In this document: in pieces, positions 1 to 64,000 of the stretch
Numbering within the stretch: the stretch's first letter is position 1
How the letters are laid out: each line of letters starts with the position of its first letter
Assembly: GCF_900114715.1 (NCBI RefSeq)
Contig: NZ_FOTY01000005.1
Span: forward strand, 62,001-126,000
Length of the DNA stretch: 64,000 nt
Origin: Salibacterium qingdaonense
GTDB taxonomy: Bacteria; Bacillota; Bacilli; Bacillales; Marinococcaceae
Direction of reading: 5' to 3'
The notes under the pieces: model-generated
What the model saw: the letters and a program-made list of their open reading frames with translations, nothing else
The model's database searches: none
Told to the model about the DNA's origin: nothing
Program-made: the position numbers and the translations under genes

Positions 1-1175
1 GCAATCTTGGAAGCCATCAGTGTAGACAGGCCGTACGGCGGTGTTACTGTACCGAGACGGATAGCCATTACAGTGACAATACCTGCCACAACCGGATCAA
101 TCTGCAGCGATTCCATCACCGGAAGTAAAAGCGGTACGAAAATCAGCATGGCGGATGTCGGTTCCATAAAAGTTCCCAATATAACATACAGCAGCATGAG
201 CAGAAGAAGGAAGCCACTTGCGGGCACATTGCTGTTGATAAGGAAATTGATAATCGGATCCATCACTTCATAATACGTGAGCACCCAGGATAAAAACCCT
301 GCCGCAGCAATGAGAATATAAATAACCGAGGATTCCATTGCCGCTTTCTTGGTTGCTGCTCCGTATTCTTTGAGGCTCGATCCTTTTTTGATAAAGAGTG
401 CCACTATGACAACATATACGACAGCAATACTGGCAGCTTCTGTTGCGGTAAACACACCGCTCATAATGCCGACAATAACGACCAGGAACAAGGAAAGCGG
501 AAAAATACTTTTCCGTACGGCGACAAGCTTGGAAAGGCGTTCGTTTTCCCCTAGATTAATATCTTTGTTGTCTACGTTGCCCACTTCATTTTTGGAAGCG
601 TAGTAATAGGCATATCCCATCTGCATCAGACCAATTAGAATGCCTGGAATTATCCCTCCCATAAACAAGGCAGCAACCGATGTCTGCGCCAACGCTCCAT
701 ATACAATCAGCAGAATACTTGGCGGGATAATGGAGCCAATCGTAGACGATGCTGCTGTGATGGTAGCAGCAAACTCTCTGCTGTATCCGGCTTTGATCAT
801 CGCCGGAATCAGTACACGGCCGAGAGAAGCCACATCAGCGACAGAGGATCCCGAGATAGCGGCGAAGAAGATACTGGTCACGATGTTAATATGAGCCAGA
901 CTTCCTTTTGCTTTACCCACTAAGGCTTTTGAAATGTAAATTAAATCTTCGGTCACCCCGGTAAGATTCATAATACGGCCGCAGAAGATAAACAAGGGAA
1001 TCGCCAGCAGTGTAAAACTTTGAATCGATTCCAGCATAATCGTACTCATCTGCGTCAAACTGACAAGGGGGTCTACTAAAACAGGGATCGCCGACGCCAG
1101 CACAAGACTGAAGACTACAGGCACTCCCAGGAGCAGACATGTAAAAAATACAGCGACAACCCCTACTAAAACCAT
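1..1175 (-). CDS. TRAP transporter large permease (DctM type), 3' end outside window
   Basis: Large membrane subunit of a tripartite ATP-independent periplasmic transporter, which drives solute uptake with an ion gradient. About 391 codons are visible from an ATG at 1173-1175 preceded by AGGTG; the C-terminus runs off the window. The translation starts MVLVGVVAVFFTCLLLGVP and is a series of hydrophobic helices. It carries the family features GSSVADVASLGRVLIPAM, STIGSIIPPSILLIVYG and, near the edge, RLGTVTPPYGLSTLMA. It follows the DctQ gene with an 11-bp gap and is the last visible gene of the operon that starts at 8146. The substrate is probably an organic acid or acid sugar, inferred from the catabolic neighbours. 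Confidence 0.93.
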   Translation of the reverse strand, partial: MVLVGVVAVFFTCLLLGVPVVFSLVLASAIPVLVDPLVSLTQMSTIMLESIQSFTLLAIPLFIFCGRIMNLTGVTEDLIYISKALVGKAKGSLAHINIVTSIFFAAISGSSVADVASLGRVLIPAMIKAGYSREFAATITAASSTIGSIIPPSILLIVYGALAQTSVAALFMGGIIPGILIGLMQMGYAYYYASKNEVGNVDNKDINLGENERLSKLVAVRKSIFPLSLFLVVIVGIMSGVFTATEAASIAVVYVVIVALFIKKGSSLKEYGAATKKAAMESSVIYILIAAAGFLSWVLTYYEVMDPIINFLINSNVPASGFLLLLMLLYVILGTFMEPTSAMLIFVPLLLPVMESLQIDPVVAGIVTVMAIRLGTVTPPYGLSTLMASKI

Positions 1176-1186
1176 GAATGATCACC

Positions 1187-1678
1187 TCACTGCCCTTTCC
1201 TGCTGTTAAAAAATTGCTTGATATTAATAAGATGAAAAATCAACATTAATACAGCACCGACCAGCACCGCCGAAAAGTAATAAGCCAATGAAGGCGGAGA
1301 GGAGAGGAATCGTACCTGCACCAGTTCTGTCCGTCCAAGGCCTGCTTCAAGTGCTTTCCATCCAACAACCACTAAAATACAAATCGCAGCCAGCGTTAAT
1401 ATATACACCAGGATATTTTTGATTTTTACCAATGTCGGGTGTAGAAAGTCAGAGAAAATATCAATCTGCAGATGCTCATTTCCTTTCACGGCTACCGCTG
1501 CTCCTAAAAAGACAAGCCATGCGATAGATAGCTTTTGAAATATCTCCGTTTCCGGTATGGATTCGGAGAATACGTAACGCGCCAGTACTCTTGTAAATAA
1601 AGTGAGGGACAACAAAACCAGAAAGAATGCGTTTATCGTCTCGATCCAGTTCTGAAATTTATCAAGAAGCTTTTTCAA
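1187..1678 (-). CDS. TRAP transporter small permease (DctQ type)
   Basis: Small membrane subunit of the TRAP transporter, partner of the DctM protein just downstream. 163 residues with four predicted membrane helices at roughly 16-34, 50-66, 88-108 and 131-152, normal for the family. The conserved region ETEIFQKLSIAWLVFLGAA and the NEHLQIDIF stretch match DctQ proteins. The start is a TTG (codon 1676-1678) with an AGGGAGG ribosome binding site about 12 bases upstream. It lies between dctP and dctM, the standard order P-Q-M. Confidence 0.9.
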   Translation of the reverse strand: MKKLLDKFQNWIETINAFFLVLLSLTLFTRVLARYVFSESIPETEIFQKLSIAWLVFLGAAVAVKGNEHLQIDIFSDFLHPTLVKIKNILVYILTLAAICILVVVGWKALEAGLGRTELVQVRFLSSPPSLAYYFSAVLVGAVLMLIFHLINIKQFFNSRKGQ

Positions 1679-1743
1679 CGTGCCGGGAACCTCCCTTCTC
1701 CAACCGCCCCCGCACGGCTGTGCATGCGGAGGCCGCTGTATCT

Positions 1744-2823
1744 TTACTGTGTACCGAAGATATCATCGATCTCATCCTGGATGCCGTGCTTTTCGGCAAT
1801 TGCCTGAAGCTGTTTTCTGGAGGCTTCGATAAATGCCTCGCGGTCAGGGTTTGTGAATTCGACACCGAACTCATCTTTCAATGTCTGAACATCTTCTTCT
1901 GATTTTTCAAAGGCTTTATTGATATATTCTTCCTGTACATCCTGCGCCGCGTTCATGACAACGTCCTGCATGTCAGAATCAAGGGCCTCAAACTGTTCGT
2001 TGTTCATAACAACAAAACCGAGGGTAAGATTGTGCTGGGTCCGGGCCACATAATCGGCTACTTCACCAAAGCGCTGCTCAATCATGGCGTCCATACTGTT
2101 CTGCGATCCTTCCACAACACCGGTCTGCAGGGCTGTGTACACTTCATCAAAAGCTACCGCTGTCGGGTTGGCTCCGAGGTTTCTCCACCATTCCAATTCG
2201 GTGGACTCGTTCTTACTGCGCATTGTTTTTCCCTGCAGGTCCTCTATCGACTCAATCGGGAACGTACTGATAATATTACGCTCCAGACCGCCGGCGTACA
2301 TGACCGTTTTCAGACCCGGTTCTTCCACAAGAAGATCTTCAAAGTACTGCAGGCTGTCCTCGGAATTCACCACTTCTTTGTAATGCTCTTCTCCTTCAAA
2401 GAGATAGTTGGTACCAAGAGCATCAAACTCAGGGTGATGCTCAGAAAACCAGCCGGAATCGGAATAAATCATGTCAATATCTCCTGAAATCACGGATTGA
2501 TAAAGGCTTGATGCATTACCAAGCTGGCCGCCTGTGGCCACCTGAAACTCGATTGCACCGTCACTCCGCGTTTCAATTTCATCAGCCAGTGCCTGCAGAG
2601 CATTCGCAAGCAGGGAGCCTTCCGGGTTAATGGTGGCAGCCACCATTTCCGTCGTTTCCTGAGACGAACCTTCCCCACTGCCACCGGATTCTCCGCCTCC
2701 GTTTCCTCCGTTCCCCGAGGAATTCTCAGCGCCGCTGCTTCCACAGCCGGCCGCTGCCATCATCGAAGTTCCAAGTACAGCTGCAGCAATAGCCTTTTTC
2801 ATATGAAACGAATGTTTTTTCAT
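1744..2823 (-). CDS. TRAP transporter solute-binding lipoprotein (DctP type)
   Basis: Extracytoplasmic substrate-binding subunit of the TRAP system. 359 residues; the N-terminus has a lipoprotein signal ending MMAAAGC, so it should be anchored to the membrane by Cys27, followed by a Gly/Ser-rich linker. The body matches the DctP fold: GSLLANALQALADEIETRS, then GGQLGNASSLYQSVISGDIDM, and the LQGKTMRSKNE and FDEVYTALQTGVVEGSQNS segments typical of the ligand-binding core. The start has an AAAGGAGGAG ribosome binding site. The acid-binding type of the protein and its operon point to a carboxylated sugar ligand; the exact ligand cannot be read from sequence. Confidence 0.94.
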   Translation of the reverse strand: MKKHSFHMKKAIAAAVLGTSMMAAAGCGSSGAENSSGNGGNGGGESGGSGEGSSQETTEMVAATINPEGSLLANALQALADEIETRSDGAIEFQVATGGQLGNASSLYQSVISGDIDMIYSDSGWFSEHHPEFDALGTNYLFEGEEHYKEVVNSEDSLQYFEDLLVEEPGLKTVMYAGGLERNIISTFPIESIEDLQGKTMRSKNESTELEWWRNLGANPTAVAFDEVYTALQTGVVEGSQNSMDAMIEQRFGEVADYVARTQHNLTLGFVVMNNEQFEALDSDMQDVVMNAAQDVQEEYINKAFEKSEEDVQTLKDEFGVEFTNPDREAFIEASRKQLQAIAEKHGIQDEIDDIFGTQ

Positions 2824-2858
2824 TGTTTTCTCCTCCTTTTAAATAAAACCTTGATGAT

Positions 2859-3944
2859 TTAACTTTTGACCCAATTTTCAGTCACAACCGTGTGCTTGAT
2901 ACATTCACGCAGGTAGGTGTACGTGATGTGCAGCGCCCCGTCCTTTGTCTGGTGGATGGATGGATACGAAAATTCAGGGGAGTCCTGATCATGCTGCTGC
3001 ACCGCGATTTCTCTATAATGCGGCCAGGTACGCCCATTGTCTTCGGAAACAGCAACAGCAAGCGGCGCACGGATCACACCCCAGATTGATTCCTGCTTCC
3101 CACTCTGTCCGGAGGCAATCGTCTGTTGGTCCTTATCATCAAACCAGGGAGGACTGTTTACTTCCGGTGGTGCCAGTTCAGCGTTAATATTATTAAATAC
3201 GATAGCAAGGTTCCCGCTCTGCAGTCTTTGGCACTGAATGGAAGCGTTATTGTTCATTAACGTCGTCTTTTTCGGTTCCGTCCATGTTCTGCCGTAATCA
3301 TTTGATGTTGTCACATGGATATAGTCTGCTTTACGGCTTCTGAAAAATCCAATTAATTCATTACCACCGCCTTTCACGATACTCATATGAACGAGTGCTT
3401 CACTTCCCTCCACCGGGTATTCCTCCCAGGTCTCTCCGGCATCCCCGGAAATCTTCACGACACTGTAGTCTTTTCCTAAAAACCCATTTTCGGATTTGAT
3501 GCTGTAGTAGGCAGGCAGAATGATTTCGCCATTATCCCGGATGACCGGGGGATTGCGCACGAATGACCCCGGCGTATCAAACAATGTCTGCTCTTGTTCC
3601 CATGTTCTTCCGTAATCATTGGAAATCCGGTACCGCACGACGGCTGAATCCTGATGAATCGAGTTCTGGGCGGTATAAAGCAGCCACAACGCGCCGTCGG
3701 GATGTTCGAATAACACCGGGTTTTGTTCCGATCTTTTTGGATCACCGGATAACACTTCCGGTTCACTCCAGCTGCCGCTTTCCTTTTCCAATCTGGAACA
3801 CAGAATGGAAATATCCGACTTTCCTTCCCGGGAACCACCGAACCAGGCGCACAACAGATCACCATTGCTTAGTGAAAGCAGGTTCGACGCATGATTGTGG
3901 GAAAATAAACTTGGTATTTTCGTTTCGGTTAATGCCTCACTCAT
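2859..3944 (-). CDS. Asp-box (BNR) beta-propeller protein, sialidase-like
   Basis: 361-residue protein of the sialidase/neuraminidase-like propeller superfamily. Four Asp-box motifs are visible: SNDYGRTW, SGDAGETW, SNDYGRTW and SEDNGRTW. The N-terminal segment HASNLLSLSNGDLLCAWFGG and the NPPVIRDNGEIILPAYYS and SYPSIHQTKDGALHITY segments are hallmarks of the COG4409-like group. There is no signal peptide or membrane segment, so it should be cytosolic and act after TRAP uptake. Members of this fold include glycosidases and polysaccharide or glucuronoside lyases, so the sialidase name is not proof of reaction. Its place between an SDR and a TRAP transporter suggests it processes the imported acid-sugar conjugate (inference). 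ATG start with a GAGGAG ribosome binding site. Confidence 0.85.
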   Translation of the reverse strand: MSEALTETKIPSLFSHNHASNLLSLSNGDLLCAWFGGSREGKSDISILCSRLEKESGSWSEPEVLSGDPKRSEQNPVLFEHPDGALWLLYTAQNSIHQDSAVVRYRISNDYGRTWEQEQTLFDTPGSFVRNPPVIRDNGEIILPAYYSIKSENGFLGKDYSVVKISGDAGETWEEYPVEGSEALVHMSIVKGGGNELIGFFRSRKADYIHVTTSNDYGRTWTEPKKTTLMNNNASIQCQRLQSGNLAIVFNNINAELAPPEVNSPPWFDDKDQQTIASGQSGKQESIWGVIRAPLAVAVSEDNGRTWPHYREIAVQQHDQDSPEFSYPSIHQTKDGALHITYTYLRECIKHTVVTENWVKS

Positions 3945-3992
3945 TTCGTTTTCTCCTCTCCTATGCCGGGTAAGCGCTTTAATAAAAGTCCT

Positions 3993-4739
3993 TTAATTCA
4001 TGTACGTTCCTCCGTTTATATTAATCGTCTCCCCTGTAATAAAATCCGACATGTTTGATGCGAGAAACAAGACGGCATCTGCTACATTTTCGGGGCTTCC
4101 GATTCTGTTTAACGGAATTTTCGAAAGGACCTGGCTGCGGTATTCCTCCGACCATTGTCTGCTCATGTCGGTTTCCACAGGTCCGGGGTTTACTCCGTTC
4201 ACGTTAATATTGTAATCCGCCATTTCAAGCGCCAGGTGCCTCGTGAGGTAATCCACTCCAGCCTTTGATGCGCCGTAGGCGGGTGCTGCGTTTTTATGGG
4301 CGTTTTTTGCAGCGGTGGAGCTGACATTGACAATTTTTCCGTGATGATTTTCGATCATATAAGGAAGGACCGTTTTACAAAAGTACAGCGTGCCGTTTAA
4401 GTTGACATCCAGAACGTTCTGCCACTCTTCCAGTCCCATATCAAGGGTCGAATTCCGGCTGTTTATACCAGCGTTGTTGACAAGAATATCAACACTGCCA
4501 AAGTGCTGAACCGCGGCTTCCACTGTACGGTCCGCGGTTTGTGGATCTGCCACATTACCGGGAACCATGTAACACCGCTGCCCGAGTTCTTCCACTTCTG
4601 TGACCAGCTGCTGCAGTAATATTTCATTTGTTCCATTCACAATCAGAGAGGCTCCGTTTTCCGCCAGTTTTAACGCTGCAGCTCTCCCTATGCCTCTGGT
4701 GGCGCCGGAAACGACAGCTGTTTGATTATCAAGTAACAC
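3993..4739 (-). CDS. SDR family oxidoreductase (FabG-like)
   Basis: 248-residue classical short-chain dehydrogenase. The NAD(P)-binding motif SGATRGIG is at 11-18, NNAG at 88-91, the catalytic Ser near 140-141 (NVSSTAAKN), and Tyr155-x3-Lys159 in YGASKAG. The C-terminal NPGPVETDM and TGETININGGTYMN segments are typical. Start is a GTG at 4737-4739 with GGAGG seven bases upstream. It lies within the acid-sugar operon, downstream of the DUF1537 kinase, so it probably oxidises a hydroxyl of the imported sugar acid or reduces a keto intermediate. Specificity cannot be read from the sequence. Confidence 0.92.
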   Translation of the reverse strand: MLLDNQTAVVSGATRGIGRAAALKLAENGASLIVNGTNEILLQQLVTEVEELGQRCYMVPGNVADPQTADRTVEAAVQHFGSVDILVNNAGINSRNSTLDMGLEEWQNVLDVNLNGTLYFCKTVLPYMIENHHGKIVNVSSTAAKNAHKNAAPAYGASKAGVDYLTRHLALEMADYNINVNGVNPGPVETDMSRQWSEEYRSQVLSKIPLNRIGSPENVADAVLFLASNMSDFITGETININGGTYMN

Positions 4740-4784
4740 TGCAATACCTCCATTCTTTTTTTGGGAAGAGTCACCTCCTCTTTT

Positions 4785-6086
4785 TTATCTTCTCTCCTTT
4801 TCTGTGCCGTGTTTCGTATTCAATCGTTTCAACGCTGTTTGCATAATCGTTTCTTTTCCAAAGTTTCCTGCCTTCGTCACAACAAACATATTGCTTTGTA
4901 CCGGCAGTTTTCCAATCGGGATACCGGGTTCTATTTCGTCCAGCAGCTCAAACATTTCCGCTCCCAGATTTTCCATCACCTGCATCGCTGTATCCCCGCC
5001 GGTCAGAAAGAGACGTTCCAACTGCAGTTCGTCAACAATAGCCGCAGCCGTTTCACCTAAAAAGCGGGAAATAAGATCACTTACTTCAACGGAACTGAGG
5101 CCGGCGTTTTTTCCGTTTTGAATGGCTTCTGCTGCGTTATCCGATGAATAAAAGGCGAGATGAAATCCTTCTGCTTCCGCACGCCCGGCTTCCGAGCGTA
5201 TCCGTTCGTATTCCTCCATCCGCCGCTCTGCTGATGCAACAATTTCGGCGGACTGTATTTCCAGCCCTTTGACGGTTTCATCCTGCAGCAGAACACGAAG
5301 CTGGTTTCTTCCTTCGGCGCTCATACTGCCGACTACAAACACCGCCGCTCCGCTCCCCTCGGGTATCTGCCGCGTGTGATAGTGTTTCTCTTCGTACCCG
5401 TAAACGGCCGGGAGATGATAAATTAAACCGGCGGACCCTCCCCATATCACGGAGTAAGATGTGCTTTCCACAAAAGCCGCCAAATCCGCCAGATCCGATT
5501 CGACGGCGGCATCCACCGTGATATGATGAATATTTTTATCTTTGCACATCTGAAGAATCTCACGTATTCTTGTTTCACCGGCGTGCAGATCTTCCAGATA
5601 AATGTGGGCAGTTTCTCTGCCGGATTGTTCTTGAATAATCCGGTTAATGTCTGAATGCTGTACCGGTGTTTTAGGGTCGCGCGCCACTTCCGTTTCATGT
5701 AGCAGTGTATCGTGAAGGTAAAGCATGCGGTTTTTCACCTTTCGGCCGTTCGAAGGATGAGCCGGAGCGGTAATAACAAAGTCAGGAGTAAAATAATCAT
5801 ATAGCGCATTGTTTTCCCGGCCGATATTCCCGCGCATGGTGGAATCGATTTTTTTGTAAATAATCGTTTCCTCCGTATGCTCTATCCTGCTGCAGTAGTC
5901 CTTCATCGTTTGATACGAATCTTTTGCTGTCATCGTTCTGCTGTCGGTATTGTAAATATAGATACTGTCTGTCTTTTTTTCTTCCGGCTCCTGAATGATG
6001 ACAAAAGGTGTCATGCCGTATTTGATGATCTGAACTCCGCTGTCGCCTGCTCCCGTTAAATCATCCGCTAAAATGGATAGTTTCAT
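4785..6086 (-). CDS. four-carbon acid sugar kinase family protein (DUF1537)
   Basis: 433-residue member of the DUF1537 family, whose characterised members phosphorylate four-carbon acid sugars such as threonate and erythronate. The N-terminal motif LADDLTGAGDSG (6-17) and the KKIDSTMRGNIG segment (about 98-109) form the substrate domain; the C-terminal LFLTGGDTAMQVMENLG segment forms the nucleotide-binding domain. The gene lies 12 bp behind the Fe-alcohol dehydrogenase. The usual threonate/erythronate partner PdxA2 is not in the visible operon; a DapA-like enzyme is present instead, so the substrate may differ. Ribosome binding site is modest (AAAGACAGG). Confidence 0.9.
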   Translation of the reverse strand: MKLSILADDLTGAGDSGVQIIKYGMTPFVIIQEPEEKKTDSIYIYNTDSRTMTAKDSYQTMKDYCSRIEHTEETIIYKKIDSTMRGNIGRENNALYDYFTPDFVITAPAHPSNGRKVKNRMLYLHDTLLHETEVARDPKTPVQHSDINRIIQEQSGRETAHIYLEDLHAGETRIREILQMCKDKNIHHITVDAAVESDLADLAAFVESTSYSVIWGGSAGLIYHLPAVYGYEEKHYHTRQIPEGSGAAVFVVGSMSAEGRNQLRVLLQDETVKGLEIQSAEIVASAERRMEEYERIRSEAGRAEAEGFHLAFYSSDNAAEAIQNGKNAGLSSVEVSDLISRFLGETAAAIVDELQLERLFLTGGDTAMQVMENLGAEMFELLDEIEPGIPIGKLPVQSNMFVVTKAGNFGKETIMQTALKRLNTKHGTEKERR

Positions 6087-6098
6087 AACCTGTCTTTC

Positions 6099-7259
6099 CT
6101 ATCCAAGAAGCCGGCGGTAGATATTCTTCATATCTTCAAGCGACAGTTCTTTCGGGTTGTTATCCAGCAGCCTTGTGATTTTGGAAGCTGCGACAGCAAG
6201 GTCTTCGATATCTTCTTCGGCAACGCCGTATTCGCTTAAATCCTGCGGTATTTCCAGTGTTTTCGTCCATTCTTTGATCTGTTCTATCATTTTTTCCGCT
6301 GCCTGCTGATCAGGTTCCCCGTCATCGGCAATCCGGATTTCTTTGGCGACGTTGGACAGCTTCTCTGTAATCGCATCGAGGTTAAACTCCATGACATGCG
6401 GAAGCAGCATCGCATTCGCCACACCGTGGGCTACTTTGAATTTTCCGCCTAAAGGATAAGCAAGCGCATGGACCGCGGCCGTTCCGGCACTGGTTAACGC
6501 CATTCCGCCATACATGGAACCGACAATCATTTTTTCCCTGGCTTCCACATTCTCACCGTTGCGGTACGCTTCTACAATGCTGCTGCTGATCAATCGAATA
6601 GAATCCATGGCAAAGGTGTCACTCAAATAATTGGCTTTGCTGGAAATATAGGACTCAAGCGAATGCGTGAACGCATCCATTCCCGTCGCTGCAGTAATGG
6701 ATTTTGGCAGTCCGAGAGTCAGCATAGGATCAAGGACAACCAGGTCAGGTAATAGGTAAGGGCTTACAATGCCGATTTTCAACTCTTCTTCCGGGAAGGT
6801 GACAATGGCATTCGGTGTTACTTCCGATCCTGTTCCAGACGTTGTAGGAATCAACACCGTCGGAATGCCCGGCTCTTCAATCAGATTGGTGCCCAGCATA
6901 TCGTTGACCGACTGATCATTTGTTTTCAGTACGGAAAGTACTTTCGCTGCATCCAGTACGCTTCCGCCGCCTACTCCTATGATGACATCGTACGAATCAT
7001 TTTTAATATCTTCGTGCATGTCTTCAATGTTACCGACTGTAGGTTCCAGCATAACGTCGGTGATGGTCTTGACATGGACGTCCTCCAGCTGTTCATAGAT
7101 ACTGTCCAGAAGTCCCAGATCCTTAATTCCCGGCTGGGTCAGCACAAGAACGGAACGAATATCCCGGTTTACCCCCGGCAGATAATCCCCCAGCTGTTTC
7201 ACCGCATGCTGCCCGGAAACTATTTTATCCGCTGTTTGAAATTGATACAGACGCTGCAT
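6099..7259 (-). CDS. iron-containing alcohol dehydrogenase
   Basis: 386-residue group III (iron-activated) alcohol dehydrogenase. The cofactor loop GVGGGSVLDAAK spans 95-106 and TTSGTGSEVT 139-148. Predicted metal ligands are Asp195 and His199 (GMDAFTHSLE), His264 (AVHALAYPLGG) and His278 (AHGVANAML), all present. Start ATG has AAAGGAGAT upstream. Second gene of the operon, 23 bp behind the DapA-like lyase, so it may reduce the aldehyde released by that enzyme or oxidise a hydroxy-acid (inference). A paralogue with low identity lies at 36795-37967. Confidence 0.93.
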   Translation of the reverse strand: MQRLYQFQTADKIVSGQHAVKQLGDYLPGVNRDIRSVLVLTQPGIKDLGLLDSIYEQLEDVHVKTITDVMLEPTVGNIEDMHEDIKNDSYDVIIGVGGGSVLDAAKVLSVLKTNDQSVNDMLGTNLIEEPGIPTVLIPTTSGTGSEVTPNAIVTFPEEELKIGIVSPYLLPDLVVLDPMLTLGLPKSITAATGMDAFTHSLESYISSKANYLSDTFAMDSIRLISSSIVEAYRNGENVEAREKMIVGSMYGGMALTSAGTAAVHALAYPLGGKFKVAHGVANAMLLPHVMEFNLDAITEKLSNVAKEIRIADDGEPDQQAAEKMIEQIKEWTKTLEIPQDLSEYGVAEEDIEDLAVAASKITRLLDNNPKELSLEDMKNIYRRLLG

Positions 7260-7282
7260 GATAATGATCTCCTTTCGTGTAT

Positions 7283-8146
7283 CTAACCATCTATAATGGT
7301 TTGTATTTTGTTCTCCAGTTCTTTCGATACTTCGTGTACAGGCGGACGCGGCGGCCCAGCCAGTATACCTTTTAACTCGACAGCTTTTTTATACACGGCA
7401 GGAACGGTTGCCGCCTGAGAAGCCTGTCTAATCGGACGAAGCTGTTCCTGAAAATATTGAGCCTGCTTCCAATCGTTTTCTTTCCACTTTCGATAGATCG
7501 AAACCGCCGTTTCCGGAAACACATTCGCTGTGGCGGCCACCGCCCCGTCTCCTCCTGCTATCAACGTCCATAAAATAAGAGAATCCGTGCCGGATAACAC
7601 AGTAAAGTCATCGTTCGTTTCTTCGATAAATCGTACAATATTATCGAAATTTCCGCTGCTGTCCTTAATGCCCGTTATATTGCCGACTTTCGACAGTTCT
7701 TTCACGGTATCAGGATGAATGGACACCCCGGTTTTCCCCGGCATGTTGTATAAGAGAACCGGCAGGGTGACCGCTTCTGCAACAGCTGTAAAATGAGTAA
7801 TCAGTTCGTTTTGGGAGACCGGATCAAAATAAGGCGTAATAACAGACAGAGCATCCACCCCTATGTTTTCCATCTCTCTGGACAATTCGATAACTTCCTG
7901 GGTACTGTTTCCACCTGTTCCCACTGCCAAGGGCACCCGGCCGTCTATTTCATCTTTCACTATAGAAGCAAAACGAAGCTTCTCTTCTTTTGTTAACGTA
8001 TGAAATTCACCATTCGTTCCGAGAGCGAAAATGCCATCCACCCCGCTGTCCAGCAAATATTGAACGAGCTGACGGGCAGCAGGTTCATTAATCTGGTGAT
8101 CCGCTGTCATCGGAGTAAGCATCGCTGGTACGATTCCTTTCAGCAT
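7283..8146 (-). CDS. DapA/NanA-family lyase or aldolase
   Basis: 287-residue class I (Schiff-base) aldolase of the dihydrodipicolinate synthase / N-acetylneuraminate lyase family. The family motif GTNGE is at 43-47, the general base Tyr133 in LLYNMPGKTG, and the Schiff-base Lys161 in ITGIKDSSG. First gene of the catabolic operon. Its partners (TRAP transporter, acid-sugar kinase, dehydrogenases) argue for a pyruvate-releasing or dehydratase reaction on a 2-keto acid rather than lysine biosynthesis. Start ATG has GAGGAGGGG upstream. Confidence 0.9.
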   Translation of the reverse strand: MLKGIVPAMLTPMTADHQINEPAARQLVQYLLDSGVDGIFALGTNGEFHTLTKEEKLRFASIVKDEIDGRVPLAVGTGGNSTQEVIELSREMENIGVDALSVITPYFDPVSQNELITHFTAVAEAVTLPVLLYNMPGKTGVSIHPDTVKELSKVGNITGIKDSSGNFDNIVRFIEETNDDFTVLSGTDSLILWTLIAGGDGAVAATANVFPETAVSIYRKWKENDWKQAQYFQEQLRPIRQASQAATVPAVYKKAVELKGILAGPPRPPVHEVSKELENKIQTIIDG

Positions 8147-8189
8147 AAATTCCCCTCCTCTCTTGAATGTATGTTTCTAATTTAAACAT

Positions 8190-8203
8190 TGTTTCCGCTT
8201 TCA
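8190..8203. promoter_or_regulatory. candidate cre (CcpA) site
   Basis: TGTTTCCGCTTTCA on the plus strand (TGAAAGCGGAAACA on the coding strand) matches the catabolite-responsive consensus TGWAANCGNTNWCA at 12 of 14 positions. It lies about 17 bases downstream of the predicted -10 of the operon promoter, where CcpA binding would block elongation. It fits glucose repression of a carbon-scavenging operon. Confidence 0.6.
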
Positions 8204-8219
8204 AAATCAATGTGCATTA

Positions 8220-8248
8220 AATATAAAATATAAAGTTTTATATTGCAA
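8220..8248 (-). promoter_or_regulatory. sigma-A promoter of the acid-sugar/TRAP operon
   Basis: Coding-strand TTGCAA, 17-bp spacer, TATATT. The -35 is at 8243-8248 and the -10 at 8220-8225. It leaves about a 65-base leader before the ATG at 8146. No -24/-12 (GG-N10-GC) sigma-54 element is visible in this gap. Confidence 0.65.
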
Positions 8249-8310
8249 CCATTTTCCGAAAAATACTTTTTGTATTTTTGTAAATCGTGAATTATTGTTT
8301 ATTTATGCAA

Positions 8311-8342
8311 CATAAAAGAGCCGGTCCTTTTATGAACCGGCT
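8311..8342 (-). terminator. terminator of the PrpR-like regulator gene
   Basis: Inverted repeat AGCCGGT / ACCGGCT with a 10-base loop, followed on the minus strand by CTTTTAT. It lies 9 bases beyond the regulator stop codon and separates it from the operon promoter. Confidence 0.75.
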
Positions 8343-8350
8343 TTCCTTTC

Positions 8351-10129
8351 TTATAATTCCTGTTTGTCCTGCTTCAGTTTTCTCCATAGCGTGGTTCTAT
8401 TAATTCCAAGTCGTTTGGCTGTCTGGGAATGATTATGATTTTCCTGTTCGAGCACCTGTTTAATGACGCGTGTTTCTATTTCACTCAACGTCCCGCTCAC
8501 TTGAATGTTGGGGTATTCCCATTTTTGCGGAAGAGCCTGTCGTATATTTTCCATCTCGAGATAGGACTCCCCGGCGATAAGCACTGCTTCTTCAATCACC
8601 CGGTACAGCTGTGACACATTTCCCGGCCAATCGATTTCCTTTAGGAGCTCCAGGCTCTCTTCCCTAATACCTGATATCTGCTTCCCATACCTGACATTAC
8701 TCTCATTTATGAAAAGACTGGACAAGCTCTCTATATCTTCTTTGCGTTCCCGCAGAGGAGGGATATACAGTTTCAGCTCTGCTGCCTGATCATACAGCGA
8801 ACCCAGGAAACTTTGCTGAACGAGGGGCTCCAGCTCACACGAAGTAGAGGATATAACCTGTGTATTCCCTTTTGCTTGCAGCGCACGGCTGACCATCTGC
8901 TGCCCGCTGCGGGACAAGGCATCAATGTTTTTCAGCAGAACGGTGCCGCCTTCTGCGAGAGAGACCAGCGAATACCCCTCAAGCGGGTCGCTGCTGATCC
9001 GTTCCAGTTCATTCTCCGTGACTTGTTCACAATCAATGGTTACAAAAGGAGAACGGTGCCTTTCGCTGCTGAGATGGATAAGCTCAGCTGTCCGTCCTTT
9101 TCCCGTGCCCCTTTCTCCTTCTATTAAGATATTCCTCCCTGCCCCGGCAAATGCCATGGCTTTCTCATACATCTTATTCATTTCTACACTTTCGGAGATA
9201 CGCCCTGTCAGCACAGTCGAAGGACCGGTTGTCCGGTGCTGGTTCGACTGGATATCCAGTCCGCGTACAGCTTGTATGTCGTCAATATCCAACAGGAAGA
9301 ACACACCGAAAGACTCTTCTTTCTCTTGGATCACCTGTGACTGAATAAGCCACATACGGCTGTCCTTCTCATACAAAAAGGAGTATGAGGGACTGCTTTC
9401 GATCTTCTGAAACACATCGTCCATTCCACCGAAATAATCCCACACAATGTTTTGGATAAATGCCGGATCATCCGTTCCAGCATACTTCACCTTTCCCTTC
9501 TGATCCAGTACGGCAACATCCTGCTGCATGTTTCGTAATACAACGTCGCCGATCCCATACCATGCTTTCATATTTTCCACAATGTTATAGGATTTGCGCG
9601 CTTCATAAAACGCCTTGCTGACACTTTCTCTTCCTGACGTCAATAAAATACCGTTCAGCCCAAGCTCTTCGGCTATCCGAACGGTGATAACATCACCAAT
9701 AATAACCTGGTATCCGTTTTTCTGAAGGGCCTTCAGTCTGCTCTGCACCTCATCGGCTTCTGTAATCGTAATGGTTTTCACATCAATGTCCACCAGCGAA
9801 CAGACGGCGGAAGCTCCTTCTGCAATAGCGGCGAAACCAACAATCGCTGCTTTACCGGGAAAGTCTTTAATCAGGGTAATGACTCTCAGCATGTCATACC
9901 CCGACACTTCTACTTCAATGACCGGAATCGAGACCTGTTCCTGGATAAGCTCGGCGGTACCGCCGCGGCTGATGATAATATCCGTTCCGTTATTCTCCGC
10001 TTCCTTTGCATAATGTAAGCCGGCATTTAAGTCACCGGTTTCCACAACCAATTCAAACGGCTGATTCTGCCCCAAACTTAAAAGGAGTTCCTTTAAACCC
10101 GGATACGGAGCTATAGCAAGAATTTTCAT
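8351..10129 (-). CDS. PrpR-type transcriptional regulator with degenerate AAA+ domain
   Basis: 592 residues from the ATG at 10127-10129, chosen because AAGGAGG sits just upstream and because the predicted promoter starts transcription near 10159; a longer reading from 10159 is unlikely. Order: PrpR_N sensor domain (1-170, VETGDLNAGLHYAKEAENNG and ISRGGTAELIQ), a PAS-like middle (about 185-290), an AAA+ domain, and a Fis-type helix-turn-helix at the end (HSQTAKRLGINRTTLWRKL). Walker A (GERGTGKG, 338-345) and the arginine-finger segment PLRERKED (458-465) remain. The GAFTGA loop is missing, and Walker B reads GGTVLLKN instead of the usual ...DE. It probably acts without sigma-54 and controls the operon downstream. 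Confidence 0.88.
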   Translation of the reverse strand: MKILAIAPYPGLKELLLSLGQNQPFELVVETGDLNAGLHYAKEAENNGTDIIISRGGTAELIQEQVSIPVIEVEVSGYDMLRVITLIKDFPGKAAIVGFAAIAEGASAVCSLVDIDVKTITITEADEVQSRLKALQKNGYQVIIGDVITVRIAEELGLNGILLTSGRESVSKAFYEARKSYNIVENMKAWYGIGDVVLRNMQQDVAVLDQKGKVKYAGTDDPAFIQNIVWDYFGGMDDVFQKIESSPSYSFLYEKDSRMWLIQSQVIQEKEESFGVFFLLDIDDIQAVRGLDIQSNQHRTTGPSTVLTGRISESVEMNKMYEKAMAFAGAGRNILIEGERGTGKGRTAELIHLSSERHRSPFVTIDCEQVTENELERISSDPLEGYSLVSLAEGGTVLLKNIDALSRSGQQMVSRALQAKGNTQVISSTSCELEPLVQQSFLGSLYDQAAELKLYIPPLRERKEDIESLSSLFINESNVRYGKQISGIREESLELLKEIDWPGNVSQLYRVIEEAVLIAGESYLEMENIRQALPQKWEYPNIQVSGTLSEIETRVIKQVLEQENHNHSQTAKRLGINRTTLWRKLKQDKQEL

Positions 10130-10165
10130 GCCATCCTCCTTCGTTGCAATATTAAACATAATTTC

Positions 10166-10195
10166 ACTATACCAGAAAATGAATGCGCTTGTAAA
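10166..10195 (-). promoter_or_regulatory. sigma-A promoter of the PrpR-like regulator
   Basis: Coding-strand TTTACA (10190-10195), 18-bp spacer, TATAGT (10166-10171) preceded by TG one base apart. Predicted transcription start is near 10159, so the upstream in-frame ATG at 10157-10159 would be at the very 5' end and the ATG at 10127 is the likelier start. Confidence 0.65.
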
Positions 10196-10297
10196 AAATA
10201 ATTGATAAATTATTCAACATATCGGAGTGCTGCTTCATCACAGGTATTTACTTTACATACTTTTTCTTTAAAATAATGGTGGAAGGAGTGATGGTGC

Positions 10298-10594
10298 GTG
10301 GAAAGTGGCTTTTTTGAACAGGTATACAGCATCGTAGAAGATATTCCCAAGGGAAGGGTGGCAAGCTACTCCCAGATTGCACGAATGCTCGAGCAGCCCC
10401 ACAATGCCCGGGTGGTGGGATGGGCTATGCGTCAATCACCGCCGGAAAGAGAGCTTCCCGCCCACCGCGTGGTGAAACAGTCTGGTGATACCGCCCCCGG
10501 ATTTCTGGAACAGCGGACCCTTCTGGAAAACGAAGGAGTTGCATTCGACCACAAAGGCAGAGTCCGCATGGAGGACCATCAGTGGGAACGATAG
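10298..10594 (+). CDS. alkyltransferase-like (ATL) DNA-binding protein
   Basis: 98-residue member of the MGMT/Ogt C-terminal domain family. The DNA-binding segment KGRVASYSQIARML and the ARVVGWAMRQSP arginine-finger region are present. The methyl-acceptor motif, normally PCHRV, reads PAHRVV here, so the active-site Cys is Ala and alkyl transfer is not possible. Such ATL proteins bind O6-alkylguanine and hand lesions to nucleotide excision repair. Start is a GTG at 10298 with GGAAGGAG upstream. The downstream small membrane-protein gene overlaps its 3' end. Confidence 0.9.
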   Translation: MESGFFEQVYSIVEDIPKGRVASYSQIARMLEQPHNARVVGWAMRQSPPERELPAHRVVKQSGDTAPGFLEQRTLLENEGVAFDHKGRVRMEDHQWER

Positions 10595-10863
10595 ATAAAA
10601 TCAACATCCCCCCTATTCTTTTCCGTTCTCTAACACCTTATCTCTATAGTAAAATTGTCGCTTCCTCTATGGGGGAGCGGCCCGGCTGGCTGCCGGATCA
10701 ACTGGCTGTTCTGCAGGTTCTTTTTGCTTTAGGCGGTGTGCTTTCCATCTTTTTCATCGGGATGGCACTGCTTTTGCTCACTGCTGTCCTCATTGTGCTG
10801 ATAGTGTTTGCACTGACCGGTCAGTGGCACCGCATCCCGCTGCTGATCCGGTTTATTAAATAG
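10582..10863 (+). CDS. small membrane protein of unknown function
   Basis: 93 residues, not recognised. The GTG start overlaps the last 13 bases of the ATL gene and has GGAGGA eight bases upstream, so the two are probably translationally coupled. The N-terminal 35 residues are polar to mixed; residues about 41-80 form one long or two short hydrophobic helices (VLFALGGVLSIFFIGMALLL), ending in a basic tail. It reaches to 13 bp before the convergent rpsN stop. No function can be inferred beyond the coupling. Confidence 0.6.
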   Translation: MGTIDKINIPPILFRSLTPYLYSKIVASSMGERPGWLPDQLAVLQVLFALGGVLSIFFIGMALLLLTAVLIVLIVFALTGQWHRIPLLIRFIK

Positions 10864-10876
10864 CCGGATCTTCCCT

Positions 10877-11146
10877 TTACCAGCTCGATTTTTTCACGCC
10901 GGGAAGCTGTCCTTTATGAGCAAGATCCCGGAACGCAATCCGCGACAAACCGAATTTGCGCATATAGCCGTGCGGGCGTCCGGTTACTTCGCATCTGTTG
11001 TGAAGCCGTGTCGGGGATGCATCACGCGGGAGTTTTTTCAGCGCCTCGTAGTCGCCTTTTTCTTTTAGTTCTTTGCGCAGCTCTGCATATTTTTCAACGG
11101 TTTTTTGTCGCTGTTTTTCTCTAGCTATCTTTGATTTTTTAGCCAT
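10877..11146 (-). CDS. rpsN: 30S ribosomal protein S14, zinc-independent paralogue
   Basis: 89-residue S14 of the long, Cys-free (C-minus) type: [20 protein letters not shown] at the start and [19 protein letters not shown] in the body, with no CxxC zinc ribbon. In B. subtilis such a paralogue (YhzA) replaces the zinc-containing S14 during zinc starvation and is controlled by Zur. Here it is the last gene of an operon behind znuA and a COG0523 GTPase, 19 bp after the latter, consistent with that role. ATG at 11144-11146 with GGAGGAAACG upstream; the longer upstream reading lacks a ribosome binding site. Confidence 0.95.
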
Positions 11147-11165
11147 CGTTTCGTTTCCTCCTTTG

Positions 11166-12353
11166 TTAAATGCCTGGTATTTTCTGCTTTTCTTCTTCAA
11201 ACGATTCACGCCATTCTTTCATTTCACCTGGTTGAATAAGGCATTCATCGAGCGTCCGTTCGATATAGTCGGTGTCCAGATCGACGCCTATAAACACAAG
11301 TTCTGTTTTGCGGTCTCCGTAAGGGTGGGCTTCCAGTTCTTCTCGTGCTTCCGGCTGTTCCCTGAGAATTTCACCTTTTTCCGCGGACGGCAGCGCATCC
11401 ACCCAATACGTGACAGACTCGAGTGTAATAGAAGACGAAGCCTGGGACAGCATAAATGCCATCGTATGATACGTGGAAAGCCAGGCGATGCCTTTAGCTC
11501 TCGCGATGTCTTTCGGGTACTGTTCAAACCACTGCTTCAGCCTTTCTGTGTGAAACGGCATTCTGCGGCGGTACACAAAAGAACGAATCCCATATTCTTC
11601 GGTCTCCGGGGTATGCTCTTCCTCCTCCAGTTCCCGGAGCCAGCCGGCTGATTCACTGGCTTTCTCAAATTCAAACAGGCCGGTGCCCAGAATGTCCTGC
11701 AACTCCACATTGCCGTAATTGGTCTCAATCAGTGCTGCTTCCGGCTGCAGTTTGCGGAGAAAGGCAATCAGCTGCTCTCTTTTTTCCGCCGGAACCATAT
11801 CGATTTTGTTAACCACCATAACGTCACAGAACTCCACCTGGTCGATTAAGAGATCAACTACCTGCCGCTCATCTTCTTCGACCGCTTCCTGCTTTCGGTC
11901 CAGCAGTGATTCCCCTGATGAGAAATCCTCCCAGAAACGATTCGCGTCCACGACGGTTACCATCGTGTCCAATTCACAGTACTGGGTAAGGTCGATTCCC
12001 ATTTCTTCATCGATATAGCTGAATGTCTGCGCCACCGGTACCGGTTCACTGATGCCGGACGATTCGATGATGATATAATCGATATCCCCCTGCTCAGCCA
12101 GCCGCTGCACCTCGATAAGCAGATCTTCGCGCAAGGTGCAGCAGATGCAGCCGTTTGACATCTCCACCATTTTTTCCTCCGTCCGCTTGAAACCGCCATG
12201 TTCAATAATGCCGGCATCCACATTGACTTCACTCATGTCGTTGACGATGACTGCCGTTTTCAGGCCCTGTCGATTGTTCAACACATGATTCAAAATGGTC
12301 GTTTTTCCCGCACCGAGGTACCCGCTCAGTACGGTCACAGGAATTTTTCTCAT
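11166..12353 (-). CDS. zagA: COG0523 zinc metallochaperone GTPase (ZagA/YciC type)
   Basis: 395-residue G3E-family GTPase. Walker [10 protein letters not shown] is at 11-19, the zinc-binding CxCC motif Cys69-Ile-Cys71-Cys72 sits in NGCICC, and the guanine-specificity motif NKID lies in [11 protein letters not shown] near 181. The C-terminal CobW_C domain follows. In B. subtilis ZagA delivers zinc under limitation and is Zur-repressed. The gene lies 32 bp behind znuA and 19 bp before rpsN, downstream of two Zur boxes, which supports the zinc assignment over cobalt or nitrile hydratase chaperones. Ribosome binding site AAAGGAGG. Confidence 0.92.
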
Positions 12354-12385
12354 GTTCTTGTACCTCCTTTCCCTTCAGATTTTCA

Positions 12386-13546
12386 TTAATGGCTGTGATC
12401 GTGGCTGTGGTCATGATTATGGCTGTTGTTTCCCTCGGTTTCTTCAGTGGAACCACCTTGATTCGAGCTGCTGGATGGATTTGCAGCTGCACCTTCCAGC
12501 GCCGTTTGAAGGTTGTCCAGATTCTGCTGCATCAAATCGAAATAACCTTGGTTATTCTGGATTTCTTCTTCGGTCCGCACGGACAGATTGTGGAGCTGCA
12601 GTGCTTCGGCTCCAACTTCGTCCTGAATCACCTCTGTCACTTTCGAAGTGACGTTCTGCTCAAACATGACGTGTTCGATACCTTCGGACTCAACGGTACT
12701 GATGATATTCTGCAGTTCTTTCTGGGATGGTTCCGATGATGGAGCAAGTCCTGATACGCTGATCTGCTCCAGTCCGTACCGATCTTCCCAGTATCCGTAC
12801 GCTGCGTGGGAAACGATGAAACGGTTATGTCCTGCTGATTCTGCAAGCTGGGAAAACTTCTCATCCAGATCGGATAGACTGTTTTTTAGTTCAGAAGCAT
12901 TTTCTTCAAAAAGGTTTTCCTGCTCCGGGCGCAGTTCAATGAGCTGGGATTTAATAGTGTCTACAGCTTCCTGAGCACGCACGGGATCCAGCCAGGCGTG
13001 GGGATCAACGCTGCCGTGGGAGTGGGAGTGGCCGCCGCCTTCTCCACTGGAATGATCGTGGGAGTGGCCGCCGCTTTCTCCGCCGGAATGATCATGCGAA
13101 TGACTGTGAGAATGATTATGTCCGCCGCTGAATTCCAGAAGGTTCATGCTGCTTGCCACCTCAAGCGAAGGTATGCCCTCTTCCTCCATCGTGTCGTTGA
13201 CAGCTTCAGCAAATCCTTCCATGCCTGCTCCGTTCATTATGAATAAATCCGACTCTGCCATATCGATCATCGTTTGACTGGTTGGTTCGTAACTGTGAAG
13301 ATCAGCACCGGCGGGTACGATATTTGTTACCTCCACCTGATCTCCGCCGATTTTTTCCGTCAAGTCCTGCCACGCAAACAATGTCGTATACACTTGCAGC
13401 GGTTCCTGCTCCTGATTGCTCCCGCCGCTTGTCTTCTCACCTGTGTTGTCCTGAGATGCATTCTGCCCTTCCTGTCCTCCGCCGCATGCAGCCATAACCA
13501 TAATCACTGCTGTAATAAGGAGGTAAATAAAACCCTGACGCTTCAT
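12386..13546 (-). CDS. znuA: zinc ABC transporter substrate-binding lipoprotein
   Basis: 386-residue cluster A-I metal-binding protein. A lipoprotein signal ends at Cys21 (VMAACGGG). Predicted metal ligands are His84 (ADLHSYEP), His183 (DPHAWLDP) and the His in IVSHAAYGYW. Between the first two lies a His-rich loop (143-177) and the protein ends in a second His-rich tail, both typical of zinc rather than manganese carriers. First gene of the Zur operon. No permease or ATPase genes are in this window, so the membrane parts must be encoded elsewhere. ATG with AAAGGGG upstream. Confidence 0.94.
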   Translation of the reverse strand: MKRQGFIYLLITAVIMVMAACGGGQEGQNASQDNTGEKTSGGSNQEQEPLQVYTTLFAWQDLTEKIGGDQVEVTNIVPAGADLHSYEPTSQTMIDMAESDLFIMNGAGMEGFAEAVNDTMEEEGIPSLEVASSMNLLEFSGGHNHSHSHSHDHSGGESGGHSHDHSSGEGGGHSHSHGSVDPHAWLDPVRAQEAVDTIKSQLIELRPEQENLFEENASELKNSLSDLDEKFSQLAESAGHNRFIVSHAAYGYWEDRYGLEQISVSGLAPSSEPSQKELQNIISTVESEGIEHVMFEQNVTSKVTEVIQDEVGAEALQLHNLSVRTEEEIQNNQGYFDLMQQNLDNLQTALEGAAANPSSSSNQGGSTEETEGNNSHNHDHSHDHSH

Positions 13547-13568
13547 TCATCTATACCCCTTTCAATTT

Positions 13569-13583
13569 TCGTAATAATTACGA
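13569..13583. promoter_or_regulatory. Zur box 1 (downstream of -10)
   Basis: TCGTAATAATTACGA, a perfect palindrome identical to the Bacillus Zur core TCGTAATnATTACGA. It lies about 13 bases beyond the -10 of the znuA promoter, so bound Zur-zinc would block transcription. Confidence 0.88.
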
Positions 13584-13596
13584 TTTACATTATTTG

Positions 13597-13625
13597 ATTA
13601 TAGTGCAATGCTTACGTTTTGTAAA
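13597..13625 (-). promoter_or_regulatory. sigma-A promoter of znuA-zagA-rpsN
   Basis: Coding-strand TTTACA (13620-13625), 17-bp spacer, TATAAT (13597-13602). It is flanked by the two Zur boxes, the upstream one overlapping the -35. Confidence 0.8.
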
Positions 13626-13644
13626 TAATAATCATTACGATTTA
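13622..13644. promoter_or_regulatory. Zur box 2 (overlaps -35)
   Basis: TAAATaaTAAT-C-ATTACGATTTA matches the extended Zur consensus TAAATCGTAAT-N-ATTACGATTTA with two mismatches, both in the left half. It covers the -35 hexamer of the znuA promoter. Confidence 0.75.
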
Positions 13645-13660
13645 ATGCACAAAAATAAAT

Positions 13661-13695
13661 CAACCCCCTTCCCAGCTGCTGTGAAAAGGGGGTTG
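13661..13695 (-). terminator. terminator after the EamA transporter gene
   Basis: Inverted repeat CAACCCCCTT / AAGGGGGTTG with a 15-base loop, followed on the minus strand by ATTTATTTTTG. It lies 7 bases beyond the transporter stop and shields the znuA promoter. Confidence 0.85.
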
Positions 13696-13702
13696 ATGTT
13701 TG

Positions 13703-14581
13703 TCAGCTTGCTTCTTTCTCTGTTTCTTCATGATCTTTACGGTTGTTTTTCAAGAACATGTAGAAGGATGCTCCGAAAATAACGATGTACCCTATAAGAC
13801 TAAGCAGCGTCGGCACCTGTCCGAACAAAAGTATACTTAAAAGGGCCGAATATACAACAGTAGAATAGAAAAAAATCGAGATTTCTCCCGCCGGCGCAAA
13901 CTTATAAGCAAGCGTGATGCCAAACTGCCCGACCGTCGCAAAGGCTCCGGCTGACAGAAGCAGAGCCCATTGCTGCCAGCTCATCGGTTCATACAGAACG
14001 AAGAGAAACGGCAGCAGTATAATGGTTGTAAAAAAGGAAAAGTAAAAGACGACGGTGTAATGCTTTTCCCGGCTGCCAAGGACGCGCAGGAGTGTATAAG
14101 CGCCTGCTGCGAACATGGCCCCCACAACCCCGACAATATAAGGGAATATCTCCACGGAGAATTCAGGCTGAATAATGAACAAAGCACCGGCAAATGCAAT
14201 CAGTACAGCAACGACTTGATACCGGTGAACCGTTTCTTTCAGAAAAAGCGCCGAGAATATAATAAGAATAAACGGACTGAGTTTATTAAGCATTTCTGCA
14301 TCGGAGAGCACCAAATGATCAATGGCATAGAAGTTCAGGACGATTCCCACTGCCCCGAGCGCGGACCGGCTGAGCAGCAGCTTCTGGTTTTCTTTTCTGC
14401 CAAAAATCCGCTCCCGGTGATATAATACAAAACCCAAGGTGATAAAAGCTGCGACAATATTGCGGAAAAAAGCTTTCTGCATCGTCGGCAGATCGCCGGA
14501 AAGCTTCACAAAAGCCGCCATAATGGAAAATCCCAAGGCAGAAACCAGTAATAACAAAATACCTTTATTGCGGTCTGACAT
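13703..14581 (-). CDS. EamA/DMT family transporter
   Basis: 292-residue integral membrane protein with about ten hydrophobic helices in two EamA repeats (starting near GILLLLVSALGFSIMAAFVK and VVGAMFAAGAYTLLRVLG). The family exports metabolites or amino acids and takes up some others; the substrate is not predictable. Length is normal. It is transcribed alone, upstream of its terminator and with no other gene in the operon. Confidence 0.88.
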   Translation of the reverse strand: MSDRNKGILLLLVSALGFSIMAAFVKLSGDLPTMQKAFFRNIVAAFITLGFVLYHRERIFGRKENQKLLLSRSALGAVGIVLNFYAIDHLVLSDAEMLNKLSPFILIIFSALFLKETVHRYQVVAVLIAFAGALFIIQPEFSVEIFPYIVGVVGAMFAAGAYTLLRVLGSREKHYTVVFYFSFFTTIILLPFLFVLYEPMSWQQWALLLSAGAFATVGQFGITLAYKFAPAGEISIFFYSTVVYSALLSILLFGQVPTLLSLIGYIVIFGASFYMFLKNNRKDHEETEKEAS

Positions 14582-14817
14582 CTATTGTTCCTCCTATTTC
14601 CCGAAACCATGCAGAGCGAAAAAACTGGTACATTCCGCCCCACCGACACACTATATTAATACAAAACAGCGGAAATGGAAAGAATTCTGCTTCGGCCGCT
14701 CTTTTGTTCATCCGAAAAGTTTCAATCTAAGACTACAGTAAGACCCCCGAATCGTGGTATAGTAGAGACGGGCATGTCATCCAATAATTATTATGATCAT
14801 AAAAGGAGTGGACCTAC

Positions 14818-15705
14818 ATGAACGAAAAGCAGTTGGAACAGATGAAAAACGGCAAAGGTTTCATCGCTGCACTGGACCAAAGCGGCGGCAGCACACCGAA
14901 AGCACTGGCACTTTACGGTGTAACAGAGGATCAGTATTCAGGCGAAGAGGAAATGTTCGATCTTGTACATGACATGCGTACGCGGATCATCACAGCCCCT
15001 GCGTTTGATTCCGAACAGATCATCGGCGCTATTCTGTTTGAACAGACGATGGACCGCGAAATTGAAGGTCTTTATACAGCCGACTATCTTTATGAGAAAA
15101 AAGGTGTTGTGCCGTTTCTGAAAGTCGACAACGGCCTCGATGCTGAAGAAAACGGCGTACAGAAAATGAAGCCGATTGCCGACCTTGAGGACAAGCTGAG
15201 ACGCGCAAACGAGCGCAATATCTTCGGTACTAAAATGCGCTCTGTCATCAAAGAGCCGAACGAAGAAGGCATCAAAGCGGTCGTTGAGCAGCAGTTTGAA
15301 CTCGGCCGTCAGATTATGAATGCCGGCCTCGTTCCGATCATTGAACCGGAAGTGGACATCAACAGTTCCAATAAAGAGAAGTGCGAAGAAATGCTGAAAG
15401 AAGAGATTCTCAAGCATCTCAACGAGCTTAACGAAGACGACCGCGTCATGCTCAAACTTACCATCCCGACCGTAGCCAATACGTACACAGAGCTCATTGA
15501 GCATCCGAATGTAGTACGCGTTGTGGCTCTTTCCGGCGGGTATGAAATTGACGAGGCGAACCGCAAGCTCTCCGAAAACAACGGCCTGATTGCCAGCTTC
15601 TCCCGTGCGCTCACACAGGATCTGAACGTGAATCAGACGGATGAAGAATTCAACAACAAAATGTCAGCAACGGTCAACTCCATTTACCAAGCTTCCATTA
15701 CGTAA
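14818..15705 (+). CDS. fda: fructose-bisphosphate aldolase class I
   Basis: 295-residue class I aldolase of the bacterial FdaB type. The N-terminus [20 protein letters not shown], the TMDREIEG segment and the EPEVDI strand (176-181) are family hallmarks; the Schiff-base Lys is most likely Lys213 in VMLKLTIP. It cleaves fructose-1,6-bisphosphate without a metal, in glycolysis or gluconeogenesis. Start ATG with AAAAGGAGTGG upstream. Transcribed alone and closed by a strong terminator. Confidence 0.93.
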
Positions 15706-15727
15706 GTGGAACGCTCAGCAAATATCA

Positions 15728-15769
15728 AACGCTCCCGATTATCTTTTCTAATAATCGGGAGCGTTTTTT
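15728..15769 (+). terminator. terminator after the class I aldolase
   Basis: Perfect 15-bp stem AACGCTCCCGATTAT / ATAATCGGGAGCGTT, then TTTTTG. Confidence 0.95.
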
Positions 15770-15832
15770 GTGTTATAAGGAAGGCATCTCTCCACACCGG
15801 CTTATGTCTACTAACCATCTGAAATAATGGAT

Positions 15833-15970
15833 TAGTGTCCATAAAACGATGTTCTATGGACACTACGGCGCTGAATGGAGGTGGGTAGTGGCTGCCGGCG
15901 GAGGCCCGCAGCCACTACCTGCCTGTGCGTGCAGCTTAGTGTCCACAAACAAATACTCCGTGGACACTAA
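15833..15970. repeat. TAGTGTCC hairpin element, locus A1
   Basis: Three hairpins in a row in the convergent gap between the aldolase and the ABC-F pseudogene. The outer two share a sequence: TAGTGTCCATA/TATGGACACTA (15833-15865) and TTAGTGTCCAC/GTGGACACTAA (15936-15970). The middle one is GTAGTGGCTGC/GCAGCCACTAC (15885-15918). The same TAGTGTCC motif recurs at 22269-22425 and 34845-35046. The rest of the gap (15971-16061) shows nothing recognisable. Confidence 0.8.
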
Positions 15971-16061
15971 AAGCACCGTCCGAGCAGCTAATGACTTCTG
16001 AGAATTCTGATGGTGACCACATTATCCTCTATGATAAAATCCAACGTGTTATATCAGAATA

Positions 16062-17639
16062 TCAACGATTGTCCAGTTGCTGTTTCAGATCGTTTTTCTT
16101 TTTCAAAAGCTGTTGGAACTCTTCATCTAACGCATCCGACGGAGCGATGCTCAAGCGGCTTAATACCTCGGAAATCCTTGTTTCCACCATCAATAGTTCA
16201 TCCTGAAGCGGGTTATGGTCCGCCTCTGGTTAGGCACGTAGATATTCCTGATACGATCCATCAAATACAGTGATGCGTTTGTCATGTATCGCAAAAATTC
16301 TCGTTGCCGTCTTTTCAAGAAATCGTCGGTCATGCGAGACAAAAAGCACAGTGCCGCAATAATCTCCAAGCAGGGATTCCAACGCTTCAAGCGCCCTGAT
16401 ATCCAGATAATTCGTAGGTTCATCGAGAATCAGAACATTCGCACCGCTGACAAACAGTTTAGCAAAACCCGTTTTTACCCGCTCTCCCCCGCTTAGATCT
16501 TTCACCCGTTTAAAAACATCCTCCTGAAAGAAACCGAGGCGTCCGAGTACCGTCCGGATTATCGTCTCATCCTGAAATGACGTGTCCCGCACGTTATCCA
16601 GAATGGATTTTTCTTCCTCCAGAATTTCAAGCATTTGGCTGAAGTAACCGAAAGACACAGCCGGTGCCGCTTGAATCCTGTCCCTATCATTTAAAATCAT
16701 ACGAAGAAATGTCGTTTTCCCGCTGCCGTTGGGGCCGATAAGAGCAACTTTATCCCCTCCGCTGATGGAGAAGTCAAAAGCTTCCCACAATCGTTTATCC
16801 CCGGCACGTCCTTCCACATCCCAGCCGCGTATGACCGTGCGGTGCTGCAAAGATTCCTGCTCCACTACCTGCATGTTAATCGGAGGAAGCTCTTTCGGCC
16901 GTTCCACCTCTTTCAACTGATGCAGCCTGGTTTCTACCGCGTCTGCGTCCTTACTGAGCTTTTTCTGCTTTTTGGCAAAATGCGGTTTTGTCATTCTTGC
17001 CTCAGAATTCGACACGTTCTTCGGTTTTTTCACTGCTTTCTGCGCTTGCTGCTCTTTCTGATGAAGTGCTTCCTCCAGTTGTTTTTTCGTGTCTTTATAT
17101 TTCTTGTATTCTTTCTCGTGGTGTCTTCTTTTTGCTTCTTTTTGTTCTTCGTAATCAGTATAACCGCCGGTAAATACCTACACGCTTTCATTCTCTATTT
17201 CCCAAATCTGTGTGCAGAGAGCATCAAGAAAGGTACGGTCATGAGAAATAATAATGAATGTACCGCTCCACTGCTTCAGCGTCTGCTCCAACTGCTCTAC
17301 ATTGCCGGTATCCAAATGGGTTGTCGGTTCATCAGCAAGTAGAATATCCGGCCCTTCGGCAAATACCTCCTCAATAACCGTCTGCGATATTTCTCCACCG
17401 CTTTTATTAGAAAGGCGAGGTTTTAACTGCGGTATTATCGAAACAGCCGACCTCCGGACCACTGTGCCAATTGACGGTTCTACACTTCCGGCAATAATCG
17501 ATAACAAAGACGTCTTTCCAGACCCGTTTGGCCCCACCAAACCAATTTTATCTCCTTGATGAATACTCAACTGTTCAATAGTAAATAACGTGCGCTCTTT
17601 TACGTCTATACGGATATCCTGTAAATGTATCAGTGACAT
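16062..17639 (-). pseudogene. ABC-F ribosomal-protection-type ATPase with two in-frame stops
   Basis: 526 codons in one frame from ATG 17637-17639 to TGA 16062-16064, the usual length of Vga/Vml-type ABC-F proteins. Codon 154 is TAG (17178-17180) and codon 470 is TAA (16230-16232); the frame is otherwise intact. Domain 1 has Walker A GLVGPNGSGKTSL, signature KSGGE and DEPTTHLD; the linker between domains is basic and helical (residues about 168-235); domain 2 has Walker A ALIGPNGSGKTTF, LSGGERVKTGFAK and LDEPTNYLDI. After the second stop the coiled C-terminal extension continues (LMVETRISEVLSRLS, then EEFQQLLKKKNDLKQQL). The TAG replaces a residue usually Lys before VFTGGYTDY. A leader with terminator precedes it. 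Not functional as full-length unless stops are read through. Confidence 0.88.
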
Positions 17640-17678
17640 GATCTCATCTCCTTTTTGGATCGATGGAGACCATTTTAT

Positions 17679-17867
17679 TCAGGCAGTCCGCCCACAAAAA
17701 CAGCCCCCTGTTTTCCGTGTACAAACGTCCGGAACAGGGGGCATACCTCTACCTCTAATGGGGGATAACTGCAGGATACACGTTTCCACCAATCCTATTC
17801 CGAACGGTTCCGCATGAAGATCCAGATCACCCCTCTGCGCAAAAGTTGGTGTCTGCAATTCATACAT
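17679..17867 (-). CDS. possible leader open reading frame of the ABC-F gene
   Basis: A 62-codon frame beginning MYELQTPTFAQRGD lies in the ABC-F leader and runs through the attenuator hairpin. It has no clear ribosome binding site. Shorter alternatives in the same leader are an 8-codon frame MNCRSMKY starting near 17917 and a 6-codon frame MRNRSE starting near 17816. One of these may be the sensing peptide; which one cannot be decided from sequence. Low confidence as a protein-coding gene. Confidence 0.25.
   Translation of the reverse strand: MYELQTPTFAQRGDLDLHAEPFGIGLVETCILQLSPIRGRGMPPVPDVCTRKTGGCFCGRTA
17690..17742 (-). terminator. attenuator hairpin upstream of the ABC-F gene
   Basis: On the coding strand the stem GCCCCCTGTT / AACAGGGGGC encloses a further GTTCCG/CGGAAaAC pairing and is followed by TGTTTTTGTG. 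It lies about 50 bases before the ABC-F start codon and about 200 bases after a strong promoter, the layout of ribosome-mediated attenuation known for vml, vga and lsa genes. Confidence 0.75.
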
Positions 17868-17944
17868 CTGTCCCGTTAAAGTGAAATAGAATTAGTATTT
17901 CATTGACCTACAGTTCATCCCCTTTTTCGTTTAAGTATAGCTTT

Positions 17945-17973
17945 ATCTTAAATTTTTCTCCTGCCCATGTCAA
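17945..17973 (-). promoter_or_regulatory. sigma-A promoter of the ABC-F leader
   Basis: Coding-strand TTGACA (17968-17973), 17-bp spacer, TAAGAT (17945-17950). It gives a 5' leader of about 300 bases before the ABC-F start codon; the leader holds small frames and the attenuator hairpin. Confidence 0.75.
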
Positions 17974-18027
17974 CGACCGTTGAGCAAGCAGACAAGACAG
18001 ATATATCTCTCCCCGGCTCATCATGAG

Positions 18028-19188
18028 TCAGGAAAACTTCGAATGAAATGCAAGTATACAGGCTCCAACAGCCGTGGGGTTCACTTTATCATCTGCTGCC
18101 TGAAAGACAGGATGCTGCTGATCTATCCGCGAAATAAAACGCTTTGCCGTTTGAATCACTTTTTCATAGTAAGCGGAGGATACTTTTATCAACTCACTGT
18201 TCAGCACCACGATTTCCGGGTGAAGCACGTTGATCATGTTTGCCAGACCGACACCGTAGTAATAGGCGGACGAGAGCACTATACTTTCGACCATGGGATT
18301 TCTGTTTCCCAGTTCCTGCAGTACGTACTGCATCACGTCGTTTTTATCAACTTTCGTTTCCGGAATATTCCTGAGCCGTTGTACTTCACCGGCAAGATGA
18401 TGATAGGAAATGAAGGATGACAAGGTTCTGCCTGACGAAGCATCAATAATCATGTTACCAAACGAACTGGCATCTCCCTGCCGGCTCTGCATGATGGTTC
18501 CGTTTGTCAGCACGCCGCAGCGGAGCCCCCATCCACTGATGCAGTAGAGGATGGATTCGTTTCCCCGTCCGCGTTGCAGGGATTCATACAGAGCGGCTGT
18601 ATTCGCCCCATTTTCAAGGTATACATTGAGGCCGAACGCCTTCTCCATTTCATCCACAATTTCTACTTCTTCCCATCCCGGCGCTGTGAAACCTTCCGGA
18701 TACATCGTACCCTTTGTTCGGTCGAGTGGTCCTACGGTGCCGATCCCTATGCCCAGTACGTCTTTTTTATCTATCTGAGACTGCTCCAGAAGCGACGTTA
18801 TCGTTTGTTTGAGCAGAGATATCGTAAGTACAGGCGTGTGGTCTTCCGTCATCGCAAACGTTTCTTCGGCGACAGGCTGAAATGACATATCGACAATCGT
18901 AACGGTTGTTTCCGCCCGGGAGAGAGCGATACCGATGATAAAGGCTGCTTTTGGTTCAATGTCATACAATGCAGGCGGCCGCCCTCCGGTAGATTCATCA
19001 TAGGATGCAATCCGGATTAAGCCATATTGTTTCAATTCCTCCAGATGCCGGACTACGGTCGTCTGCGTCATGTTCGTCCGCTCCAGGAGTTTTGCTTTCG
19101 TGACCGGATTCTCTTGATGGATCACGCGGTATACTTCTTTCATTCCATGAAATTTAGGGGAATGGCGCCGCAACAGCTCCTCTATCAC
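18028..19188 (-). CDS. ROK-family transcriptional regulator lacking the zinc motif
   Basis: 386 residues. N-terminal winged helix (about 18-75: PVTKAKLLERTNMTQTTVVRHLEELKQYGLI) followed by a ROK sugar-kinase-like domain (GIGIGTVGPLDRTKGTM). The ROK zinc motif CxCGxxGCxE is absent: the region reads GDASSFGNMIIDASSGRTLS with no Cys. The catalytic DND-type segment is ENGANTAALYE, so kinase activity is unlikely. It is probably a sugar-responsive repressor of the NagC/XylR class. No sugar operon touches it here, so its targets are unknown; the upstream gene on the same strand is sulP, with a 23-bp gap. Confidence 0.88.
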   Translation of the reverse strand: MIEELLRRHSPKFHGMKEVYRVIHQENPVTKAKLLERTNMTQTTVVRHLEELKQYGLIRIASYDESTGGRPPALYDIEPKAAFIIGIALSRAETTVTIVDMSFQPVAEETFAMTEDHTPVLTISLLKQTITSLLEQSQIDKKDVLGIGIGTVGPLDRTKGTMYPEGFTAPGWEEVEIVDEMEKAFGLNVYLENGANTAALYESLQRGRGNESILYCISGWGLRCGVLTNGTIMQSRQGDASSFGNMIIDASSGRTLSSFISYHHLAGEVQRLRNIPETKVDKNDVMQYVLQELGNRNPMVESIVLSSAYYYGVGLANMINVLHPEIVVLNSELIKVSSAYYEKVIQTAKRFISRIDQQHPVFQAADDKVNPTAVGACILAFHSKFS

Positions 19189-19211
19189 AGTATGTTCACC
19201 TCCATCTACGT

Positions 19212-20906
19212 TTAGATCATATAGTCGTTCGGTTCCCGCTTTTCTTTCAGAAACTCATCAAGCGGAAGGTCACTCATCACATCCGGAAAACGTTCCTCCC
19301 AGCCGGCACGCTGCAATAAGTCACGAACCGGTCCTTTAAGGTGAACAAACCAGATATTGATATCGCCGCGGATCGTGTAGGTCCGGATCAACCGCTCCAG
19401 CTCGTCAATGCCGGCCGTGTCGATGTCGTTCACACCACCCATGTCAATAATGACGTCATACAACACTTCCGGTTTTTTCTCTGCTTCCTTCACCACTTTT
19501 TCCACTATCTTTTCGATATAAGTCACATTGGAAAAATGGATTCTGGCGTCGATGCGCAGCAGCACTTTACCAGGCATACGCTCAGCGTCGGTGAATCGCT
19601 CCACATCACGGTAGTTCTTTGTTTTGTCATCCCAGCCTACTTCGACGATATGAGGGTGGGAAATGCGGTGGATTAGTATGATTAACGATACACCTACGCC
19701 GATCAAAAGCCCCCACTGTATGCCTGTAAGTAAAGTGGCTGCAAACGTAACGACCCAGACCCATCCATCCGCAGGCTTGATACGAAAAGCATAGCGCAGG
19801 GACGGGACATTAATCAATCCCGCCACCGCGGACAGGATAATAGCTGCCAGTACGGCCTGAGGCAGATAATAAAACAAGGGCGTCAGGAAAAATAACGTCA
19901 AAATAATACCCATAGCGGTGATGACCATTGCGACCTGGGAAACTGCTCCTGCGCGGTAGTTCACCGCACTTCTGGAGAAGCTCCCGGTGACGGCATAGGA
20001 CGAAAACAGCGATCCAGCGATATTAGCTGTACCGATGGCCCGCAATTCTTTGTTTACGTCCAGAGGAGGGCTGTCTTTGCCGGCAAGCGTCTTTGTGATC
20101 GACAACGATTCCATCATTGCGATAAAGGCTATCGTTAATGCTGTCGGAAGAAGCATCACCATCGCAGATGTATCAAGAGAAGGAACAGAAAACCCCGGAA
20201 ATCCGCCCGGAACATCCCCGATGATTTTTATTCCGGCTTGATCCAGACGGAAGAAGGACACCACAGCAATACTCACAATAACCACGAGTAAAGGAAGCGG
20301 TAACCTAGTGCGTTTTCTCAATCCCATTAAAACAACAAGACTGACCACACCAATAACAGTTGTCGGAAGATGAACAGCTTGAATATGTTGAAAAAAAGAT
20401 ACAGCTAGAGGCAGGAGTTGATTTTGGCCGCCCATTTCAATCCCGAAAAAATTCCCAAGCTGGCTGAAACCTATAATAATCGCAACGGCCGACGTAAAAC
20501 CATTTATGACATTTTGGGAAATAAATTTCACCAAAGCTCCAGCATTCACCAACCCGAGGAACAGCTGCAGAATCCCGGTCATCAAAGTTAACAACAGCAC
20601 TAAGGTGATGTACTCAGAACTTTGTGGTTCCGCAAACGCGGAAACCCCGGAGAATATAAGAATAGAGGACAATGCGACCGGACCGACAGCCAGATGCCGG
20701 GATGAGCCGAAGAGTGCGTATAAAATGAGTGGTATCGTGGAAGCATATAACCCCATGACCGGCGGCAGTCCGGCCAGCAGCGCGTAAGCCATACCCTGGG
20801 GTACCAGCATGATAAACACGGTAAGGCCGGCCACGATATCCTGTTTGAATGACTGCCCGTTATAATCCGGTGGAAGATTGAGGATGCCACCTGGAAGTTT
20901 AGACAT
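19212..20906 (-). CDS. SulP family anion transporter with STAS domain
   Basis: 564 residues from the ATG at 20904-20906 (GGGGGCAGG upstream); a longer upstream frame without support was rejected. About twelve membrane helices, opening with FKQDIVAGLTVFIMLVPQGMAYALLAG..., the SulP signature region, and a C-terminal STAS domain (about 445-545; VLYDVIIDMGGVNDIDTAG holds the conserved Asp). The family carries sulfate, bicarbonate or other anions; adjacent genes do not decide between them. A 21-bp palindrome lies between its promoter and start codon. Confidence 0.92.
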   Translation of the reverse strand: MSKLPGGILNLPPDYNGQSFKQDIVAGLTVFIMLVPQGMAYALLAGLPPVMGLYASTIPLILYALFGSSRHLAVGPVALSSILIFSGVSAFAEPQSSEYITLVLLLTLMTGILQLFLGLVNAGALVKFISQNVINGFTSAVAIIIGFSQLGNFFGIEMGGQNQLLPLAVSFFQHIQAVHLPTTVIGVVSLVVLMGLRKRTRLPLPLLVVIVSIAVVSFFRLDQAGIKIIGDVPGGFPGFSVPSLDTSAMVMLLPTALTIAFIAMMESLSITKTLAGKDSPPLDVNKELRAIGTANIAGSLFSSYAVTGSFSRSAVNYRAGAVSQVAMVITAMGIILTLFFLTPLFYYLPQAVLAAIILSAVAGLINVPSLRYAFRIKPADGWVWVVTFAATLLTGIQWGLLIGVGVSLIILIHRISHPHIVEVGWDDKTKNYRDVERFTDAERMPGKVLLRIDARIHFSNVTYIEKIVEKVVKEAEKKPEVLYDVIIDMGGVNDIDTAGIDELERLIRTYTIRGDINIWFVHLKGPVRDLLQRAGWEERFPDVMSDLPLDEFLKEKREPNDYMI

Positions 20907-20939
20907 GGCGCCTGCCCCCTTTTTGAAATACAGCGTTTG

Positions 20940-20960
20940 TTTTGTCCATTTTGGACAAAA
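20940..20960. promoter_or_regulatory. 21-bp operator palindrome upstream of sulP
   Basis: TTTTGTCCA-TTT-TGGACAAAA, a perfect 9-3-9 inverted repeat. It begins 13 bases downstream of the predicted sulP -10, covering the likely transcription start region. No T-run follows in a terminator position on the coding strand. The regulator is not identified. Confidence 0.7.
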
Positions 20961-20973
20961 GTAATGTACTTTC

Positions 20974-21002
20974 ACTATACCTTGTTTTCCTCCATCATTC
21001 AA
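20974..21002 (-). promoter_or_regulatory. sigma-A promoter of sulP
   Basis: Coding-strand TTGAAT (20997-21002), 17-bp spacer, TATAGT (20974-20979), about 70 bases before the start codon. Confidence 0.6.
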
Positions 21003-21214
21003 GAGCTGTGTCTCAGGCCTGTATCCCTTGACGGGAAATGGGACTACTGAATCGATATTCTGCAAAAATCCATCCTTTTTCCACCGTATCCGCTTACATA
21101 TGTTTACAATCAACTTTATGTGGTAATGAGAAAGAATGCGTCTTTTTCATTAAGCAGCTTGCTCGCAAAAAAGGTCTTATGCCATACATGATCTTGACGC
21201 AAAGGAGGATATAT

Positions 21215-22204
21215 ATGATTGATTTAAAACAGAATGGAAAGCTAGGCTTCGGTACAGCGCCACTTGGTAATATGTATCGTGACATCCCGGATGACGAAGC
21301 CAAAGCCGTGATAGAAGCAGCCTGGGACAACGGCATCCGTTATTTTGACACCGCGCCGTTTTACGGAGCAGGACTGGCAGAACTGAGGCTTGGCGAAGTG
21401 CTCTCCAAGCACAACCGCGACGATTATGTGCTGAGCACCAAAGTCGGACGTTATATGCTGGAAGAGACAGAAGAAAAAGGAGAAGGCTTATTCCAGGACG
21501 GACGAAAGAATAAAGTCGTCGATGACTACAGTGCAGAAGGCACGCGCCGCTCAATCGAGCAGAGCTTGGAACGCCTGCAGACTGACCGGATTGACTTTAT
21601 CTACGTTCATGACATTTCTCCGGATTTTCATGGAGACGAATGGGTCAGCCGGTTTGATGAAGCAAGAAACGGGGCCTTCGTTGAACTGGAACGACTCCGC
21701 AGGGAAGGGATTATCAAGTCCTGGGGCATTGGTGTGAACCGGACCGAGCCAATTGAACTGGCGATGCAGCTTGAACATGCCAACCCTGATATCAGCCTTC
21801 AGGCCACCCGTTACACATTGCTTGACCACGAACATGCCCTGCAGCGTTTAATGCCGGCTGCCCAGGAGCAAGGCGTGGGCATTGTTGTCGGTGCGCCGTA
21901 CAGCTCCGGCATTATCGCAGGTGGCTCTCATTATGAATACGGTGAAGCTTCGTCTGAAGTAACCTCTATGGTCAACAGCATGAATGACATCGCAGACCAT
22001 CATGGCGTTGATCTCATCGCAGCCGCTCTGCAGTTCTCCGCCGCTCATCCGGCTGTTGCCGCCGTCATACCAGGTACAACCCGCCCTGAACGTATTCAGG
22101 AAAATATCGACGCACTCCATGCCGATATTCCGGAAGCCTTCTGGCACGAGATGGTGGAAGAAGGCATCATCTCACCGCAGGCTCCGCTTCCTGTCAACAG
22201 CTGA
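21215..22204 (+). CDS. aldo/keto reductase (D-threo-aldose 1-dehydrogenase-like)
   Basis: 329 residues from the ATG at 21215, chosen for AAAGGAGG just upstream; the frame is open further upstream but without a start signal. The AKR tetrad is complete: Asp45 (IRYFDTAPFYG), Tyr50, Lys76 (STKVGRY) and His132 (IDFIYVHDIS). The VHD form of the His motif and the long insert after Lys76 resemble L-fucose/D-threo-aldose dehydrogenases and pyridoxal dehydrogenases. Transcribed alone with a strong terminator; substrate unknown. Confidence 0.9.
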   Translation: MIDLKQNGKLGFGTAPLGNMYRDIPDDEAKAVIEAAWDNGIRYFDTAPFYGAGLAELRLGEVLSKHNRDDYVLSTKVGRYMLEETEEKGEGLFQDGRKNKVVDDYSAEGTRRSIEQSLERLQTDRIDFIYVHDISPDFHGDEWVSRFDEARNGAFVELERLRREGIIKSWGIGVNRTEPIELAMQLEHANPDISLQATRYTLLDHEHALQRLMPAAQEQGVGIVVGAPYSSGIIAGGSHYEYGEASSEVTSMVNSMNDIADHHGVDLIAAALQFSAAHPAVAAVIPGTTRPERIQENIDALHADIPEAFWHEMVEEGIISPQAPLPVNS

Positions 22205-22215
22205 ACAAAATGATC

Positions 22216-22255
22216 GCAGGGTACTCCGTAATTGTTCGGAGTACCCTGCTTTTTT
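22216..22255 (+). terminator. terminator after the aldo/keto reductase
   Basis: 13-bp stem GCAGGGTACTCCG / CGGAGTACCCTGC followed by TTTTTT. Confidence 0.95.
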
Positions 22256-22268
22256 CAATTTGGTTCTG

Positions 22269-22425
22269 CGCAGTGCCGTGGACACTACATTGTACAAAGA
22301 CTGCCCGCAGTGTCCGATAGAACGGTTCCAAGAGCCACTATCCCTTCGTTTTTCTGCTGCAGTGTCCGTTAGATCTCATTTACCGGACACTAACTTTCCT
22401 TTTCCAACTGATAGTGTCCAATAAC
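22269..22425. repeat. TAGTGTCC hairpin element, locus A2
   Basis: Convergent gap between an aldo/keto reductase and glutathione peroxidase. Contains GTGGACACTAC (22278-22288), CAGTGTCCG (22308-22316), a stem CAGTGTCCG ... CCGGACACTAA (22360-22393) and ATAGTGTCCA (22411-22420). Same core as loci A1 and A3 but less symmetrical. Confidence 0.7.
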
Positions 22426-22455
22426 GGGTTCGATTATAAAAGACGCCGCCTCACG

Positions 22456-22500
22456 AAAAAATCTCCCCGCTGTTTTCTTACAGCAGCAGGGAGATTTTTT
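22456..22500 (-). terminator. terminator after glutathione peroxidase
   Basis: AAAAAATCTCCC ... GGGAGATTTTTT with an inner CGCTG/CAGC-type pairing; T-runs on both sides make it work in both directions. Confidence 0.88.
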
Positions 22501-22504
22501 ATAC

Positions 22505-22975
22505 TTATACTACGCTTTGAATGTCGTCATCCAGGTCTTCGGGTTTCGTCTGCGGGGAGAACCGGTTCACAACATTTCCTTCTCTGTCGACAAGGAATTT
22601 CGTGAAATTCCATTTGACCTGGCTGCCGAACATGCCTTTCTGCTGATCTGTGAGAAATTGAAAGAGCGGGTGAGCTCCGTTTCCATTCACCTGAACAATC
22701 TCATGAATCGGAAACGTGACGCCGTAATTCAGGCGGCATGATTCTTCGGCTTCCGCTGCGTCATCCAGTTCCTGTTTAAACTGATTCGACGGAAAGCCAA
22801 GCACGATCAGGCCGTCATCTTTATACTTTTGATACAGGGATTCAAGCCCGTCAAACTGACCTTTAAGCCCGCAGTTGGTGGCAGTGTTGACGATCAGCAT
22901 AGGCGTGCCTTCATACTCGTTCAGTGTATACTCTGTCCCATCAGCTTTGGTAACGGTAATATCATAGATACTCAT
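22505..22975 (-). CDS. glutathione peroxidase family thiol peroxidase
   Basis: 156 residues from the second of two adjacent ATGs (22973-22975; AGGAGG upstream at good spacing). Active-site Cys35 lies in NTATNCGLKGQ, with Gln65 in GFPSNQF and Trp122-Asn123 in VKWNFTKFLV completing the catalytic tetrad. A second Cys (Cys80, EESCRLNYGV) is the probable resolving residue, as in the thioredoxin-linked members common in Bacillaceae. Detoxifies peroxides in the cytosol. Transcribed alone. Confidence 0.93.
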   Translation of the reverse strand: MSIYDITVTKADGTEYTLNEYEGTPMLIVNTATNCGLKGQFDGLESLYQKYKDDGLIVLGFPSNQFKQELDDAAEAEESCRLNYGVTFPIHEIVQVNGNGAHPLFQFLTDQQKGMFGSQVKWNFTKFLVDREGNVVNRFSPQTKPEDLDDDIQSVV

Positions 22976-23081
22976 CATTATCCCTCCTACGTTTATTATA
23001 CTTTCTTCTCTCATTCATTTATTGATTTCTGCTTATACAAAGAGGCCGGATACAAGGAAATAATGATAGAGTTGAGAAGGG

Positions 23082-24164
23082 TTAATTACCATAAACCTCT
23101 TCTTCTGTCAGATAGCCGCTTTCTATCAACGTTTCGTCGATATTCTCTTCCGTAACTGTCACAGGCTCAAGAAGCGTGGAAGGAATACCGCCCTGCCCAT
23201 TTTCCACTGTTGTTTCGGCCGGAATATCTTCGCCGGCGGCCATGTTCAACGCAATCCCCGCAGCTCTTCCTGCAAGGTCTTCCATTGATTTATACACAGT
23301 CATCGTCTGGGTTCCCTCTACAATCCGCCGGATAGCTTCCAGCTCGGCATCCTGTCCGGAAACGGGAATGTCTCCTGCCTGATTCCCGAGCGCTTCAATG
23401 ACACCGCCTGCCGTACCATCGTTTGCCGCTATCACTGCGTCGAGTGATACATCATTAGAGTTCAGAAAAGAAGATAAATCTTCGCGTGCAGTTTCCGGGT
23501 CCCAGCCCTCGGTGTATGAATCATATACAAGATTAATATCGCCGGACTCCATGCGGGAGTTCAGCACATTCATAGCACCTTCCCGGAACAAAACGGCGTT
23601 GTTATCAGACTCTGCTCCGCCGACATAAGCGACATTCCCTTCCCCGGTCTGGTTCAGAATTGCTTCTGCCTGCAGTTCGCCGACTTTTTCGTTATCAAAC
23701 GATACATAATGATCAACATCTGCCCCGCGGATCAGCCGGTCATAGGAAATAACCTTTACACCTGCATCATGAGCCATGCTTACAATCTCAGAGGCTCCTT
23801 CCGCTTCTGTCGGGACGACAACCAGCACATCGACTCCCTCGTTGATAAGAAGCCGGGCCTGCTGAATCTGAATATCCTGGTTCCCATTGGCAGCCAGTGT
23901 TTTTACCTGTCCCCCCTGTTCCTGTACCGCAGCTTCAAAAGCATCCTTATCCCGGTACCAACGGTCTTCACGCAATGTATCAAGCGCAAAACCAACATAC
24001 GGGTCCTCCTGGTTGGAACGGAGTTTTTGGTCTGCTGCTTCGGCTGTTCCTCCCTCGGAAGAATCGGCGGAATTTGTAGACGAATCCCCGCCACTGCAGG
24101 CCGCCGTTATGACAAACAGCATAAAGATGGATATCCAAAAGACTGTTTTGACAAGTATCTTCAT
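23082..24164 (-). CDS. sugar-binding lipoprotein (XylF-like), partner of a chemoreceptor
   Basis: 360-residue type I periplasmic-binding protein (Peripla_BP_4). Lipoprotein signal ends at Cys23 (VITAACSGG). Family features: PYVGFALDTLREDRWYRD, INEGVDVLVVVPTEAEG, SYDRLIRGADVDHYVSFDN and AANDGTAGGVIEALGNQ, closest to xylose-type binding proteins. Its ATG shares one base with the stop of the chemoreceptor gene (TAATG), so the two are translationally coupled. No ABC ATPase or permease is nearby, which suggests a sensing rather than transport role (inference). Alternative: the permease is encoded elsewhere and the protein serves both. Confidence 0.9.
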   Translation of the reverse strand: MKILVKTVFWISIFMLFVITAACSGGDSSTNSADSSEGGTAEAADQKLRSNQEDPYVGFALDTLREDRWYRDKDAFEAAVQEQGGQVKTLAANGNQDIQIQQARLLINEGVDVLVVVPTEAEGASEIVSMAHDAGVKVISYDRLIRGADVDHYVSFDNEKVGELQAEAILNQTGEGNVAYVGGAESDNNAVLFREGAMNVLNSRMESGDINLVYDSYTEGWDPETAREDLSSFLNSNDVSLDAVIAANDGTAGGVIEALGNQAGDIPVSGQDAELEAIRRIVEGTQTMTVYKSMEDLAGRAAGIALNMAAGEDIPAETTVENGQGGIPSTLLEPVTVTEENIDETLIESGYLTEEEVYGN

Positions 24165-25933
24165 TACTGATCCTCCTCTCTGTACACCGCATCAGGCATG
24201 TCTGTCTTTTCATGCCTAAAATCACTTTGAATATCAAAATGCTGAATCAATCCGTTCATCCGCTCCACCATCTGCTTGAGCTCATCAGCGCCGCTTGATA
24301 CCCGGTGGATGGATTCCTGCTGATCGTTCACCGAGGCGGAAATCTCTTCGGTACCTGCTGCTGATTCCTCCGAAATGGAAGCAATATGTTCCACAGAACG
24401 ACTGATATCCTGACTGGCTGAATGGAAGGAAGCAAGTGAGTTTGAGATTTCGGAAACCCGTTCTACCATATTTGAAACTTTTTCTTTAATCTCCGAGAAG
24501 TAGGCGCCGGATGTTTCAATTTGAGATTTTCCTTTATTCACCTCTTCATATCCTTCTGTCATATCGGTAACCATTTTTCCGGTCTCGTCTTTGATGGAAT
24601 TGACGATTTTTGTAATGCTGTCTGCAGATGATGTAACCTGTTCGGCCAGTTTCCGGACTTCATCGGCCACCACTGCAAATCCTTTACCGGCTTCCCCGGC
24701 GCGGGCCGCTTCGATGGAGGCGTTAAGCGCAAGCAGATTCGTCTGCTCGGCTATATCTTGAATCACATGGACAAATTCAGAGATCGAATTCGTCTGTTTT
24801 TCCAGATCTTTCATTTTCGTCATGGACGTTTCGACCATATCATTGATTCTGGTCATCTGTTCCAATGATTCCTGCATCTGTGCATCCCCGTCGATGGAAA
24901 CGCGGTGCACATCTTGAGAATACGACGTCAGCTGTTCCCCGTTTTCACTGGCATCCGTGATCTGCTGATTCAGATCCTGCATCTGCTCCGATATGCTGGT
25001 GGCTTCATTGGCCTGGCTGCTGGCACCGGCTGCCAGCTCCTCAATCGTCACAGCCACCTGTTCGCTCGTTTCTTTCACGTCACCAGATGTCCTGCTGAAC
25101 GTCTGCACCTTTTCATCCACGTTGCCGGCCAGAGTGGATACTTCCACAATCATGCCTTTTAAGCTCGTCTTCATATCATTGATGGAGCTGGACAGACGTC
25201 CGATTTCGTCTTTCCTGTCGTCTTCCAGATCGTCTGCCTCAAGGTTACCGTGCGCAATCTCATTGCTCGTTTCCACCACCTTGGTCAGACTCTTTCTTAT
25301 AGAACGGCTGATGAAGAAAAGCAGGGCCGTCGAGATGATTATCGATACGATTACCGAAATCACAAGAATCAACAAGCTGGTATGGATGCTGTTTTCTGCT
25401 TCCACAATGGAATCATTATTGGAAGCCGCAGCTTCTTCCTGCAGCGATTCCCCAAGCACCATGGTTTCTTCTTTCAACTCCTGCGCACTGTTCTGCAATT
25501 CGGTAAATGTCTCCGTATTAATCTGCTGAACATTGGGGACAATTTCGCTGAAATAATACTCATCCAGTGCATGATTATTTTCGATAATCTGGTTGATAAC
25601 AGAGATCTGCTCCTCTGTTTCCAGACTCCCCCGCAGCCGTTTTGCTGTCGCTGTAAATTCCTCGCTCAGCGAAAGATAATTTTCGAGTCCGGCCTCATCC
25701 TCCATAATCATGTATTCTGGAATATTCAAGTATTTCTGCTGATACAATGACATCAACGACGATGCATCCTGAACGACGCTGTTTTTCACACGAGTCTCCT
25801 GCACGGAGTCATTGGTCTGGGAAAGCAGCTTATATGTCACAAGGAGGGAGAGAACAAACGTCAAAATAACGACGACAAACACAAAGGCGTATTTTCCGCC
25901 AATTGATCGATTCTGCCATATGTTTTTAATCAT
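24164..25933 (-). CDS. methyl-accepting chemotaxis protein
   Basis: 589 residues. Membrane helix 1 at about 14-36, an extracytoplasmic helical sensor domain (37-182), membrane helix 2 (about 183-207), a HAMP domain, then the long signalling hairpin whose tip reads [20 protein letters not shown]. The sensor domain has the size of a four-helix-bundle type rather than a dCACHE. The gene is first in a two-gene unit and overlaps the XylF-like lipoprotein gene by one base, so the lipoprotein is probably its ligand-presenting partner. ATG with GGAGGGAG upstream. Confidence 0.94.
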
Positions 25934-26111
25934 GATATCTCCCTCCGATCATTTCTTTGTTGTCCCGGGCTGCTTTTTTCAAAAACAATACCACCTTCCA
26001 TTATTCACTCTTAGGACGTATGTCTGTCATCCATATTCCTTATATCGACCAACACCCCATTAGGTTAATAAATGCAAACAACAAAGGATTAAATTTCCAT
26101 GTGCAAACCTA

Positions 26112-26150
26112 AAAAAAGAACCTTCCATCCACCGGGATAGAAAGTTCTTT
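26112..26150 (-). terminator. terminator after mqo
   Basis: Imperfect stem AAAGAAC...CATCC / GGATAG..GTTCTTT; on the minus strand it ends in GTTCTTTTTTT. It lies 14 bases beyond the mqo stop codon. Confidence 0.75.
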
Positions 26151-26163
26151 ACTGCAGTCATGT

Positions 26164-27663
26164 TTAATGCATAACTGGTTCTTTTTTCTTCAGCTCCAGC
26201 ATCTCGTCAGCTTCTTTTTGAATCTCGTCAATCAGTTCAGGGTGGTCGGACAGCGACAGGCCGTAGGACGGCACCATTTCCTTGATTTTCGGAGTCCATT
26301 CCTCTATATGCCGCGGGAAGCAGCTCTCGAGCACTTCGAGCATGACCTGAACGGCGGTGGAAGCGCCCGGCGAAGCACCGAGAAGGGCTGCGATGGAGCC
26401 ATCTGCTGCGGTGACAACTTCTGTCCCAAACTGAAGGGTGCCCTTCCCGCCTTCTTCTGTGTCCTTGATAACCTGCACGCGCTGTCCGGACACAACCAGC
26501 TCCCAGTCCTCACTCTTGGCATCGGGAATAAATTCACGGAGCGCTTCCATGCGCTGCTCTTTCGACTGCATGACCTGACCGATCAAGTATTTCGTCAGCC
26601 CCATTTCTTTCGCACCGGCCGACAGCATCGTCAGCACATTGCCCATCCGGATCGATGTAAATAAATCGAGAAGCGACCCGGTTTTCAGGAACTTCGGCGA
26701 GAACCCGGCGAAAGGACCGAATAACAATGTTCTTTGATTGTCGATATACCGTGTATCCAGATGCGGCACGGACATTGGCGGTGCTCCTACCGGGGCTTTT
26801 CCGTATACTTTAGCATAATGCTGTTCCACGACATCTGGATTTTTACAGACCATGAACTGACCGCTGACTGGAAAACCTCCGATGCCTCTGCCTTCCGGAA
26901 TGCCCGCTTTCTGCAGCAGATGAAGACTCCCGCCGCCGGCCCCGATAAAGACAAAACGTGCTTTGTGACTTTCGGCGTCCCCACTATTATGATTGCGTAC
27001 TTTCAGACTCCACGTTCCATCGGAGTTCTGTCTCATACTCTCTACCTCGTGGTTATACCGCACATTAACATTGTCACTCTGCAGCCGATCAAACAGCTTA
27101 CGTGTCAGAGCACCGAAGTTGACATCTGTTCCCGTCTCCATTTTCGTTGCCGCCACAGGTTCTTCAGGGCTGCGGTTCTTCATCATCAGCGGGATCCATT
27201 CTTTCAGTTTCTCCGGATCATCGGAGTATTCCATCCCTTGAAAAAGCGGATGCTCACTCATGGTCTCATACCGCTTCTTCAAAAACGTCACATCGTCCGG
27301 GCGGTGCACAAAGCTGATATGCGGCAGCGGCATAATAAACTCCTGCGGATTGGTGATCTTGCGGCTGTTCACAAGATAGGTCCAGAACTGCTTGGACACT
27401 TGAAACTGCTCATTAACATTCACCGCTTTGCTGATGTCTATCGAGCCATCCGATTGTTCTTTTGTGTAGTTCAACTCACACAGCGCCGCATGACCGGTTC
27501 CTGCGTTGTTCCATTCGTTCGAGCTTTCTTCGCCTGAATGTTTAAGTTTCTCAAATACCGTAATGTTCCATTCCGGTGCCAGTTCTTTTAAAAGACTGCC
27601 GATCGTTGCACTCATAATACCGGCACCGATCAGAATCACGTCTGTTGATTCGTTCGTACTCAT
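26164..27663 (-). CDS. mqo: malate:quinone oxidoreductase
   Basis: 499 residues from ATG 27661-27663 (TAAGGATGG upstream), the usual length. Membrane-associated FAD enzyme that oxidises malate to oxaloacetate and reduces quinone. The FAD-binding [20 protein letters not shown] motif is at the N-terminus, followed by [20 protein letters not shown] and, near the C-terminus, [18 protein letters not shown], all typical of Mqo. Transcribed alone with its own terminator. Confidence 0.95.
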
Positions 27664-27958
27664 GTATACCATCCTTACAAGCTGAAAATTCACAGAAAAG
27701 AGCAGCTGCATTCATGCTGTGCTATTCTGCTTACCTTTATGTTCTTTTATTCTGCAACACTACCGCACCGACTAGTTGGTTTCTCTTCTTTTCTTATTAT
27801 AGACTATTTCGTCTCTATAAAAAAGAAATGTCCCTTTTGTGAAAAGTAAAACATTCACAGATTATCTACAGTCAGCCGCGCAGGCATAGATTAGAATGTA
27901 AATGCTTATCCCCCATAAAGACGGACAGCTGTGACATTGCGCAGAAAGAGGAGATATC

Positions 27959-29320
27959 CTGGATCATTCAACCAAAAAAGAGCAGCAGAAAAACTATACT
28001 ATTTTCTGGCGCTGGCATTTTTATGCCGGCATTATTCTCACCCCCATTTTATTGATGCTGGCCGTGACAGGGGCTTCGTATTTATTCCGAGGGAATATTG
28101 AACACTGGCTGTACCAGGACTATACCGAGGTTTCGGCGGAGGGGGAGCGGCATGAGGCTTCTGTGGTTACACAGGCGGTTCTGGATGAAAGACCGGAGGC
28201 TCACATCACCCGCTACCAGCCCCCAGGCGGAGAAGGACAAGCCGCCGAAGTTGGTATTACAACGGCTTCTGAGGAAGGGATGACGGTATTTGTGAACCCT
28301 TATACCCTGGATATAACCGGAACACTTCTTAACAAAAACCGGGTAATGGACCGGGTGCAGGAATTCCACGGTGAATTAATGATTGGAACGACCGGAGACC
28401 GGATTGTCGAAACCGCCGCCTGCTGGACGATATTTATGCTCATCAGCGGACTGTATCTGTGGTGGCCGTCCCGCAGTCAGATGGCAAACCGGAAGAGCTT
28501 TCTGCCCGGCCCTTCGGATAATAAACGACAGAAGCGAAAGAGAATCCACTCTGTCCCCGCCTTTTGGATTTCGGGCGGTCTGCTTTTCTTTTTACTGACT
28601 GGAATGTTGTGGACAGGATTCTGGGGAGACGGAGTGCAGCGTATCGCAACAAGCACGGGGATTGGGTATCCTCCTTCCATCTGGGTCGGGGAGGCGCCGG
28701 TATCCGATGCTGTCACCACTGATACGGGGGACGTCTCCTGGGCCGCGGAACAGATGCCGGTACCGGAGTCGTATGCCGGGAATGCGTATGAAAGGATTTC
28801 GATTGACCATGTTGTAAATACCGCGGAGCGGACCGGCGTGGTATCCGGATTTAACGTCTATTACCCTTCGTCGGAGACAGGGGTCTTCACGGTTTCAGCC
28901 TTCCCCGACCAGGCCCAGAACGAAGTGACGATGCACATCAATCAGTATAACGGCAGTATCCTGGCGGATTACCGGTGGGAGCAGTATCCACTGCCCGCCA
29001 AAGTGATGGCAATGGGAATCACGATCCATAAAGGCCTTCAATTCGGAATCTGGAACCAGTTGTTCGGACTGCTCATCTGCGTCGGCTTAATCGGTATTAT
29101 CCTGAGCGGAATCCGTCTCTGGTGGACGCGGCGTCCAGCCGGTAAACTCGGCGCCCCTAAAAGCATGAGTGCCTGGAAGTTCCGGGGATTTGTCTTTTTG
29201 GTGATTGGATTTGGTATCGTCTTTCCACTGTTCGGATTGTCAGTGCTCATTCTATATGCCCTGGATTATCTCATCATCCGCCGAATAAGCCGTCTTCGAA
29301 CATTCTTTCACATGACCTGA
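27959..29320 (+). CDS. PepSY-associated membrane protein, apparent CTG start
   Basis: 453 residues if begun at CTG 27959-27961. The usual N-terminal signature of the family, FWRWHFYAGIILTPILLMLAV, is encoded upstream of the first ATG (28055), and no ATG, GTG or TTG exists in frame between a good ribosome binding site (AGAGGAG at 27947-27953) and TTG 28052. The CTG sits six bases after that site. Four membrane helices: about 18-40, 143-163, 200-220 and 345-367, plus a final pair, with extracytoplasmic PepSY domains between. Such proteins are often linked to iron-siderophore reduction; the role here is inferred. Followed 18 bp later by a YtkA-like lipoprotein. Confidence 0.8.
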   Translation: MDHSTKKEQQKNYTIFWRWHFYAGIILTPILLMLAVTGASYLFRGNIEHWLYQDYTEVSAEGERHEASVVTQAVLDERPEAHITRYQPPGGEGQAAEVGITTASEEGMTVFVNPYTLDITGTLLNKNRVMDRVQEFHGELMIGTTGDRIVETAACWTIFMLISGLYLWWPSRSQMANRKSFLPGPSDNKRQKRKRIHSVPAFWISGGLLFFLLTGMLWTGFWGDGVQRIATSTGIGYPPSIWVGEAPVSDAVTTDTGDVSWAAEQMPVPESYAGNAYERISIDHVVNTAERTGVVSGFNVYYPSSETGVFTVSAFPDQAQNEVTMHINQYNGSILADYRWEQYPLPAKVMAMGITIHKGLQFGIWNQLFGLLICVGLIGIILSGIRLWWTRRPAGKLGAPKSMSAWKFRGFVFLVIGFGIVFPLFGLSVLILYALDYLIIRRISRLRTFFHMT

Positions 29321-29338
29321 ATAAAAGGGGGTAAAATA

Positions 29339-29791
29339 ATGAAGAAAATGTGGATGCCTGCTCTGCTCCTGCTGCTTGGGGCCTGTTCGTCTCTTGATGT
29401 GAACAATCACGCCGATTACAACAATCAGACACCGGTAAGTGCCTTCATTCATACGGACAAGCCGATTGTCGCCGTTGGACCGGAACCCGTTCAGGTTCAC
29501 GTGCTCCGGAACGGTGAGCCGTATAAAATACAGGAGGATATAAAGCTTACGTTGTCCTCATCTGAAAAAGGGATGATTGAAACAACATCCGTGGAACCGC
29601 AGGAGGACAGTACACCGGAAACATTAATCGAATTTCCGGAGGACGGTCTGTACCGCCTTCATGCCGATATTCCTGTAAAAGAACACAATCTCCAGGTTAC
29701 AAAGCGCATCGGTGTGGGAAATTTAACTCCAAGCGAACAACAGATGCTCAACGCGAATCAACATTCCACCCCTGCCGGCGGTCATCATTAA
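29339..29791 (+). CDS. YtkA/FixH-like lipoprotein
   Basis: 150 residues. Lipoprotein signal ends at Cys16 (LLLLGACSSLD). The rest is a single beta-sandwich domain similar to YtkA-like proteins (PVQVHVLRNGEPYKIQEDIKL, DGLYRLHADIPVKEHNLQVTK), ending in a His-containing tail (AGGHH). Family members are often found with copper or cytochrome oxidase functions; here the partner is the PepSY protein just upstream in the same operon. Ribosome binding site AAAGGGGG. Confidence 0.75.
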   Translation: MKKMWMPALLLLLGACSSLDVNNHADYNNQTPVSAFIHTDKPIVAVGPEPVQVHVLRNGEPYKIQEDIKLTLSSSEKGMIETTSVEPQEDSTPETLIEFPEDGLYRLHADIPVKEHNLQVTKRIGVGNLTPSEQQMLNANQHSTPAGGHH

Positions 29792-29855
29792 AATGATCCA
29801 TTCATTGGTTTGTCTTCTTTTTTTGTAATGTTCAACCTTTTTATGAACTCAGATA

Positions 29856-29884
29856 TTGGACGTTATAATTCATATGTGTATACT
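29856..29884 (+). promoter_or_regulatory. sigma-A promoter of the abgT-like operon
   Basis: TTGGAC (29856-29861), 17-bp spacer, TATACT (29879-29884), about 38 bases before the ATG at 29923. Confidence 0.75.
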
Positions 29885-29922
29885 AGGGTATATGTTTAAA
29901 CATAGAAAAGGGGGAGGAACCA

Positions 29923-31461
29923 ATGAAAAGTCCACACACACCAAGATCCATTAAAATGCTGAACGCTGTTGAAAAAGCAGGGAACAAGCTGCCGCATCCG
30001 GTCACCATATTCATCTTGTTTACGTTTGCTGTCATTATTTTATCTCATATTCTTTACATGATGGGGGTTTCTGTATCATTTCAGGGCGTCAATGACGAAA
30101 CACTGGAAACGGAAATGCTGAACGTTGAGGCGGTCAGCCTGCTTACATCCGACGGCATTGCCCATATGTTCTCCAGTGTCGTCTCGAATTTTACATCCTT
30201 CGTCGCACTAGGACCGGTCCTTGTCGCCATGCTTGGTGTCGGTGTCGCTGAAAAAAGCGGCTATATCAGCGCCATTATGACCAATACTGTGACAAAGGCA
30301 CCGAAGAAATTCGTTACGCCTCTTGTTGTTTTAATGGGTGTTCTTTCCAATGTAGCCGCTTCGGTCGGCTACGTGGTGCTTGTGCCACTTGGAGCCATCA
30401 TCTTTCTCGGATTCCGTCGCCACCCGCTTGCCGGGCTTTCCGCCGCTTTCGCCGGTGTATCCGGCGGCTATTCCGCCAACCTGGTGATTGGCACAAACGA
30501 TCCGCTTTTAGCCGGTATTTCGACAGAGGCCGCCCGGATCATCAACGCCGGTTATGTCGTCAATCCGACCGACAACTGGTTTTTCATGTTCGCTTCGACC
30601 TTCCTGATTGTCATTCTCGGTACGCTCATCACGGACAAGCTGGTTGAACCGAAATTAGGCAAGTACGAGCCGGAGCAGGATGCAGAAGAAAACATTCAAA
30701 TCACCCCGGTAGAGAAAAAAGGTCTCTTCTGGGCGAATTTGTCTATACTTGCTGTTATCGTCGTCATTGCCCTGCTCGTCATTCCGGAAAATGCTCCGCT
30801 TCGTGGAGAAGGCGGCAGTATCATAACATCCCCTTTCATGAGCAGTATCATCTTTCTTATGATGCTTATCTTTTTGGTGCCGGGGACGGTATATGGTATC
30901 GTCACGAAATCGGTGAAAAATGATAAAGATGTTGCCGAGCTCATGACATCGTCTCTTGAAACAATGGCTGGTTTTATCGTTTTGATTTTCTTTGCCGCCC
31001 AGTTCGTTGCCTTGTTTAATTACACGAACCTCGGAACGATTCTGGCCGTTAAAGGCGCCGGAATCCTGGAAGCTTTCCAGCTGGACGGCTTGTTTTTACT
31101 GGTGCCGTTAATTCTGATTACAACACTGATCAATCTGTTTATCGCTGCTGATTCCGCAAAATGGGCAATCATGGCGCCTGTTTTTGTACCGATGTTCATG
31201 AATCTGGGCATTCCGCCGGAAGTGACACAAGTCGCTTACCGTATTGGTGATGCCTCGACCAATATCATTTCACCACTGATGCCGTTCTTCCCGCTCGTTG
31301 TCGCATTTGCGCAGCGATACGGAAAACAAAACGGGGTAGGTACCGTCATATCACTGATGCTGCCGCATTCCATCGGCATTCTGGTCGTCTGGACGATTTT
31401 CTTCATCGTTTGGTATCTTCTCGGCGTTCCAGTGGGCCCCGGCGCAGACTTAACCTATTAA
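29923..31461 (+). CDS. AbgT family transporter
   Basis: 512 residues, about 11-13 membrane helices. The N-terminus NAVEKAGNKLPHPVTIFILF, ALGPVLVAMLGVGVAEKSG, and the C-terminal AYRIGDASTNIISPLMPFFP segments are AbgT hallmarks. The prototype takes up p-aminobenzoyl-glutamate; several members instead export sulfonamides. The next gene, 13 bp later, encodes an OsmC-family protein and should be cotranscribed. An M20 peptidase of the AbgB kind is encoded at 41606-42865, not adjacent. ATG with GGGGGAGGAA upstream. Confidence 0.92.
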   Translation: MKSPHTPRSIKMLNAVEKAGNKLPHPVTIFILFTFAVIILSHILYMMGVSVSFQGVNDETLETEMLNVEAVSLLTSDGIAHMFSSVVSNFTSFVALGPVLVAMLGVGVAEKSGYISAIMTNTVTKAPKKFVTPLVVLMGVLSNVAASVGYVVLVPLGAIIFLGFRRHPLAGLSAAFAGVSGGYSANLVIGTNDPLLAGISTEAARIINAGYVVNPTDNWFFMFASTFLIVILGTLITDKLVEPKLGKYEPEQDAEENIQITPVEKKGLFWANLSILAVIVVIALLVIPENAPLRGEGGSIITSPFMSSIIFLMMLIFLVPGTVYGIVTKSVKNDKDVAELMTSSLETMAGFIVLIFFAAQFVALFNYTNLGTILAVKGAGILEAFQLDGLFLLVPLILITTLINLFIAADSAKWAIMAPVFVPMFMNLGIPPEVTQVAYRIGDASTNIISPLMPFFPLVVAFAQRYGKQNGVGTVISLMLPHSIGILVVWTIFFIVWYLLGVPVGPGADLTY

Positions 31462-31474
31462 GAAAGGCTGATGA

Positions 31475-31903
31475 ATGATGAAAGTAACAACCACCTGGAC
31501 CGGCGGCAGGGCTTTCGAATCCGCCGGTGATTCCGGTTATCCCGTGTACATGGATGCTACAGAAAATTACGGTGGACTCGGCGAAGGTGCGACACCGACA
31601 GAAATGCTGCTGAGTTCTCTGGCAGGATGTATCGGCATAGATATTACGATGATTCTAAGACCGCATCTTGAACATGTTGACCGCATCGAAATGGAAACAG
31701 ACGGCGTGCGGAAAGAAGAGGCCCCTAAAGGTTTCACAGACATTACCATCACTGTCCATGTCGACGGGGATATCGACAAGAAAAAAGTTTGGCGCGCGAT
31801 CCATCTCGGGGAGGAAAAATACTGCTCCGTCTCTGACTCCCTGCAGGCTTCCGTTTCTTTCAAACTGATTTTGAACGGAACCGAAGCACCGGCAGATGAA
31901 TAA
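31475..31903 (+). CDS. OsmC family protein
   Basis: 142 residues of the OsmC/YhfA fold. The two redox Cys are present: one in LAGCIGIDITMIL, one in GEEKYCSVSDSL. Family members reduce organic hydroperoxides; the YhfA-like subgroup has no settled substrate. Two ATGs in a row (31475 and 31478) could start it; both share the same weak ribosome binding site GAAAGG. Second gene behind AbgT. Confidence 0.88.
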   Translation: MMKVTTTWTGGRAFESAGDSGYPVYMDATENYGGLGEGATPTEMLLSSLAGCIGIDITMILRPHLEHVDRIEMETDGVRKEEAPKGFTDITITVHVDGDIDKKKVWRAIHLGEEKYCSVSDSLQASVSFKLILNGTEAPADE

Positions 31904-31907
31904 ATAG

Positions 31908-31955
31908 AAAAGGACTGGATGAAAGACTTCTCCTCTTTCATCCAGTCCTTTTTTT
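31908..31955. terminator. bidirectional terminator between convergent operons
   Basis: Stem AAAAGGACTGGATGAAAGA / TCTTTCATCCAGTCCTTTT with T-runs at both ends. It closes abgT-osmC on the plus strand and the ABC exporter on the minus strand. Confidence 0.95.
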
Positions 31956-31960
31956 GTTCA

Positions 31961-33679
31961 TTATACGTACACATGCTGGGCACCGTGGAGTTTGGCGTAG
32001 TGACCGCCGCGTTCAAGCAGTGCATCATGGGTCCCCTGCTCTTCAATTCCATCCTGTGTCACGACAATGATGTTGTCCGCATGGCGGATGGTAGCGAGCC
32101 GGTGGGCGATAATCAGGGTCGTCCGGCCTTGAGCCAGCTCATTCAGGGACCGTTGAATGGATTGTTCGGTTTCTGTATCCAGAGCGGACGTCGCCTCGTC
32201 CAGAATAAGGATAGGCGGATTCTTCAGAAACATGCGCGCAATCGACAGGCGCTGCTTCTGCCCGCCGGATAATTTCACTCCGCGTTCACCGACAACCGTG
32301 TCCAGTCCGTCCGGCAGCTCCTCAACAAACGATTCAAGTTCCGCGCGCCGGGCCGCCTCCCTTACTTCCTCATCAGGAGCATCCAGTTTGCCGTAACGGA
32401 TATTGTCACGCAGGGTTCCGGAAAACATGAACACGTCCTGCTGCACAATGCCGATTTGCTGCCGGAGAGAGGCAAGCTGTACATCCCGGATGTCTTTCCC
32501 GTCTATCGTAATCGCTCCGTCCTGAATATCATAAAAGCGCGGAAGCAGACTGAGAAGCGTCGTCTTACCGGCACCGGACGGACCGACAAACGCTGCCGTT
32601 TCCCCTGCCTCAATTGATAAATCAATCCCGTCGACAATCGGGCGGTTATTGTCATAACCAAAACGCACCCCCCTGTAGGTAATGTTTCCTTCTACTTCAG
32701 GCAATGGTTTGGCACCGGGAGCGTCCACTATATCAGGTTCTGTATCCAGGAGGGCAATGTAGCGTTTAAACCCGGCGTACCCTTTCGGATAACTCTCAAT
32801 GATGGCATTGATTTTTTCAATCGGCTGAAAAAAGATATTGGTGAGCAGAATGAACGCCATAAAATCGCCGATGGACATCTCATTCTGTACGATAAAATAA
32901 GCGCCGCACAGGAGAACAAACAATGTCATGATGCGCATCATCATATAACTGAGCGAATTGTTCAGCCCCATGATGCGGTACGACCAGAGTTTCGCCTGCT
33001 TGAAATTCTGATTATCATGATGGAATAATTTCTGCTCGTGACGCTCATTTGCAAACGCCTGCACGAGACGAATACCGCCCACTGTATCTTCCACCCGGGT
33101 ATTAAAGTCGGCCATCCGCTTCAGCATGTATTTCATGGCCGCCGCCATGTGACGGTGGCAGTAGACAATCACCGCAATGAGCAGTGGTACGATCAAAAAA
33201 GTAAGCACCGCCAGTTTGACGTTGATAAATAACATCACTCCAAACGAACCGAATAACGTCATCAGTGCAATAAACACGTCTTCGGGGCCGTGGTGTGCCA
33301 CTTCCCCTATCTCAAACAGATCATTCGTTAAATGAGAAAGCAGATTGCCGGTTTTATTGTTGTCATAATACGTGTAGGAAAGCCGCTGCATATGATCAAA
33401 CAGTTCATCACGCATATCGGTTTCTATATTGATACCCAGTTTGTGGCCCCAGTACGTCACAACAAAATGAGCGCCGGTGTTGAATATGTAAAGGAAAAAC
33501 AATCCAATACATGCCCAAACGATGACAGAAATATCCCCTTGTGGAAGCAGTGTATCCACCGCCCAGTTCACGACAAGCGGAAAAGCAAGATCCAGCAGAG
33601 CAACCAAAATGGCGCAGGCAAACGTAATCGTAAACAGTTTCTTGTATGGTCTATAGTAGGCAGCAAAGCGGCGCAGCAC
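31961..33679 (-). CDS. ABC exporter (fused membrane and ATPase domains)
   Basis: 572 residues: six-helix membrane domain (about 1-310) and ATPase domain with Walker A GPSGAGKTTLL, Q-loop, signature LSGGQKQRLSIARMF, Walker B ILILDEATSALD and the switch IIAHRL. MsbA/BmrA-like homodimeric or heterodimeric exporter; substrate not predictable. Start is a GTG (33677-33679) with AAGGGGGA upstream. A Fur-like box 34 bases upstream suggests iron control. Confidence 0.92.
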   Translation of the reverse strand: MLRRFAAYYRPYKKLFTITFACAILVALLDLAFPLVVNWAVDTLLPQGDISVIVWACIGLFFLYIFNTGAHFVVTYWGHKLGINIETDMRDELFDHMQRLSYTYYDNNKTGNLLSHLTNDLFEIGEVAHHGPEDVFIALMTLFGSFGVMLFINVKLAVLTFLIVPLLIAVIVYCHRHMAAAMKYMLKRMADFNTRVEDTVGGIRLVQAFANERHEQKLFHHDNQNFKQAKLWSYRIMGLNNSLSYMMMRIMTLFVLLCGAYFIVQNEMSIGDFMAFILLTNIFFQPIEKINAIIESYPKGYAGFKRYIALLDTEPDIVDAPGAKPLPEVEGNITYRGVRFGYDNNRPIVDGIDLSIEAGETAAFVGPSGAGKTTLLSLLPRFYDIQDGAITIDGKDIRDVQLASLRQQIGIVQQDVFMFSGTLRDNIRYGKLDAPDEEVREAARRAELESFVEELPDGLDTVVGERGVKLSGGQKQRLSIARMFLKNPPILILDEATSALDTETEQSIQRSLNELAQGRTTLIIAHRLATIRHADNIIVVTQDGIEEQGTHDALLERGGHYAKLHGAQHVYV

Positions 33680-33712
33680 GCGGAGTCCCCCTTGATTGTT
33701 TCATATTTTAAT

Positions 33713-33727
33713 TGAAAATGATTATCA
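33713..33727. promoter_or_regulatory. candidate Fur box upstream of the ABC exporter
   Basis: TGAAAATGATTATCA matches the 7-1-7 Fur consensus TGATAATNATTATCA at 14 of 15 positions. It lies 34 bases upstream of the exporter start codon, in the promoter region. Confidence 0.7.
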
Positions 33728-33788
33728 ATACAGGAAATAATAATTTAACATATAGAGGAGAAAAAGGCAATGCTGCCCGTCGAGAATA

Positions 33789-34622
33789 TCATTCAGCCGG
33801 AACTCCGGAAATGAAGCCGCCGGAAACATCTTTCACATTATGAACAACAATAAAGGCTTGCGGATCCACTTCTTTGATGACCCTCTTTAACTGCAGCAGT
33901 TTGTGTGTGTGTACAACAATATATAACACCCGGCGCTGCTCCCTCATATATTCGCCTTCTCCGTAAAACACTGTAGCGCTGGAAGCCAGGTCGCGGGTGA
34001 TCCGCATGGATATCTCTTCGGAACACGTCGAGACGATGTTTATCGCTTTCTTCGAATCAAAACCGCCCAGCACAAAGTCCGTAACGACCTTGCCTATATA
34101 AAGTGTAATCAACGTATACATCGTGTAAACAGGGCCGATAATGAATATCCCGGCAATCACGACCGCAGCATCGAGAGCGAGGGTTGTACCGGTTAAGTCC
34201 CAGCCCATCTGCCGGTTCAGCACACGTGCAATAATCGATGTGCCGCCGACGGAACTTCCTGCCTGATAAATGAAGCCGAACCCGACACCGGTAATAACGC
34301 CGGCAAACACCGCCGCCAGCATCGTGTCTTCCATCGGCTGAGCAAAGAATCTTCCTTCGAAAAACCGGATAAACACGGAGAAGAGGATAACATTAAAAAC
34401 GGTTTTATATACCATATGCCTTGGCAGGTAACGGATACCTATGCTTATAAGCAGCGCAAAAATAATCGGTGTGGAAATACTCGGCGAAATACCAAGTCCA
34501 TAATAAATAAGGAGGGCGATACCTACAATGCCGCCTTCAGCAATCGAGTTAGGCATTCCCAGCTGTGACACAGCGAGGGCAAACAGCAGCGTTCCTATGA
34601 TAATGTACATTGTATTTTTCAA
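33789..34622 (-). CDS. YitT family membrane protein (DUF2179)
   Basis: 277 residues from TTG 34620-34622, chosen because GGAAGGAGTG sits six bases upstream and the resulting start LKNTMYIIIGTLLFAL matches the family; the frame is open further upstream without support. Five to six membrane helices (YitT_membrane: LGMPNSIAEGGIVGIALLIYYG, AGSSVGGTSIIARVL), then a C-terminal DUF2179 soluble domain (VLYIVVHTHKLLQLKRVIKEVD). Function unknown; possible small-molecule transporter or sensor. Confidence 0.9.
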   Translation of the reverse strand: MKNTMYIIIGTLLFALAVSQLGMPNSIAEGGIVGIALLIYYGLGISPSISTPIIFALLISIGIRYLPRHMVYKTVFNVILFSVFIRFFEGRFFAQPMEDTMLAAVFAGVITGVGFGFIYQAGSSVGGTSIIARVLNRQMGWDLTGTTLALDAAVVIAGIFIIGPVYTMYTLITLYIGKVVTDFVLGGFDSKKAINIVSTCSEEISMRITRDLASSATVFYGEGEYMREQRRVLYIVVHTHKLLQLKRVIKEVDPQAFIVVHNVKDVSGGFISGVPAE

Positions 34623-34666
34623 AAATAACACTCCTTCCCAAGCATTAAAAAATACACTATAGAACG

Positions 34667-34710
34667 TAAAAAAGAAACCACCCTTTGGCACTGACGTAAA
34701 GGATGATTTC
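34667..34710 (-). terminator. terminator-like hairpin in the leader of yitT
   Basis: On the coding strand GAAATCATCCTTT / AAAGGGTGGTTTC (13 pairs with three G-U) followed by TTTTTT. It lies upstream of the YitT start with no gene before it, so it may be an attenuator or may end a small transcript. A TATAGT -10-like hexamer lies between it and the start codon. Confidence 0.55.
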
Positions 34711-34844
34711 TGACCTGTTTCCATCATAGCACAGCCGCAGTGCAGTGAACATGGACGACACGCAGATTATTTGAATGCGCTTCGAACTTACATTTTCACT
34801 CCAACGTATAAGGGGGTGTTATTTGGAACGGAGCTTCCGCAGCT

Positions 34845-35046
34845 CCGTGGACACTACATCGTCTGAGAGCATACTTAGTGTACACGAAATAGAGACCAGA
34901 GGACACTATGACTCCCGGCACCAGCAGCTAGTGTCCATGGATTTCTGGTGGTACCCACTAATTCTTCATTTGAACGGCGTAGTGTCCACTAAACGATGCT
35001 CCGTAGATACTAATCCCTGATTAATCGATGATAGTGTCCACAGCCG
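34845..35046. repeat. TAGTGTCC repeat element, locus A3
   Basis: Cluster of the family core: GTGGACACTAC (34847-34857), TTAGTGTACACG, AGGACACTATG (near 34900), TAGTGTCCATGGA (near 34929), GTAGTGTCCACTAAACGATG with partner GTAGATACTA (34980-35012) and ATAGTGTCCACAG (35031-35043). More degraded than A1. No gene is supported in the whole gap 34711-35110. Confidence 0.7.
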
Positions 35047-35110
35047 TTTAAGGGACAGCTGAAAGCACCCTGCTGCATTCCCCGCCATGCGAAACTTCTG
35101 CCCCGTGGTA

Positions 35111-35146
35111 AAAGAAGGGACTGTATCTTTGGATACAGTCCCTTCT
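35111..35146 (-). terminator. terminator after the butanediol dehydrogenase-like gene
   Basis: 15-bp stem AGAAGGGACTGTATC / GATACAGTCCCTTCT with a 4-base loop; on the minus strand it is followed by TTTTACC. Confidence 0.9.
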
Positions 35147-35162
35147 GTATAATAACCTTTGT

Positions 35163-36212
35163 TTATGATTCTCCGCTCAGTTCCACCAGAATCTTCACTT
35201 CTGATTTATCCCCTGCGAGTGCTTCAAATCCTTGTTCCACGATATCGTTTAATGCGATATGGCGGGTTACCGCTTCTTTGACTTCCATCGTGCCTGATGC
35301 GATAAGATCGATCGTCTTTTGATAAACCTCGGGCTCATATGCCGCACTTGATGTGATCATAACTCCGGAGCTGGTAAGGTCCATCGGGGTGATCGCAACA
35401 GGATGGGTGATCAGCGATACGATGACAACCATTCCTCTCGGTGTTGTGGTGCGGATGGCCTGATTTAATGTCGGTTCCACTCCGGCCACTTCAAATGTTA
35501 CGTCAAAACCATCAGGGACGATTTCTTTCACCGCTTCCTCCGGTTTCTGCTCTCCGGAGTTGATGACGTGGGTGGCTCCCATTTCTTTTGCTTTTTCAAG
35601 TCTCGGTTCGGACAAATCAAGCACAACAATGCTCGACGCACCGAAAGCTTTTGCCGCTGCCACTGTCAGCAGCCCAATCGGTCCCGCACCGTAAATGCCG
35701 ACAGTCTGCCCTTCCTGAAGCTTCCCTTCTTTTGCAGCCTGCACCGCGACAGCCGACGGTTCCACGAGCGCACCCTGCTCAAGACTTAGATGGTCCGGCA
35801 GGCTGTACAGATGTTTTTCATCCAGAACGACATAATCGGCAAAGCCGCCGTCCTGACCAAGACCAACGAAGTTGAATCCATCATAAATGTCGTATGCCGG
35901 ACCTTTGTTTCCATACGTAATAAGTGGATTAATAACAACCCGGTCGCCGGTGGAAAAGCCGGATACGTTCTCTCCCGTTTCTTCCACTACGCCGGAGAAT
36001 TCATGCCCCATTGTAAGCGGTGCGGTTTCTCCGGTTAACGGGTCGGGATTTTCTCCGGGAATGGTCATAGGCCCGTCCAGGTACTCGTGCAGGTCACTGC
36101 CGCATATACCTGTCCACGCCACCCTCACTTTGACATCTTTGCTCCTCGGTGCGGGAGCCTCTTTTTCTTCTATACGTATATCTTTTGCGCCGTGCCATAC
36201 TGCCGCTTTCAT
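35163..36212 (-). CDS. zinc-type alcohol dehydrogenase, (R,R)-butanediol dehydrogenase-like
   Basis: 349 residues from ATG 36210-36212 (GGGAGATG upstream). Catalytic zinc ligands Cys37 (WTGICGSDLHEY), His70-Glu71 (TMGHEFSG) and the cofactor motif GIYGAGPIGLL are present. The four-Cys structural zinc loop of classical alcohol dehydrogenases is absent, and the region reads PLITYGNKGPAYDIYDGF as in Bacillus BdhA. Likely interconverts acetoin and 2,3-butanediol or a related diol. Reads away from a divergent HxlR/Fe-ADH pair upstream. Confidence 0.9.
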   Translation of the reverse strand: MKAAVWHGAKDIRIEEKEAPAPRSKDVKVRVAWTGICGSDLHEYLDGPMTIPGENPDPLTGETAPLTMGHEFSGVVEETGENVSGFSTGDRVVINPLITYGNKGPAYDIYDGFNFVGLGQDGGFADYVVLDEKHLYSLPDHLSLEQGALVEPSAVAVQAAKEGKLQEGQTVGIYGAGPIGLLTVAAAKAFGASSIVVLDLSEPRLEKAKEMGATHVINSGEQKPEEAVKEIVPDGFDVTFEVAGVEPTLNQAIRTTTPRGMVVIVSLITHPVAITPMDLTSSGVMITSSAAYEPEVYQKTIDLIASGTMEVKEAVTRHIALNDIVEQGFEALAGDKSEVKILVELSGES

Positions 36213-36292
36213 GCTAACATCTCCCATTTATCAATCTATGTTGTATGTCCATCTTAGCAGTTATTCAGCCAGTCCGCTAAATACACTGCTTC

Positions 36293-36658
36293 TTAAATGA
36301 TGGAATAATGCACATCGTCTTTCTCTTTTCCGACTGTATCCATATACGTGCGTCCCCATTCATACATGGCTTCAAGAATAGGAATTAAGCCGGTGCCATG
36401 CTCGGTGAGGGAGTATTCCACTTTCGGCGGAACGACCGGATACACTTCGCGGTGAATGAGCTCATCTTCTTCGAGTTCCCGCAGCTGTTTGGTCAGTACT
36501 TTCTGTGTGATGTTGGGCAGCATCTGCTTCAGCTCTCCGAACCGCTTCGTTCCTTTTTTACCTAAATGCCACAGGATAATCATTTTCCATTTGCCACCGA
36601 TTAAAGATAATGTCAGTTCTTTTTCGCAGTTGAACTCCTGTACGGATGCTCTTGTCAT
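36293..36658 (-). CDS. HxlR family transcriptional regulator
   Basis: 121 residues from ATG 36656-36658 (GGAGGGAT upstream). Winged-helix HxlR domain: [53 protein letters not shown]. The Cys near position 10 is in the place of the thiol-sensing Cys of YodB/HypR-type members, so it may respond to aldehydes, quinones or disulfide stress. Transcribed divergently from an Fe-alcohol dehydrogenase and ahead of the butanediol dehydrogenase-like gene; it probably controls one or both. Confidence 0.92.
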
Positions 36659-36688
36659 TTTTTTATCCCTCCATCGATGAATTACGCT

Positions 36689-36745
36689 GGTAGTATCCAT
36701 GTGGTTACTACGTGACTGAAAAGTGCGTACTACCATTTTACTACC
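36689..36745. promoter_or_regulatory. candidate HxlR operators (TACTACC repeats)
   Basis: Divergent gap holds an inverted repeat GGTAGTA-N10-TACTAC (36689-36711) and a pair of direct repeats GTACTACC and TTACTACC (36727-36745). The TACT/AGTA core resembles sites of YodB/CatR-type HxlR regulators. Placement fits control of the divergent genes. Confidence 0.55.
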
Positions 36746-36794
36746 CCAGGCTGTACTATGGAAACCGAAACAACATTCCAAGGAGGTTTCCATT

Positions 36795-37967
36795 ATGAGT
36801 CGATTTACAATCCCGCGTGATATTTTCTTTGAAGACAATGCTCTGGAAGTGCTTCGGTCCTTCGAAGGAGAAAAAGCAGCCCTGATTATTGGAGGAGGTT
36901 CGGTAAAACAGAACGGAAATCTTACCACCATTCAGAAACATCTCGCTGCTGCCAACATCGAAACAGAGGTGCTGGAAGGATATAACACAGAGCCTACCGC
37001 TGCGATGGTCAAACAGGGGGCAGAGGAACTGGCGTCTTTCCAGCCTGACTGGATTATCGGCATCGGCGGCGGTTCTGCGATGGATGCCGCTAAAGCAATC
37101 TGGCTCTTTTACGAATACCCGGAACTTTCCTTTGAAGATGCCACAAAGCCGTTCGAACTTCCCCGGCTCCGCAAAAAAGCAAAGTTTGCCGGCATTCCTA
37201 CAACAAGCGGAAGCGGTTCGGAAGTATCCAACCTTTCTGTCGTGATGGATGAAAAAACCAATATCAAGTATCCACTTGCCGACTTCGAACTGACACCCGA
37301 TATCGCCATCATCGATCCTGCCATGATCGAGAACCTGCCCGGGCACATTGCAGCTTACACCGGCATGGATGCGTTCACCCATACCATTGAAGCGTATGTA
37401 GCGAAGCCAAGAACTCTGTATACCGACATTCTTTCTCTCGGCGGCGCCGAAGTGATTAAGAATAATCTTTTGGCTTCCTGCCAGGGCAGTCAGGACGCAG
37501 CCAAACAAATGCACAGCATTCAGGCGATGGCCGGCATGGCGTTTGCAAACGCGGTACTCGGCAACGTCCACAGCCTGGCCCATAAGAGCGGGCCGACATT
37601 CGGCATTCCGCACGGGTACGCCAATGCAATCTACCTGCCATATGTCATTCAATTCAACCGCGCCGTCGTAGAAGACCGGTTCGCTGAAATTGCCCGTCGT
37701 CTCCATCTGGAGGGAGCTGACGATGCAGAATTAACCGATGCGCTTGTGGCATATATCTTTCAATTGAACAAAGACCTCGGTCTTGCCACAACCCTGCAGG
37801 ACTTCGGCGTATCCGAAGAGGACTTCAACAAGCATGTAGACACCATGGCGAAAAATGCCATGGACGATCCGTGCACCGGCACCAATCCGCGTGAAACGAC
37901 CGAAGCGCAGATGAAAGAACTCTACAAAGCCGCTTTCTACGGCCAGGAAGCGCTCGTTAAAGCATAA
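36795..37967 (+). CDS. iron-containing alcohol dehydrogenase (butanol dehydrogenase-like)
   Basis: 390 residues from ATG 36795 (AAGGAGG upstream). [12 protein letters not shown] spans 89-100, [10 protein letters not shown] 136-145; predicted metal ligands Asp192, His196 ([10 protein letters not shown]), His263 (SLAHKSG) and His273 (IPHGYAN). The C-terminal [20 protein letters not shown] is typical of NAD(P)H-dependent butanol/alcohol dehydrogenases. Likely an inducible aldehyde-reducing enzyme under the adjacent HxlR regulator (inference). Confidence 0.93.
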
Positions 37968-37997
37968 AAATGAATGCTGCACTGTGATATGCCAAAA

Positions 37998-38991
37998 GAG
38001 ACCGGGACAAAAGATAACGATGCGCAGGAAAACACGAAAGTCTTGAGTCGCTGTTCAGGAATCACATAGCAGCGGAGCTAAAATGGTTCGACTCCTGCTC
38101 CGAACAGTACAATCCGCGGGTACCCCACAGAATGTGCGGTCAGAGTCCGCGTCCGCACGTAACCTTCCACAGGGGAATGACGTTTAAGGGGACACTGAAT
38201 ACTAGAAATTGCCTCAGGCGGTGTCCCCAACGACGTTTACGGGAGTGCGGAACTCCCTAAAGTGCCTTAAGAATCATTCATGACGACGTTTAAGGGCGCA
38301 CCAAATGCTATAAAGTGCCTCCGGCGACATGCCCAGCGACGTTTACGGGAGTGCGGAACCCCCTAAAGTGCCTTCGGACTATTCATATTACATTTCACGC
38401 AGCGACGCGGGATTTTTGCTGCGTCGGCCCGTTCGTTTCCCGCTGAAAGCAGCCTCGATCCGTTCATGATGACGTTTACCGGGGAACGGAACCCTCTAAA
38501 GTGCCTTATGAATCATTCATAATGACGTTTAAGGGCGCACCAAACACTATAAAGTGCCTCCGGCGACATGCCCAACGACGTTTACGAGAGTGCGGAACCC
38601 CCTAAAGTGCCTTCGAACCCATTCCAAACGAACGTCTGTGATCCCATCGCGGAGCAGCTCAGGTGCAGTTTCGATTCCGGCAAACGGGGCCTGGAACGGC
38701 CGGGACCCGTCGGCTTCAACAAGCAGCTGATCCGGCAGCACCGCAGCCACAAGCCGTGTTCAAGCGTAGAAGACACGAGGAGCCCTGCGAATCGATGCCG
38801 CCCTTGTACTCCGGAGTGCATAGAAGACACGAGGAGCGCCAGCGAATCGACACCGCCCTTGTGCTCTGGAGTAAAAGCGACGTATGTTGACGCAGCGGTT
38901 TGTCTCAGCAACGGAGAATGCCGAACGATTTTTTTAAAATCGTTCGGCATTCTCCGCTTCTTTTAAAGGTTTTGTCCCAGTCTCTTTTTTT
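37998..38991. repeat. TGGGACAAAA-type long intergenic element, copy B1 (expanded)
   Basis: About 994 bp between the convergent Fe-ADH and HAAS genes. Ends are GAGACCGGGACAAAA and TTTTGTCCCAGTCTC followed by a T-run. The 3' 130 bases (TCTGGAGTAAAAGCGA, GCAGCGGTTTGTCTCAGCAACG, and the TGCCGAACGATTTT/AAAATCGTTCGGCA palindrome) are nearly the same as copy B2 (61988-62330). Compared with B2 it has an extra 650 bp, including the 53-bp array and a tandem 54-bp duplication (38767 and 38821: TAGAAGACACGAGGAGC). No gene supported. Confidence 0.85.
38179..38629. repeat. 53-bp-period tandem array inside element B1
   Basis: Units start with GACGTTTA at 38179, 38232, 38285, 38338, then 38471, 38524, 38577: exact 53-bp spacing in a block of four and a block of three, with 80 bp of unrelated sequence between. 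Each unit also holds CTAAAGTGCCT or a close form near position 27-38. Two unit types alternate: GACGTTTAAGGG-type and GACGTTTACGGG-type, giving a 106-bp higher-order period. Unlike CRISPR, whole units, not just short repeats, are related. Confidence 0.85.
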
Positions 38992-38996
38992 ACTTT

Positions 38997-39848
38997 TTAT
39001 TCGAGTAAACTTATGACGAACGGAAAGGTGAATATCATGGAAGCCAAAACAGCAGCGGTCAGAATTAAGCTTGAGTATACCAACTTAGGGCGTTTAGGGA
39101 GCAGTTTAATCTGGCTCTTATATAGAATCGCCCACACCCCCATCGGAATGAGCACGCTCAAAAGTATGACAGGAGATCCTCCAAAGATCATGGCAGCGAA
39201 TGCAACCGATAATGCTGCGATACCTCCACAAAGAGCGAGAGTTATGTTGACAATATGGATGACACGCCGCGCGGTTATAAGCTCTTTATGCTGTTCATAC
39301 GTTAATACGGTTCGGTAAAGGAGGTACATATTTAACACAACCACTATCAGCAAGGCCGGGCGCCAGAGGCTGTAAAACTCTATGGACATAGAGTGGACAT
39401 AAAGTAAAAGTAATACATTCAGCACAAGAGCCAGCGCCACCCATAATTTCCGGTTCACAGCAAACACACGGTTCAACGCAAAAAACAGCACAGCTGAATG
39501 ACCAATTGTCCCTATAAGCATTTCTGTTAGAGCCGCCTGTTCCTGAATAAGTACCGCAATGTACGTTCCAAACGTAAACATAAAACTAAGCACCGCAAGT
39601 GTCAGCAGCAGTTCCCGCCGGAACGGAAACATCGCCTGCTGCAGGCCGTCGCCGATACGCGCTTCCCGTCCGAACATGGCCATCGCCTCCTCCTCTGCTT
39701 CCTCTTCCGTCTTTCCGGCTTCGATCTCTTCATCCCGCCGCATCATAACGTGCGATAACAACTCCTCATATAAATCATCACGCTCTGCGCGGCTGCAGTC
39801 GGTCTGAGCGGCAATCCGCTTCACATAAGTCTCCAGTTTACGTGTCAT
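38997..39848 (-). CDS. HAAS/permease-prefix domain membrane protein
   Basis: 283 residues from ATG 39846-39848, overlapping the PadR gene by 11 bases. N-terminal HAAS-type domain (DLYEELLSHVMMRRDEEIEAG and the EEEAEEEAMAMFG helix) followed by about six membrane helices. Such proteins are routinely coupled to a PadR regulator and thought to be its membrane partner; mechanism is not established. Stop codon abuts repeat element B1. Confidence 0.82.
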   Translation of the reverse strand: MTRKLETYVKRIAAQTDCSRAERDDLYEELLSHVMMRRDEEIEAGKTEEEAEEEAMAMFGREARIGDGLQQAMFPFRRELLLTLAVLSFMFTFGTYIAVLIQEQAALTEMLIGTIGHSAVLFFALNRVFAVNRKLWVALALVLNVLLLLYVHSMSIEFYSLWRPALLIVVVLNMYLLYRTVLTYEQHKELITARRVIHIVNITLALCGGIAALSVAFAAMIFGGSPVILLSVLIPMGVWAILYKSQIKLLPKRPKLVYSSLILTAAVLASMIFTFPFVISLLE

Positions 39849-40167
39849 ACGCTCTTCCCGCCTTATCCAGCAGATCATGAAGCGACGCCCAATCCCGGCG
39901 TTTGCGTTCGAGTTCGGCCCCGCCTTCTTCGGTGATGGCGTAATATTTTTTGCGTCGTTCTCCTTCCGGTGTGCTCCAATAAGCCGTTACCCAGCCTTTC
40001 CGCTCCATCCGCTTCAGGGCTGGATACAGCGTCCCTTCACTCATGTTGTACGCCTCATCACTCAGGCTCTTCAGCTTCTTCGTCATCTCATAACCGTACA
40101 GGTCCCGGTCCGCCACCAACGACAGCAGAATCAAATCAATGTTACCTTTCATCATTTCTTTATCCAT
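39838..40167 (-). CDS. PadR family transcriptional regulator
   Basis: 109 residues. Winged helix: LILLSLVADRDLYGYEMTKKL, MSEGTLYPALKRMERKGWVTAYW, GERRKKYYAITEEG, the standard PadR signature. Acts as a DNA-binding repressor. Translationally coupled to the HAAS membrane protein gene and likely autoregulatory. Confidence 0.93.
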   Translation of the reverse strand: MDKEMMKGNIDLILLSLVADRDLYGYEMTKKLKSLSDEAYNMSEGTLYPALKRMERKGWVTAYWSTPEGERRKKYYAITEEGGAELERKRRDWASLHDLLDKAGRAYDT

Positions 40168-40241
40168 AACCTATTCTTTCCTTTCAATGGAATGCCCTTA
40201 CAGTATAAAAGTTTATACATCGTGTTACAAGGGTTAAGGAT

Positions 40242-40286
40242 AAAAAAGCACGGCGTTTCATAATGAAATGCACCGCGCGTTTTTTG
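40242..40286 (-). terminator. terminator of the M20/DUF3100 operon
   Basis: Imperfect stem between AAAAAAGCaCGGCG and CaCCGcGCgTTTTTT with T-runs at both ends; minus-strand use closes the membrane protein gene ending at 40316. Confidence 0.6.
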
Positions 40287-40315
40287 CTGGTATGTCTACG
40301 TAAAAAGTAACTCCT

Positions 40316-40798
40316 TCAGCCGGCCAGCGTCAGCCCGAATTGAGCGATCAGCGCGCTGACAACATAGGTGCCGATGAAGACGAATACGGCAACAAGGCCG
40401 ATTTTCCATGACGATTTCCGCAGATCCGCGAGCCGGTCCACAACGGATATTCCGGCAAACGTCAGAATCGGTGTCGTAATGGACAAGAAGTCCACCGCTT
40501 GAATCGCTGTGACGAAAAAGTCAAAGATTAAACACATCACAAGCGACGTAATCGACACCCACCCTAGAATAGGAAAGTTTCTCAAAAACGAGATATCTAT
40601 TTTTTTCATCATCTGTGAAATGCCGATGCCCATCATGGAGAAAAGATAGAGGCTGAACAGACCTGCTATCGTTAACCAGGTCACCGGCGTGCTTTCCGGA
40701 TTTTTGACCAGTTTGATTTCCTGGGTAAATAATATGAGAGCAATACTGAGAAGCAGTACGAGCGCATATTTAACGTATTGATTCAGACCTGCCTTCAT
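40316..40798 (-). CDS. small membrane protein, partner of DUF3100 protein
   Basis: 160 residues with four to five membrane helices (about 9-27, 40-60, 75-98, 105-120, 135-155). Overlaps the DUF3100 gene by four bases (ATGA type), so it is coupled to it. I do not recognise a named family with certainty. The tight linkage suggests a two-component membrane transporter with the DUF3100 protein, serving the M20 hydrolase encoded first in the operon (inference). Confidence 0.75.
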   Translation of the reverse strand: MKAGLNQYVKYALVLLLSIALILFTQEIKLVKNPESTPVTWLTIAGLFSLYLFSMMGIGISQMMKKIDISFLRNFPILGWVSITSLVMCLIFDFFVTAIQAVDFLSITTPILTFAGISVVDRLADLRKSSWKIGLVAVFVFIGTYVVSALIAQFGLTLAG

Positions 40799-41589
40799 GT
40801 CCGGTCACTCCTAACCAAGAATTTATACATGAACTGCTGCAGCGGAGCAGCCAAAAAGATCATCGTGAATGTTCCGAGAAAGCTGGTTAAGAGCTGACTG
40901 GCAGCCGCGTAAGATGTTATCGTGCTTTCCATCTCCGGAAGCCGCGCCACCAGGGTGGAGGAGGCACCGGTCATCATACTGCTTGAGCCGACACCCGACG
41001 CCATCGCAAGCGCCTCCGGACGAAAGCCGAGATCCAGCAGCACAGGCGCAATGATACTGAAAAACAAGGCTCCGAATATCGTCCCGATGATATACAAAGA
41101 GAGAACGCCGCGTCCTTCGTCGGACTCCAGTGTGTACTTTTCGGAAATGTAGGCAAGCTCCCCTTCCCGTCCGATACCAAGCGTTGCGCCGATAGCTTCC
41201 CGGCGCAGCCCGATCAGCAGGGCAATCGGCAGTCCGATGAGTACAGTACCCAGGTTGCCGAGCTCCTGGAAAATGAACACCCATCCGACCTGCAGAATTT
41301 CGCCCATCTGCGGCGCCACATCAGCGCCGTATCTAGCCATCAGCGGAAGCATAATGAAAATCAGATATTTGCTCGAAAAGTCAACATTCTGCTTGCTGTA
41401 GATTCTTTTTAACGGACCGGCACGCAGCACTTTCATCCCGAGCACCATCGTAATGATAATAGCAAAAACAAGTGGAAGCAGGCTGATGGTAATGCTGCCG
41501 ATCGTAATACTCTGAATACCGATCAGCTCTGCGATCGTAATAATAACCAATGCAAAAACAAGAAGCAGTACCGCATTCACTTTATTCAT
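40795..41589 (-). CDS. DUF3100-family membrane protein
   Basis: 264 residues, about eight membrane helices. Contains LVFAIIITMVLGMKVLR and the glycine/serine-rich MASGVGSSSMMTGASSTL segment seen in DUF3100 proteins. The family is often encoded with M20 amidohydrolases, as here (the M20 gene lies 16 bp upstream), pointing to uptake of an N-acyl or peptide-like substrate. The function has not been established to my knowledge. Confidence 0.8.
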   Translation of the reverse strand: MNKVNAVLLLVFALVIITIAELIGIQSITIGSITISLLPLVFAIIITMVLGMKVLRAGPLKRIYSKQNVDFSSKYLIFIMLPLMARYGADVAPQMGEILQVGWVFIFQELGNLGTVLIGLPIALLIGLRREAIGATLGIGREGELAYISEKYTLESDEGRGVLSLYIIGTIFGALFFSIIAPVLLDLGFRPEALAMASGVGSSSMMTGASSTLVARLPEMESTITSYAAASQLLTSFLGTFTMIFLAAPLQQFMYKFLVRSDRT

Positions 41590-41605
41590 CTTTGTGTCCC
41601 CCTGC

Positions 41606-42865
41606 CTATTCCGTCATGGAAGAAATAACGTTTACATAATCTTCATAGCTTCTGCTGTAGACGTTCTCTCTATCTATGTTCCCGTTCATCTCCTCCAGCA
41701 CGTCTGCCAGGAACTGCGGGAAAATCTGATAAATGAAAACCGGATCGATATCCATAAAATCATCTCCGTGGATGGTGCCGGTAAAGCCGCTGTATCCAAT
41801 CTGAATGCACGGCATCATGTAGGATAAATCGCCGATATCCCCTGCCGCACTAATCGGATTGCTGCTCATGAGCTTGGGAATCTGATCATTTTTCTCAAAC
41901 GCTGCTTCTGCAAACGTTGATAGGTAGCGGTCCTGCTTAAACGGCAGATACCCCATCTGTGTTTCGATATCGACATCCCCCATCAGCGCCCGGCTCGATC
42001 CTTCTGCAGCATGGTCCAGGCGGTCCGCCGCTTCTTTCATATACGTCAGAGACTGCGCGCGGAGGTCCGTTCCCACCGTAATATGGTTGGGAACCACATT
42101 GGTCGACATATCCGAATCCATTACAATCGGATTCATGCGTACCATTTCTTTTTCGTCGATCTGCTGCCGGGAGAGCCCAACCGCCGTATTAAACAGCGTA
42201 GAGATATTATAGGCATTCACCGAGGAGAAAGGATCCAGACCGGCATGAGAGGCTTTGCCTTTAAAGTGATATTTCTTATATAGAAAGCCGGCCAGGTCAC
42301 TGTTCACTTCCACCGTCCGCTGCTCGAACTCTCCGCCAATCGCGTGAACACACATGCTGATATCAATGTCATCAAACACGCCCAGTTTTACGGCTTCCGG
42401 TTTCCCGCCGTAATGGGTAATGGTACCTTCGCGGCGGAGCTCTTCCCGGTACGCCAGATCCAGATACTCCTCCGCCGGCACGAAAATGAAGGAAAGTTTA
42501 TAATCAAACGCCTCGTACCTTCCACTTTCAAAAAGCTGCTGGTACAACGCAAGGGCAATCGCCACCTGCGTATAATGCCCGCAGTTATGGGCCGCCCCGT
42601 TTTCCGGTCCGGCCCGGAAATGCGACGGAGCGTATACCGCATCAAGTTCTGCGATAAACGCGATGTGCAGCGGCTTCTCTCCGCTTCCGAGCGTGGTCCG
42701 GAAACCGGTCGTGCTGAAATGCTGCACCTCGATATCCGGATTCACCTGTGTTAAATAGTCCAATACCAGTTCTTTCGTGTTCGTTTCCTTATAACCCAGT
42801 TCCGGGTTCGCATAAATCTGATCGGCAATCTTCTTAACGGCCTCGTATGAACGCGAAAAATCCAA
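41606..42865 (-). CDS. M20-family amidohydrolase (AbgB-like)
   Basis: 419 residues from TTG 42863-42865, chosen for GAGGTG six bases upstream; the longer ATG reading lacks a site. Metal-binding features of the M20D group: HIAFIAELDAVYAP, AAHNCGHYTQVAIALAL, FVPAEEYLD and the dimerisation lid KGKASHAGLDPFSSVNAYN. Hydrolyses an amide bond of an N-acyl amino acid or aminobenzoyl-glutamate-like compound in the cytosol. First gene of a three-gene operon with two membrane proteins. Confidence 0.9.
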   Translation of the reverse strand: MDFSRSYEAVKKIADQIYANPELGYKETNTKELVLDYLTQVNPDIEVQHFSTTGFRTTLGSGEKPLHIAFIAELDAVYAPSHFRAGPENGAAHNCGHYTQVAIALALYQQLFESGRYEAFDYKLSFIFVPAEEYLDLAYREELRREGTITHYGGKPEAVKLGVFDDIDISMCVHAIGGEFEQRTVEVNSDLAGFLYKKYHFKGKASHAGLDPFSSVNAYNISTLFNTAVGLSRQQIDEKEMVRMNPIVMDSDMSTNVVPNHITVGTDLRAQSLTYMKEAADRLDHAAEGSSRALMGDVDIETQMGYLPFKQDRYLSTFAEAAFEKNDQIPKLMSSNPISAAGDIGDLSYMMPCIQIGYSGFTGTIHGDDFMDIDPVFIYQIFPQFLADVLEEMNGNIDRENVYSRSYEDYVNVISSMTE

Positions 42866-43719
42866 ACCATTCACCTCAAATAAATAGAAAATTATCATAA
42901 CCAATACTATTAGTTATAACACTCTTCGACATATTTCATCAATATTTTTAGCGAACTTTTTTCGTAAAAAATCTATAAAATGTTCGTTTTTTATATTGAA
43001 AATCTATGTGTTACGGTTTGAAAAGCATTTCATTCAACATATACTCGAATATTATTCTAGTATAAGTGATAAAAATGCCTTTGCGCCATAAGAAAATAGA
43101 ATGATAACCGGCAGAGAAAAATAGCAGGCAGCCGATCATACGAACAATGGATTGGGAAACAGTGCATGAGCATTATGTTCTTCCGTTCGGATTTTTGGTG
43201 AACCGGGGTCAACCAGGTATGGCGCCGGCATTTCGAAAATTTACCCGGGCAGAGGGAGGCTGGATGGAGGTTCTACCAGCCAAATGGCCGCGTTTACCCG
43301 TCAAAACAGCAGCTTTACCAGCCGCCCAGGTGCTGAACAGAGAATATCTTCACGACAACTTAGCAAACACCTATACCAATACATTCGTGAAACAGCATAA
43401 AAATATCCGAACAATCATCCGACAATGACAGCGTCACTTTCATCGGAAAATGGTTCGGATAATATTTAAAAATGATTTTGTACCAGACACTTTATCATCC
43501 AATTATTCTGCTGCTCTGGTTATATAAAAAAAGACGCGTGTTGTCATACAACATCATAAGAAACATGGTTCAGTTCATTTTCCTGGTAACATATAAATGA
43601 CGTGATAGAAGAGCTGTGGATACAGAGGGGAATGCGGCACCATAATAGGTATGGATCCGGGTTCCGCGGGGTGTAAAGAGACGAGATGGTTAATGGCAGT
43701 CTGTATACCGCCGGTGTAT
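42866..43719. other. 854-bp AT-rich gap without a supported gene
   Basis: Contains the promoter region of the M20 operon, with an inverted pair CGAAC ... GTTCG around 42950-42990 that may be an operator. A 93-codon plus-strand frame (43147-43428) has no ribosome binding site and no family resemblance. No repeats or RNA motifs are recognised. Confidence 0.5.
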
Positions 43720-44274
43720 TTACAGAGAATCCTTCATTTTAAACAATTTCCGTTCGACGTCGTTCAGCTTGTGGTTGTTAAAAGCAACGCTGCCCTTCAC
43801 TTCTGAGAGCTCCATGGTTACATGCATATGGTATTCAGACAGTTTCCCTGTTTGATCCTGTATGACGTTCTGTTTACGCTCCATGCGGTCCACCGTCTCC
43901 TGCAGTGAATCCATTTTCTGCTGCAGACCGGCGGTATCCGCTTTCGTGGCAAGATGCTTCTGCGACTCTTTTGTCGCTAAACCTTCCAACATGTCTTTTG
44001 TTGCCAAGTCCTCCAGCATGTCTTTCGTTGCAAGATCCTCCAACATATCTTTCGTTGCTAAATCCTCCAACATATCTTTCGTTGCAAGATCCTCCAGCAT
44101 ATCTTTCGTTGCCAAATCCTCCAGCATGTCTTTCGTTGCCAGCGATTTTGTCTCTTCTTTTACAAGTTCCTGTACTTCCTCACGCGTTACCATATTCATT
44201 TCTACATGTTGAAGACGTTTCTCCATACTCTGGACCGTACCTAAAATCTGTTGAAGAATTTCATTATCACTCAA
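43720..44274 (-). CDS. coiled-coil protein with LATKDMLED tandem repeats
   Basis: 184 residues, not recognised. Start is a TTG with AAAGGAGG upstream. Predicted almost wholly helical, with heptad patterns at both ends (ILGTVQSMEKRLQHVEMNM; LQQKMDSLQETVDRMERKQ). The middle (45-98) is six copies of the nonapeptide LATKDMLE(D/G), followed by two decayed copies (LATKESQKH, LATKADTAG). No signal peptide or membrane segment. No partner gene is adjacent. A cytosolic structural or scaffold protein is possible, but this is a guess. Confidence 0.7.
   Translation of the reverse strand: MSDNEILQQILGTVQSMEKRLQHVEMNMVTREEVQELVKEETKSLATKDMLEDLATKDMLEDLATKDMLEDLATKDMLEDLATKDMLEDLATKDMLEGLATKESQKHLATKADTAGLQQKMDSLQETVDRMERKQNVIQDQTGKLSEYHMHVTMELSEVKGSVAFNNHKLNDVERKLFKMKDSL
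43981..44142 (-). repeat. 27-bp coding tandem repeat, six copies
   Basis: Six in-frame 27-bp units encoding LATKDMLED differ mainly at synonymous positions (for example CTTGCAACG, TTAGCAACG and TTGGCAACG for Leu-Ala-Thr), so the array is not freshly expanded and the peptide is under selection or was conserved by drift for some time. Confidence 0.9.
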
Positions 44275-44556
44275 TATTCCCAGCCTCCTTTCTTATGATC
44301 AAATTATACCACAACTCCAGAAAAGTTACGCTGTATCTTCTCTTAATTTTTTAAAGAAACTGCCGGAATCTGATATCTATTTTCAGTCCGGCTGTGTACT
44401 GACAATAAAGTTGTGGGCCATTATATAAGCGCCCGTTTGCGGCATAGTTTCGTATACAATATAAATCCTTTATTTAAATCGCTTATAACATAACATGTCA
44501 ATCAGGACTGTTTGAGGAAAATCAAGGATGAATATCATAGATTCTTAACTTTTGAT

Positions 44557-45342
44557 TTAAGAAACAGGAACATACATACACCAAAAAAGATTTTCGTTTC
44601 CATCCACGTGGGTAGAGGAATGAATGCGAAAATGAATGGTTTGGCCTTGCTCATCATTTATCGAAATGAAACTAACCTTCTTCTGCTCAATGTGATGCTG
44701 TTTCCATAGATTTTGAAACAAATTGCTTTGCTGTTTTAGATTTAAAAGGAGTTGATTAAGAATGGGGTCCTCTGGAAAGCGCTCATAAATGCCCCGAAAG
44801 ATTGCAACCGAATAGGTTGAAAACTCATCCCAATTTTGAATACGATTCCGAATACTTCCCTCCAAAAATAGGAGTTGTAGTAAATACCGTTCTTCAGAAG
44901 AACAAGAAGAAAACGGAAAAAGCATTGTTTCGGCCCCTCGATTCCAAAAAATAACCTTGGAACGCTGATCTGTAATGAAGGATGGAAATGGTAAATTGTC
45001 GATTGTGGCTTGTAATGAATTATTATATTGCTCTTCATTCGGCAATGATAATGCTTCATTATACGCTAAGTTGAAAAGATGTTCTTTTTCGTCAGGACTA
45101 AGCTGTAACGCCTGGCCAATATTCATTAAAATATCCCGTGAAGGTTGAATGTCTTTTCCCTGTTCCAGCCAAGTATAATACGTCACACTAACGTGGCTGA
45201 GATAAGCAACCTCTTCCCGGCGCAGTCCCGGAGTTCTTCGTCTTCCCGAGGTCATGTGAATGCCGGCTTCTTCAGGCTGAACTCGTTCTCGCCTGGACTT
45301 TAAAAATTGGCCAAACACTTTGGAATGTACACTTTTTTGCAT
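44557..45342 (-). CDS. helix-turn-helix regulator with MmyB-like ligand domain
   Basis: 261 residues. XRE-type helix-turn-helix at about 35-90 (TPGLRREEVAYLSHVSVTYYTWLEQG) followed by an MmyB-type sensor domain (IDNLPFPSFITDQRSKVIFWN). Such proteins control adjacent oxidoreductase genes. It is divergent from the aldo/keto reductase at 45562, its probable target. Base composition is clearly more AT-rich than the neighbouring operons. Confidence 0.9.
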   Translation of the reverse strand: MQKSVHSKVFGQFLKSRRERVQPEEAGIHMTSGRRRTPGLRREEVAYLSHVSVTYYTWLEQGKDIQPSRDILMNIGQALQLSPDEKEHLFNLAYNEALSLPNEEQYNNSLQATIDNLPFPSFITDQRSKVIFWNRGAETMLFPFSSCSSEERYLLQLLFLEGSIRNRIQNWDEFSTYSVAIFRGIYERFPEDPILNQLLLNLKQQSNLFQNLWKQHHIEQKKVSFISINDEQGQTIHFRIHSSTHVDGNENLFWCMYVPVS

Positions 45343-45561
45343 AATAGTTGATTCATTCCTTTCTCATTGCATGACCAGTATAGCTTTCATTTTGCTTAAG
45401 ATAAAATGATCTGTTCAACTTTAACTGGTTGATACAGGTGTTTTAATATAGGCAATTTTTAAATCCTGTTAATAACATTACTAGTATAAACGTGCAGTGG
45501 TTGTAACCAAGTGTATTCATTAAGATAAAAGCATATCACGAATCAAAAGGAGGACATTCTA

Positions 45562-46527
<966 letters not shown>

Positions 46528-46571
46528 TTGAACTGATGTATTGTTTGAAATGTTTATATAAAATCAAAACA

Positions 46572-46612
46572 AAAAGGCTTAGGCTGCTTCTGAAATGTAG
46601 CCTAAGCCTTTT
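46572..46612 (+). terminator. terminator after the aldo/keto reductase
   Basis: 14-bp stem AAAAGGCTTAGGCT / AGCCTAAGCCTTTT, then TGC. Confidence 0.88.
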
Positions 46613-46741
46613 GCATAGTTTTCCAATAAAGCGTATGATGCCGTCCCTATCCCATAATCCGGCCTAATTATTAAATATAGAGGAACTTTTTAAACAACTT
46701 TATTATCCTTCAACGTCTCTTTTAAATATTTTTCACTAAAC

Positions 46742-48544
46742 CTACTCCACCGTCACGCTCTTGGCGAGGTTTCTCGGCTTATCGACGTCGCAGTCTCTGT
46801 GCAGGGCGGCGTAGTAGGAAATGAGCTGCAGCGGCACGACGGATACGAGCGGGCTGAGCAGTTCGTTGATGTTTGGAAGCACAATCGTGTCGCCTTCTTC
46901 TTTTGTTGCTTCGGTGCTGATGATGCAGGCGTTGGCGCCGCGGGCGATCACTTCCTGGATATTGCCTCGGATATTAGCGTTCACGTGCTGCTGAGTCGTG
47001 ACCCCGACAACCGGTGTGCCGTCTTCAATCAGGGCGATGGTTCCGTGTTTCAGTTCGCCGCCTGCAAAGCCCTCGGCCTGAATATAGGAGATTTCCTTCA
47101 GTTTCAGGGCTCCTTCCTGCACGACATGGTAATCCATGGCGCGCCCGATGAAAAAGCAGTTCCGGGTACCGGACATATAGTCACGAGCCACCTGCTCCAT
47201 ACGTTCTTTTTGATCGCACAGTGTTTCCATCGCATTCGCAATCAGACCGAGCTCGCTGATAGCGTTAAAATCTGAATGGATACCTTGGGCACGGGCGCCG
47301 TCCATCGCGAGGATGGAGAAGACCGCCATCTGGGCAGTATAAGCTTTTGTCGAAGCTACGGCAATCTCCGGCCCTGCGTACGTGTGCAGGGTGAAATCCG
47401 ACTCCCGTGTGAGAGTAGAGCCCGGCACGTTTGTAATGGTCAGGGACTGGCAGCCTTTTTCTTTCACATTGACGAGAACGCCGCGGCAGTCCGCGGTTTC
47501 TCCGCTTTGTGAAATAAAGATAAAGAGCGGGTTTTCCGACAGCAGCGGTTCATTGTATAAGAACTCGCTGGCAATATGAACTTCGGTCGGTTTCTCTGCG
47601 ACTTTTTCCATCAGCTCTTTTCCGGCAAGGCCGGCGTGATAGCTGGTACCAGCCGCAATCACGTAGAGACGATCCGCATCGTTAAGTGCGGCGCGGATAT
47701 CCTGATCGAGTTTGATGTCGCCGTCTTCGTCCTGGTATTTCTGAATGATATTGCGGATAACAAACGGCTGTTCATCAATCTCTTTCAGCATAAAATGGCT
47801 GTACGTCCCTTTTTCCGTGTCGCTCTCGTCGATATCGGTGGTGAAGGTGCTGCGCTCTACAGCAGTACCGTCGAGCTTTTTCACCTGGATGCTGTCTTTT
47901 TTCACGATGACAATCTCCTGATCCATAATTTCCATGAATTCTTTCGTCACATGAAGCATAGCCATCGCATCAGATGCTACGACACTGGATTCTTCTCCCA
48001 CTCCGACGAGAAGTGGACTTTTGTTTTTACCGACATAAATGGTTTCGTTATCTTCATTATCAATCAAGGCAATAGCATAAGAGCCGTGCAGAAGCGCGAG
48101 CGCCTGACGGAATGCTTCATCAACCGTTTCTCCTTCGCCGGTGAATGATTCGATAAGCTGCACAATGATTTCTGTGTCGGTCTCACTGGCCATCTCGACG
48201 TCACTCAGGTACTTGCGTTTGAGCTGCTGGTAGTTTTCAATAACGCCGTTATGCACAAGCGTAAAGCGGCCGCTAAGGCTCTGGTGAGGGTGGGCATTAT
48301 CGCGGCTCGGGGCGCCGTGTGTCGCCCAGCGGGTGTGGCCGATACCGGTCGTCCCGCGTCCCTCATTCCCAACTGTTTCTTCCAGAGAAGCAATCCGTCC
48401 TTTTTCTTTATGAAGTTCCACGCCGTCGTCACTTGCAAGGGCAATCCCCGCGGAGTCGTAACCGCGGTATTCAAGCTTTTGCAACCCCTTCAGAAGAATA
48501 TCTCTTGCCTGATTATTTCCGATATATCCTACGATTCCACACAT
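46742..48544 (-). CDS. glmS: glutamine-fructose-6-phosphate transaminase
   Basis: 600 residues, normal length. Makes glucosamine-6-phosphate from fructose-6-phosphate and glutamine, the first step of amino-sugar and cell-wall precursor synthesis. Cys2 is the glutaminase nucleophile ([10 protein letters not shown]); [10 protein letters not shown] follows. Two SIS domains hold the isomerase site ([14 protein letters not shown]; the C-terminal [12 protein letters not shown] is invariant). Controlled by the glmS ribozyme upstream. ATG with GGAGGTCATGACAGT upstream. Confidence 0.98.
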
Positions 48545-48566
48545 ACTGTCATGACCTCCTGATCAC

Positions 48567-48600
48567 GGGGCCATGGTATGCACGAGGCACACCCGGCCCC
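48567..48600 (-). promoter_or_regulatory. strong extra hairpin between the glmS ribozyme and the glmS ribosome binding site
   Basis: On the coding strand GGGGCC-g-GGTGTGC / GCATACC-at-GGCCCC, 13 pairs including one G-U, loop CTCGT. No T-run follows, so it is not an intrinsic terminator. It ends a few bases before GGAGG. Confidence 0.7.
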
Positions 48601-48624
48601 GCTCTTTATAGTTTTTAGGTTAGG

Positions 48625-48782
48625 CCGTCATCATCCAGGCTGTTGGGCACAGAGTCGCCTCTGTGGTTTAAACCGGGATTTTCGGTTGTGACAGGCAACC
48701 GGGAGGCATCCGCCGATCCATCGATGAACCTCCTCCTCGTCAACTGTTCCTCTTCTCCGACCGGGAACAGTCCGGGCGCTTG
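48625..48782 (-). ncRNA. glmS ribozyme-riboswitch
   Basis: The coding strand shows the conserved core in order: AGCGCCCGGACT at the 5' end (cleavage is just before the GCGCC), then CAGTTGACGAGGAGGAGGTT, ATCGA, TCGGCGGATGCCTCCCGGTTG, and the 3' pairing and pseudoknot part ending near 48625. On binding glucosamine-6-phosphate it cleaves its own mRNA and lowers glmS expression. 3' boundary is approximate. Confidence 0.93.
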
Positions 48783-49189
48783 TATTATGAAATTGTGCCG
48801 TCCTCCTCTTCTTTTCGCTTAAAATCCAGATTGAACTAAAAACGTGCTGATTCTTTGCTGAAATGCAGCGGTTCTGACTCTAAACATTTAAGAACCAGCC
48901 GGCCATTTTATCCCTTATTCCTTGATGTTTGTGCTCATTTCAAGAGAGAAAGAACATCTATTTTGGGACACGCTCTTCTTCATCAAAAAGCAGATTCTTT
49001 TTTCCAAACAGCGGATTGGATGCCTACCTCTGTATGATGGCACCACAGGAAAGAAATAAAGGGATAAATGTCCCAGCCGGCAAAAGGCATCACTTGCAGG
49101 ATACCTTTACCTTTTCTACTGCATGCAAAAACATGTTTCTCTGCCAGTATATGCAGCAACAAGCGGGGAAGTGCGGGCAGATCCAGCTT
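48783..49189. other. glmM-glmS intergenic region, no gene
   Basis: Between the glmM stop and the ribozyme. Contains a weak GGTTCT-N15-AGAACC hairpin near 48875-48902 on the minus strand and no convincing terminator or promoter. Whether glmS is cotranscribed with glmM cannot be decided here. Confidence 0.4.
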
Positions 49190-50542
49190 TTATGTTTCTT
49201 CTTCACGCCCCATGTACTGCTTGACCACATCGGCCACCTGCTGTACATACTTGTCACACAGTTCCTTTGTCTCGGCTTCGGCCATGACGCGGACAAGTGA
49301 TTCTGTTCCGGAAGGCCGTACCAGGATGCGGCCGTTTCCGTTCATTTCATTTTCCACCCGCTCTATTGCTTCGCTTACATGTGGATTGGTATGGATGTTC
49401 TCTTTGTTGACAACGGCTACGTTCACGAGCGTCTGCGGAAACTTCTCCATTTCGCCGGCCAGTTCCGAAAGCGGCTTTCCGGATGCTTTCATGATATCAA
49501 CAAGCTGCAGGGCGGTCAGCATCCCATCTCCGGTCGTGACATGGTCTAAAAAGATGATATGACCGGACTGTTCACCACCGAGGCTGTAACCGCCTTCTCT
49601 CATTGCTTCCATGACATAACGGTCGCCGACAGCTGTCTTTTTCGTTTGAATACCGAGATTTTCAAGAGCCTTATACAGCCCCAGATTACTCATCACCGTC
49701 GTTACAACCGTGTTATCCGCGAGCATCAGCTCTTGTTTTAAGTACTTTGCACAGATATACATAATTTTGTCGCCATCAACGATCTGACCTTTCTCATCCA
49801 CCGCAATCAAACGGTCTGCATCGCCGTCAAAAGCAAGACCGACATCCGCACCTTTTTCTTTTACAAAGGAAACAAGTGTTTCAGGGTTCGTGGAACCAAC
49901 ATCTACATTGATATTCAAACCGTTTGGATTGTTACCGATGGTAGATATCTCCGCGTCCAGATCTGCAAACAAATGCGGCCCCAGGGAAGAAGCCGATCCA
50001 TTGGCGCAATCAAGGGCGACATGGATACCGGAAAAGTCCTCATTGACAGTCTGCTTCAGAAACTGCAGATATTTCTGGCCGCCTTCAAAATAATCATTTA
50101 CTACTCCAAGATCTTCAGCAGTAGGACGGGGCAGTTCATCGTCTGCTTCCAACAAATCCTCAATATCCTGTTCCTGTGCTTCTGTAAGCTTGAACCCATC
50201 CGGGCCGAAAAACTTAATGCCGTTATCTTCCACGGGGTTGTGAGAGGCGGAAATCATAATGCCTGTATGGGCACTGACCGCTTTTGTTAAATAAGCGACA
50301 CCAGGTGTGGAAATCACCCCGAGCCTCATGACTTCCACGCCGACAGAAAGAAGTCCGGCAACAAGAGCTCCTTCAAGCATCTCGCCGGAAACCCGGGTAT
50401 CCCGTCCGATCAAGGCTTTTGGATGTTCTCCTTCTTTCGTTAAATAATGCCCGCCGCTGCGGCCAAGACGAAACGCAAGCTCCGGGGTGAGTTCCGTGTT
50501 TGCAATACCTCGGACACCATCCGTGCCAAATATCTTACTCAT
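49190..50542 (-). CDS. glmM: phosphoglucosamine mutase
   Basis: 450 residues. Converts glucosamine-6-phosphate to glucosamine-1-phosphate. Phosphorylated Ser100 sits in [10 protein letters not shown]; the metal loop DGDADR is at about 240-245; sugar-binding GGEQSGH and the phosphate-binding [14 protein letters not shown] segment follow. Fourth gene downstream of cdaA-cdaR; CdaA, CdaR and GlmM form a known regulatory complex. Confidence 0.97.
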
Positions 50543-50575
50543 TGCATGATCTCTCCTTCATTTCCGTCTCTTCTC

Positions 50576-51847
50576 TTAGTTGTCTGCGTTTGTGTCCTGA
50601 TTGTTCTGAGACGATTCTTCCGACCATTCCAGTGTGATCTCTTCAACTCCCGGTTCTACCTGCACGTTAGGCGGACCTGACGGCTGAACAGGGATAACAG
50701 AAGGGCTTGATCCACCTTCGCGGTTTTCCCAGTCAGCAGTGAGTGTCAGTTCGCTCTCACTCAGGCCATCCAGAACAGATGCCGCTCCGTATACGGTAAC
50801 GTCGGAAGTAAGCTCGTCCGGCTGCGTTACCGTGTACGAATACGAATCCGGCATATTCTCAATTGTAATAGGTACATTTTCTATTGTACGTTCTTCTTCT
50901 TCTCCAACTTCCACTTCAACAGCAATGTTCTGCGGCTCCACCTGCTCCACGCCTTCCGGTGCCTCAAGAGGAATTTCAAGTGTTCCGCTTTCCTGAACCC
51001 GGCTTAAGTCAAGCACTGCTTCCAGCGTATTGATATCTCCAATTACATCAGGAGGTCCGAATATGGAGGCCCGCGTCGGTTCCATATTCAGGGAGACGAC
51101 ACTTACATTATCAGGAAGACTCCCCTCTCTGGAAAGGCTTATGGGAACTTCAGCTTCAGGCTTCTCCACCGGTACAGAGATATTGACCATCTCAGGCGCC
51201 GCTGCCACATCCAGTTCATTGCCCTGGCTGTCGTATACTGTTACCTGTGATTCTTCTTCCAGTTCTTCCGATGCTCCGGAAGCATCTACCGAAGCAGCTG
51301 CTCTGTCTATGTTTTCATGTATTTCCTGCGGGGCCTGAATATCCACTTCTCCTGGTGATACTTCTGCTTTCCCAAGAGAATATCCTTCTTCTACCTCTGC
51401 TTCGTTGTTAATATCCACTTCCACGGGGTAAGAAACTGTCTCCTGTTCCTGCAATTCTATGGGAACTACGCGCGGTGTAATAGACACTTCCAGGTCAGCA
51501 GGGAAGTTCCGCTGCTGCAGTCTTACATTATGAGTACCTTCCCCCATCTCCTCTAAATCAGCATACACTTCATAAGAGGGTCTCGACAATTGGAAAAGCA
51601 TGATCGAGGTCTGGGGGCCTCTCAGCTCTACACTCACCGTTTGCGGCGCATCGGTCACTTCATACTGTTCTTCATTATAGTATACTTCCACTCCAACGTC
51701 CTGCACGGTGTAAGAGCCCTCCTCATCGTCCGGCAGTACACTGGGAGTGTTGCTGACATTATCCATGTTCACCATTGCATACAACATTACGGCCAGGAGA
51801 AGGGAAATGAACCGCACAAACCATTTGTTGTTAAACAGTCTATCCAT
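50576..51847 (-). CDS. cdaR: YbbR-domain regulator of diadenylate cyclase
   Basis: 423 residues: one N-terminal membrane helix (about 10-26) then four extracytoplasmic YbbR domains rich in acidic residues. Modulates CdaA activity. Overlaps the cdaA stop by eight bases. The acidic C-terminal tail (EESSQNNQDTNADN) fits a salt-adapted organism. Confidence 0.95.
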   Translation of the reverse strand: MDRLFNNKWFVRFISLLLAVMLYAMVNMDNVSNTPSVLPDDEEGSYTVQDVGVEVYYNEEQYEVTDAPQTVSVELRGPQTSIMLFQLSRPSYEVYADLEEMGEGTHNVRLQQRNFPADLEVSITPRVVPIELQEQETVSYPVEVDINNEAEVEEGYSLGKAEVSPGEVDIQAPQEIHENIDRAAASVDASGASEELEEESQVTVYDSQGNELDVAAAPEMVNISVPVEKPEAEVPISLSREGSLPDNVSVVSLNMEPTRASIFGPPDVIGDINTLEAVLDLSRVQESGTLEIPLEAPEGVEQVEPQNIAVEVEVGEEEERTIENVPITIENMPDSYSYTVTQPDELTSDVTVYGAASVLDGLSESELTLTADWENREGGSSPSVIPVQPSGPPNVQVEPGVEEITLEWSEESSQNNQDTNADN

Positions 51848-52661
51848 GTTTTTTCCCTCCCCACTGCCACAAACTGGAGGTGTTCTTCACGTCCGCCATT
51901 AATTCTCTTTCGAGCATGGCACGAAGTGTTTCTTCATCAAGGTCTCTATGCAGGTCTCCATTTTTGGTTACTGAAATCCCTCCGGTTTCTTCCGAGACAG
52001 CGATAGTGAGACAATCGGTCACTTCGCTGATGCCAAGAGCTGCGCGGTGCCTTGTGCCGAGCTCTTTGGAGATAAATGGATTCTCCGACAGCGGCAGATA
52101 ACAGGCTGCTGCTGATATTTCATTTCGTCTCATAATGACAGCCCCGTCATGAAGCGGGGTGTTTGGAATAAAGGTATTAATTAATAATTCCGACGTTACC
52201 GAAGCATTCATCGGGATGCCTGTTTCCACATAATCGTTCATTCCTGTTTCTTTCTCTATAGAAATCAAAGCGCCGATCCGGCGTTTTGCCATATACTTCA
52301 CAGACTTCATAATCGCTTCTACGGTTTTAAGATCGTTTTCTTCCTCCGGCGTTGCCGTTCTTCCGAAAATGCGTCCACGCCCCAGTTGTTCCAGGGCCCG
52401 GCGCAGTTCAGGCTGAAAGATTATAATAATAGCCAGCAGTCCGTATGTAACAGCCTGACCCATGATCCACTGCAGGGTGCGAAGTCCGAAGAAACTGCTC
52501 AAAAACCATACTGCGAGAATGACAGTAATTCCCTTCAGCAGCTGAACAGCCCTGGTCCCGCGGATTACAGTGATTAATTTATATACTACGTAAGCCACAA
52601 GCGCAATATCCACAACCGCCCGCAGCAGACCTAAAAACTGAAAGTCTCCTCCTGTAAACAT
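51840..52661 (-). CDS. cdaA: membrane diadenylate cyclase
   Basis: 273 residues. Three N-terminal membrane helices (to about 82), then a DAC domain with the catalytic motifs DGA (172-174) and RHR (204-206). Makes cyclic di-AMP, which controls potassium and osmolyte balance and cell-wall homeostasis. First gene of cdaA-cdaR-glmM. ATG preceded by TGGAGGAAGC. Confidence 0.97.
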   Translation of the reverse strand: MFTGGDFQFLGLLRAVVDIALVAYVVYKLITVIRGTRAVQLLKGITVILAVWFLSSFFGLRTLQWIMGQAVTYGLLAIIIIFQPELRRALEQLGRGRIFGRTATPEEENDLKTVEAIMKSVKYMAKRRIGALISIEKETGMNDYVETGIPMNASVTSELLINTFIPNTPLHDGAVIMRRNEISAAACYLPLSENPFISKELGTRHRAALGISEVTDCLTIAVSEETGGISVTKNGDLHRDLDEETLRAMLERELMADVKNTSSLWQWGGKKHG

Positions 52662-52709
52662 CTCGCTTCCTCCAATTAAGTCTGACCAGAAAAAGAAAAC
52701 AACGCTCTC

Positions 52710-52715
52710 ATTATA
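52710..52715 (-). promoter_or_regulatory. extended -10 promoter of cdaA
   Basis: Coding-strand TATAAT preceded by TGA (extended -10). The -35 region is poor (TCAAAC at 17 bp). About 50 bases before the start codon. Confidence 0.55.
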
Positions 52716-52799
52716 TCATATTTTCTGCTTCTGTTTGATAATGAACAAAGACTTGTTGTTATTATTTTTTATTTTGTTATGGAACTTTCATTTTATAAT

Positions 52800-52838
52800 A
52801 AAAAAGGGCATCCGGTATGTTAGTCGCCGGAATACCCG
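52800..52838 (-). terminator. terminator after rsiW
   Basis: GGGtATtCCGG / CCGGATgCCC on the coding strand followed by TTTTTT. Separates sigW-rsiW from the cda operon. Confidence 0.85.
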
Positions 52839-52883
52839 TCTCGTTTCACGTATAAGTGTGTAAAAATGTGAAAAGAAATAAAT

Positions 52884-53519
52884 CTAGTCTTTGCTTTCCC
52901 TGCCGGCCGGGAAGACGTCTCCTGCTATTTGTTTCGTGTGGTACCATACCCATTCCAACACCTGGTCCACTTCTTCTATATCTCCTGCCACATCACCGGC
53001 TGATGCGAGATACTTTTCTCCATTGATTACGGTCAGGCTCCCCGTGATTTCTCCTTCTACTTCAACCTTCGCATTGCGAACCGTCAGGTCCCCTTCTACC
53101 GTCTCTCCTTCGGGGATAGTAACCGTTCCGGCATCTTCGTCGATGGCTACGTTCCGGCTTCCCTGAACGGAAATATCTCCTCCGGCCTGTTCGTTCCATA
53201 CTGAAAAAAGACTGGAGACCATCAATATGATAAAAAGCGACGCTGCCACAAAGAACGGGTGCTGTCTTGACCATTTCTTCCATGTCACCCGTTTTTTCTG
53301 GTTTGGAAGGCTGTTCATCACGCTTTCTGTGAATCCGTCCGGGGCCGATATATGGGAGGAACTCTGCACAAGCATCACTGCTTTTTTCAATTCGCGTAAG
53401 CGGGCCGCGCAGTCTTCACACGTCTCCATATGTTCAAACAGCTCTAAACGATCTTCCTGATTAATTTCTCCATCCAGATATTTATCCAGCAGAATTTCAT
53501 ATCGATTTTCGCAGCTCAT
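52884..53519 (-). CDS. rsiW: anti-sigma-W factor
   Basis: 211 residues from ATG 53517-53519 (GGGAGGA upstream; an ATG six bases earlier is possible). Zinc-binding anti-sigma domain HxxxCxxC at His30-Cys34-Cys37 (EHMETCEDCAARL), membrane helix at about 82-100, then an extracytoplasmic domain with the conserved VTIPEGETVEGDLTVRN and LTVINGEKYLASAGDV segments seen in RsiW. Holds SigW inactive until cleaved under envelope stress. Follows sigW by 16 bp. Confidence 0.95.
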   Translation of the reverse strand: MSCENRYEILLDKYLDGEINQEDRLELFEHMETCEDCAARLRELKKAVMLVQSSSHISAPDGFTESVMNSLPNQKKRVTWKKWSRQHPFFVAASLFIILMVSSLFSVWNEQAGGDISVQGSRNVAIDEDAGTVTIPEGETVEGDLTVRNAKVEVEGEITGSLTVINGEKYLASAGDVAGDIEEVDQVLEWVWYHTKQIAGDVFPAGRESKD

Positions 53520-53535
53520 CGTCATTCCTCCCTCC

Positions 53536-54102
53536 TCACGCATTGCCCAGCCTCTTGCGCAAGGCTTCCCGGCCGCGGTGAATATGGGTTTTCACCGTGT
53601 TTTCCGGCAGATCCAGCACATCGCTGATTTCTGTGATGGACAAATCTTCTATGTAACGCAGTATAACAGCAGCCCGGTATTTTTCCGGAAGAAGGGATAT
53701 TTCCTGCTGCACCCATTCCTGCAGTTCCAGCGTAACCACCTGGTCTTCCGGTAGATTCTGTGAAGCGGCTAACTGCGAGTAGCCGGTCAATCCATCCGTT
53801 CCCTGAATCTCAGCATCCAGGGAATAATCAGGTTTCTTCTTTCGGATCCGGTCGATGCACAGGTTCGTCGTGATACGAAACAGCCATGTCGAGAACTTCC
53901 GGCTTTCATCATAGCTCTCAATATTGGCATACGCCCGTAAAAACGCCTCTTGAGCCATATCCTGTGCCTCATATCCATTCCCGGTCATCCGGTAGGCGAT
54001 CTGGTACACTTTATCTTTATACAGGTCTACCAGTTCAGCAAAAGCATCCTGATCTCCTTCTTTTTTAATCTCTTTTATCAGTCGTTTCACTACCGCATCC
54101 AT
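53536..54102 (-). CDS. sigW: ECF sigma factor SigW
   Basis: 188 residues from ATG 54100-54102 (GGTGGAGGTC upstream). Sigma-70 region 2 (YKDKVYQIAYRMTGNGYEAQDM, RKFSTWLFRITTNLCIDRIR, RKKPDY) and region 4 (SITEISDVLDLPENTVKTHI) match SigW. Directs the envelope stress response to cell-wall antibiotics, alkali and detergents. Autoregulated by the sigma-W promoter upstream. Confidence 0.96.
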   Translation of the reverse strand: MDAVVKRLIKEIKKEGDQDAFAELVDLYKDKVYQIAYRMTGNGYEAQDMAQEAFLRAYANIESYDESRKFSTWLFRITTNLCIDRIRKKKPDYSLDAEIQGTDGLTGYSQLAASQNLPEDQVVTLELQEWVQQEISLLPEKYRAAVILRYIEDLSITEISDVLDLPENTVKTHIHRGREALRKRLGNA

Positions 54103-54141
54103 GTTCTCGACCTCCACCCATTTTCTCAGGGTATCTTCATC

Positions 54142-54167
54142 TACGTATCACAGCGTTTTTCGTTTCA
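54142..54167 (-). promoter_or_regulatory. sigma-W autoregulatory promoter
   Basis: Coding-strand TGAAAC (54162-54167), 16-bp spacer, CGTA (54142-54145), the exact ECF sigma-W consensus. About 40 bases before the sigW start. Confidence 0.9.
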
Positions 54168-54302
54168 GACGATACGATTGTATCACGTTTTAGAAGGAAA
54201 GGTATAAAAATGACAATTTTGTGAAAAGATATGTTTCCTTGTTTTCAATACAATGGAAATGAGCGATAATATACAGGATATTCTGAATGAGGAGTGACAA
54301 TC

Positions 54303-54482
54303 TTGTCAGAACAACTTCTTTTGCGGGAGATTGAAATAAAAAGAGAGAAATTGAACAGACAGGCCTGCAGACAGTCCCTTTTTTCGGAAGAGGTTATCCG
54401 CCTCAGCAAAGAACTCGACCACCTGCTGAATATGTATAACGGATGGTGCCGTGACAACCAGCCTGCTGCTCCCGCCAACTAA
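54303..54482 (+). CDS. Spo0E-like aspartyl-phosphate phosphatase
   Basis: 59 residues from TTG 54303 (GAGGAG upstream; a GTG at 54294 is the alternative). Two-helix Spo0E fold with the family motif LSKELDHLLNMY. Such proteins dephosphorylate Spo0A-P and related regulators and delay sporulation. Divergent from sigW. Terminator follows at once. Confidence 0.82.
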   Translation: MSEQLLLREIEIKREKLNRQACRQSLFSEEVIRLSKELDHLLNMYNGWCRDNQPAAPAN

Positions 54483-54500
54483 TTTATCATTTACCCTTTT

Positions 54501-54531
54501 TTCCGCCAGGTTTCTATAAGGCGGATTTTTT
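54501..54531 (+). terminator. terminator after the Spo0E-like gene
   Basis: CCGCC / GGCGG stem, loop AGGTTTCTATAA, then ATTTTTTGTG. Confidence 0.7.
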
Positions 54532-54555
54532 GTGCTTTTAAAAGCACTCATACCT

Positions 54556-54585
54556 TAAAAAGCTCAGCTGAAGGAGCTGAGCTTT
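54556..54585 (-). terminator. terminator of the tRNA operon
   Basis: AGCTCAGCT / AGCTGAGCT stem with loop CCTTC, then TTTTTAAGG on the minus strand. Confidence 0.88.
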
Positions 54586-54605
54586 GGGTTTGCTTGATTA
54601 AATGG

Positions 54606-54678
54606 TGGAGCCTAGCGGGATCGAACCGCTGACCTCCTGCGTGCAAAGCAGGCGCTCTCCCGGCTGAGCTAAGGCCCC
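54606..54678 (-). tRNA. tRNA-Ala (anticodon TGC)
   Basis: Minus-strand cloverleaf starting GGGGCCTTAGCTCAG, anticodon loop CTTTGCACG with TGC, T-arm GGTTCGATCC, CCA encoded. 73 bases. Last gene of a six-tRNA operon. Confidence 0.97.
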
Positions 54679-54692
54679 GTACGTATGTATAA

Positions 54693-54766
54693 TGGAGCGG
54701 GTGATGGGAATCGAACCCACGACATCAGCTTGGAAGGCTGAGGTTTTACCACTAAACTACACCCGC
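54693..54766 (-). tRNA. tRNA-Gly (anticodon TCC)
   Basis: Starts GCGGGTGTAGTTTAGTGG, anticodon loop CTTCCAA with TCC, T-arm GGTTCGATTCC, CCA encoded. 74 bases. Confidence 0.97.
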
Positions 54767-54770
54767 ATCA

Positions 54771-54845
54771 TGGAGCGGAAGACGGGATTCGAACCCGCGA
54801 CCCCCACCTTGGCAAGGTGGTGTTCTACCACTGAACTACTTCCGC
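54771..54845 (-). tRNA. tRNA-Gly (anticodon GCC)
   Basis: Starts GCGGAAGTAGTTCAGTGG, anticodon loop TTGCCAA with GCC, T-arm GGTTCGAATCC, CCA encoded. 75 bases. Confidence 0.97.
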
Positions 54846-54859
54846 GTTCCTTTGAAAAT

Positions 54860-54935
54860 TGGTGAGCCATGGAGGATTCGAACCTCCGACCCTCTGATTA
54901 AAAGTCAGATGCTCTGCCAACTGAGCTAATGGCTC
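54860..54935 (-). tRNA. tRNA-Lys (anticodon TTT)
   Basis: Starts GAGCCATTAGCTCAG, anticodon loop CTTTTAA with TTT, T-arm GGTTCGAATCC, CCA encoded. 76 bases. Confidence 0.97.
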
Positions 54936-55043
54936 TTCTTTAATAAATGGTCTCCGTACACGACAGATCTTCACTACTGTATGTAAAAAGAACTGATTTT
55001 CATTGTACTCCATTGTAACCGAAAAAACAACGTCTTAAACAAA

Positions 55044-55128
55044 TGGTGGAGGGGGACGGATTCGAACCGCCGAACCCGAAGGAGCGGATTTACAGTCCGC
55101 CGCGTTTGGCCAACTTCGCTACCCCTCC
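55044..55128 (-). tRNA. tRNA-Tyr (anticodon GTA)
   Basis: Starts GGAGGGGTAGCGAAG, anticodon loop CTGTAAA with GTA, long variable arm (CTCCTTCGGGTTC region) as expected of a class II tRNA, CCA encoded. 85 bases. Confidence 0.97.
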
Positions 55129-55191
55129 ATCTTCAAAAGACACTTACCCATTATACCAAAAAAGCGCATAATGTCAATGAAAAAAGGAGAA

Positions 55192-55266
55192 TGGTGACCC
55201 GTACGGGATTCGAACCCGTGTTACCGCCGTGAAAGGGCGGTGTCTTAACCACTTGACCAACGGGCC
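55192..55266 (-). tRNA. tRNA-Glu (anticodon TTC)
   Basis: Starts GGCCCGTTGGTCAAG, anticodon loop CTTTCAC with TTC, T-arm GGTTCGAATCC, CCA encoded. 75 bases. First tRNA of the operon. Confidence 0.97.
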
Positions 55267-55308
55267 ATTTCTCCAGCAGAATCAAAACCTTGTCTGCTGA
55301 CACAAGAC

Positions 55309-55338
55309 ATTGTATCTTAAGTACTTAGGTTATTGCAA
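55309..55338 (-). promoter_or_regulatory. promoter of the tRNA operon
   Basis: Coding-strand TTGCAA (55333-55338), 18-bp spacer, TACAAT (55309-55314), about 40 bases before tRNA-Glu. A CAGCAGA/TCTGCTG hairpin lies in the short leader. Confidence 0.65.
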
Positions 55339-55351
55339 TACTTTTTTTAAA

Positions 55352-56563
55352 TCAGGAGGAACTTTTTGTTCCGCTCTTGGTTCCTTTTCCTCCGCCTGCC
55401 TTCTGCATGGAAAACAAATTGGAATCGATGGAAAAAACGAGTTTATCCCGTTCTCTCTTACGTTTCAACGCGAGCTGAATAAGCTGATCCGTTAATGTCG
55501 TATAATCTTTGCCGGCCGGCTCCCACAGATAATACGAGAGAGAGCCTGGTATCGTGTTGATTTCATTTACATATACCCGGTCCTTGTTCTGATCGATAAG
55601 AAAATCAATACGGGACACGCCGCTGCACCCGAGAATCTGAAAGGTGTCCTTGGCAAGTTCCTGGATTTCCTTTGCCCTGCTTTCCTCAAGCTCCGCAGGA
55701 ATGATACGGTCTGTACTTTCCATTCCTTTAGCACCGTCGCCGTCTTTGCCGCTGCCGCCTTGATATTTATCTTCATAACTCAAGATATCTTCAGATTTCA
55801 GCACTTCTTCGATAACAGACGCTTCCACCTCTTCATAATCTCCAAGAACCGAACAGTTCACTTCTTTCATGTCTTCAACCATTGTTTCAACGAGGAGTTT
55901 GGAGGAAAACTCCATAGCTTCTTCCACCGCTTCCTCGAGTTCCCGCTCATTTTCCGCCTTATTGATACCGACACTGGAGCCAAGATTGGCCGGCTTCACA
56001 ATGACCGGAAAACCAAGTTTTTCATGTATCATTTTGGTCATTTCCCGGCTGTTTTCGATCCAGTGGCTGCTGTAAAACCAGACATAATCGAGAACCGGAA
56101 CACCAGAATCCCGCAGAATCTGTTTCATTACCACTTTATCCATGCCGCCTGCTGAAGACAGCACATCGCATCCTACGTAAGGAAGATGAAGCAGTTCAAA
56201 GTATCCCTGCATTACTCCATCTTCTCCGAATGTACCGTGGAAAATAGGGAAAGCAAGGTCTATTTCTGTAATGGTTTTCTTTCCAAAACGAGGAATCGGG
56301 TCTTTCTGAAGCAGAACGCTTTCATCTTCTGAAGTCGTGAGTGTGACTTTCTGTGCATTCTCCAGCAGATTGTCCATGTCTTTGTAGTTTTCTATATCCA
56401 GCAGCTGTTCACCGGTGTAAAAGGAGCGGTCTTTGCTGATATACACAGGGACCGCTTCGTATTTCGAGTCGTCCATCGCCTGCACAGCCTGCAGAGCGGT
56501 AATAACGGATACTTCATGTTCCACCGACACACCGCCGAAAAATACCCCTACCCTTGTTTTCAT
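55352..56563 (-). CDS. ddl: D-alanine-D-alanine ligase
   Basis: 403 residues, longer than the usual 360 because of a C-terminal basic Gly/Ser/Lys tail (about 375-403). N-terminus VGVFFGGVSVEHEVSVITA; ATP-grasp core includes FPVIVKPANLGSSVGINKA, KEVNCSVLGD and the metal site RIDFLIDQNKDRVYVNEINTIPG. Joins two D-Ala for peptidoglycan. Third gene behind a hydrolase and a membrane-anchored MurF, so it supplies the dipeptide that MurF attaches. The specificity (D-Ala versus D-Ser or D-lactate at the second position) cannot be fixed by eye. ATG with AAGGAGAGC upstream. Confidence 0.93.
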   Translation of the reverse strand: MKTRVGVFFGGVSVEHEVSVITALQAVQAMDDSKYEAVPVYISKDRSFYTGEQLLDIENYKDMDNLLENAQKVTLTTSEDESVLLQKDPIPRFGKKTITEIDLAFPIFHGTFGEDGVMQGYFELLHLPYVGCDVLSSAGGMDKVVMKQILRDSGVPVLDYVWFYSSHWIENSREMTKMIHEKLGFPVIVKPANLGSSVGINKAENERELEEAVEEAMEFSSKLLVETMVEDMKEVNCSVLGDYEEVEASVIEEVLKSEDILSYEDKYQGGSGKDGDGAKGMESTDRIIPAELEESRAKEIQELAKDTFQILGCSGVSRIDFLIDQNKDRVYVNEINTIPGSLSYYLWEPAGKDYTTLTDQLIQLALKRKRERDKLVFSIDSNLFSMQKAGGGKGTKSGTKSSS

Positions 56564-56584
56564 GTACAGCTCTCCTTCGTTTGA

Positions 56585-58171
56585 TTACTCGTTAAATGTA
56601 TCCGGGAGATCATTTTCCAGCAGAACTACTGACTTCTGAACCGCCTGCTCGTTCATTTTCTGAAGGGCGTCCTGCAGGTTCTCCGCTACATAATATTGAT
56701 TTTTGGGATATCCTTTGTCTGCCAGTCCCTGCTGCATCGGTTCCGTTTGTTTCTTCCCGACTAATATGACAAAGTCACAGACATCTGCAGCATATTCGGC
56801 AAACCTCTTGTTCAGTTCATACTCTTTTTCTCCCAGCTCTATCATTCCGGGTGTGACAAGCATCTTGTATTCCGGCATCTGTCCCAGCACTTCAAGCGCC
56901 ATTCTCGATCCGACCGGATTCGAGTTGAAACTGTCGTCTACAATAGTAATATTGCCGGATGATTTTTTCAGTTCCAGACGGTGTTCCACCGGCGCGACCT
57001 GCTTTACAGAACGGGCAATCTTTTCAAAAGAAATGCCTTTTTCCGATGCCATCGCTATCGCGGCAAGAATATTGTAGATGTTATGACGACCGAGCAGTTT
57101 CGTCTGAATCTTTACCGACGTTCCATCGTATTTATAAACGGTGAACTCCGACCCTTTGGAAGAATAGGAAATATCAGCAGCCCGGTAATGAAGATCCACT
57201 GAATCAATCCCGTAATACATCGTCCGGCACTGATTACGCTGCTGGTAAGACATGATATTCTGATCATCTTTATTCAGAAAAGCCGTCCCCTCATGCGGGA
57301 GTGTCTCAATTAATTCAAATTTTGTCTTCTTGATATTATCAAGTGTCTTGAATGTCTCCAGATGCTGCTCCCCGATAGCGGTCAGTATTCCGTATTTCTG
57401 ATGAACGAGTTCACTTATGTCCTGAATATCATATTCCTGTTTTGCTCCCATTTCCGCAATAAAAATATTGTGATAGGGTTTCAGCATCGTCCGGATGGTC
57501 TTGGTTACTCCCATTTTTGTGTTATAGCTCTCGGGAGTCATCAATACATTAAACTCAGACGACAGGACGGTTTCGAGAATGTGTTTCGTACTTGTCTTTC
57601 CGTAACTGCCCGTCACACCAATTACTTCAAGGTTGTTCATCTGTTTAATTATCTTCTCCGCATCATGGTAGTAGTACTGGCTGATCTGTTTTTCCACCGG
57701 CCAGTTGATAACATTGGCAGCAAGGGTATAAAAATACGTGAGAACGGAGGAACCTGCCATAAGCAGCAGAAACCATCCAATACTGCTTTCAAGCCCTGTG
57801 CCGAAAATAATGCCCAGCAGAGCAGTCACCGCAAATAATACCCCGGTTGTAACAAGAAGCCTCTTCACTCTGGAAGTAAAGACCAGCTTCTTCTTTTCTT
57901 GTTCTTCCGCCGTGAAATAGGCCAAAAGCGCAAAAATAAGCGTTCCCGCGGTTAACGCTGCCGTTTCGTTTCCAAAAATCAATGGAAGAAAGGAAAGAAA
58001 CGGAAGAAAGCTCTGTGCCGGAAAAGCTTTGGACGTGTGTGAAACCACCCAGTTCCAGTATCGTTCTGTCCGATAGGCATTTAACTGCAGCATATGAGTG
58101 CTGGTTTTCACGATTCGGGCCGTGTGCCAGCCCCAGGCTGCCAGGAATAATAGTATAAGTATGCCTGTCAT
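56585..58171 (-). CDS. MurF-like Mur ligase with N-terminal membrane domain
   Basis: 528 residues. The first 155 hold about four to five membrane helices (3-14, 55-67, 71-87, 107-124, 131-150), then a Mur ligase: ATP loop GVTGSYGKTSTKHI (185-198), substrate segment MTPESYNTKMGVTKTIR, catalytic HRLELKK, and VDDSFNSNPVGSRMALEVL typical of MurF. It adds D-Ala-D-Ala to UDP-MurNAc-tripeptide. Classical MurF proteins are cytosolic and about 455 residues, so the membrane domain is unusual. Overlaps the hydrolase stop by one base (TAATG) and precedes ddl by 21 bp. Confidence 0.88.
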   Translation of the reverse strand: MTGILILLFLAAWGWHTARIVKTSTHMLQLNAYRTERYWNWVVSHTSKAFPAQSFLPFLSFLPLIFGNETAALTAGTLIFALLAYFTAEEQEKKKLVFTSRVKRLLVTTGVLFAVTALLGIIFGTGLESSIGWFLLLMAGSSVLTYFYTLAANVINWPVEKQISQYYYHDAEKIIKQMNNLEVIGVTGSYGKTSTKHILETVLSSEFNVLMTPESYNTKMGVTKTIRTMLKPYHNIFIAEMGAKQEYDIQDISELVHQKYGILTAIGEQHLETFKTLDNIKKTKFELIETLPHEGTAFLNKDDQNIMSYQQRNQCRTMYYGIDSVDLHYRAADISYSSKGSEFTVYKYDGTSVKIQTKLLGRHNIYNILAAIAMASEKGISFEKIARSVKQVAPVEHRLELKKSSGNITIVDDSFNSNPVGSRMALEVLGQMPEYKMLVTPGMIELGEKEYELNKRFAEYAADVCDFVILVGKKQTEPMQQGLADKGYPKNQYYVAENLQDALQKMNEQAVQKSVVLLENDLPDTFNE

Positions 58172-58944
58172 TACTTCCTCTCCCCTTTATCTTTTTGAAG
58201 GAAAGAATCGATTACCAACAAAAACTGCTGCCGCTTATCAAGATACGAATAATGACCCGCATTTTCCAGAACGACAAGACCCGCATCCGGAATCATGTCT
58301 TCCATCAAACGGGCATCTGCGACGGGCGTTGCCTCATCATGCTCCCCCCATACAAGCAGTGTCGGCACCTGTATGTCGGGAAGATGATGGCGGAGGTCCT
58401 CATTCACGACTTTAACAAACGTCTGCTGCATCGTTCCGGAAACATTTTTATAATCTGTGGAACCGAGCTTTCCTTTTACTTTTGTAAGAATCGTTTCTTT
58501 ATACCGGTTCAATACCGGCAGGTTCAATATATTTTTAAATGCTTTATACGTGTAGACTTTAACATAATACTGCCATTTGCGTTTCGGCTTGATTCCGGCA
58601 CTGTCTACAAGAATCACTTTATGTACCGGACTGCCGGCAGCGTATTTGATCGATACCCTGCCACCGAAGGAATGACCCACGAGAATCGGCTGGTCGATAT
58701 GCATCGTTTCAAGAAAGGTCCCGAGCATTTTGGTATAGGCTGCAACGTCCCAGGGTTCCGGCGGTTCTTCACTTTCTCCAAAACCAGGGAAATCAAGGGA
58801 CCATACTCTGAAATGTTTCTCCAGGGATTGATGAACCGGAGCAAAAGCTTTCCGCTCCGCCCCCCACCCGTGAAGAAGCACCACATCCGCTCCTTCTCCG
58901 GAGACGTGGTAGCCCACCTTCACTCCGTCTATATCTATGTTCAC
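58171..58944 (-). CDS. alpha/beta hydrolase
   Basis: 257 residues. Catalytic Ser in the elbow LVGHSFGGRVSIKY (near 92), Asp in LLVWGEHDEATPV and His in LENAGHYSYLD. Oxyanion-hole HGWGAERKAF near the start. Cytosolic esterase or amidase of unknown substrate. First gene of the hydrolase-MurF-Ddl operon, sharing a base with the MurF start, which suggests a role in cell-wall precursor chemistry (inference). Confidence 0.88.
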   Translation of the reverse strand: MNIDIDGVKVGYHVSGEGADVVLLHGWGAERKAFAPVHQSLEKHFRVWSLDFPGFGESEEPPEPWDVAAYTKMLGTFLETMHIDQPILVGHSFGGRVSIKYAAGSPVHKVILVDSAGIKPKRKWQYYVKVYTYKAFKNILNLPVLNRYKETILTKVKGKLGSTDYKNVSGTMQQTFVKVVNEDLRHHLPDIQVPTLLVWGEHDEATPVADARLMEDMIPDAGLVVLENAGHYSYLDKRQQFLLVIDSFLQKDKGERK

Positions 58945-59213
58945 AGCTATAACGCCCCTATTCTTCGCTGACTTATATCTATATTGTATATATAATCACC
59001 TGCTACGCTGTTTATGTTCTTTTCCATAAAACACATAGCCGCCACTATATCTTATCATATCTAAAACAAAACGAGAATCGTATCTTTCATTCGGTTTGTC
59101 ACTTGCAGCCCTTTCTCTCCAAGCAAACTTGTAATGTTATCTACAGAATAAAAATCTTCATATTATTTTTGCACAGAGCAGGATATAACTAAGCAGAAAG
59201 AGGAGGGTTTGGT

Positions 59214-60566
59214 ATGTTTCTGGAATATGACGCGGCTGTATTCAGCCGGATGCTGACCGGCCTGACACTCGGATTTCATATCATCTTCGCTACGATTGGT
59301 GTCGGCGTGCCGTTGATGATTGCCTTTGCCGAGTGGATGGGGCTGCGCAAACATGATGAACATTACCGGCTTCTCGCCCGGAGGTGGGCCCGCGGGTTTG
59401 TTGTCACGGTGGCGGTGGGTGTGGTGACCGGCACTTCCATCGGGTTGCAGCTGAACCTGCTCTGGCCGAATTTTATGCAGCTCGCCGGACAGACGATTTC
59501 CCTCCCCCTTTTCATGGAAGTATTTGCTTTCTTTTTCGAGGCAATTTTTCTTGGTATATATCTTTACACGTGGGACCGGTTTAAAAACAGAACCCGCCAT
59601 TTCCTTCTCATGATACCGATTGTCATCGGGGCTTCGTTTTCCGCTTTCTTTATCACCTCGGTCAACTCTTTCATGAATGCGCCTCGGGGTTTCGAGCTGA
59701 CAAACGGTGTGATCACCAATATACACCCACTTGCTGCGATGTTCAATCCGGCGGCTCCGACCAAAACCGCCCACGTGCTTGTCACCTGCTACCTCACGTC
59801 CGCTTTTGTGCTCGGCATGATCGGCGCCGTCAAAATGCTGAAAGGCGACCGGCATGTGTATCACAAAAAAGCATTGCAGCTGACGATGACAGCCGCGTTT
59901 GTTTTCTCTATCGGTACGGTAGGTATCGGTGATCTGTCGGGAAAATACCTGGCCGAGTACCAACCTGAAAAACTGGCTGCCGCGGAATGGCATTTTAAAA
60001 CGCAGACAGAAGCTCCACTTGTCGTAGGAGGAGTGCTGAAGGAAGGTAATAACGTTCAGTATGCGCTTGAAGTTCCCTATGCTCTCAGCATTCTGGCGCA
60101 CGGCACGCCGTCGGCGGAAGTGACTGGTCTGGAGGAATTTGCACAGGAAGACCGGCCGCCGCTCATTGTGCATTACTTTTTTGACAGCATGGTAGCAATC
60201 GGGATGTATCTTGTTTTTATCCCCCTGCTCTACCTGGTATTCAGGTGGAAAAAACCGGGCTGGCTGCATCATAAGGTTCTGCTTTGGGGTATTGCCGCCG
60301 GCGGACCGTTGTCCATTCTTGCGACAGAATTGGGATGGGTGTATGCGGAAGTAGGCCGCCAGCCGTGGATTCTGCATGACATCATGCGGACACCGGAAGG
60401 CGCGACGACTTCCGAACATGTCGATGCCATGCTGTATCTGTTTATCGGACTTTACGCTGTCCTCGGGATTTCAAGCGCCGTCGTTCTGCGAAAAATGTTC
60501 AAGAACAATCCCGTTGCTCATGAACTCGAGAGCCGCGGCATTGACAGACGGGGAGGGTCGTCATGA
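59214..60566 (+). CDS. cydA: cytochrome bd ubiquinol oxidase subunit I
   Basis: 450 residues, nine membrane helices, short Q-loop type. Heme ligands His22 (LGFHIIFATIG) and His187 (TKTAHVLVT); conserved Glu102 and Glu109 in FMEVFAFFFEAIF; the GRQPW motif (VYAEVGRQPWILHDIMRT) is near the C-terminus. Reduces oxygen with quinol at high affinity and resists cyanide and sulfide. Overlaps cydB by four bases. Closest in layout to Bacillus YthA. Confidence 0.96.
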   Translation: MFLEYDAAVFSRMLTGLTLGFHIIFATIGVGVPLMIAFAEWMGLRKHDEHYRLLARRWARGFVVTVAVGVVTGTSIGLQLNLLWPNFMQLAGQTISLPLFMEVFAFFFEAIFLGIYLYTWDRFKNRTRHFLLMIPIVIGASFSAFFITSVNSFMNAPRGFELTNGVITNIHPLAAMFNPAAPTKTAHVLVTCYLTSAFVLGMIGAVKMLKGDRHVYHKKALQLTMTAAFVFSIGTVGIGDLSGKYLAEYQPEKLAAAEWHFKTQTEAPLVVGGVLKEGNNVQYALEVPYALSILAHGTPSAEVTGLEEFAQEDRPPLIVHYFFDSMVAIGMYLVFIPLLYLVFRWKKPGWLHHKVLLWGIAAGGPLSILATELGWVYAEVGRQPWILHDIMRTPEGATTSEHVDAMLYLFIGLYAVLGISSAVVLRKMFKNNPVAHELESRGIDRRGGSS

Positions 60567-61576
60567 CTTACGAAATACTCGGCATCACCGTATTGTGGCT
60601 GTTCCTTTACGGTTACCTGATTGTCGGCTCTATCGATTTCGGAGCCGGATTCTTTCACTTTTACAACAAACTCTCCCGCAAGAATTACCAGGTGAACAAA
60701 CTGATCCAGCGCTATCTGTCCCCTGTGTGGGAAGTGACGAATGTGTTCCTTGTTTTTTTCTTTGTCGGGATTGTCGGTTTCTTCCCCGACACCGCGTATT
60801 ATTACGGAACGGCGCTTCTTGTTCCGGGAAGCATCTCTATTGTCCTGATCGCCATACGCGGCTCCTACTATGCTTTCAACACGTATGGCTCCAAAGACAG
60901 CCGGGTATACTCATTTCTCTACGGGATAAGCGGACTGTTGATCCCTGCTTCATTCACGATCGTGCTTACGATTTCAGAAGGAGGTTATCTGGATGTGTCG
61001 GAAGGCAGTGTAACACTGCTGCTCCGCGAATTGCTGACTAGTACGTATTCCTGGAGCGTGGTAGTGCTGGCCGTGGTGAGTGTTCTTTATATTTCGGCCG
61101 CGTTTTTGACGTACTACTCGTATCAGGCGGGGGATAGAGCGTCCCACCAGGTATTCCGCCGCTATACATTGTTATGGGCGGGGCCGGCCATTCTTGCCAG
61201 TCTGCTGATCTTCTATACGATCAGCCGGCACAATCCTGAACATTTCCAAAACATGCTGGATATAAGCTGGATGTTCATGTTGTCCTTCCTGTTTTTCCTG
61301 GGGGCTGTCATGCTGATTTACCGTGAACGCCGTCTCGGACTGGCCTTCGTACTGGTGATGCTCCAATTTTTCAGTGCGTGGTTCGGCTACGGAGCCTCCC
61401 ACCTCCCGTACTTGTTATATCCGCACCTCACGATCTACGACGGGTTCGTGAACGAAACGATGGCAGCGGCACTGATTGCCGCTTTTATTGCAGGACTGCT
61501 GCTGTTGATCCCGTCCCTCGTTCTGTTAATGAGGCTGTTTTTGTTTGATGCTGATTATGTCCGCGGGAATCGTTAA
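60563..61576 (+). CDS. cydB: cytochrome bd ubiquinol oxidase subunit II
   Basis: 337 residues, about nine membrane helices. Starts TYEILGITVLWLFLYGYLIVGSIDFGAGFF and includes YLSPVWEVTNVFLVFFFVG, both typical of CydB. ATG overlaps the cydA stop. Completes the oxidase with CydA and the small CydS-like protein 18 bp downstream. Confidence 0.95.
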   Translation: MTYEILGITVLWLFLYGYLIVGSIDFGAGFFHFYNKLSRKNYQVNKLIQRYLSPVWEVTNVFLVFFFVGIVGFFPDTAYYYGTALLVPGSISIVLIAIRGSYYAFNTYGSKDSRVYSFLYGISGLLIPASFTIVLTISEGGYLDVSEGSVTLLLRELLTSTYSWSVVVLAVVSVLYISAAFLTYYSYQAGDRASHQVFRRYTLLWAGPAILASLLIFYTISRHNPEHFQNMLDISWMFMLSFLFFLGAVMLIYRERRLGLAFVLVMLQFFSAWFGYGASHLPYLLYPHLTIYDGFVNETMAAALIAAFIAGLLLLIPSLVLLMRLFLFDADYVRGNR

Positions 61577-61594
61577 GGAAAGGAGCGGTGTGCT

Positions 61595-61702
61595 ATGGAG
61601 TTTTTCCTGCTTATGATCGCCCCCCATCTTGTTCTCGCTGCTTGTGTGCTGGCCGTTTTTTTATGGGGCGGACGGCGGAGCGATTATTTTCACAATGACT
61701 GA
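61595..61702 (+). CDS. cydS: CydS-like small subunit of cytochrome bd
   Basis: 35-codon frame MEFFLLMIAPHLVLAACVLA... ending RRSDYFHND, with one membrane helix at about 3-26. AAAGGAGCGG lies nine bases upstream of the ATG, and the gene follows cydB by 18 bp. Size, single helix and polar tail match CydS, the 33-residue third subunit of the Geobacillus cytochrome bd, which also starts with a short charged tail before a hydrophobic run. Too short for most gene callers. Confidence 0.85.
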   Translation: MEFFLLMIAPHLVLAACVLAVFLWGGRRSDYFHND

Positions 61703-61734
61703 GGAGGAAGTGGACCTTGTTGGGGTTGGTGACG

Positions 61735-61960
61735 TTTGAGCGGTCCCACCCGGAGCCATCGTAGTTATAAACGGTTCATGGTTACGTTTACGAACATCGG
61801 ACCCGCACAAACGTAACTATGGTTCATTCATGATTACGTTTGTGAAACTTCGAAACAGCAAAAGCGCGTCATAAATGGTTCTATGTAACGTTTTCCGCCA
61901 TTTCCCGGTCCAAAACGTAAGGATGACCGGGCGCCGGGCCTCAAGAGCACCGACATACCG
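61735..61960. repeat. TTACGTTT/AAACGTAA palindrome cluster
   Basis: Between cydS and element B2 lie at least five forms of one motif: GTTCATGGTTACGTTTACG, CAAACGTAACTATGGTTC, GTTCATTCATGATTACGTTTGTG, TGGTTCTATGTAACGTTTTCC and AAAACGTAAGGATGACC. The sequences GGTTCAT and TTACGTTT recur in both orientations and can form overlapping hairpins. No gene supported. Confidence 0.65.
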
Positions 61961-61987
61961 ATACACGTATCAATAAACAAGAAAAGC

Positions 61988-62330
61988 GAGTCTGGGACAA
62001 AAGTAAAATAGGTGGAGGACAACACGAATGTCTTGCATCGTTGCTCAATAGTTTAGTGGCAGCGGAGCCAAAATGCTTCGACTCCTGCGGGAACAGCACG
62101 AGTCTCGGGGACCCCGCAGGAAGCGGTTTTCTTCCGAGGAGGCTTGAGCCGTGCCCGCGGCAAAGAAGACACGGTGAGCCCCAGCGAACCGATGTCGCCC
62201 TTGTGCTCTGGAGTAAAAGCGAAGCATTTTGGCGCAGCGGTTTGTCTCAGCAACGAAAAATGCCGAACGATTTTAAAAAATCGTTCGGCATTTTCTATCT
62301 TATACAGGTTTTGTCCCAGACTCTTTTTTT
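61988..62330. repeat. TGGGACAAAA-type long intergenic element, copy B2
   Basis: 343 bp with perfect 15-base terminal inverted repeats GAGTCTGGGACAAAA / TTTTGTCCCAGACTC, the right end followed by seven T. Inner parts are CGACTCCTGCGGGAACAGCACG, ACCCCGCAGGA, TGCTCTGGAGTAAAAGCG and a palindrome TGCCGAACGATTTT/AAAATCGTTCGGCA. Similar elements with CGACTCCTGCGGGAA are scattered through Bacillaceae genomes (known from general experience). It sits between convergent cydABS and vanY-like genes; the vanY stop codon overlaps its right T-run. Confidence 0.85.
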
Positions 62331-63171
62331 ATTCGGCAGTACCGTAATATTCTTCGAGCGTCTGATTTGTATCATGAAGGGCGGCTGCAAGCTCTTTTCC
62401 AACGTAGCGGAGGTGCCATGGTTCGTACTGATAACCAGTAATATCCGTTTTATCCTCCGGATAACGTATAACAAAGCCGTATTCATGCGCGTTTTCCTTC
62501 AGCCACATGCCTTCCGGAGTCTCTCCGAATGCATTGGTCAAAGTAAAATCCGCTGACTGAGAGCTGACATCCATTGCCAGACCGCTCTGATGCTCACTTT
62601 CTCCTGCCTGAGCGCTGTATTGATTGGCAGCTTCTACTCCGTCTTCTTCTGCATTAGCGGCAAAAATAGACTCCTGGCGGTCATAGGAGCGGTATCCTGA
62701 TACAGCAAATAGATATAGTCCTTCCTCTTCTGCCCCGCTGAACAGCGATTCCAGTGCTTTGGCTGCCGGTTCACGCACCTGTTTTTTCGGCACGTCTTCT
62801 TCATACGGGAAGCGCACATCCGGAACCGTCAGATCTTCCGGCACATAATCCGAAGGTAGATGGTATTCCCGATTCACAAGGGCATTCAGCGCCTCAGGAT
62901 TCTGCAGCACCCCGTCTTCATTCACAGACGGAAGGGTCGTTGTCTGCTCCTGTTCTCCAGCCTTTGGTTCAGTCGTTTCCGCCTGTTCTTCCTCTCCCTC
63001 AAAAACAGGCTCGGATTCTTTTTCTGCTTCATTCTCCTGTTCGGCCTGTTCTTCCTGCTGGGATGCATCCCCGCTGTTGTTCTGCTCTTCTCCTTCCGAC
63101 TGTCCGGAAGCCGAACACCCTCCGAGAGCAAGCAGCACCGCAGCTCCGAAACTGATGATCGTTTTATTCAT
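62329..63171 (-). CDS. VanY-type D-alanyl-D-alanine carboxypeptidase lipoprotein
   Basis: 280 residues. Lipoprotein signal ends at Cys19 (LALGGCSASG), then a 60-residue Glu/Gln-rich acidic linker (24-78). Peptidase M15B domain: SGYRSYDRQ (158-166), zinc ligands His194 and Asp201 in SEHQSGLAMDVS, and His253 in EPWHLRYVG. Trims the terminal D-Ala from peptidoglycan stem peptides outside the membrane. The acidic linker fits a high-salt envelope. Transcribed alone. Confidence 0.93.
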   Translation of the reverse strand: MNKTIISFGAAVLLALGGCSASGQSEGEEQNNSGDASQQEEQAEQENEAEKESEPVFEGEEEQAETTEPKAGEQEQTTTLPSVNEDGVLQNPEALNALVNREYHLPSDYVPEDLTVPDVRFPYEEDVPKKQVREPAAKALESLFSGAEEEGLYLFAVSGYRSYDRQESIFAANAEEDGVEAANQYSAQAGESEHQSGLAMDVSSQSADFTLTNAFGETPEGMWLKENAHEYGFVIRYPEDKTDITGYQYEPWHLRYVGKELAAALHDTNQTLEEYYGTAE

Positions 63172-63179
63172 GAGGAATC

Positions 63180-64000
63180 CTATCCTTTATGTTGAAATTC
63201 TTTCTCATCATACCATGATGGAACAGTATCAGAAATGGATGTTCTGGATTTTTGAATCATTCCATAAGCAACACCCATAGCGCTCAAGCCTCCTGCCAGT
63301 TTCCCTACAAGAAGCGGTATAATCATCGCCTCATCCACAGCAGCAGTGTAACCGAGGTGACCACCGAGAAGGAATGCTCCGCTCACCGCAAAAGCATAAT
63401 TCATCAATTTTCCATCCTCGTCCATATCCCTGCTGAGCGTAAACATTGGAATGATATGCGCCAACGAAGCACACCAGCCGGACCAGGCCACGGGGCTCAT
63501 AATAAATTGTTTCCGCCGGCCGTTCCCGGAAATCAACTTCTGGAAAAAATGAACCAGCGGAAAGGCTCCTGCCAGCGTAAACGCAAGCGTCCCAACGGTC
63601 AGTATGCCTTCCCGGGACGGGGCCATACCATCAATAATAGTCCAGCCGGTCAGCGACTGCAGCACAACGACCACCGTAGCCAATGTTGTTACCACTGTCA
63701 CCAGCCTGCCGAACATCCGGAACCCCTTCACCATAGTTTCCATTTTCCACCATATCCCAAACAGAATCAAACCGGATACAAGAAAAATGGGCACCAGATT
63801 TAACACCATCTGCTGCATGGAAAATCCTGCAGCTGCTCCTCCTGCCAGCATGCCGACGGGGATAGTCGTAATACCAGCCAGTATTCCTTTTGCAAACAAG
63901 GCGTGATCTTCTTTTTTCAGGATACTTAAGGCGACAGGCACCGTAAAGGTCAGCGTTGCTCCCAGCATACTGCCAAGAAGAATACCGGCAAACCGGGCGG
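63180..64000 (-). CDS. eutH: ethanolamine transporter EutH, 5' end outside window
   Basis: At least 273 residues, open at the right edge (reading ARFAGILLGSMLGATLTFTVP at the start). About eight membrane helices visible. The segments ALFAKGILAGITTIPVGMLAGG, MSPVAWSGWCASLAHIIPMF and GGHLGYTAAVDEAMIIPLLVGKL are EutH features. Facilitates ethanolamine uptake for use as carbon and nitrogen. Ends eight bases before the VanY-like gene start region; neighbouring eut genes, if any, lie outside the window. Confidence 0.9.
   Translation of the reverse strand, partial: ARFAGILLGSMLGATLTFTVPVALSILKKEDHALFAKGILAGITTIPVGMLAGGAAAGFSMQQMVLNLVPIFLVSGLILFGIWWKMETMVKGFRMFGRLVTVVTTLATVVVVLQSLTGWTIIDGMAPSREGILTVGTLAFTLAGAFPLVHFFQKLISGNGRRKQFIMSPVAWSGWCASLAHIIPMFTLSRDMDEDGKLMNYAFAVSGAFLLGGHLGYTAAVDEAMIIPLLVGKLAGGLSAMGVAYGMIQKSRTSISDTVPSWYDEKEFQHKG

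Follow-up and report, generated by a model that had tools for sequence, protein, structure and literature searches.

Operon layout

The window analysed here, a 64,000-nucleotide stretch of a Salibacterium qingdaonense contig, begins inside an operon whose full order is a PrpR_N-type regulator, then DapA-family aldolase, Fe-ADH, DUF1537 kinase, SDR, Asp-box protein, DctPQM and PdxA2. Families were assigned by profile matches (DHDPS, Fe-ADH, SBD_N/NBD_C (DUF1537), SDR, BNR_2, DctP, DctQ and DctM). The genes named in the initial annotation are present with the families it gave, in the single direction it described, and the gaps from the aldolase gene onward are 11-65 nt.

8351..10159, minus strand: regulator with PrpR_N, AAA+ and Fis-type HTH parts (profile matches and sequence)
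8312..8342, minus strand: terminator-like hairpin with a T-rich run after it, separating the regulator from the aldolase gene (folding)
7283..8146, minus strand: DapA/NAL-family Schiff-base aldolase with a GTNGE motif (profile matches)
6099..7259, minus strand: iron-type alcohol dehydrogenase (aldehyde reductase), Fe-ADH (profile matches)
4785..6086, minus strand: DUF1537 tetronate kinase of the KKIDSTMRGN type (profile matches)
3993..4739, minus strand: short-chain dehydrogenase, SDR (profile matches)
2859..3944, minus strand: BNR_2 (COG4692-type) sialidase-fold protein, here the Asp-box protein, with no evident signal peptide
1744..2823, minus strand: TRAP substrate-binding protein DctP with a lipoprotein-type N-terminus (profile match)
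1187..1678, minus strand: TRAP small permease DctQ (profile match)
1..1175, minus strand: TRAP large permease DctM, truncated at the left end of the window (profile match; full gene at L003:11871-13175)
G000:C37:60846-61844 (L003:10846-11844), minus strand: PdxA2-type gene, off-window, 26 nt downstream of dctM

The usual PdxA2 partner of the kinase had been reported as absent. This is incorrect: the gene follows dctM directly, and it seemed to be missing because the left edge of the window cuts the operon before it. The regulator had also gone without mention, as had the true 3' end of dctM, which lies beyond the window. GAFTGA, a motif of sigma-54 activators, was not seen in the regulator sequence as translated from 8351..10159. 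The 51-nt stretch at the hairpin upstream of the aldolase gene has a folding energy of -17.7 kcal/mol (z -4.39), which none of 200 shuffles equals. The aldolase gene is probably transcribed from a promoter of its own. Another terminator-like hairpin lies downstream of the PdxA2-type gene. The solved chains nearest to DctP are those of the sialic-acid protein SiaP.

Conservation across genomes

The Asp-box protein led to 92 related loci. All four core genes (DapA, Fe-ADH, kinase and PdxA2) lie close by in 58 of them, at least one of the four does in 77, and none does in the other 15. The search for the same gene set in other genomes, as suggested in the initial annotation, recovered it from both Bacillota and Pseudomonadota, and the set is not a chance assembly: it is conserved, with rearrangements, across the two phyla. 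It is found in Bacillota, rhizobia, Pantoea and Pectobacterium, and its hosts include many genera known to live with plants. Of 299 evenly drawn Pseudomonadota genomes, nine have the Asp-box protein, one of them being the centre genome, and DapA, Fe-ADH and PdxA2 accompany it at eight of these nine loci.

The neighbours of the core genes vary. Of the 92 loci, 67 have an SDR close to the Asp-box gene, 29 have a relative of the NanQ/YhcH-type sugar-acid anomerases nearby, and five have a tartrate-dehydrogenase-like gene. Transport is most often by small-acid carriers (SSS, TRAP, SLC13), which occur at 75 of the 92 loci; dipeptide-type or sugar-type ABC importers, able to carry larger substrates, are present in some clusters. 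The one pectin-type neighbour that was profiled, a GH28 protein in Pantoea, was positive in both loci scanned, and GH28 had no match in the window genome.

Of 5426 complete E. coli genomes, 1043 (about a fifth), Nissle 1917 among them, carry an 8.2-kb version of the cluster. The kinase and dehydrogenase pair in E. coli is annotated by NCBI as dtnK and D-threonate 4-phosphate dehydrogenase. The Nissle cluster has a permease of the SLC13/CitT type, whose family transports di- and tricarboxylates, and no SDR is annotated in it or in the R. ruizarguesonis cluster. In E. coli BEN2908 the same pathway set makes up genomic region GR 6 (CitT-type permease, NanQ-like, COG4692, DapA, Fe-ADH, OtnK/DtnK, PdxA and GlpR-type); it differs from the window operon in its transporter and regulator, lists no SDR in the available text, and is described there as uncharacterised, with no catabolic pathway proposed (PMC12928451, 2026). 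Our literature searches found no assigned substrate for the gene set.

Kinase and PdxA2-type dehydrogenase

The window kinase is a two-domain DUF1537 kinase (SBD_N, 192.5 bits; NBD_C, 109 bits). Against the NCBIfam D-threonate kinase model it scores 275 bits, under the cut-off of 450, whereas the clustered Pectobacterium orthologue, nearly the same protein as the 4xfm chain (854 bits), scores 613. The function of the window kinase is therefore assigned by synteny and not by the model. The best solved relative of the PdxA2-type protein is 4jqp, named 4-hydroxythreonine-4-phosphate dehydrogenase (439 bits), and the second is 6e85, a D-threonate 4-phosphate dehydrogenase (317 bits); the PdxA chains 1ps7 and 1yxo score about 197-199 bits. 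It passes the general pdxA model TIGR00557 (366.9 against 290.35) and falls under the NCBIfam D-threonate 4-phosphate dehydrogenase cut-off (PRK03371; 349.7 against 583 bits).

A kinase and PdxA2 together suffice for D-threonate, and its catabolism through DtnK and PdxA2 was reportedly described by Zhang et al. in PNAS in 2016. DtnK and DenK are published as D-threonate and D-erythronate kinases, and 4-hydroxythreonine can also be phosphorylated by a DUF1537 kinase, according to the available text of PMC10971088. The operon had been said to match no standard pathway. This does not hold for the D-threonate kinase and catabolic PdxA2, which are already published (PMC10971088 and PMC9997740, in their available text), but it stands for the whole set, which is uncharacterised in E. 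coli as far as the consulted part of PMC12928451 goes. The window operon resembles D-threonate catabolism in having both genes in one operon, with clustered orthologues named D-threonate kinase and D-threonate 4-phosphate dehydrogenase, but it adds a DapA-type aldolase, an Fe-ADH, a sialidase-fold protein and, across loci, often an SDR or YhcH.

It could be that the operon serves plain D-threonate (or D-erythronate) use, in which case the TRAP transporter would import the four-carbon acid while DapA, Fe-ADH, SDR and the Asp-box protein serve a second substrate from the same habitat. Besides the published kinases and the sufficiency of kinase and PdxA2, this is favoured by three of the 92 loci (L033, L055 and L069), where the kinase is the only one of the four core genes present. 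However, the genome of L033 carries the full module elsewhere (L126), and at L055 and L069 DapA and PdxA2 lie further along the same contig (L130 and L128). Also against it, two Pantoea, B. swezeyi and Metabacillus carry the four-gene module at a site separate from the Asp-box gene (L123-L126), so that DapA and Fe-ADH stay with the kinase and PdxA2 where the Asp-box gene and transporter are elsewhere, as expected of one linear pathway. We consider plain D-threonate use quite unlikely. Elsewhere among the 18 followed-up genomes, the DapA match adjoins an smpB-like gene and looks biosynthetic in three (L127, L129 and L131), and there was no DapA match at the threshold used in three more.

Aldolase and dehydrogenases

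The window aldolase has a lysine at the position of DHDPS Arg138. The residue is basic in 64 of 69 DapA-family proteins from related loci (Arg in 44, Lys in 20) and the basic residue is missing in the other five. In DHDPS this position binds the carboxylate of aspartate semialdehyde, and Arg or Lys here is as expected for a four-carbon aldehyde acid. The aldolase passes the NCBIfam model for dapA of the lysine pathway (246.7 against a cut-off of 206.15; the Pectobacterium orthologue, at 194, is below it), and the context of the window operon is catabolic. Identity as NanA, the N-acetylneuraminate lyase, was also considered and rejected (142.5 against the NCBIfam nanA cut-off of 382). In the Fe-ADH, D195, H199, H264 and H278, which we take to be the metal ligands, are invariant in all 66 sequences. 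The window SDR matches models that cover, among others, glucose 1-dehydrogenase and L-rhamnose 1-dehydrogenase.

The sialidase-fold protein

The predicted model of the Asp-box protein (pLDDT 93.6) has the sialidase fold end to end (Z 37.8 over 311 residues, rmsd 2.3). H18, E40, H186, R202, R292 and Y327 are invariant in all 50 aligned BNR_2 sequences. By three HMMER alignments and residue counts, the position of the GH33 catalytic Glu is His186 in all 50. Arg202 aligns with a sialidase Arg in several segments, Arg292 does so only in weak ones (4-9 bits), and the sole segment that pairs Tyr327 with the sialidase nucleophile Tyr is weak (9 bits). His18 probably occupies the place of the FRIP Arg, judging solely from a manual alignment. 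As modelled, the protein has the sialidase fold without the full sialidase catalytic set. The earlier description of it as lacking a signal peptide is consistent with a crude hydropathy test, as distinct from a signal-peptide program, in which none of the 50 sequences, the window's included, has an N-terminal stretch reaching a mean of 1.6, against 1.8 for the DctP control.

This bears on whether the imported compound is a conjugate, for example Dha (discussed below) or tartrate joined to another unit, which the sialidase-fold protein would hydrolyse in the cytosol while the four-gene module handles one half. Such a role would suit the full fold, the retained Arg202, Arg292 and Tyr327, the ABC importers of some clusters, and the precedent of human Neu2, a cytosolic sialidase with the same fold. 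The His at the catalytic Glu position, the probable His at the FRIP Arg position and the small-acid carriers at most loci argue against it, and we regard a conjugate as unlikely.

GH143 membership was considered from the published description and rejected. The available text of PMC6811678 describes the GH143 Dha-hydrolase of B. thetaiotaomicron, likewise a propeller enzyme, as five-bladed, with a Tyr-Glu pair and activity on RG-II chains, whereas the Asp-box protein is sialidase-fold throughout, has His at the Glu position and shows no evident signal peptide.

Proposed pathway

From the observed gene set, its conservation, the family assignments and the predicted fold, we infer that the operon serves to take up and break down a 2-keto-3-deoxy sugar acid. 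The likeliest class is a seven-carbon diacid and the likeliest compound Dha, a reading to which we give about even chances. Dha is 3-deoxy-D-lyxo-2-heptulosaric acid and occurs in the rhamnogalacturonan II of plants and in the scales of prasinophyte algae; it is called a seven-carbon sialic acid analogue in the available text of PMC6811678. The initial view of an acid-sugar catabolic operon ending in phosphorylation is supported.

In the proposed scheme the TRAP transporter would import the sugar acid, and the sialidase-fold protein would process its cyclic form by ring/anomer or ketoside chemistry. The DapA-type aldolase would then cleave it to pyruvate and a four-carbon tartrate-type semialdehyde, as suggested by stereochemistry and the gene set. 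The Fe-ADH would reduce this aldehyde to D-threonate, the DUF1537 kinase would phosphorylate D-threonate at position 4, and PdxA2 would oxidise and decarboxylate the product to CO2 and DHAP, an intermediate of glycolysis. By stereochemical bookkeeping over the eight 3-deoxy-heptulosaric acids, D-threonate arises from the D-lyxo and D-xylo forms only, and natural Dha is D-lyxo. The order proposed originally (oxidise, phosphorylate, split) is unlikely to be right. Aldol cleavage ahead of reduction and phosphorylation is the better fit, since the four core genes keep together even at sites away from the Asp-box gene.

Besides the stereochemistry, the Dha reading is favoured by the PdxA2-type gene at the end of the operon, the joint occurrence of the four core genes, the D-threonate kinase score of the Pectobacterium orthologue, the NCBI names of the E. 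coli pair, the basic aldolase residue, the anomerase relatives, the SiaP-like DctP, the Nissle permease and the plant-associated hosts. Counting against it are the scores of the window kinase and PdxA2-type protein under the D-threonate cut-offs, the dapA match of the window aldolase, the five aldolases without the basic residue, the 15 loci with no core gene, the biosynthetic-looking or missing DapA matches in six followed-up genomes, the tartrate-dehydrogenase-like genes at five loci, the lack of a GH28 match in the window genome, and the SDR, which has no step in the scheme.

A seven-carbon ulosonate or another 2-keto-3-deoxy acid is a further candidate. 3-Deoxy-heptulosonate, for example, would give pyruvate and a tetrose, which the SDR would oxidise, with the Fe-ADH acting on another aldehyde; the sugar dehydrogenase models matched by the SDR and its frequency near the Asp-box gene fit this. 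Yet the D-arabino form that occurs in nature would yield D-erythronate and not D-threonate, by hand reasoning from the stereochemistry table, the Nissle and R. ruizarguesonis clusters have no annotated SDR, and the basic DapA residue and SLC13-type permease favour a diacid. We think this improbable.

The Dha scheme amounts to a galactarate-like route of aldolase, semialdehyde reductase and kinase, one carbon longer and joined to the known D-threonate route. The galactarate/glucarate pathway uses the aldolase GarL, the reductase GarR and the kinase GarK, and would share with the present scheme the cleavage to pyruvate and a semialdehyde acid, followed by reduction and phosphorylation; it differs in its protein families, in its proposed substrate length (C6, not C7) and in that the window operon would need a final decarboxylating dehydrogenase. 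Sialic acid (nan) operons are similar in SiaP-like TRAP or SSS import, a DapA/NAL-fold lyase, a YhcH/NanQ relative (in some clusters) and a sialidase-fold protein, but no ManNAc kinase/epimerase or NagA/NagB-type gene is among the operon's genes and the aldolase is not NanA by model. Literature searches found no published catabolic route for Dha.

More tentatively, and with somewhat less confidence than in the substrate, the operon may encode a complete cytosolic Dha pathway, yielding pyruvate and D-threonate, the latter converted to DHAP, in which the His-substituted sialidase-fold enzyme catalyses a new reaction on a ulosaric acid.

The copy in E. coli Nissle 1917 makes the Dha reading directly testable. 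If true, it would account for the bacterial use of one of the rarest plant cell wall sugars, and it would provide a physiological source for the D-threonate consumed by DtnK and PdxA2. It would also define a new activity for a large protein group whose members currently carry the label 'exo-alpha-sialidase' or 'sialidase family protein'.

The operon and its continuation past the window edge

The left end of the window falls inside a minus-strand operon, in a genome of 3.5 Mb assembled in 68 contigs. Two of the features at this site are used as reference points here:

8351-10159, minus strand: regulator with PrpR_N, AAA+ and Fis-type HTH domains
2859-3944, minus strand: Asp-box protein (BNR_2, sialidase fold)

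Downstream of the regulator lie, in order, genes for a DapA-family aldolase, an Fe-ADH, a DUF1537 kinase, an SDR, the BNR_2 protein, DctP, DctQ and DctM. The spacer between the regulator and aldolase genes is 204 nt and holds a terminator-like hairpin, and from the aldolase gene onward the intergenic gaps are 11-65 nt. The SDR looks accessory.

The initial annotation had reported that the usual PdxA2 partner of DUF1537 kinases was missing. The window edge cuts dctM, which is whole in the fetched flank, and a PdxA-family gene (332 aa) starts 26 nt past its end, followed by a hairpin and a T run; the reported absence was thus an artefact of the edge. Against solved chains the protein scores 439 bits to 4jqp (named 4-hydroxythreonine-4-phosphate dehydrogenase), 317 bits to 6e85 (D-threonate 4-phosphate dehydrogenase) and about 199 bits to the PdxA chain 1ps7. 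Because it falls below the NCBIfam D-threonate 4-phosphate dehydrogenase cut-off (349.7 vs 583) and exceeds that of the general pdxA model (366.9 vs 290.35), the label PdxA2 is drawn from context and from the match to 6e85, closer than that to 1ps7.

Two other features of the window were recorded. An ORF at 43720-44274 carries six near-identical tandem 9-residue repeats (ATKDMLEDL). A glmS ribozyme lies at 48623-48791, upstream of a gene named by reading as glutamine-fructose-6-phosphate aminotransferase-like (46742-48544), a placement usual in Bacillota.

Conservation of the gene set

Being the operon's most unusual member, the Asp-box protein served as bait, so its linkage to the other genes was not built into the search. 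It was found in 3 of 29 genomes of the family sample, window genome counted, and in 9 of 299 of a Pseudomonadota sample, centre genome counted. The class sample gave 8 of 398: the window genome, three clear relatives (42-52% identity), three distant ones (35-37%) and one fragment. The exact gene order is kept in a same-genus genome (fetched locus L015). Named genomes were scanned as well, and the best 80 of 570 matches include Gracilibacillus, Oceanobacillus, Bacillus, Pectobacterium, Dickeya, Erwinia, Pantoea, Pseudomonas, Paraburkholderia and Bradyrhizobium, with Pectobacterium, Pantoea, Bradyrhizobium and Pseudomonas over-represented.

The initial annotation had suggested looking for the same gene set in other genomes, and it is there: DapA, Fe-ADH, kinase and PdxA2 genes all lie within 9 kb of the Asp-box gene in 58 of 92 loci. 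At least one of these core genes is near it in 77 loci and none in 15; SDR genes accompany it in 67 loci, and YhcH/NanQ-type genes in 29. Gene calls in this count are BLAST matches above 70 bits within 9 kb, which could include a biosynthetic dapA or an unrelated SDR. Of 94 loci entered, 92 were usable; L048 and L090 were dropped since an overlap rule displaced their Asp-box call, and tblastn locates the Asp-box gene at both, accompanied by DapA, Fe-ADH and PdxA2. The loci L098 and L100 belong to one assembly and have an identical pattern, so one of the two counts is redundant. A fragment (L014) and three loci with 29-32% identity over the protein and another context (L020-L022) stand outside the count. 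In the Pseudomonadota draw, DapA, Fe-ADH and PdxA2 are present at 8 of 9 loci, the exception (L142) having only transporter, Asp-box and SDR genes.

Some neighbourhoods differ in kind. An Nramp-family protein, an unexpected transporter family for a sugar acid, occupies the transporter position beside the Asp-box gene at L033:8557-9912 (profiled) and, similarly, at L029:8548-9918. On a Haladaptatus plasmid (L151, 2175-16493), a divergent archaeal Asp-box homologue has two genes of the mandelate racemase family and MFS carriers in its neighbourhood. When DapA was searched against phages, 38 records matched, with 34-37% identity in the five rows listed; these are matches at the level of the general family.

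In E. coli, the Asp-box gene query (1.2 kb) matched in 1043 of 5426 complete genomes. At least 80% of the length of the Nissle 1917 cluster (8.2 kb) was aligned in 1043 genomes, and in 1034 of the 1044 matching records the identity was 99% or higher. The Nissle cluster lies between glnS and nagE and encodes, in order, a DeoR-type regulator, D-threonate 4-phosphate dehydrogenase, dtnK, Fe-ADH, DapA, TerC, a sialidase family protein, a YhcH family protein and an SLC13 permease; the TerC-family membrane protein is at 8220-8978 of the fetched locus (L149). GR 6 of strain BEN2908, which comprises the same gene set, is placed under 'uncharacterized' in a 2026 paper (PMC12928451) that also mentions a similar S. 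meliloti cluster. On a Rhizobium ruizarguesonis plasmid, genes for DapA, the Asp-box protein, Fe-ADH, PdxA and the kinase accompany an ABC importer of dipeptide type.

The four-gene module as a probable pathway

The DapA/Fe-ADH/kinase/PdxA2 module is sited away from the Asp-box gene in two Pantoea, Bacillus swezeyi and Metabacillus arenae, and it is therefore a pathway in its own right. The Metabacillus and Pantoea modules additionally include a D-2-hydroxyacid dehydrogenase together with a sugar-acid carrier of the MFS, of ACS type where joined to the module at L126:13198-15459 and L123:6260-8655; through this pair the pathway may have a second entry. In 3 of 18 genomes searched, DapA had no match by the threshold chosen. 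In three other genomes (L127, L129 and L131) the examined DapA match adjoins an smpB-like gene and looks biosynthetic, and so is not evidence of a second module.

A reading centred on tartrate was also considered. A tartrate-dehydrogenase-like gene lies near the Asp-box and SDR genes at five loci, as BLAST matches at L057, L080, L086 and L093 and as a profiled call at L072 (9914-12968), whose copy passes the TTC model (533.6 vs 470.4). A same-class genome (L017:7212-10798) has a variant in which genes for the alpha and beta subunits of a fumarase/tartrate-dehydratase-type enzyme (TtdAB) and for the Asp-box protein come after DapA; a sugar-type ABC transporter lies upstream of the set. Against this reading, clustered-class DapA occurs elsewhere in four Pantoea genomes, and both examined are in a full module (L123, L124), which leaves the tartrate genes suggestive only. 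The reading was rejected; these genes, found at few loci, may be another branch.

Kinase and D-threonate

The clustered Pectobacterium kinase exceeds the D-threonate kinase cut-off (613 vs 450) and scores 854 bits to PDB 4xfm, from which it differs only at scattered positions. That entry, listed only as 'Uncharacterized protein', presumably stems from the study of DUF1537 proteins and D-threonate. The window kinase is under the same cut-off (275 vs 450), so its function rests on synteny. It contains the segment KKIDSTMRGN, a motif type present in 57 of 66 cluster kinases; the STFDS type, linked with 3-oxo-tetronate kinases, is in none of the 66.

The STFDS type does occur in the window genome's second DUF1537 protein, a kinase by Pfam, whose gene cluster spans positions 3957-10469 of L004 (contig 55 of the window genome, G000:C55:8000-27500). 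The other members, named by reading, are a protein resembling class II aldolases, a TRAP system of the cluster's own, a Zn-ADH and a GntR/FCD-type regulator. The locus looks like a separate 3-oxo-tetronate-type route.

The sialidase-fold protein

The predicted structure of the Asp-box protein (mean pLDDT 93.6) matched bacterial sialidases with Z 37.8 over 311 residues and human cytosolic Neu2 with Z 37.1. In HMMER alignments, segments scoring 21-27 bits pair Arg202 with a sialidase arginine and His186 with the catalytic Glu; only weak segments, of 4-9 bits, pair Arg292 with a second arginine and Tyr327 with the catalytic Tyr. All four residues are invariant in 50 of 50 sequences (49 of 80 listed homologues plus the window protein). 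In an ungapped hand alignment with the sialidase segment RIPGLVTTNNG, His18 occupies the FRIP arginine position. An ordinary GH33 sialidase was rejected on the catalytic positions, one aligned by hand and two on weak segments. The protein is thus of sialidase fold; it probably retains the ability to bind the carboxylate of an alpha-keto acid, and its chemistry would be altered. It might open the ring or exchange anomers, hydrolyse a lactone, or act as an unusual ketosidase.

Proposed reactions and substrate

Among 69 DapA-family sequences (68 from the loci plus the window copy), the KDS Schiff-base segment is present in 69 and GTNGE in 64. The position of DHDPS Arg138, which binds the carboxylate of aspartate semialdehyde, is basic in 64 (Arg in 44, Lys in 20, including the window copy). 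Tartrate semialdehyde is the dihydroxy analogue of aspartate semialdehyde. The Fe-ADH metal ligands are invariant in 66 of 66, as in the active type. In the proposed order the aldolase would act first, giving tartrate semialdehyde as the C4 product, which the Fe-ADH would reduce to a tetronate.

When the Fischer stereochemistry of the eight 3-deoxy-2-heptulosaric acids was worked through, D-threonate arose from the D-lyxo and D-xylo compounds only; the natural D-arabino heptulosonate, worked by hand, gives D-erythronate instead. Dha (3-deoxy-D-lyxo-2-heptulosaric acid) in chain D of RG-II (rhamnogalacturonan II) is the D-lyxo compound, and prasinophyte scales contain a deoxy-lyxo-2-heptulosaric acid.

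Two further readings were set aside. Sialic acid catabolism was rejected because the aldolase failed the NanA model and downstream genes were missing. Pectin degradation by the host itself was rejected because GH28, the family searched, was not found in the window genome.

Searches of the open-licence PMC literature, with passages of PMC10971088, PMC9997740, PMC10762512, PMC13220900, PMC12282258, PMC6994554, PMC6811678, PMC12540250, PMC5811610 and PMC12928451, turned up no description of Dha catabolism. The SLC13/CitT-type permease of E. coli, the SiaP-like DctP and the NanQ-like proteins fit a cyclic dicarboxylic keto sugar. Altogether we infer, with reasonable though far from complete confidence, a generic aldolase-reductase-kinase-PdxA2 pathway, and tentatively, at somewhat less than even chances, suggest that Dha may be its substrate.
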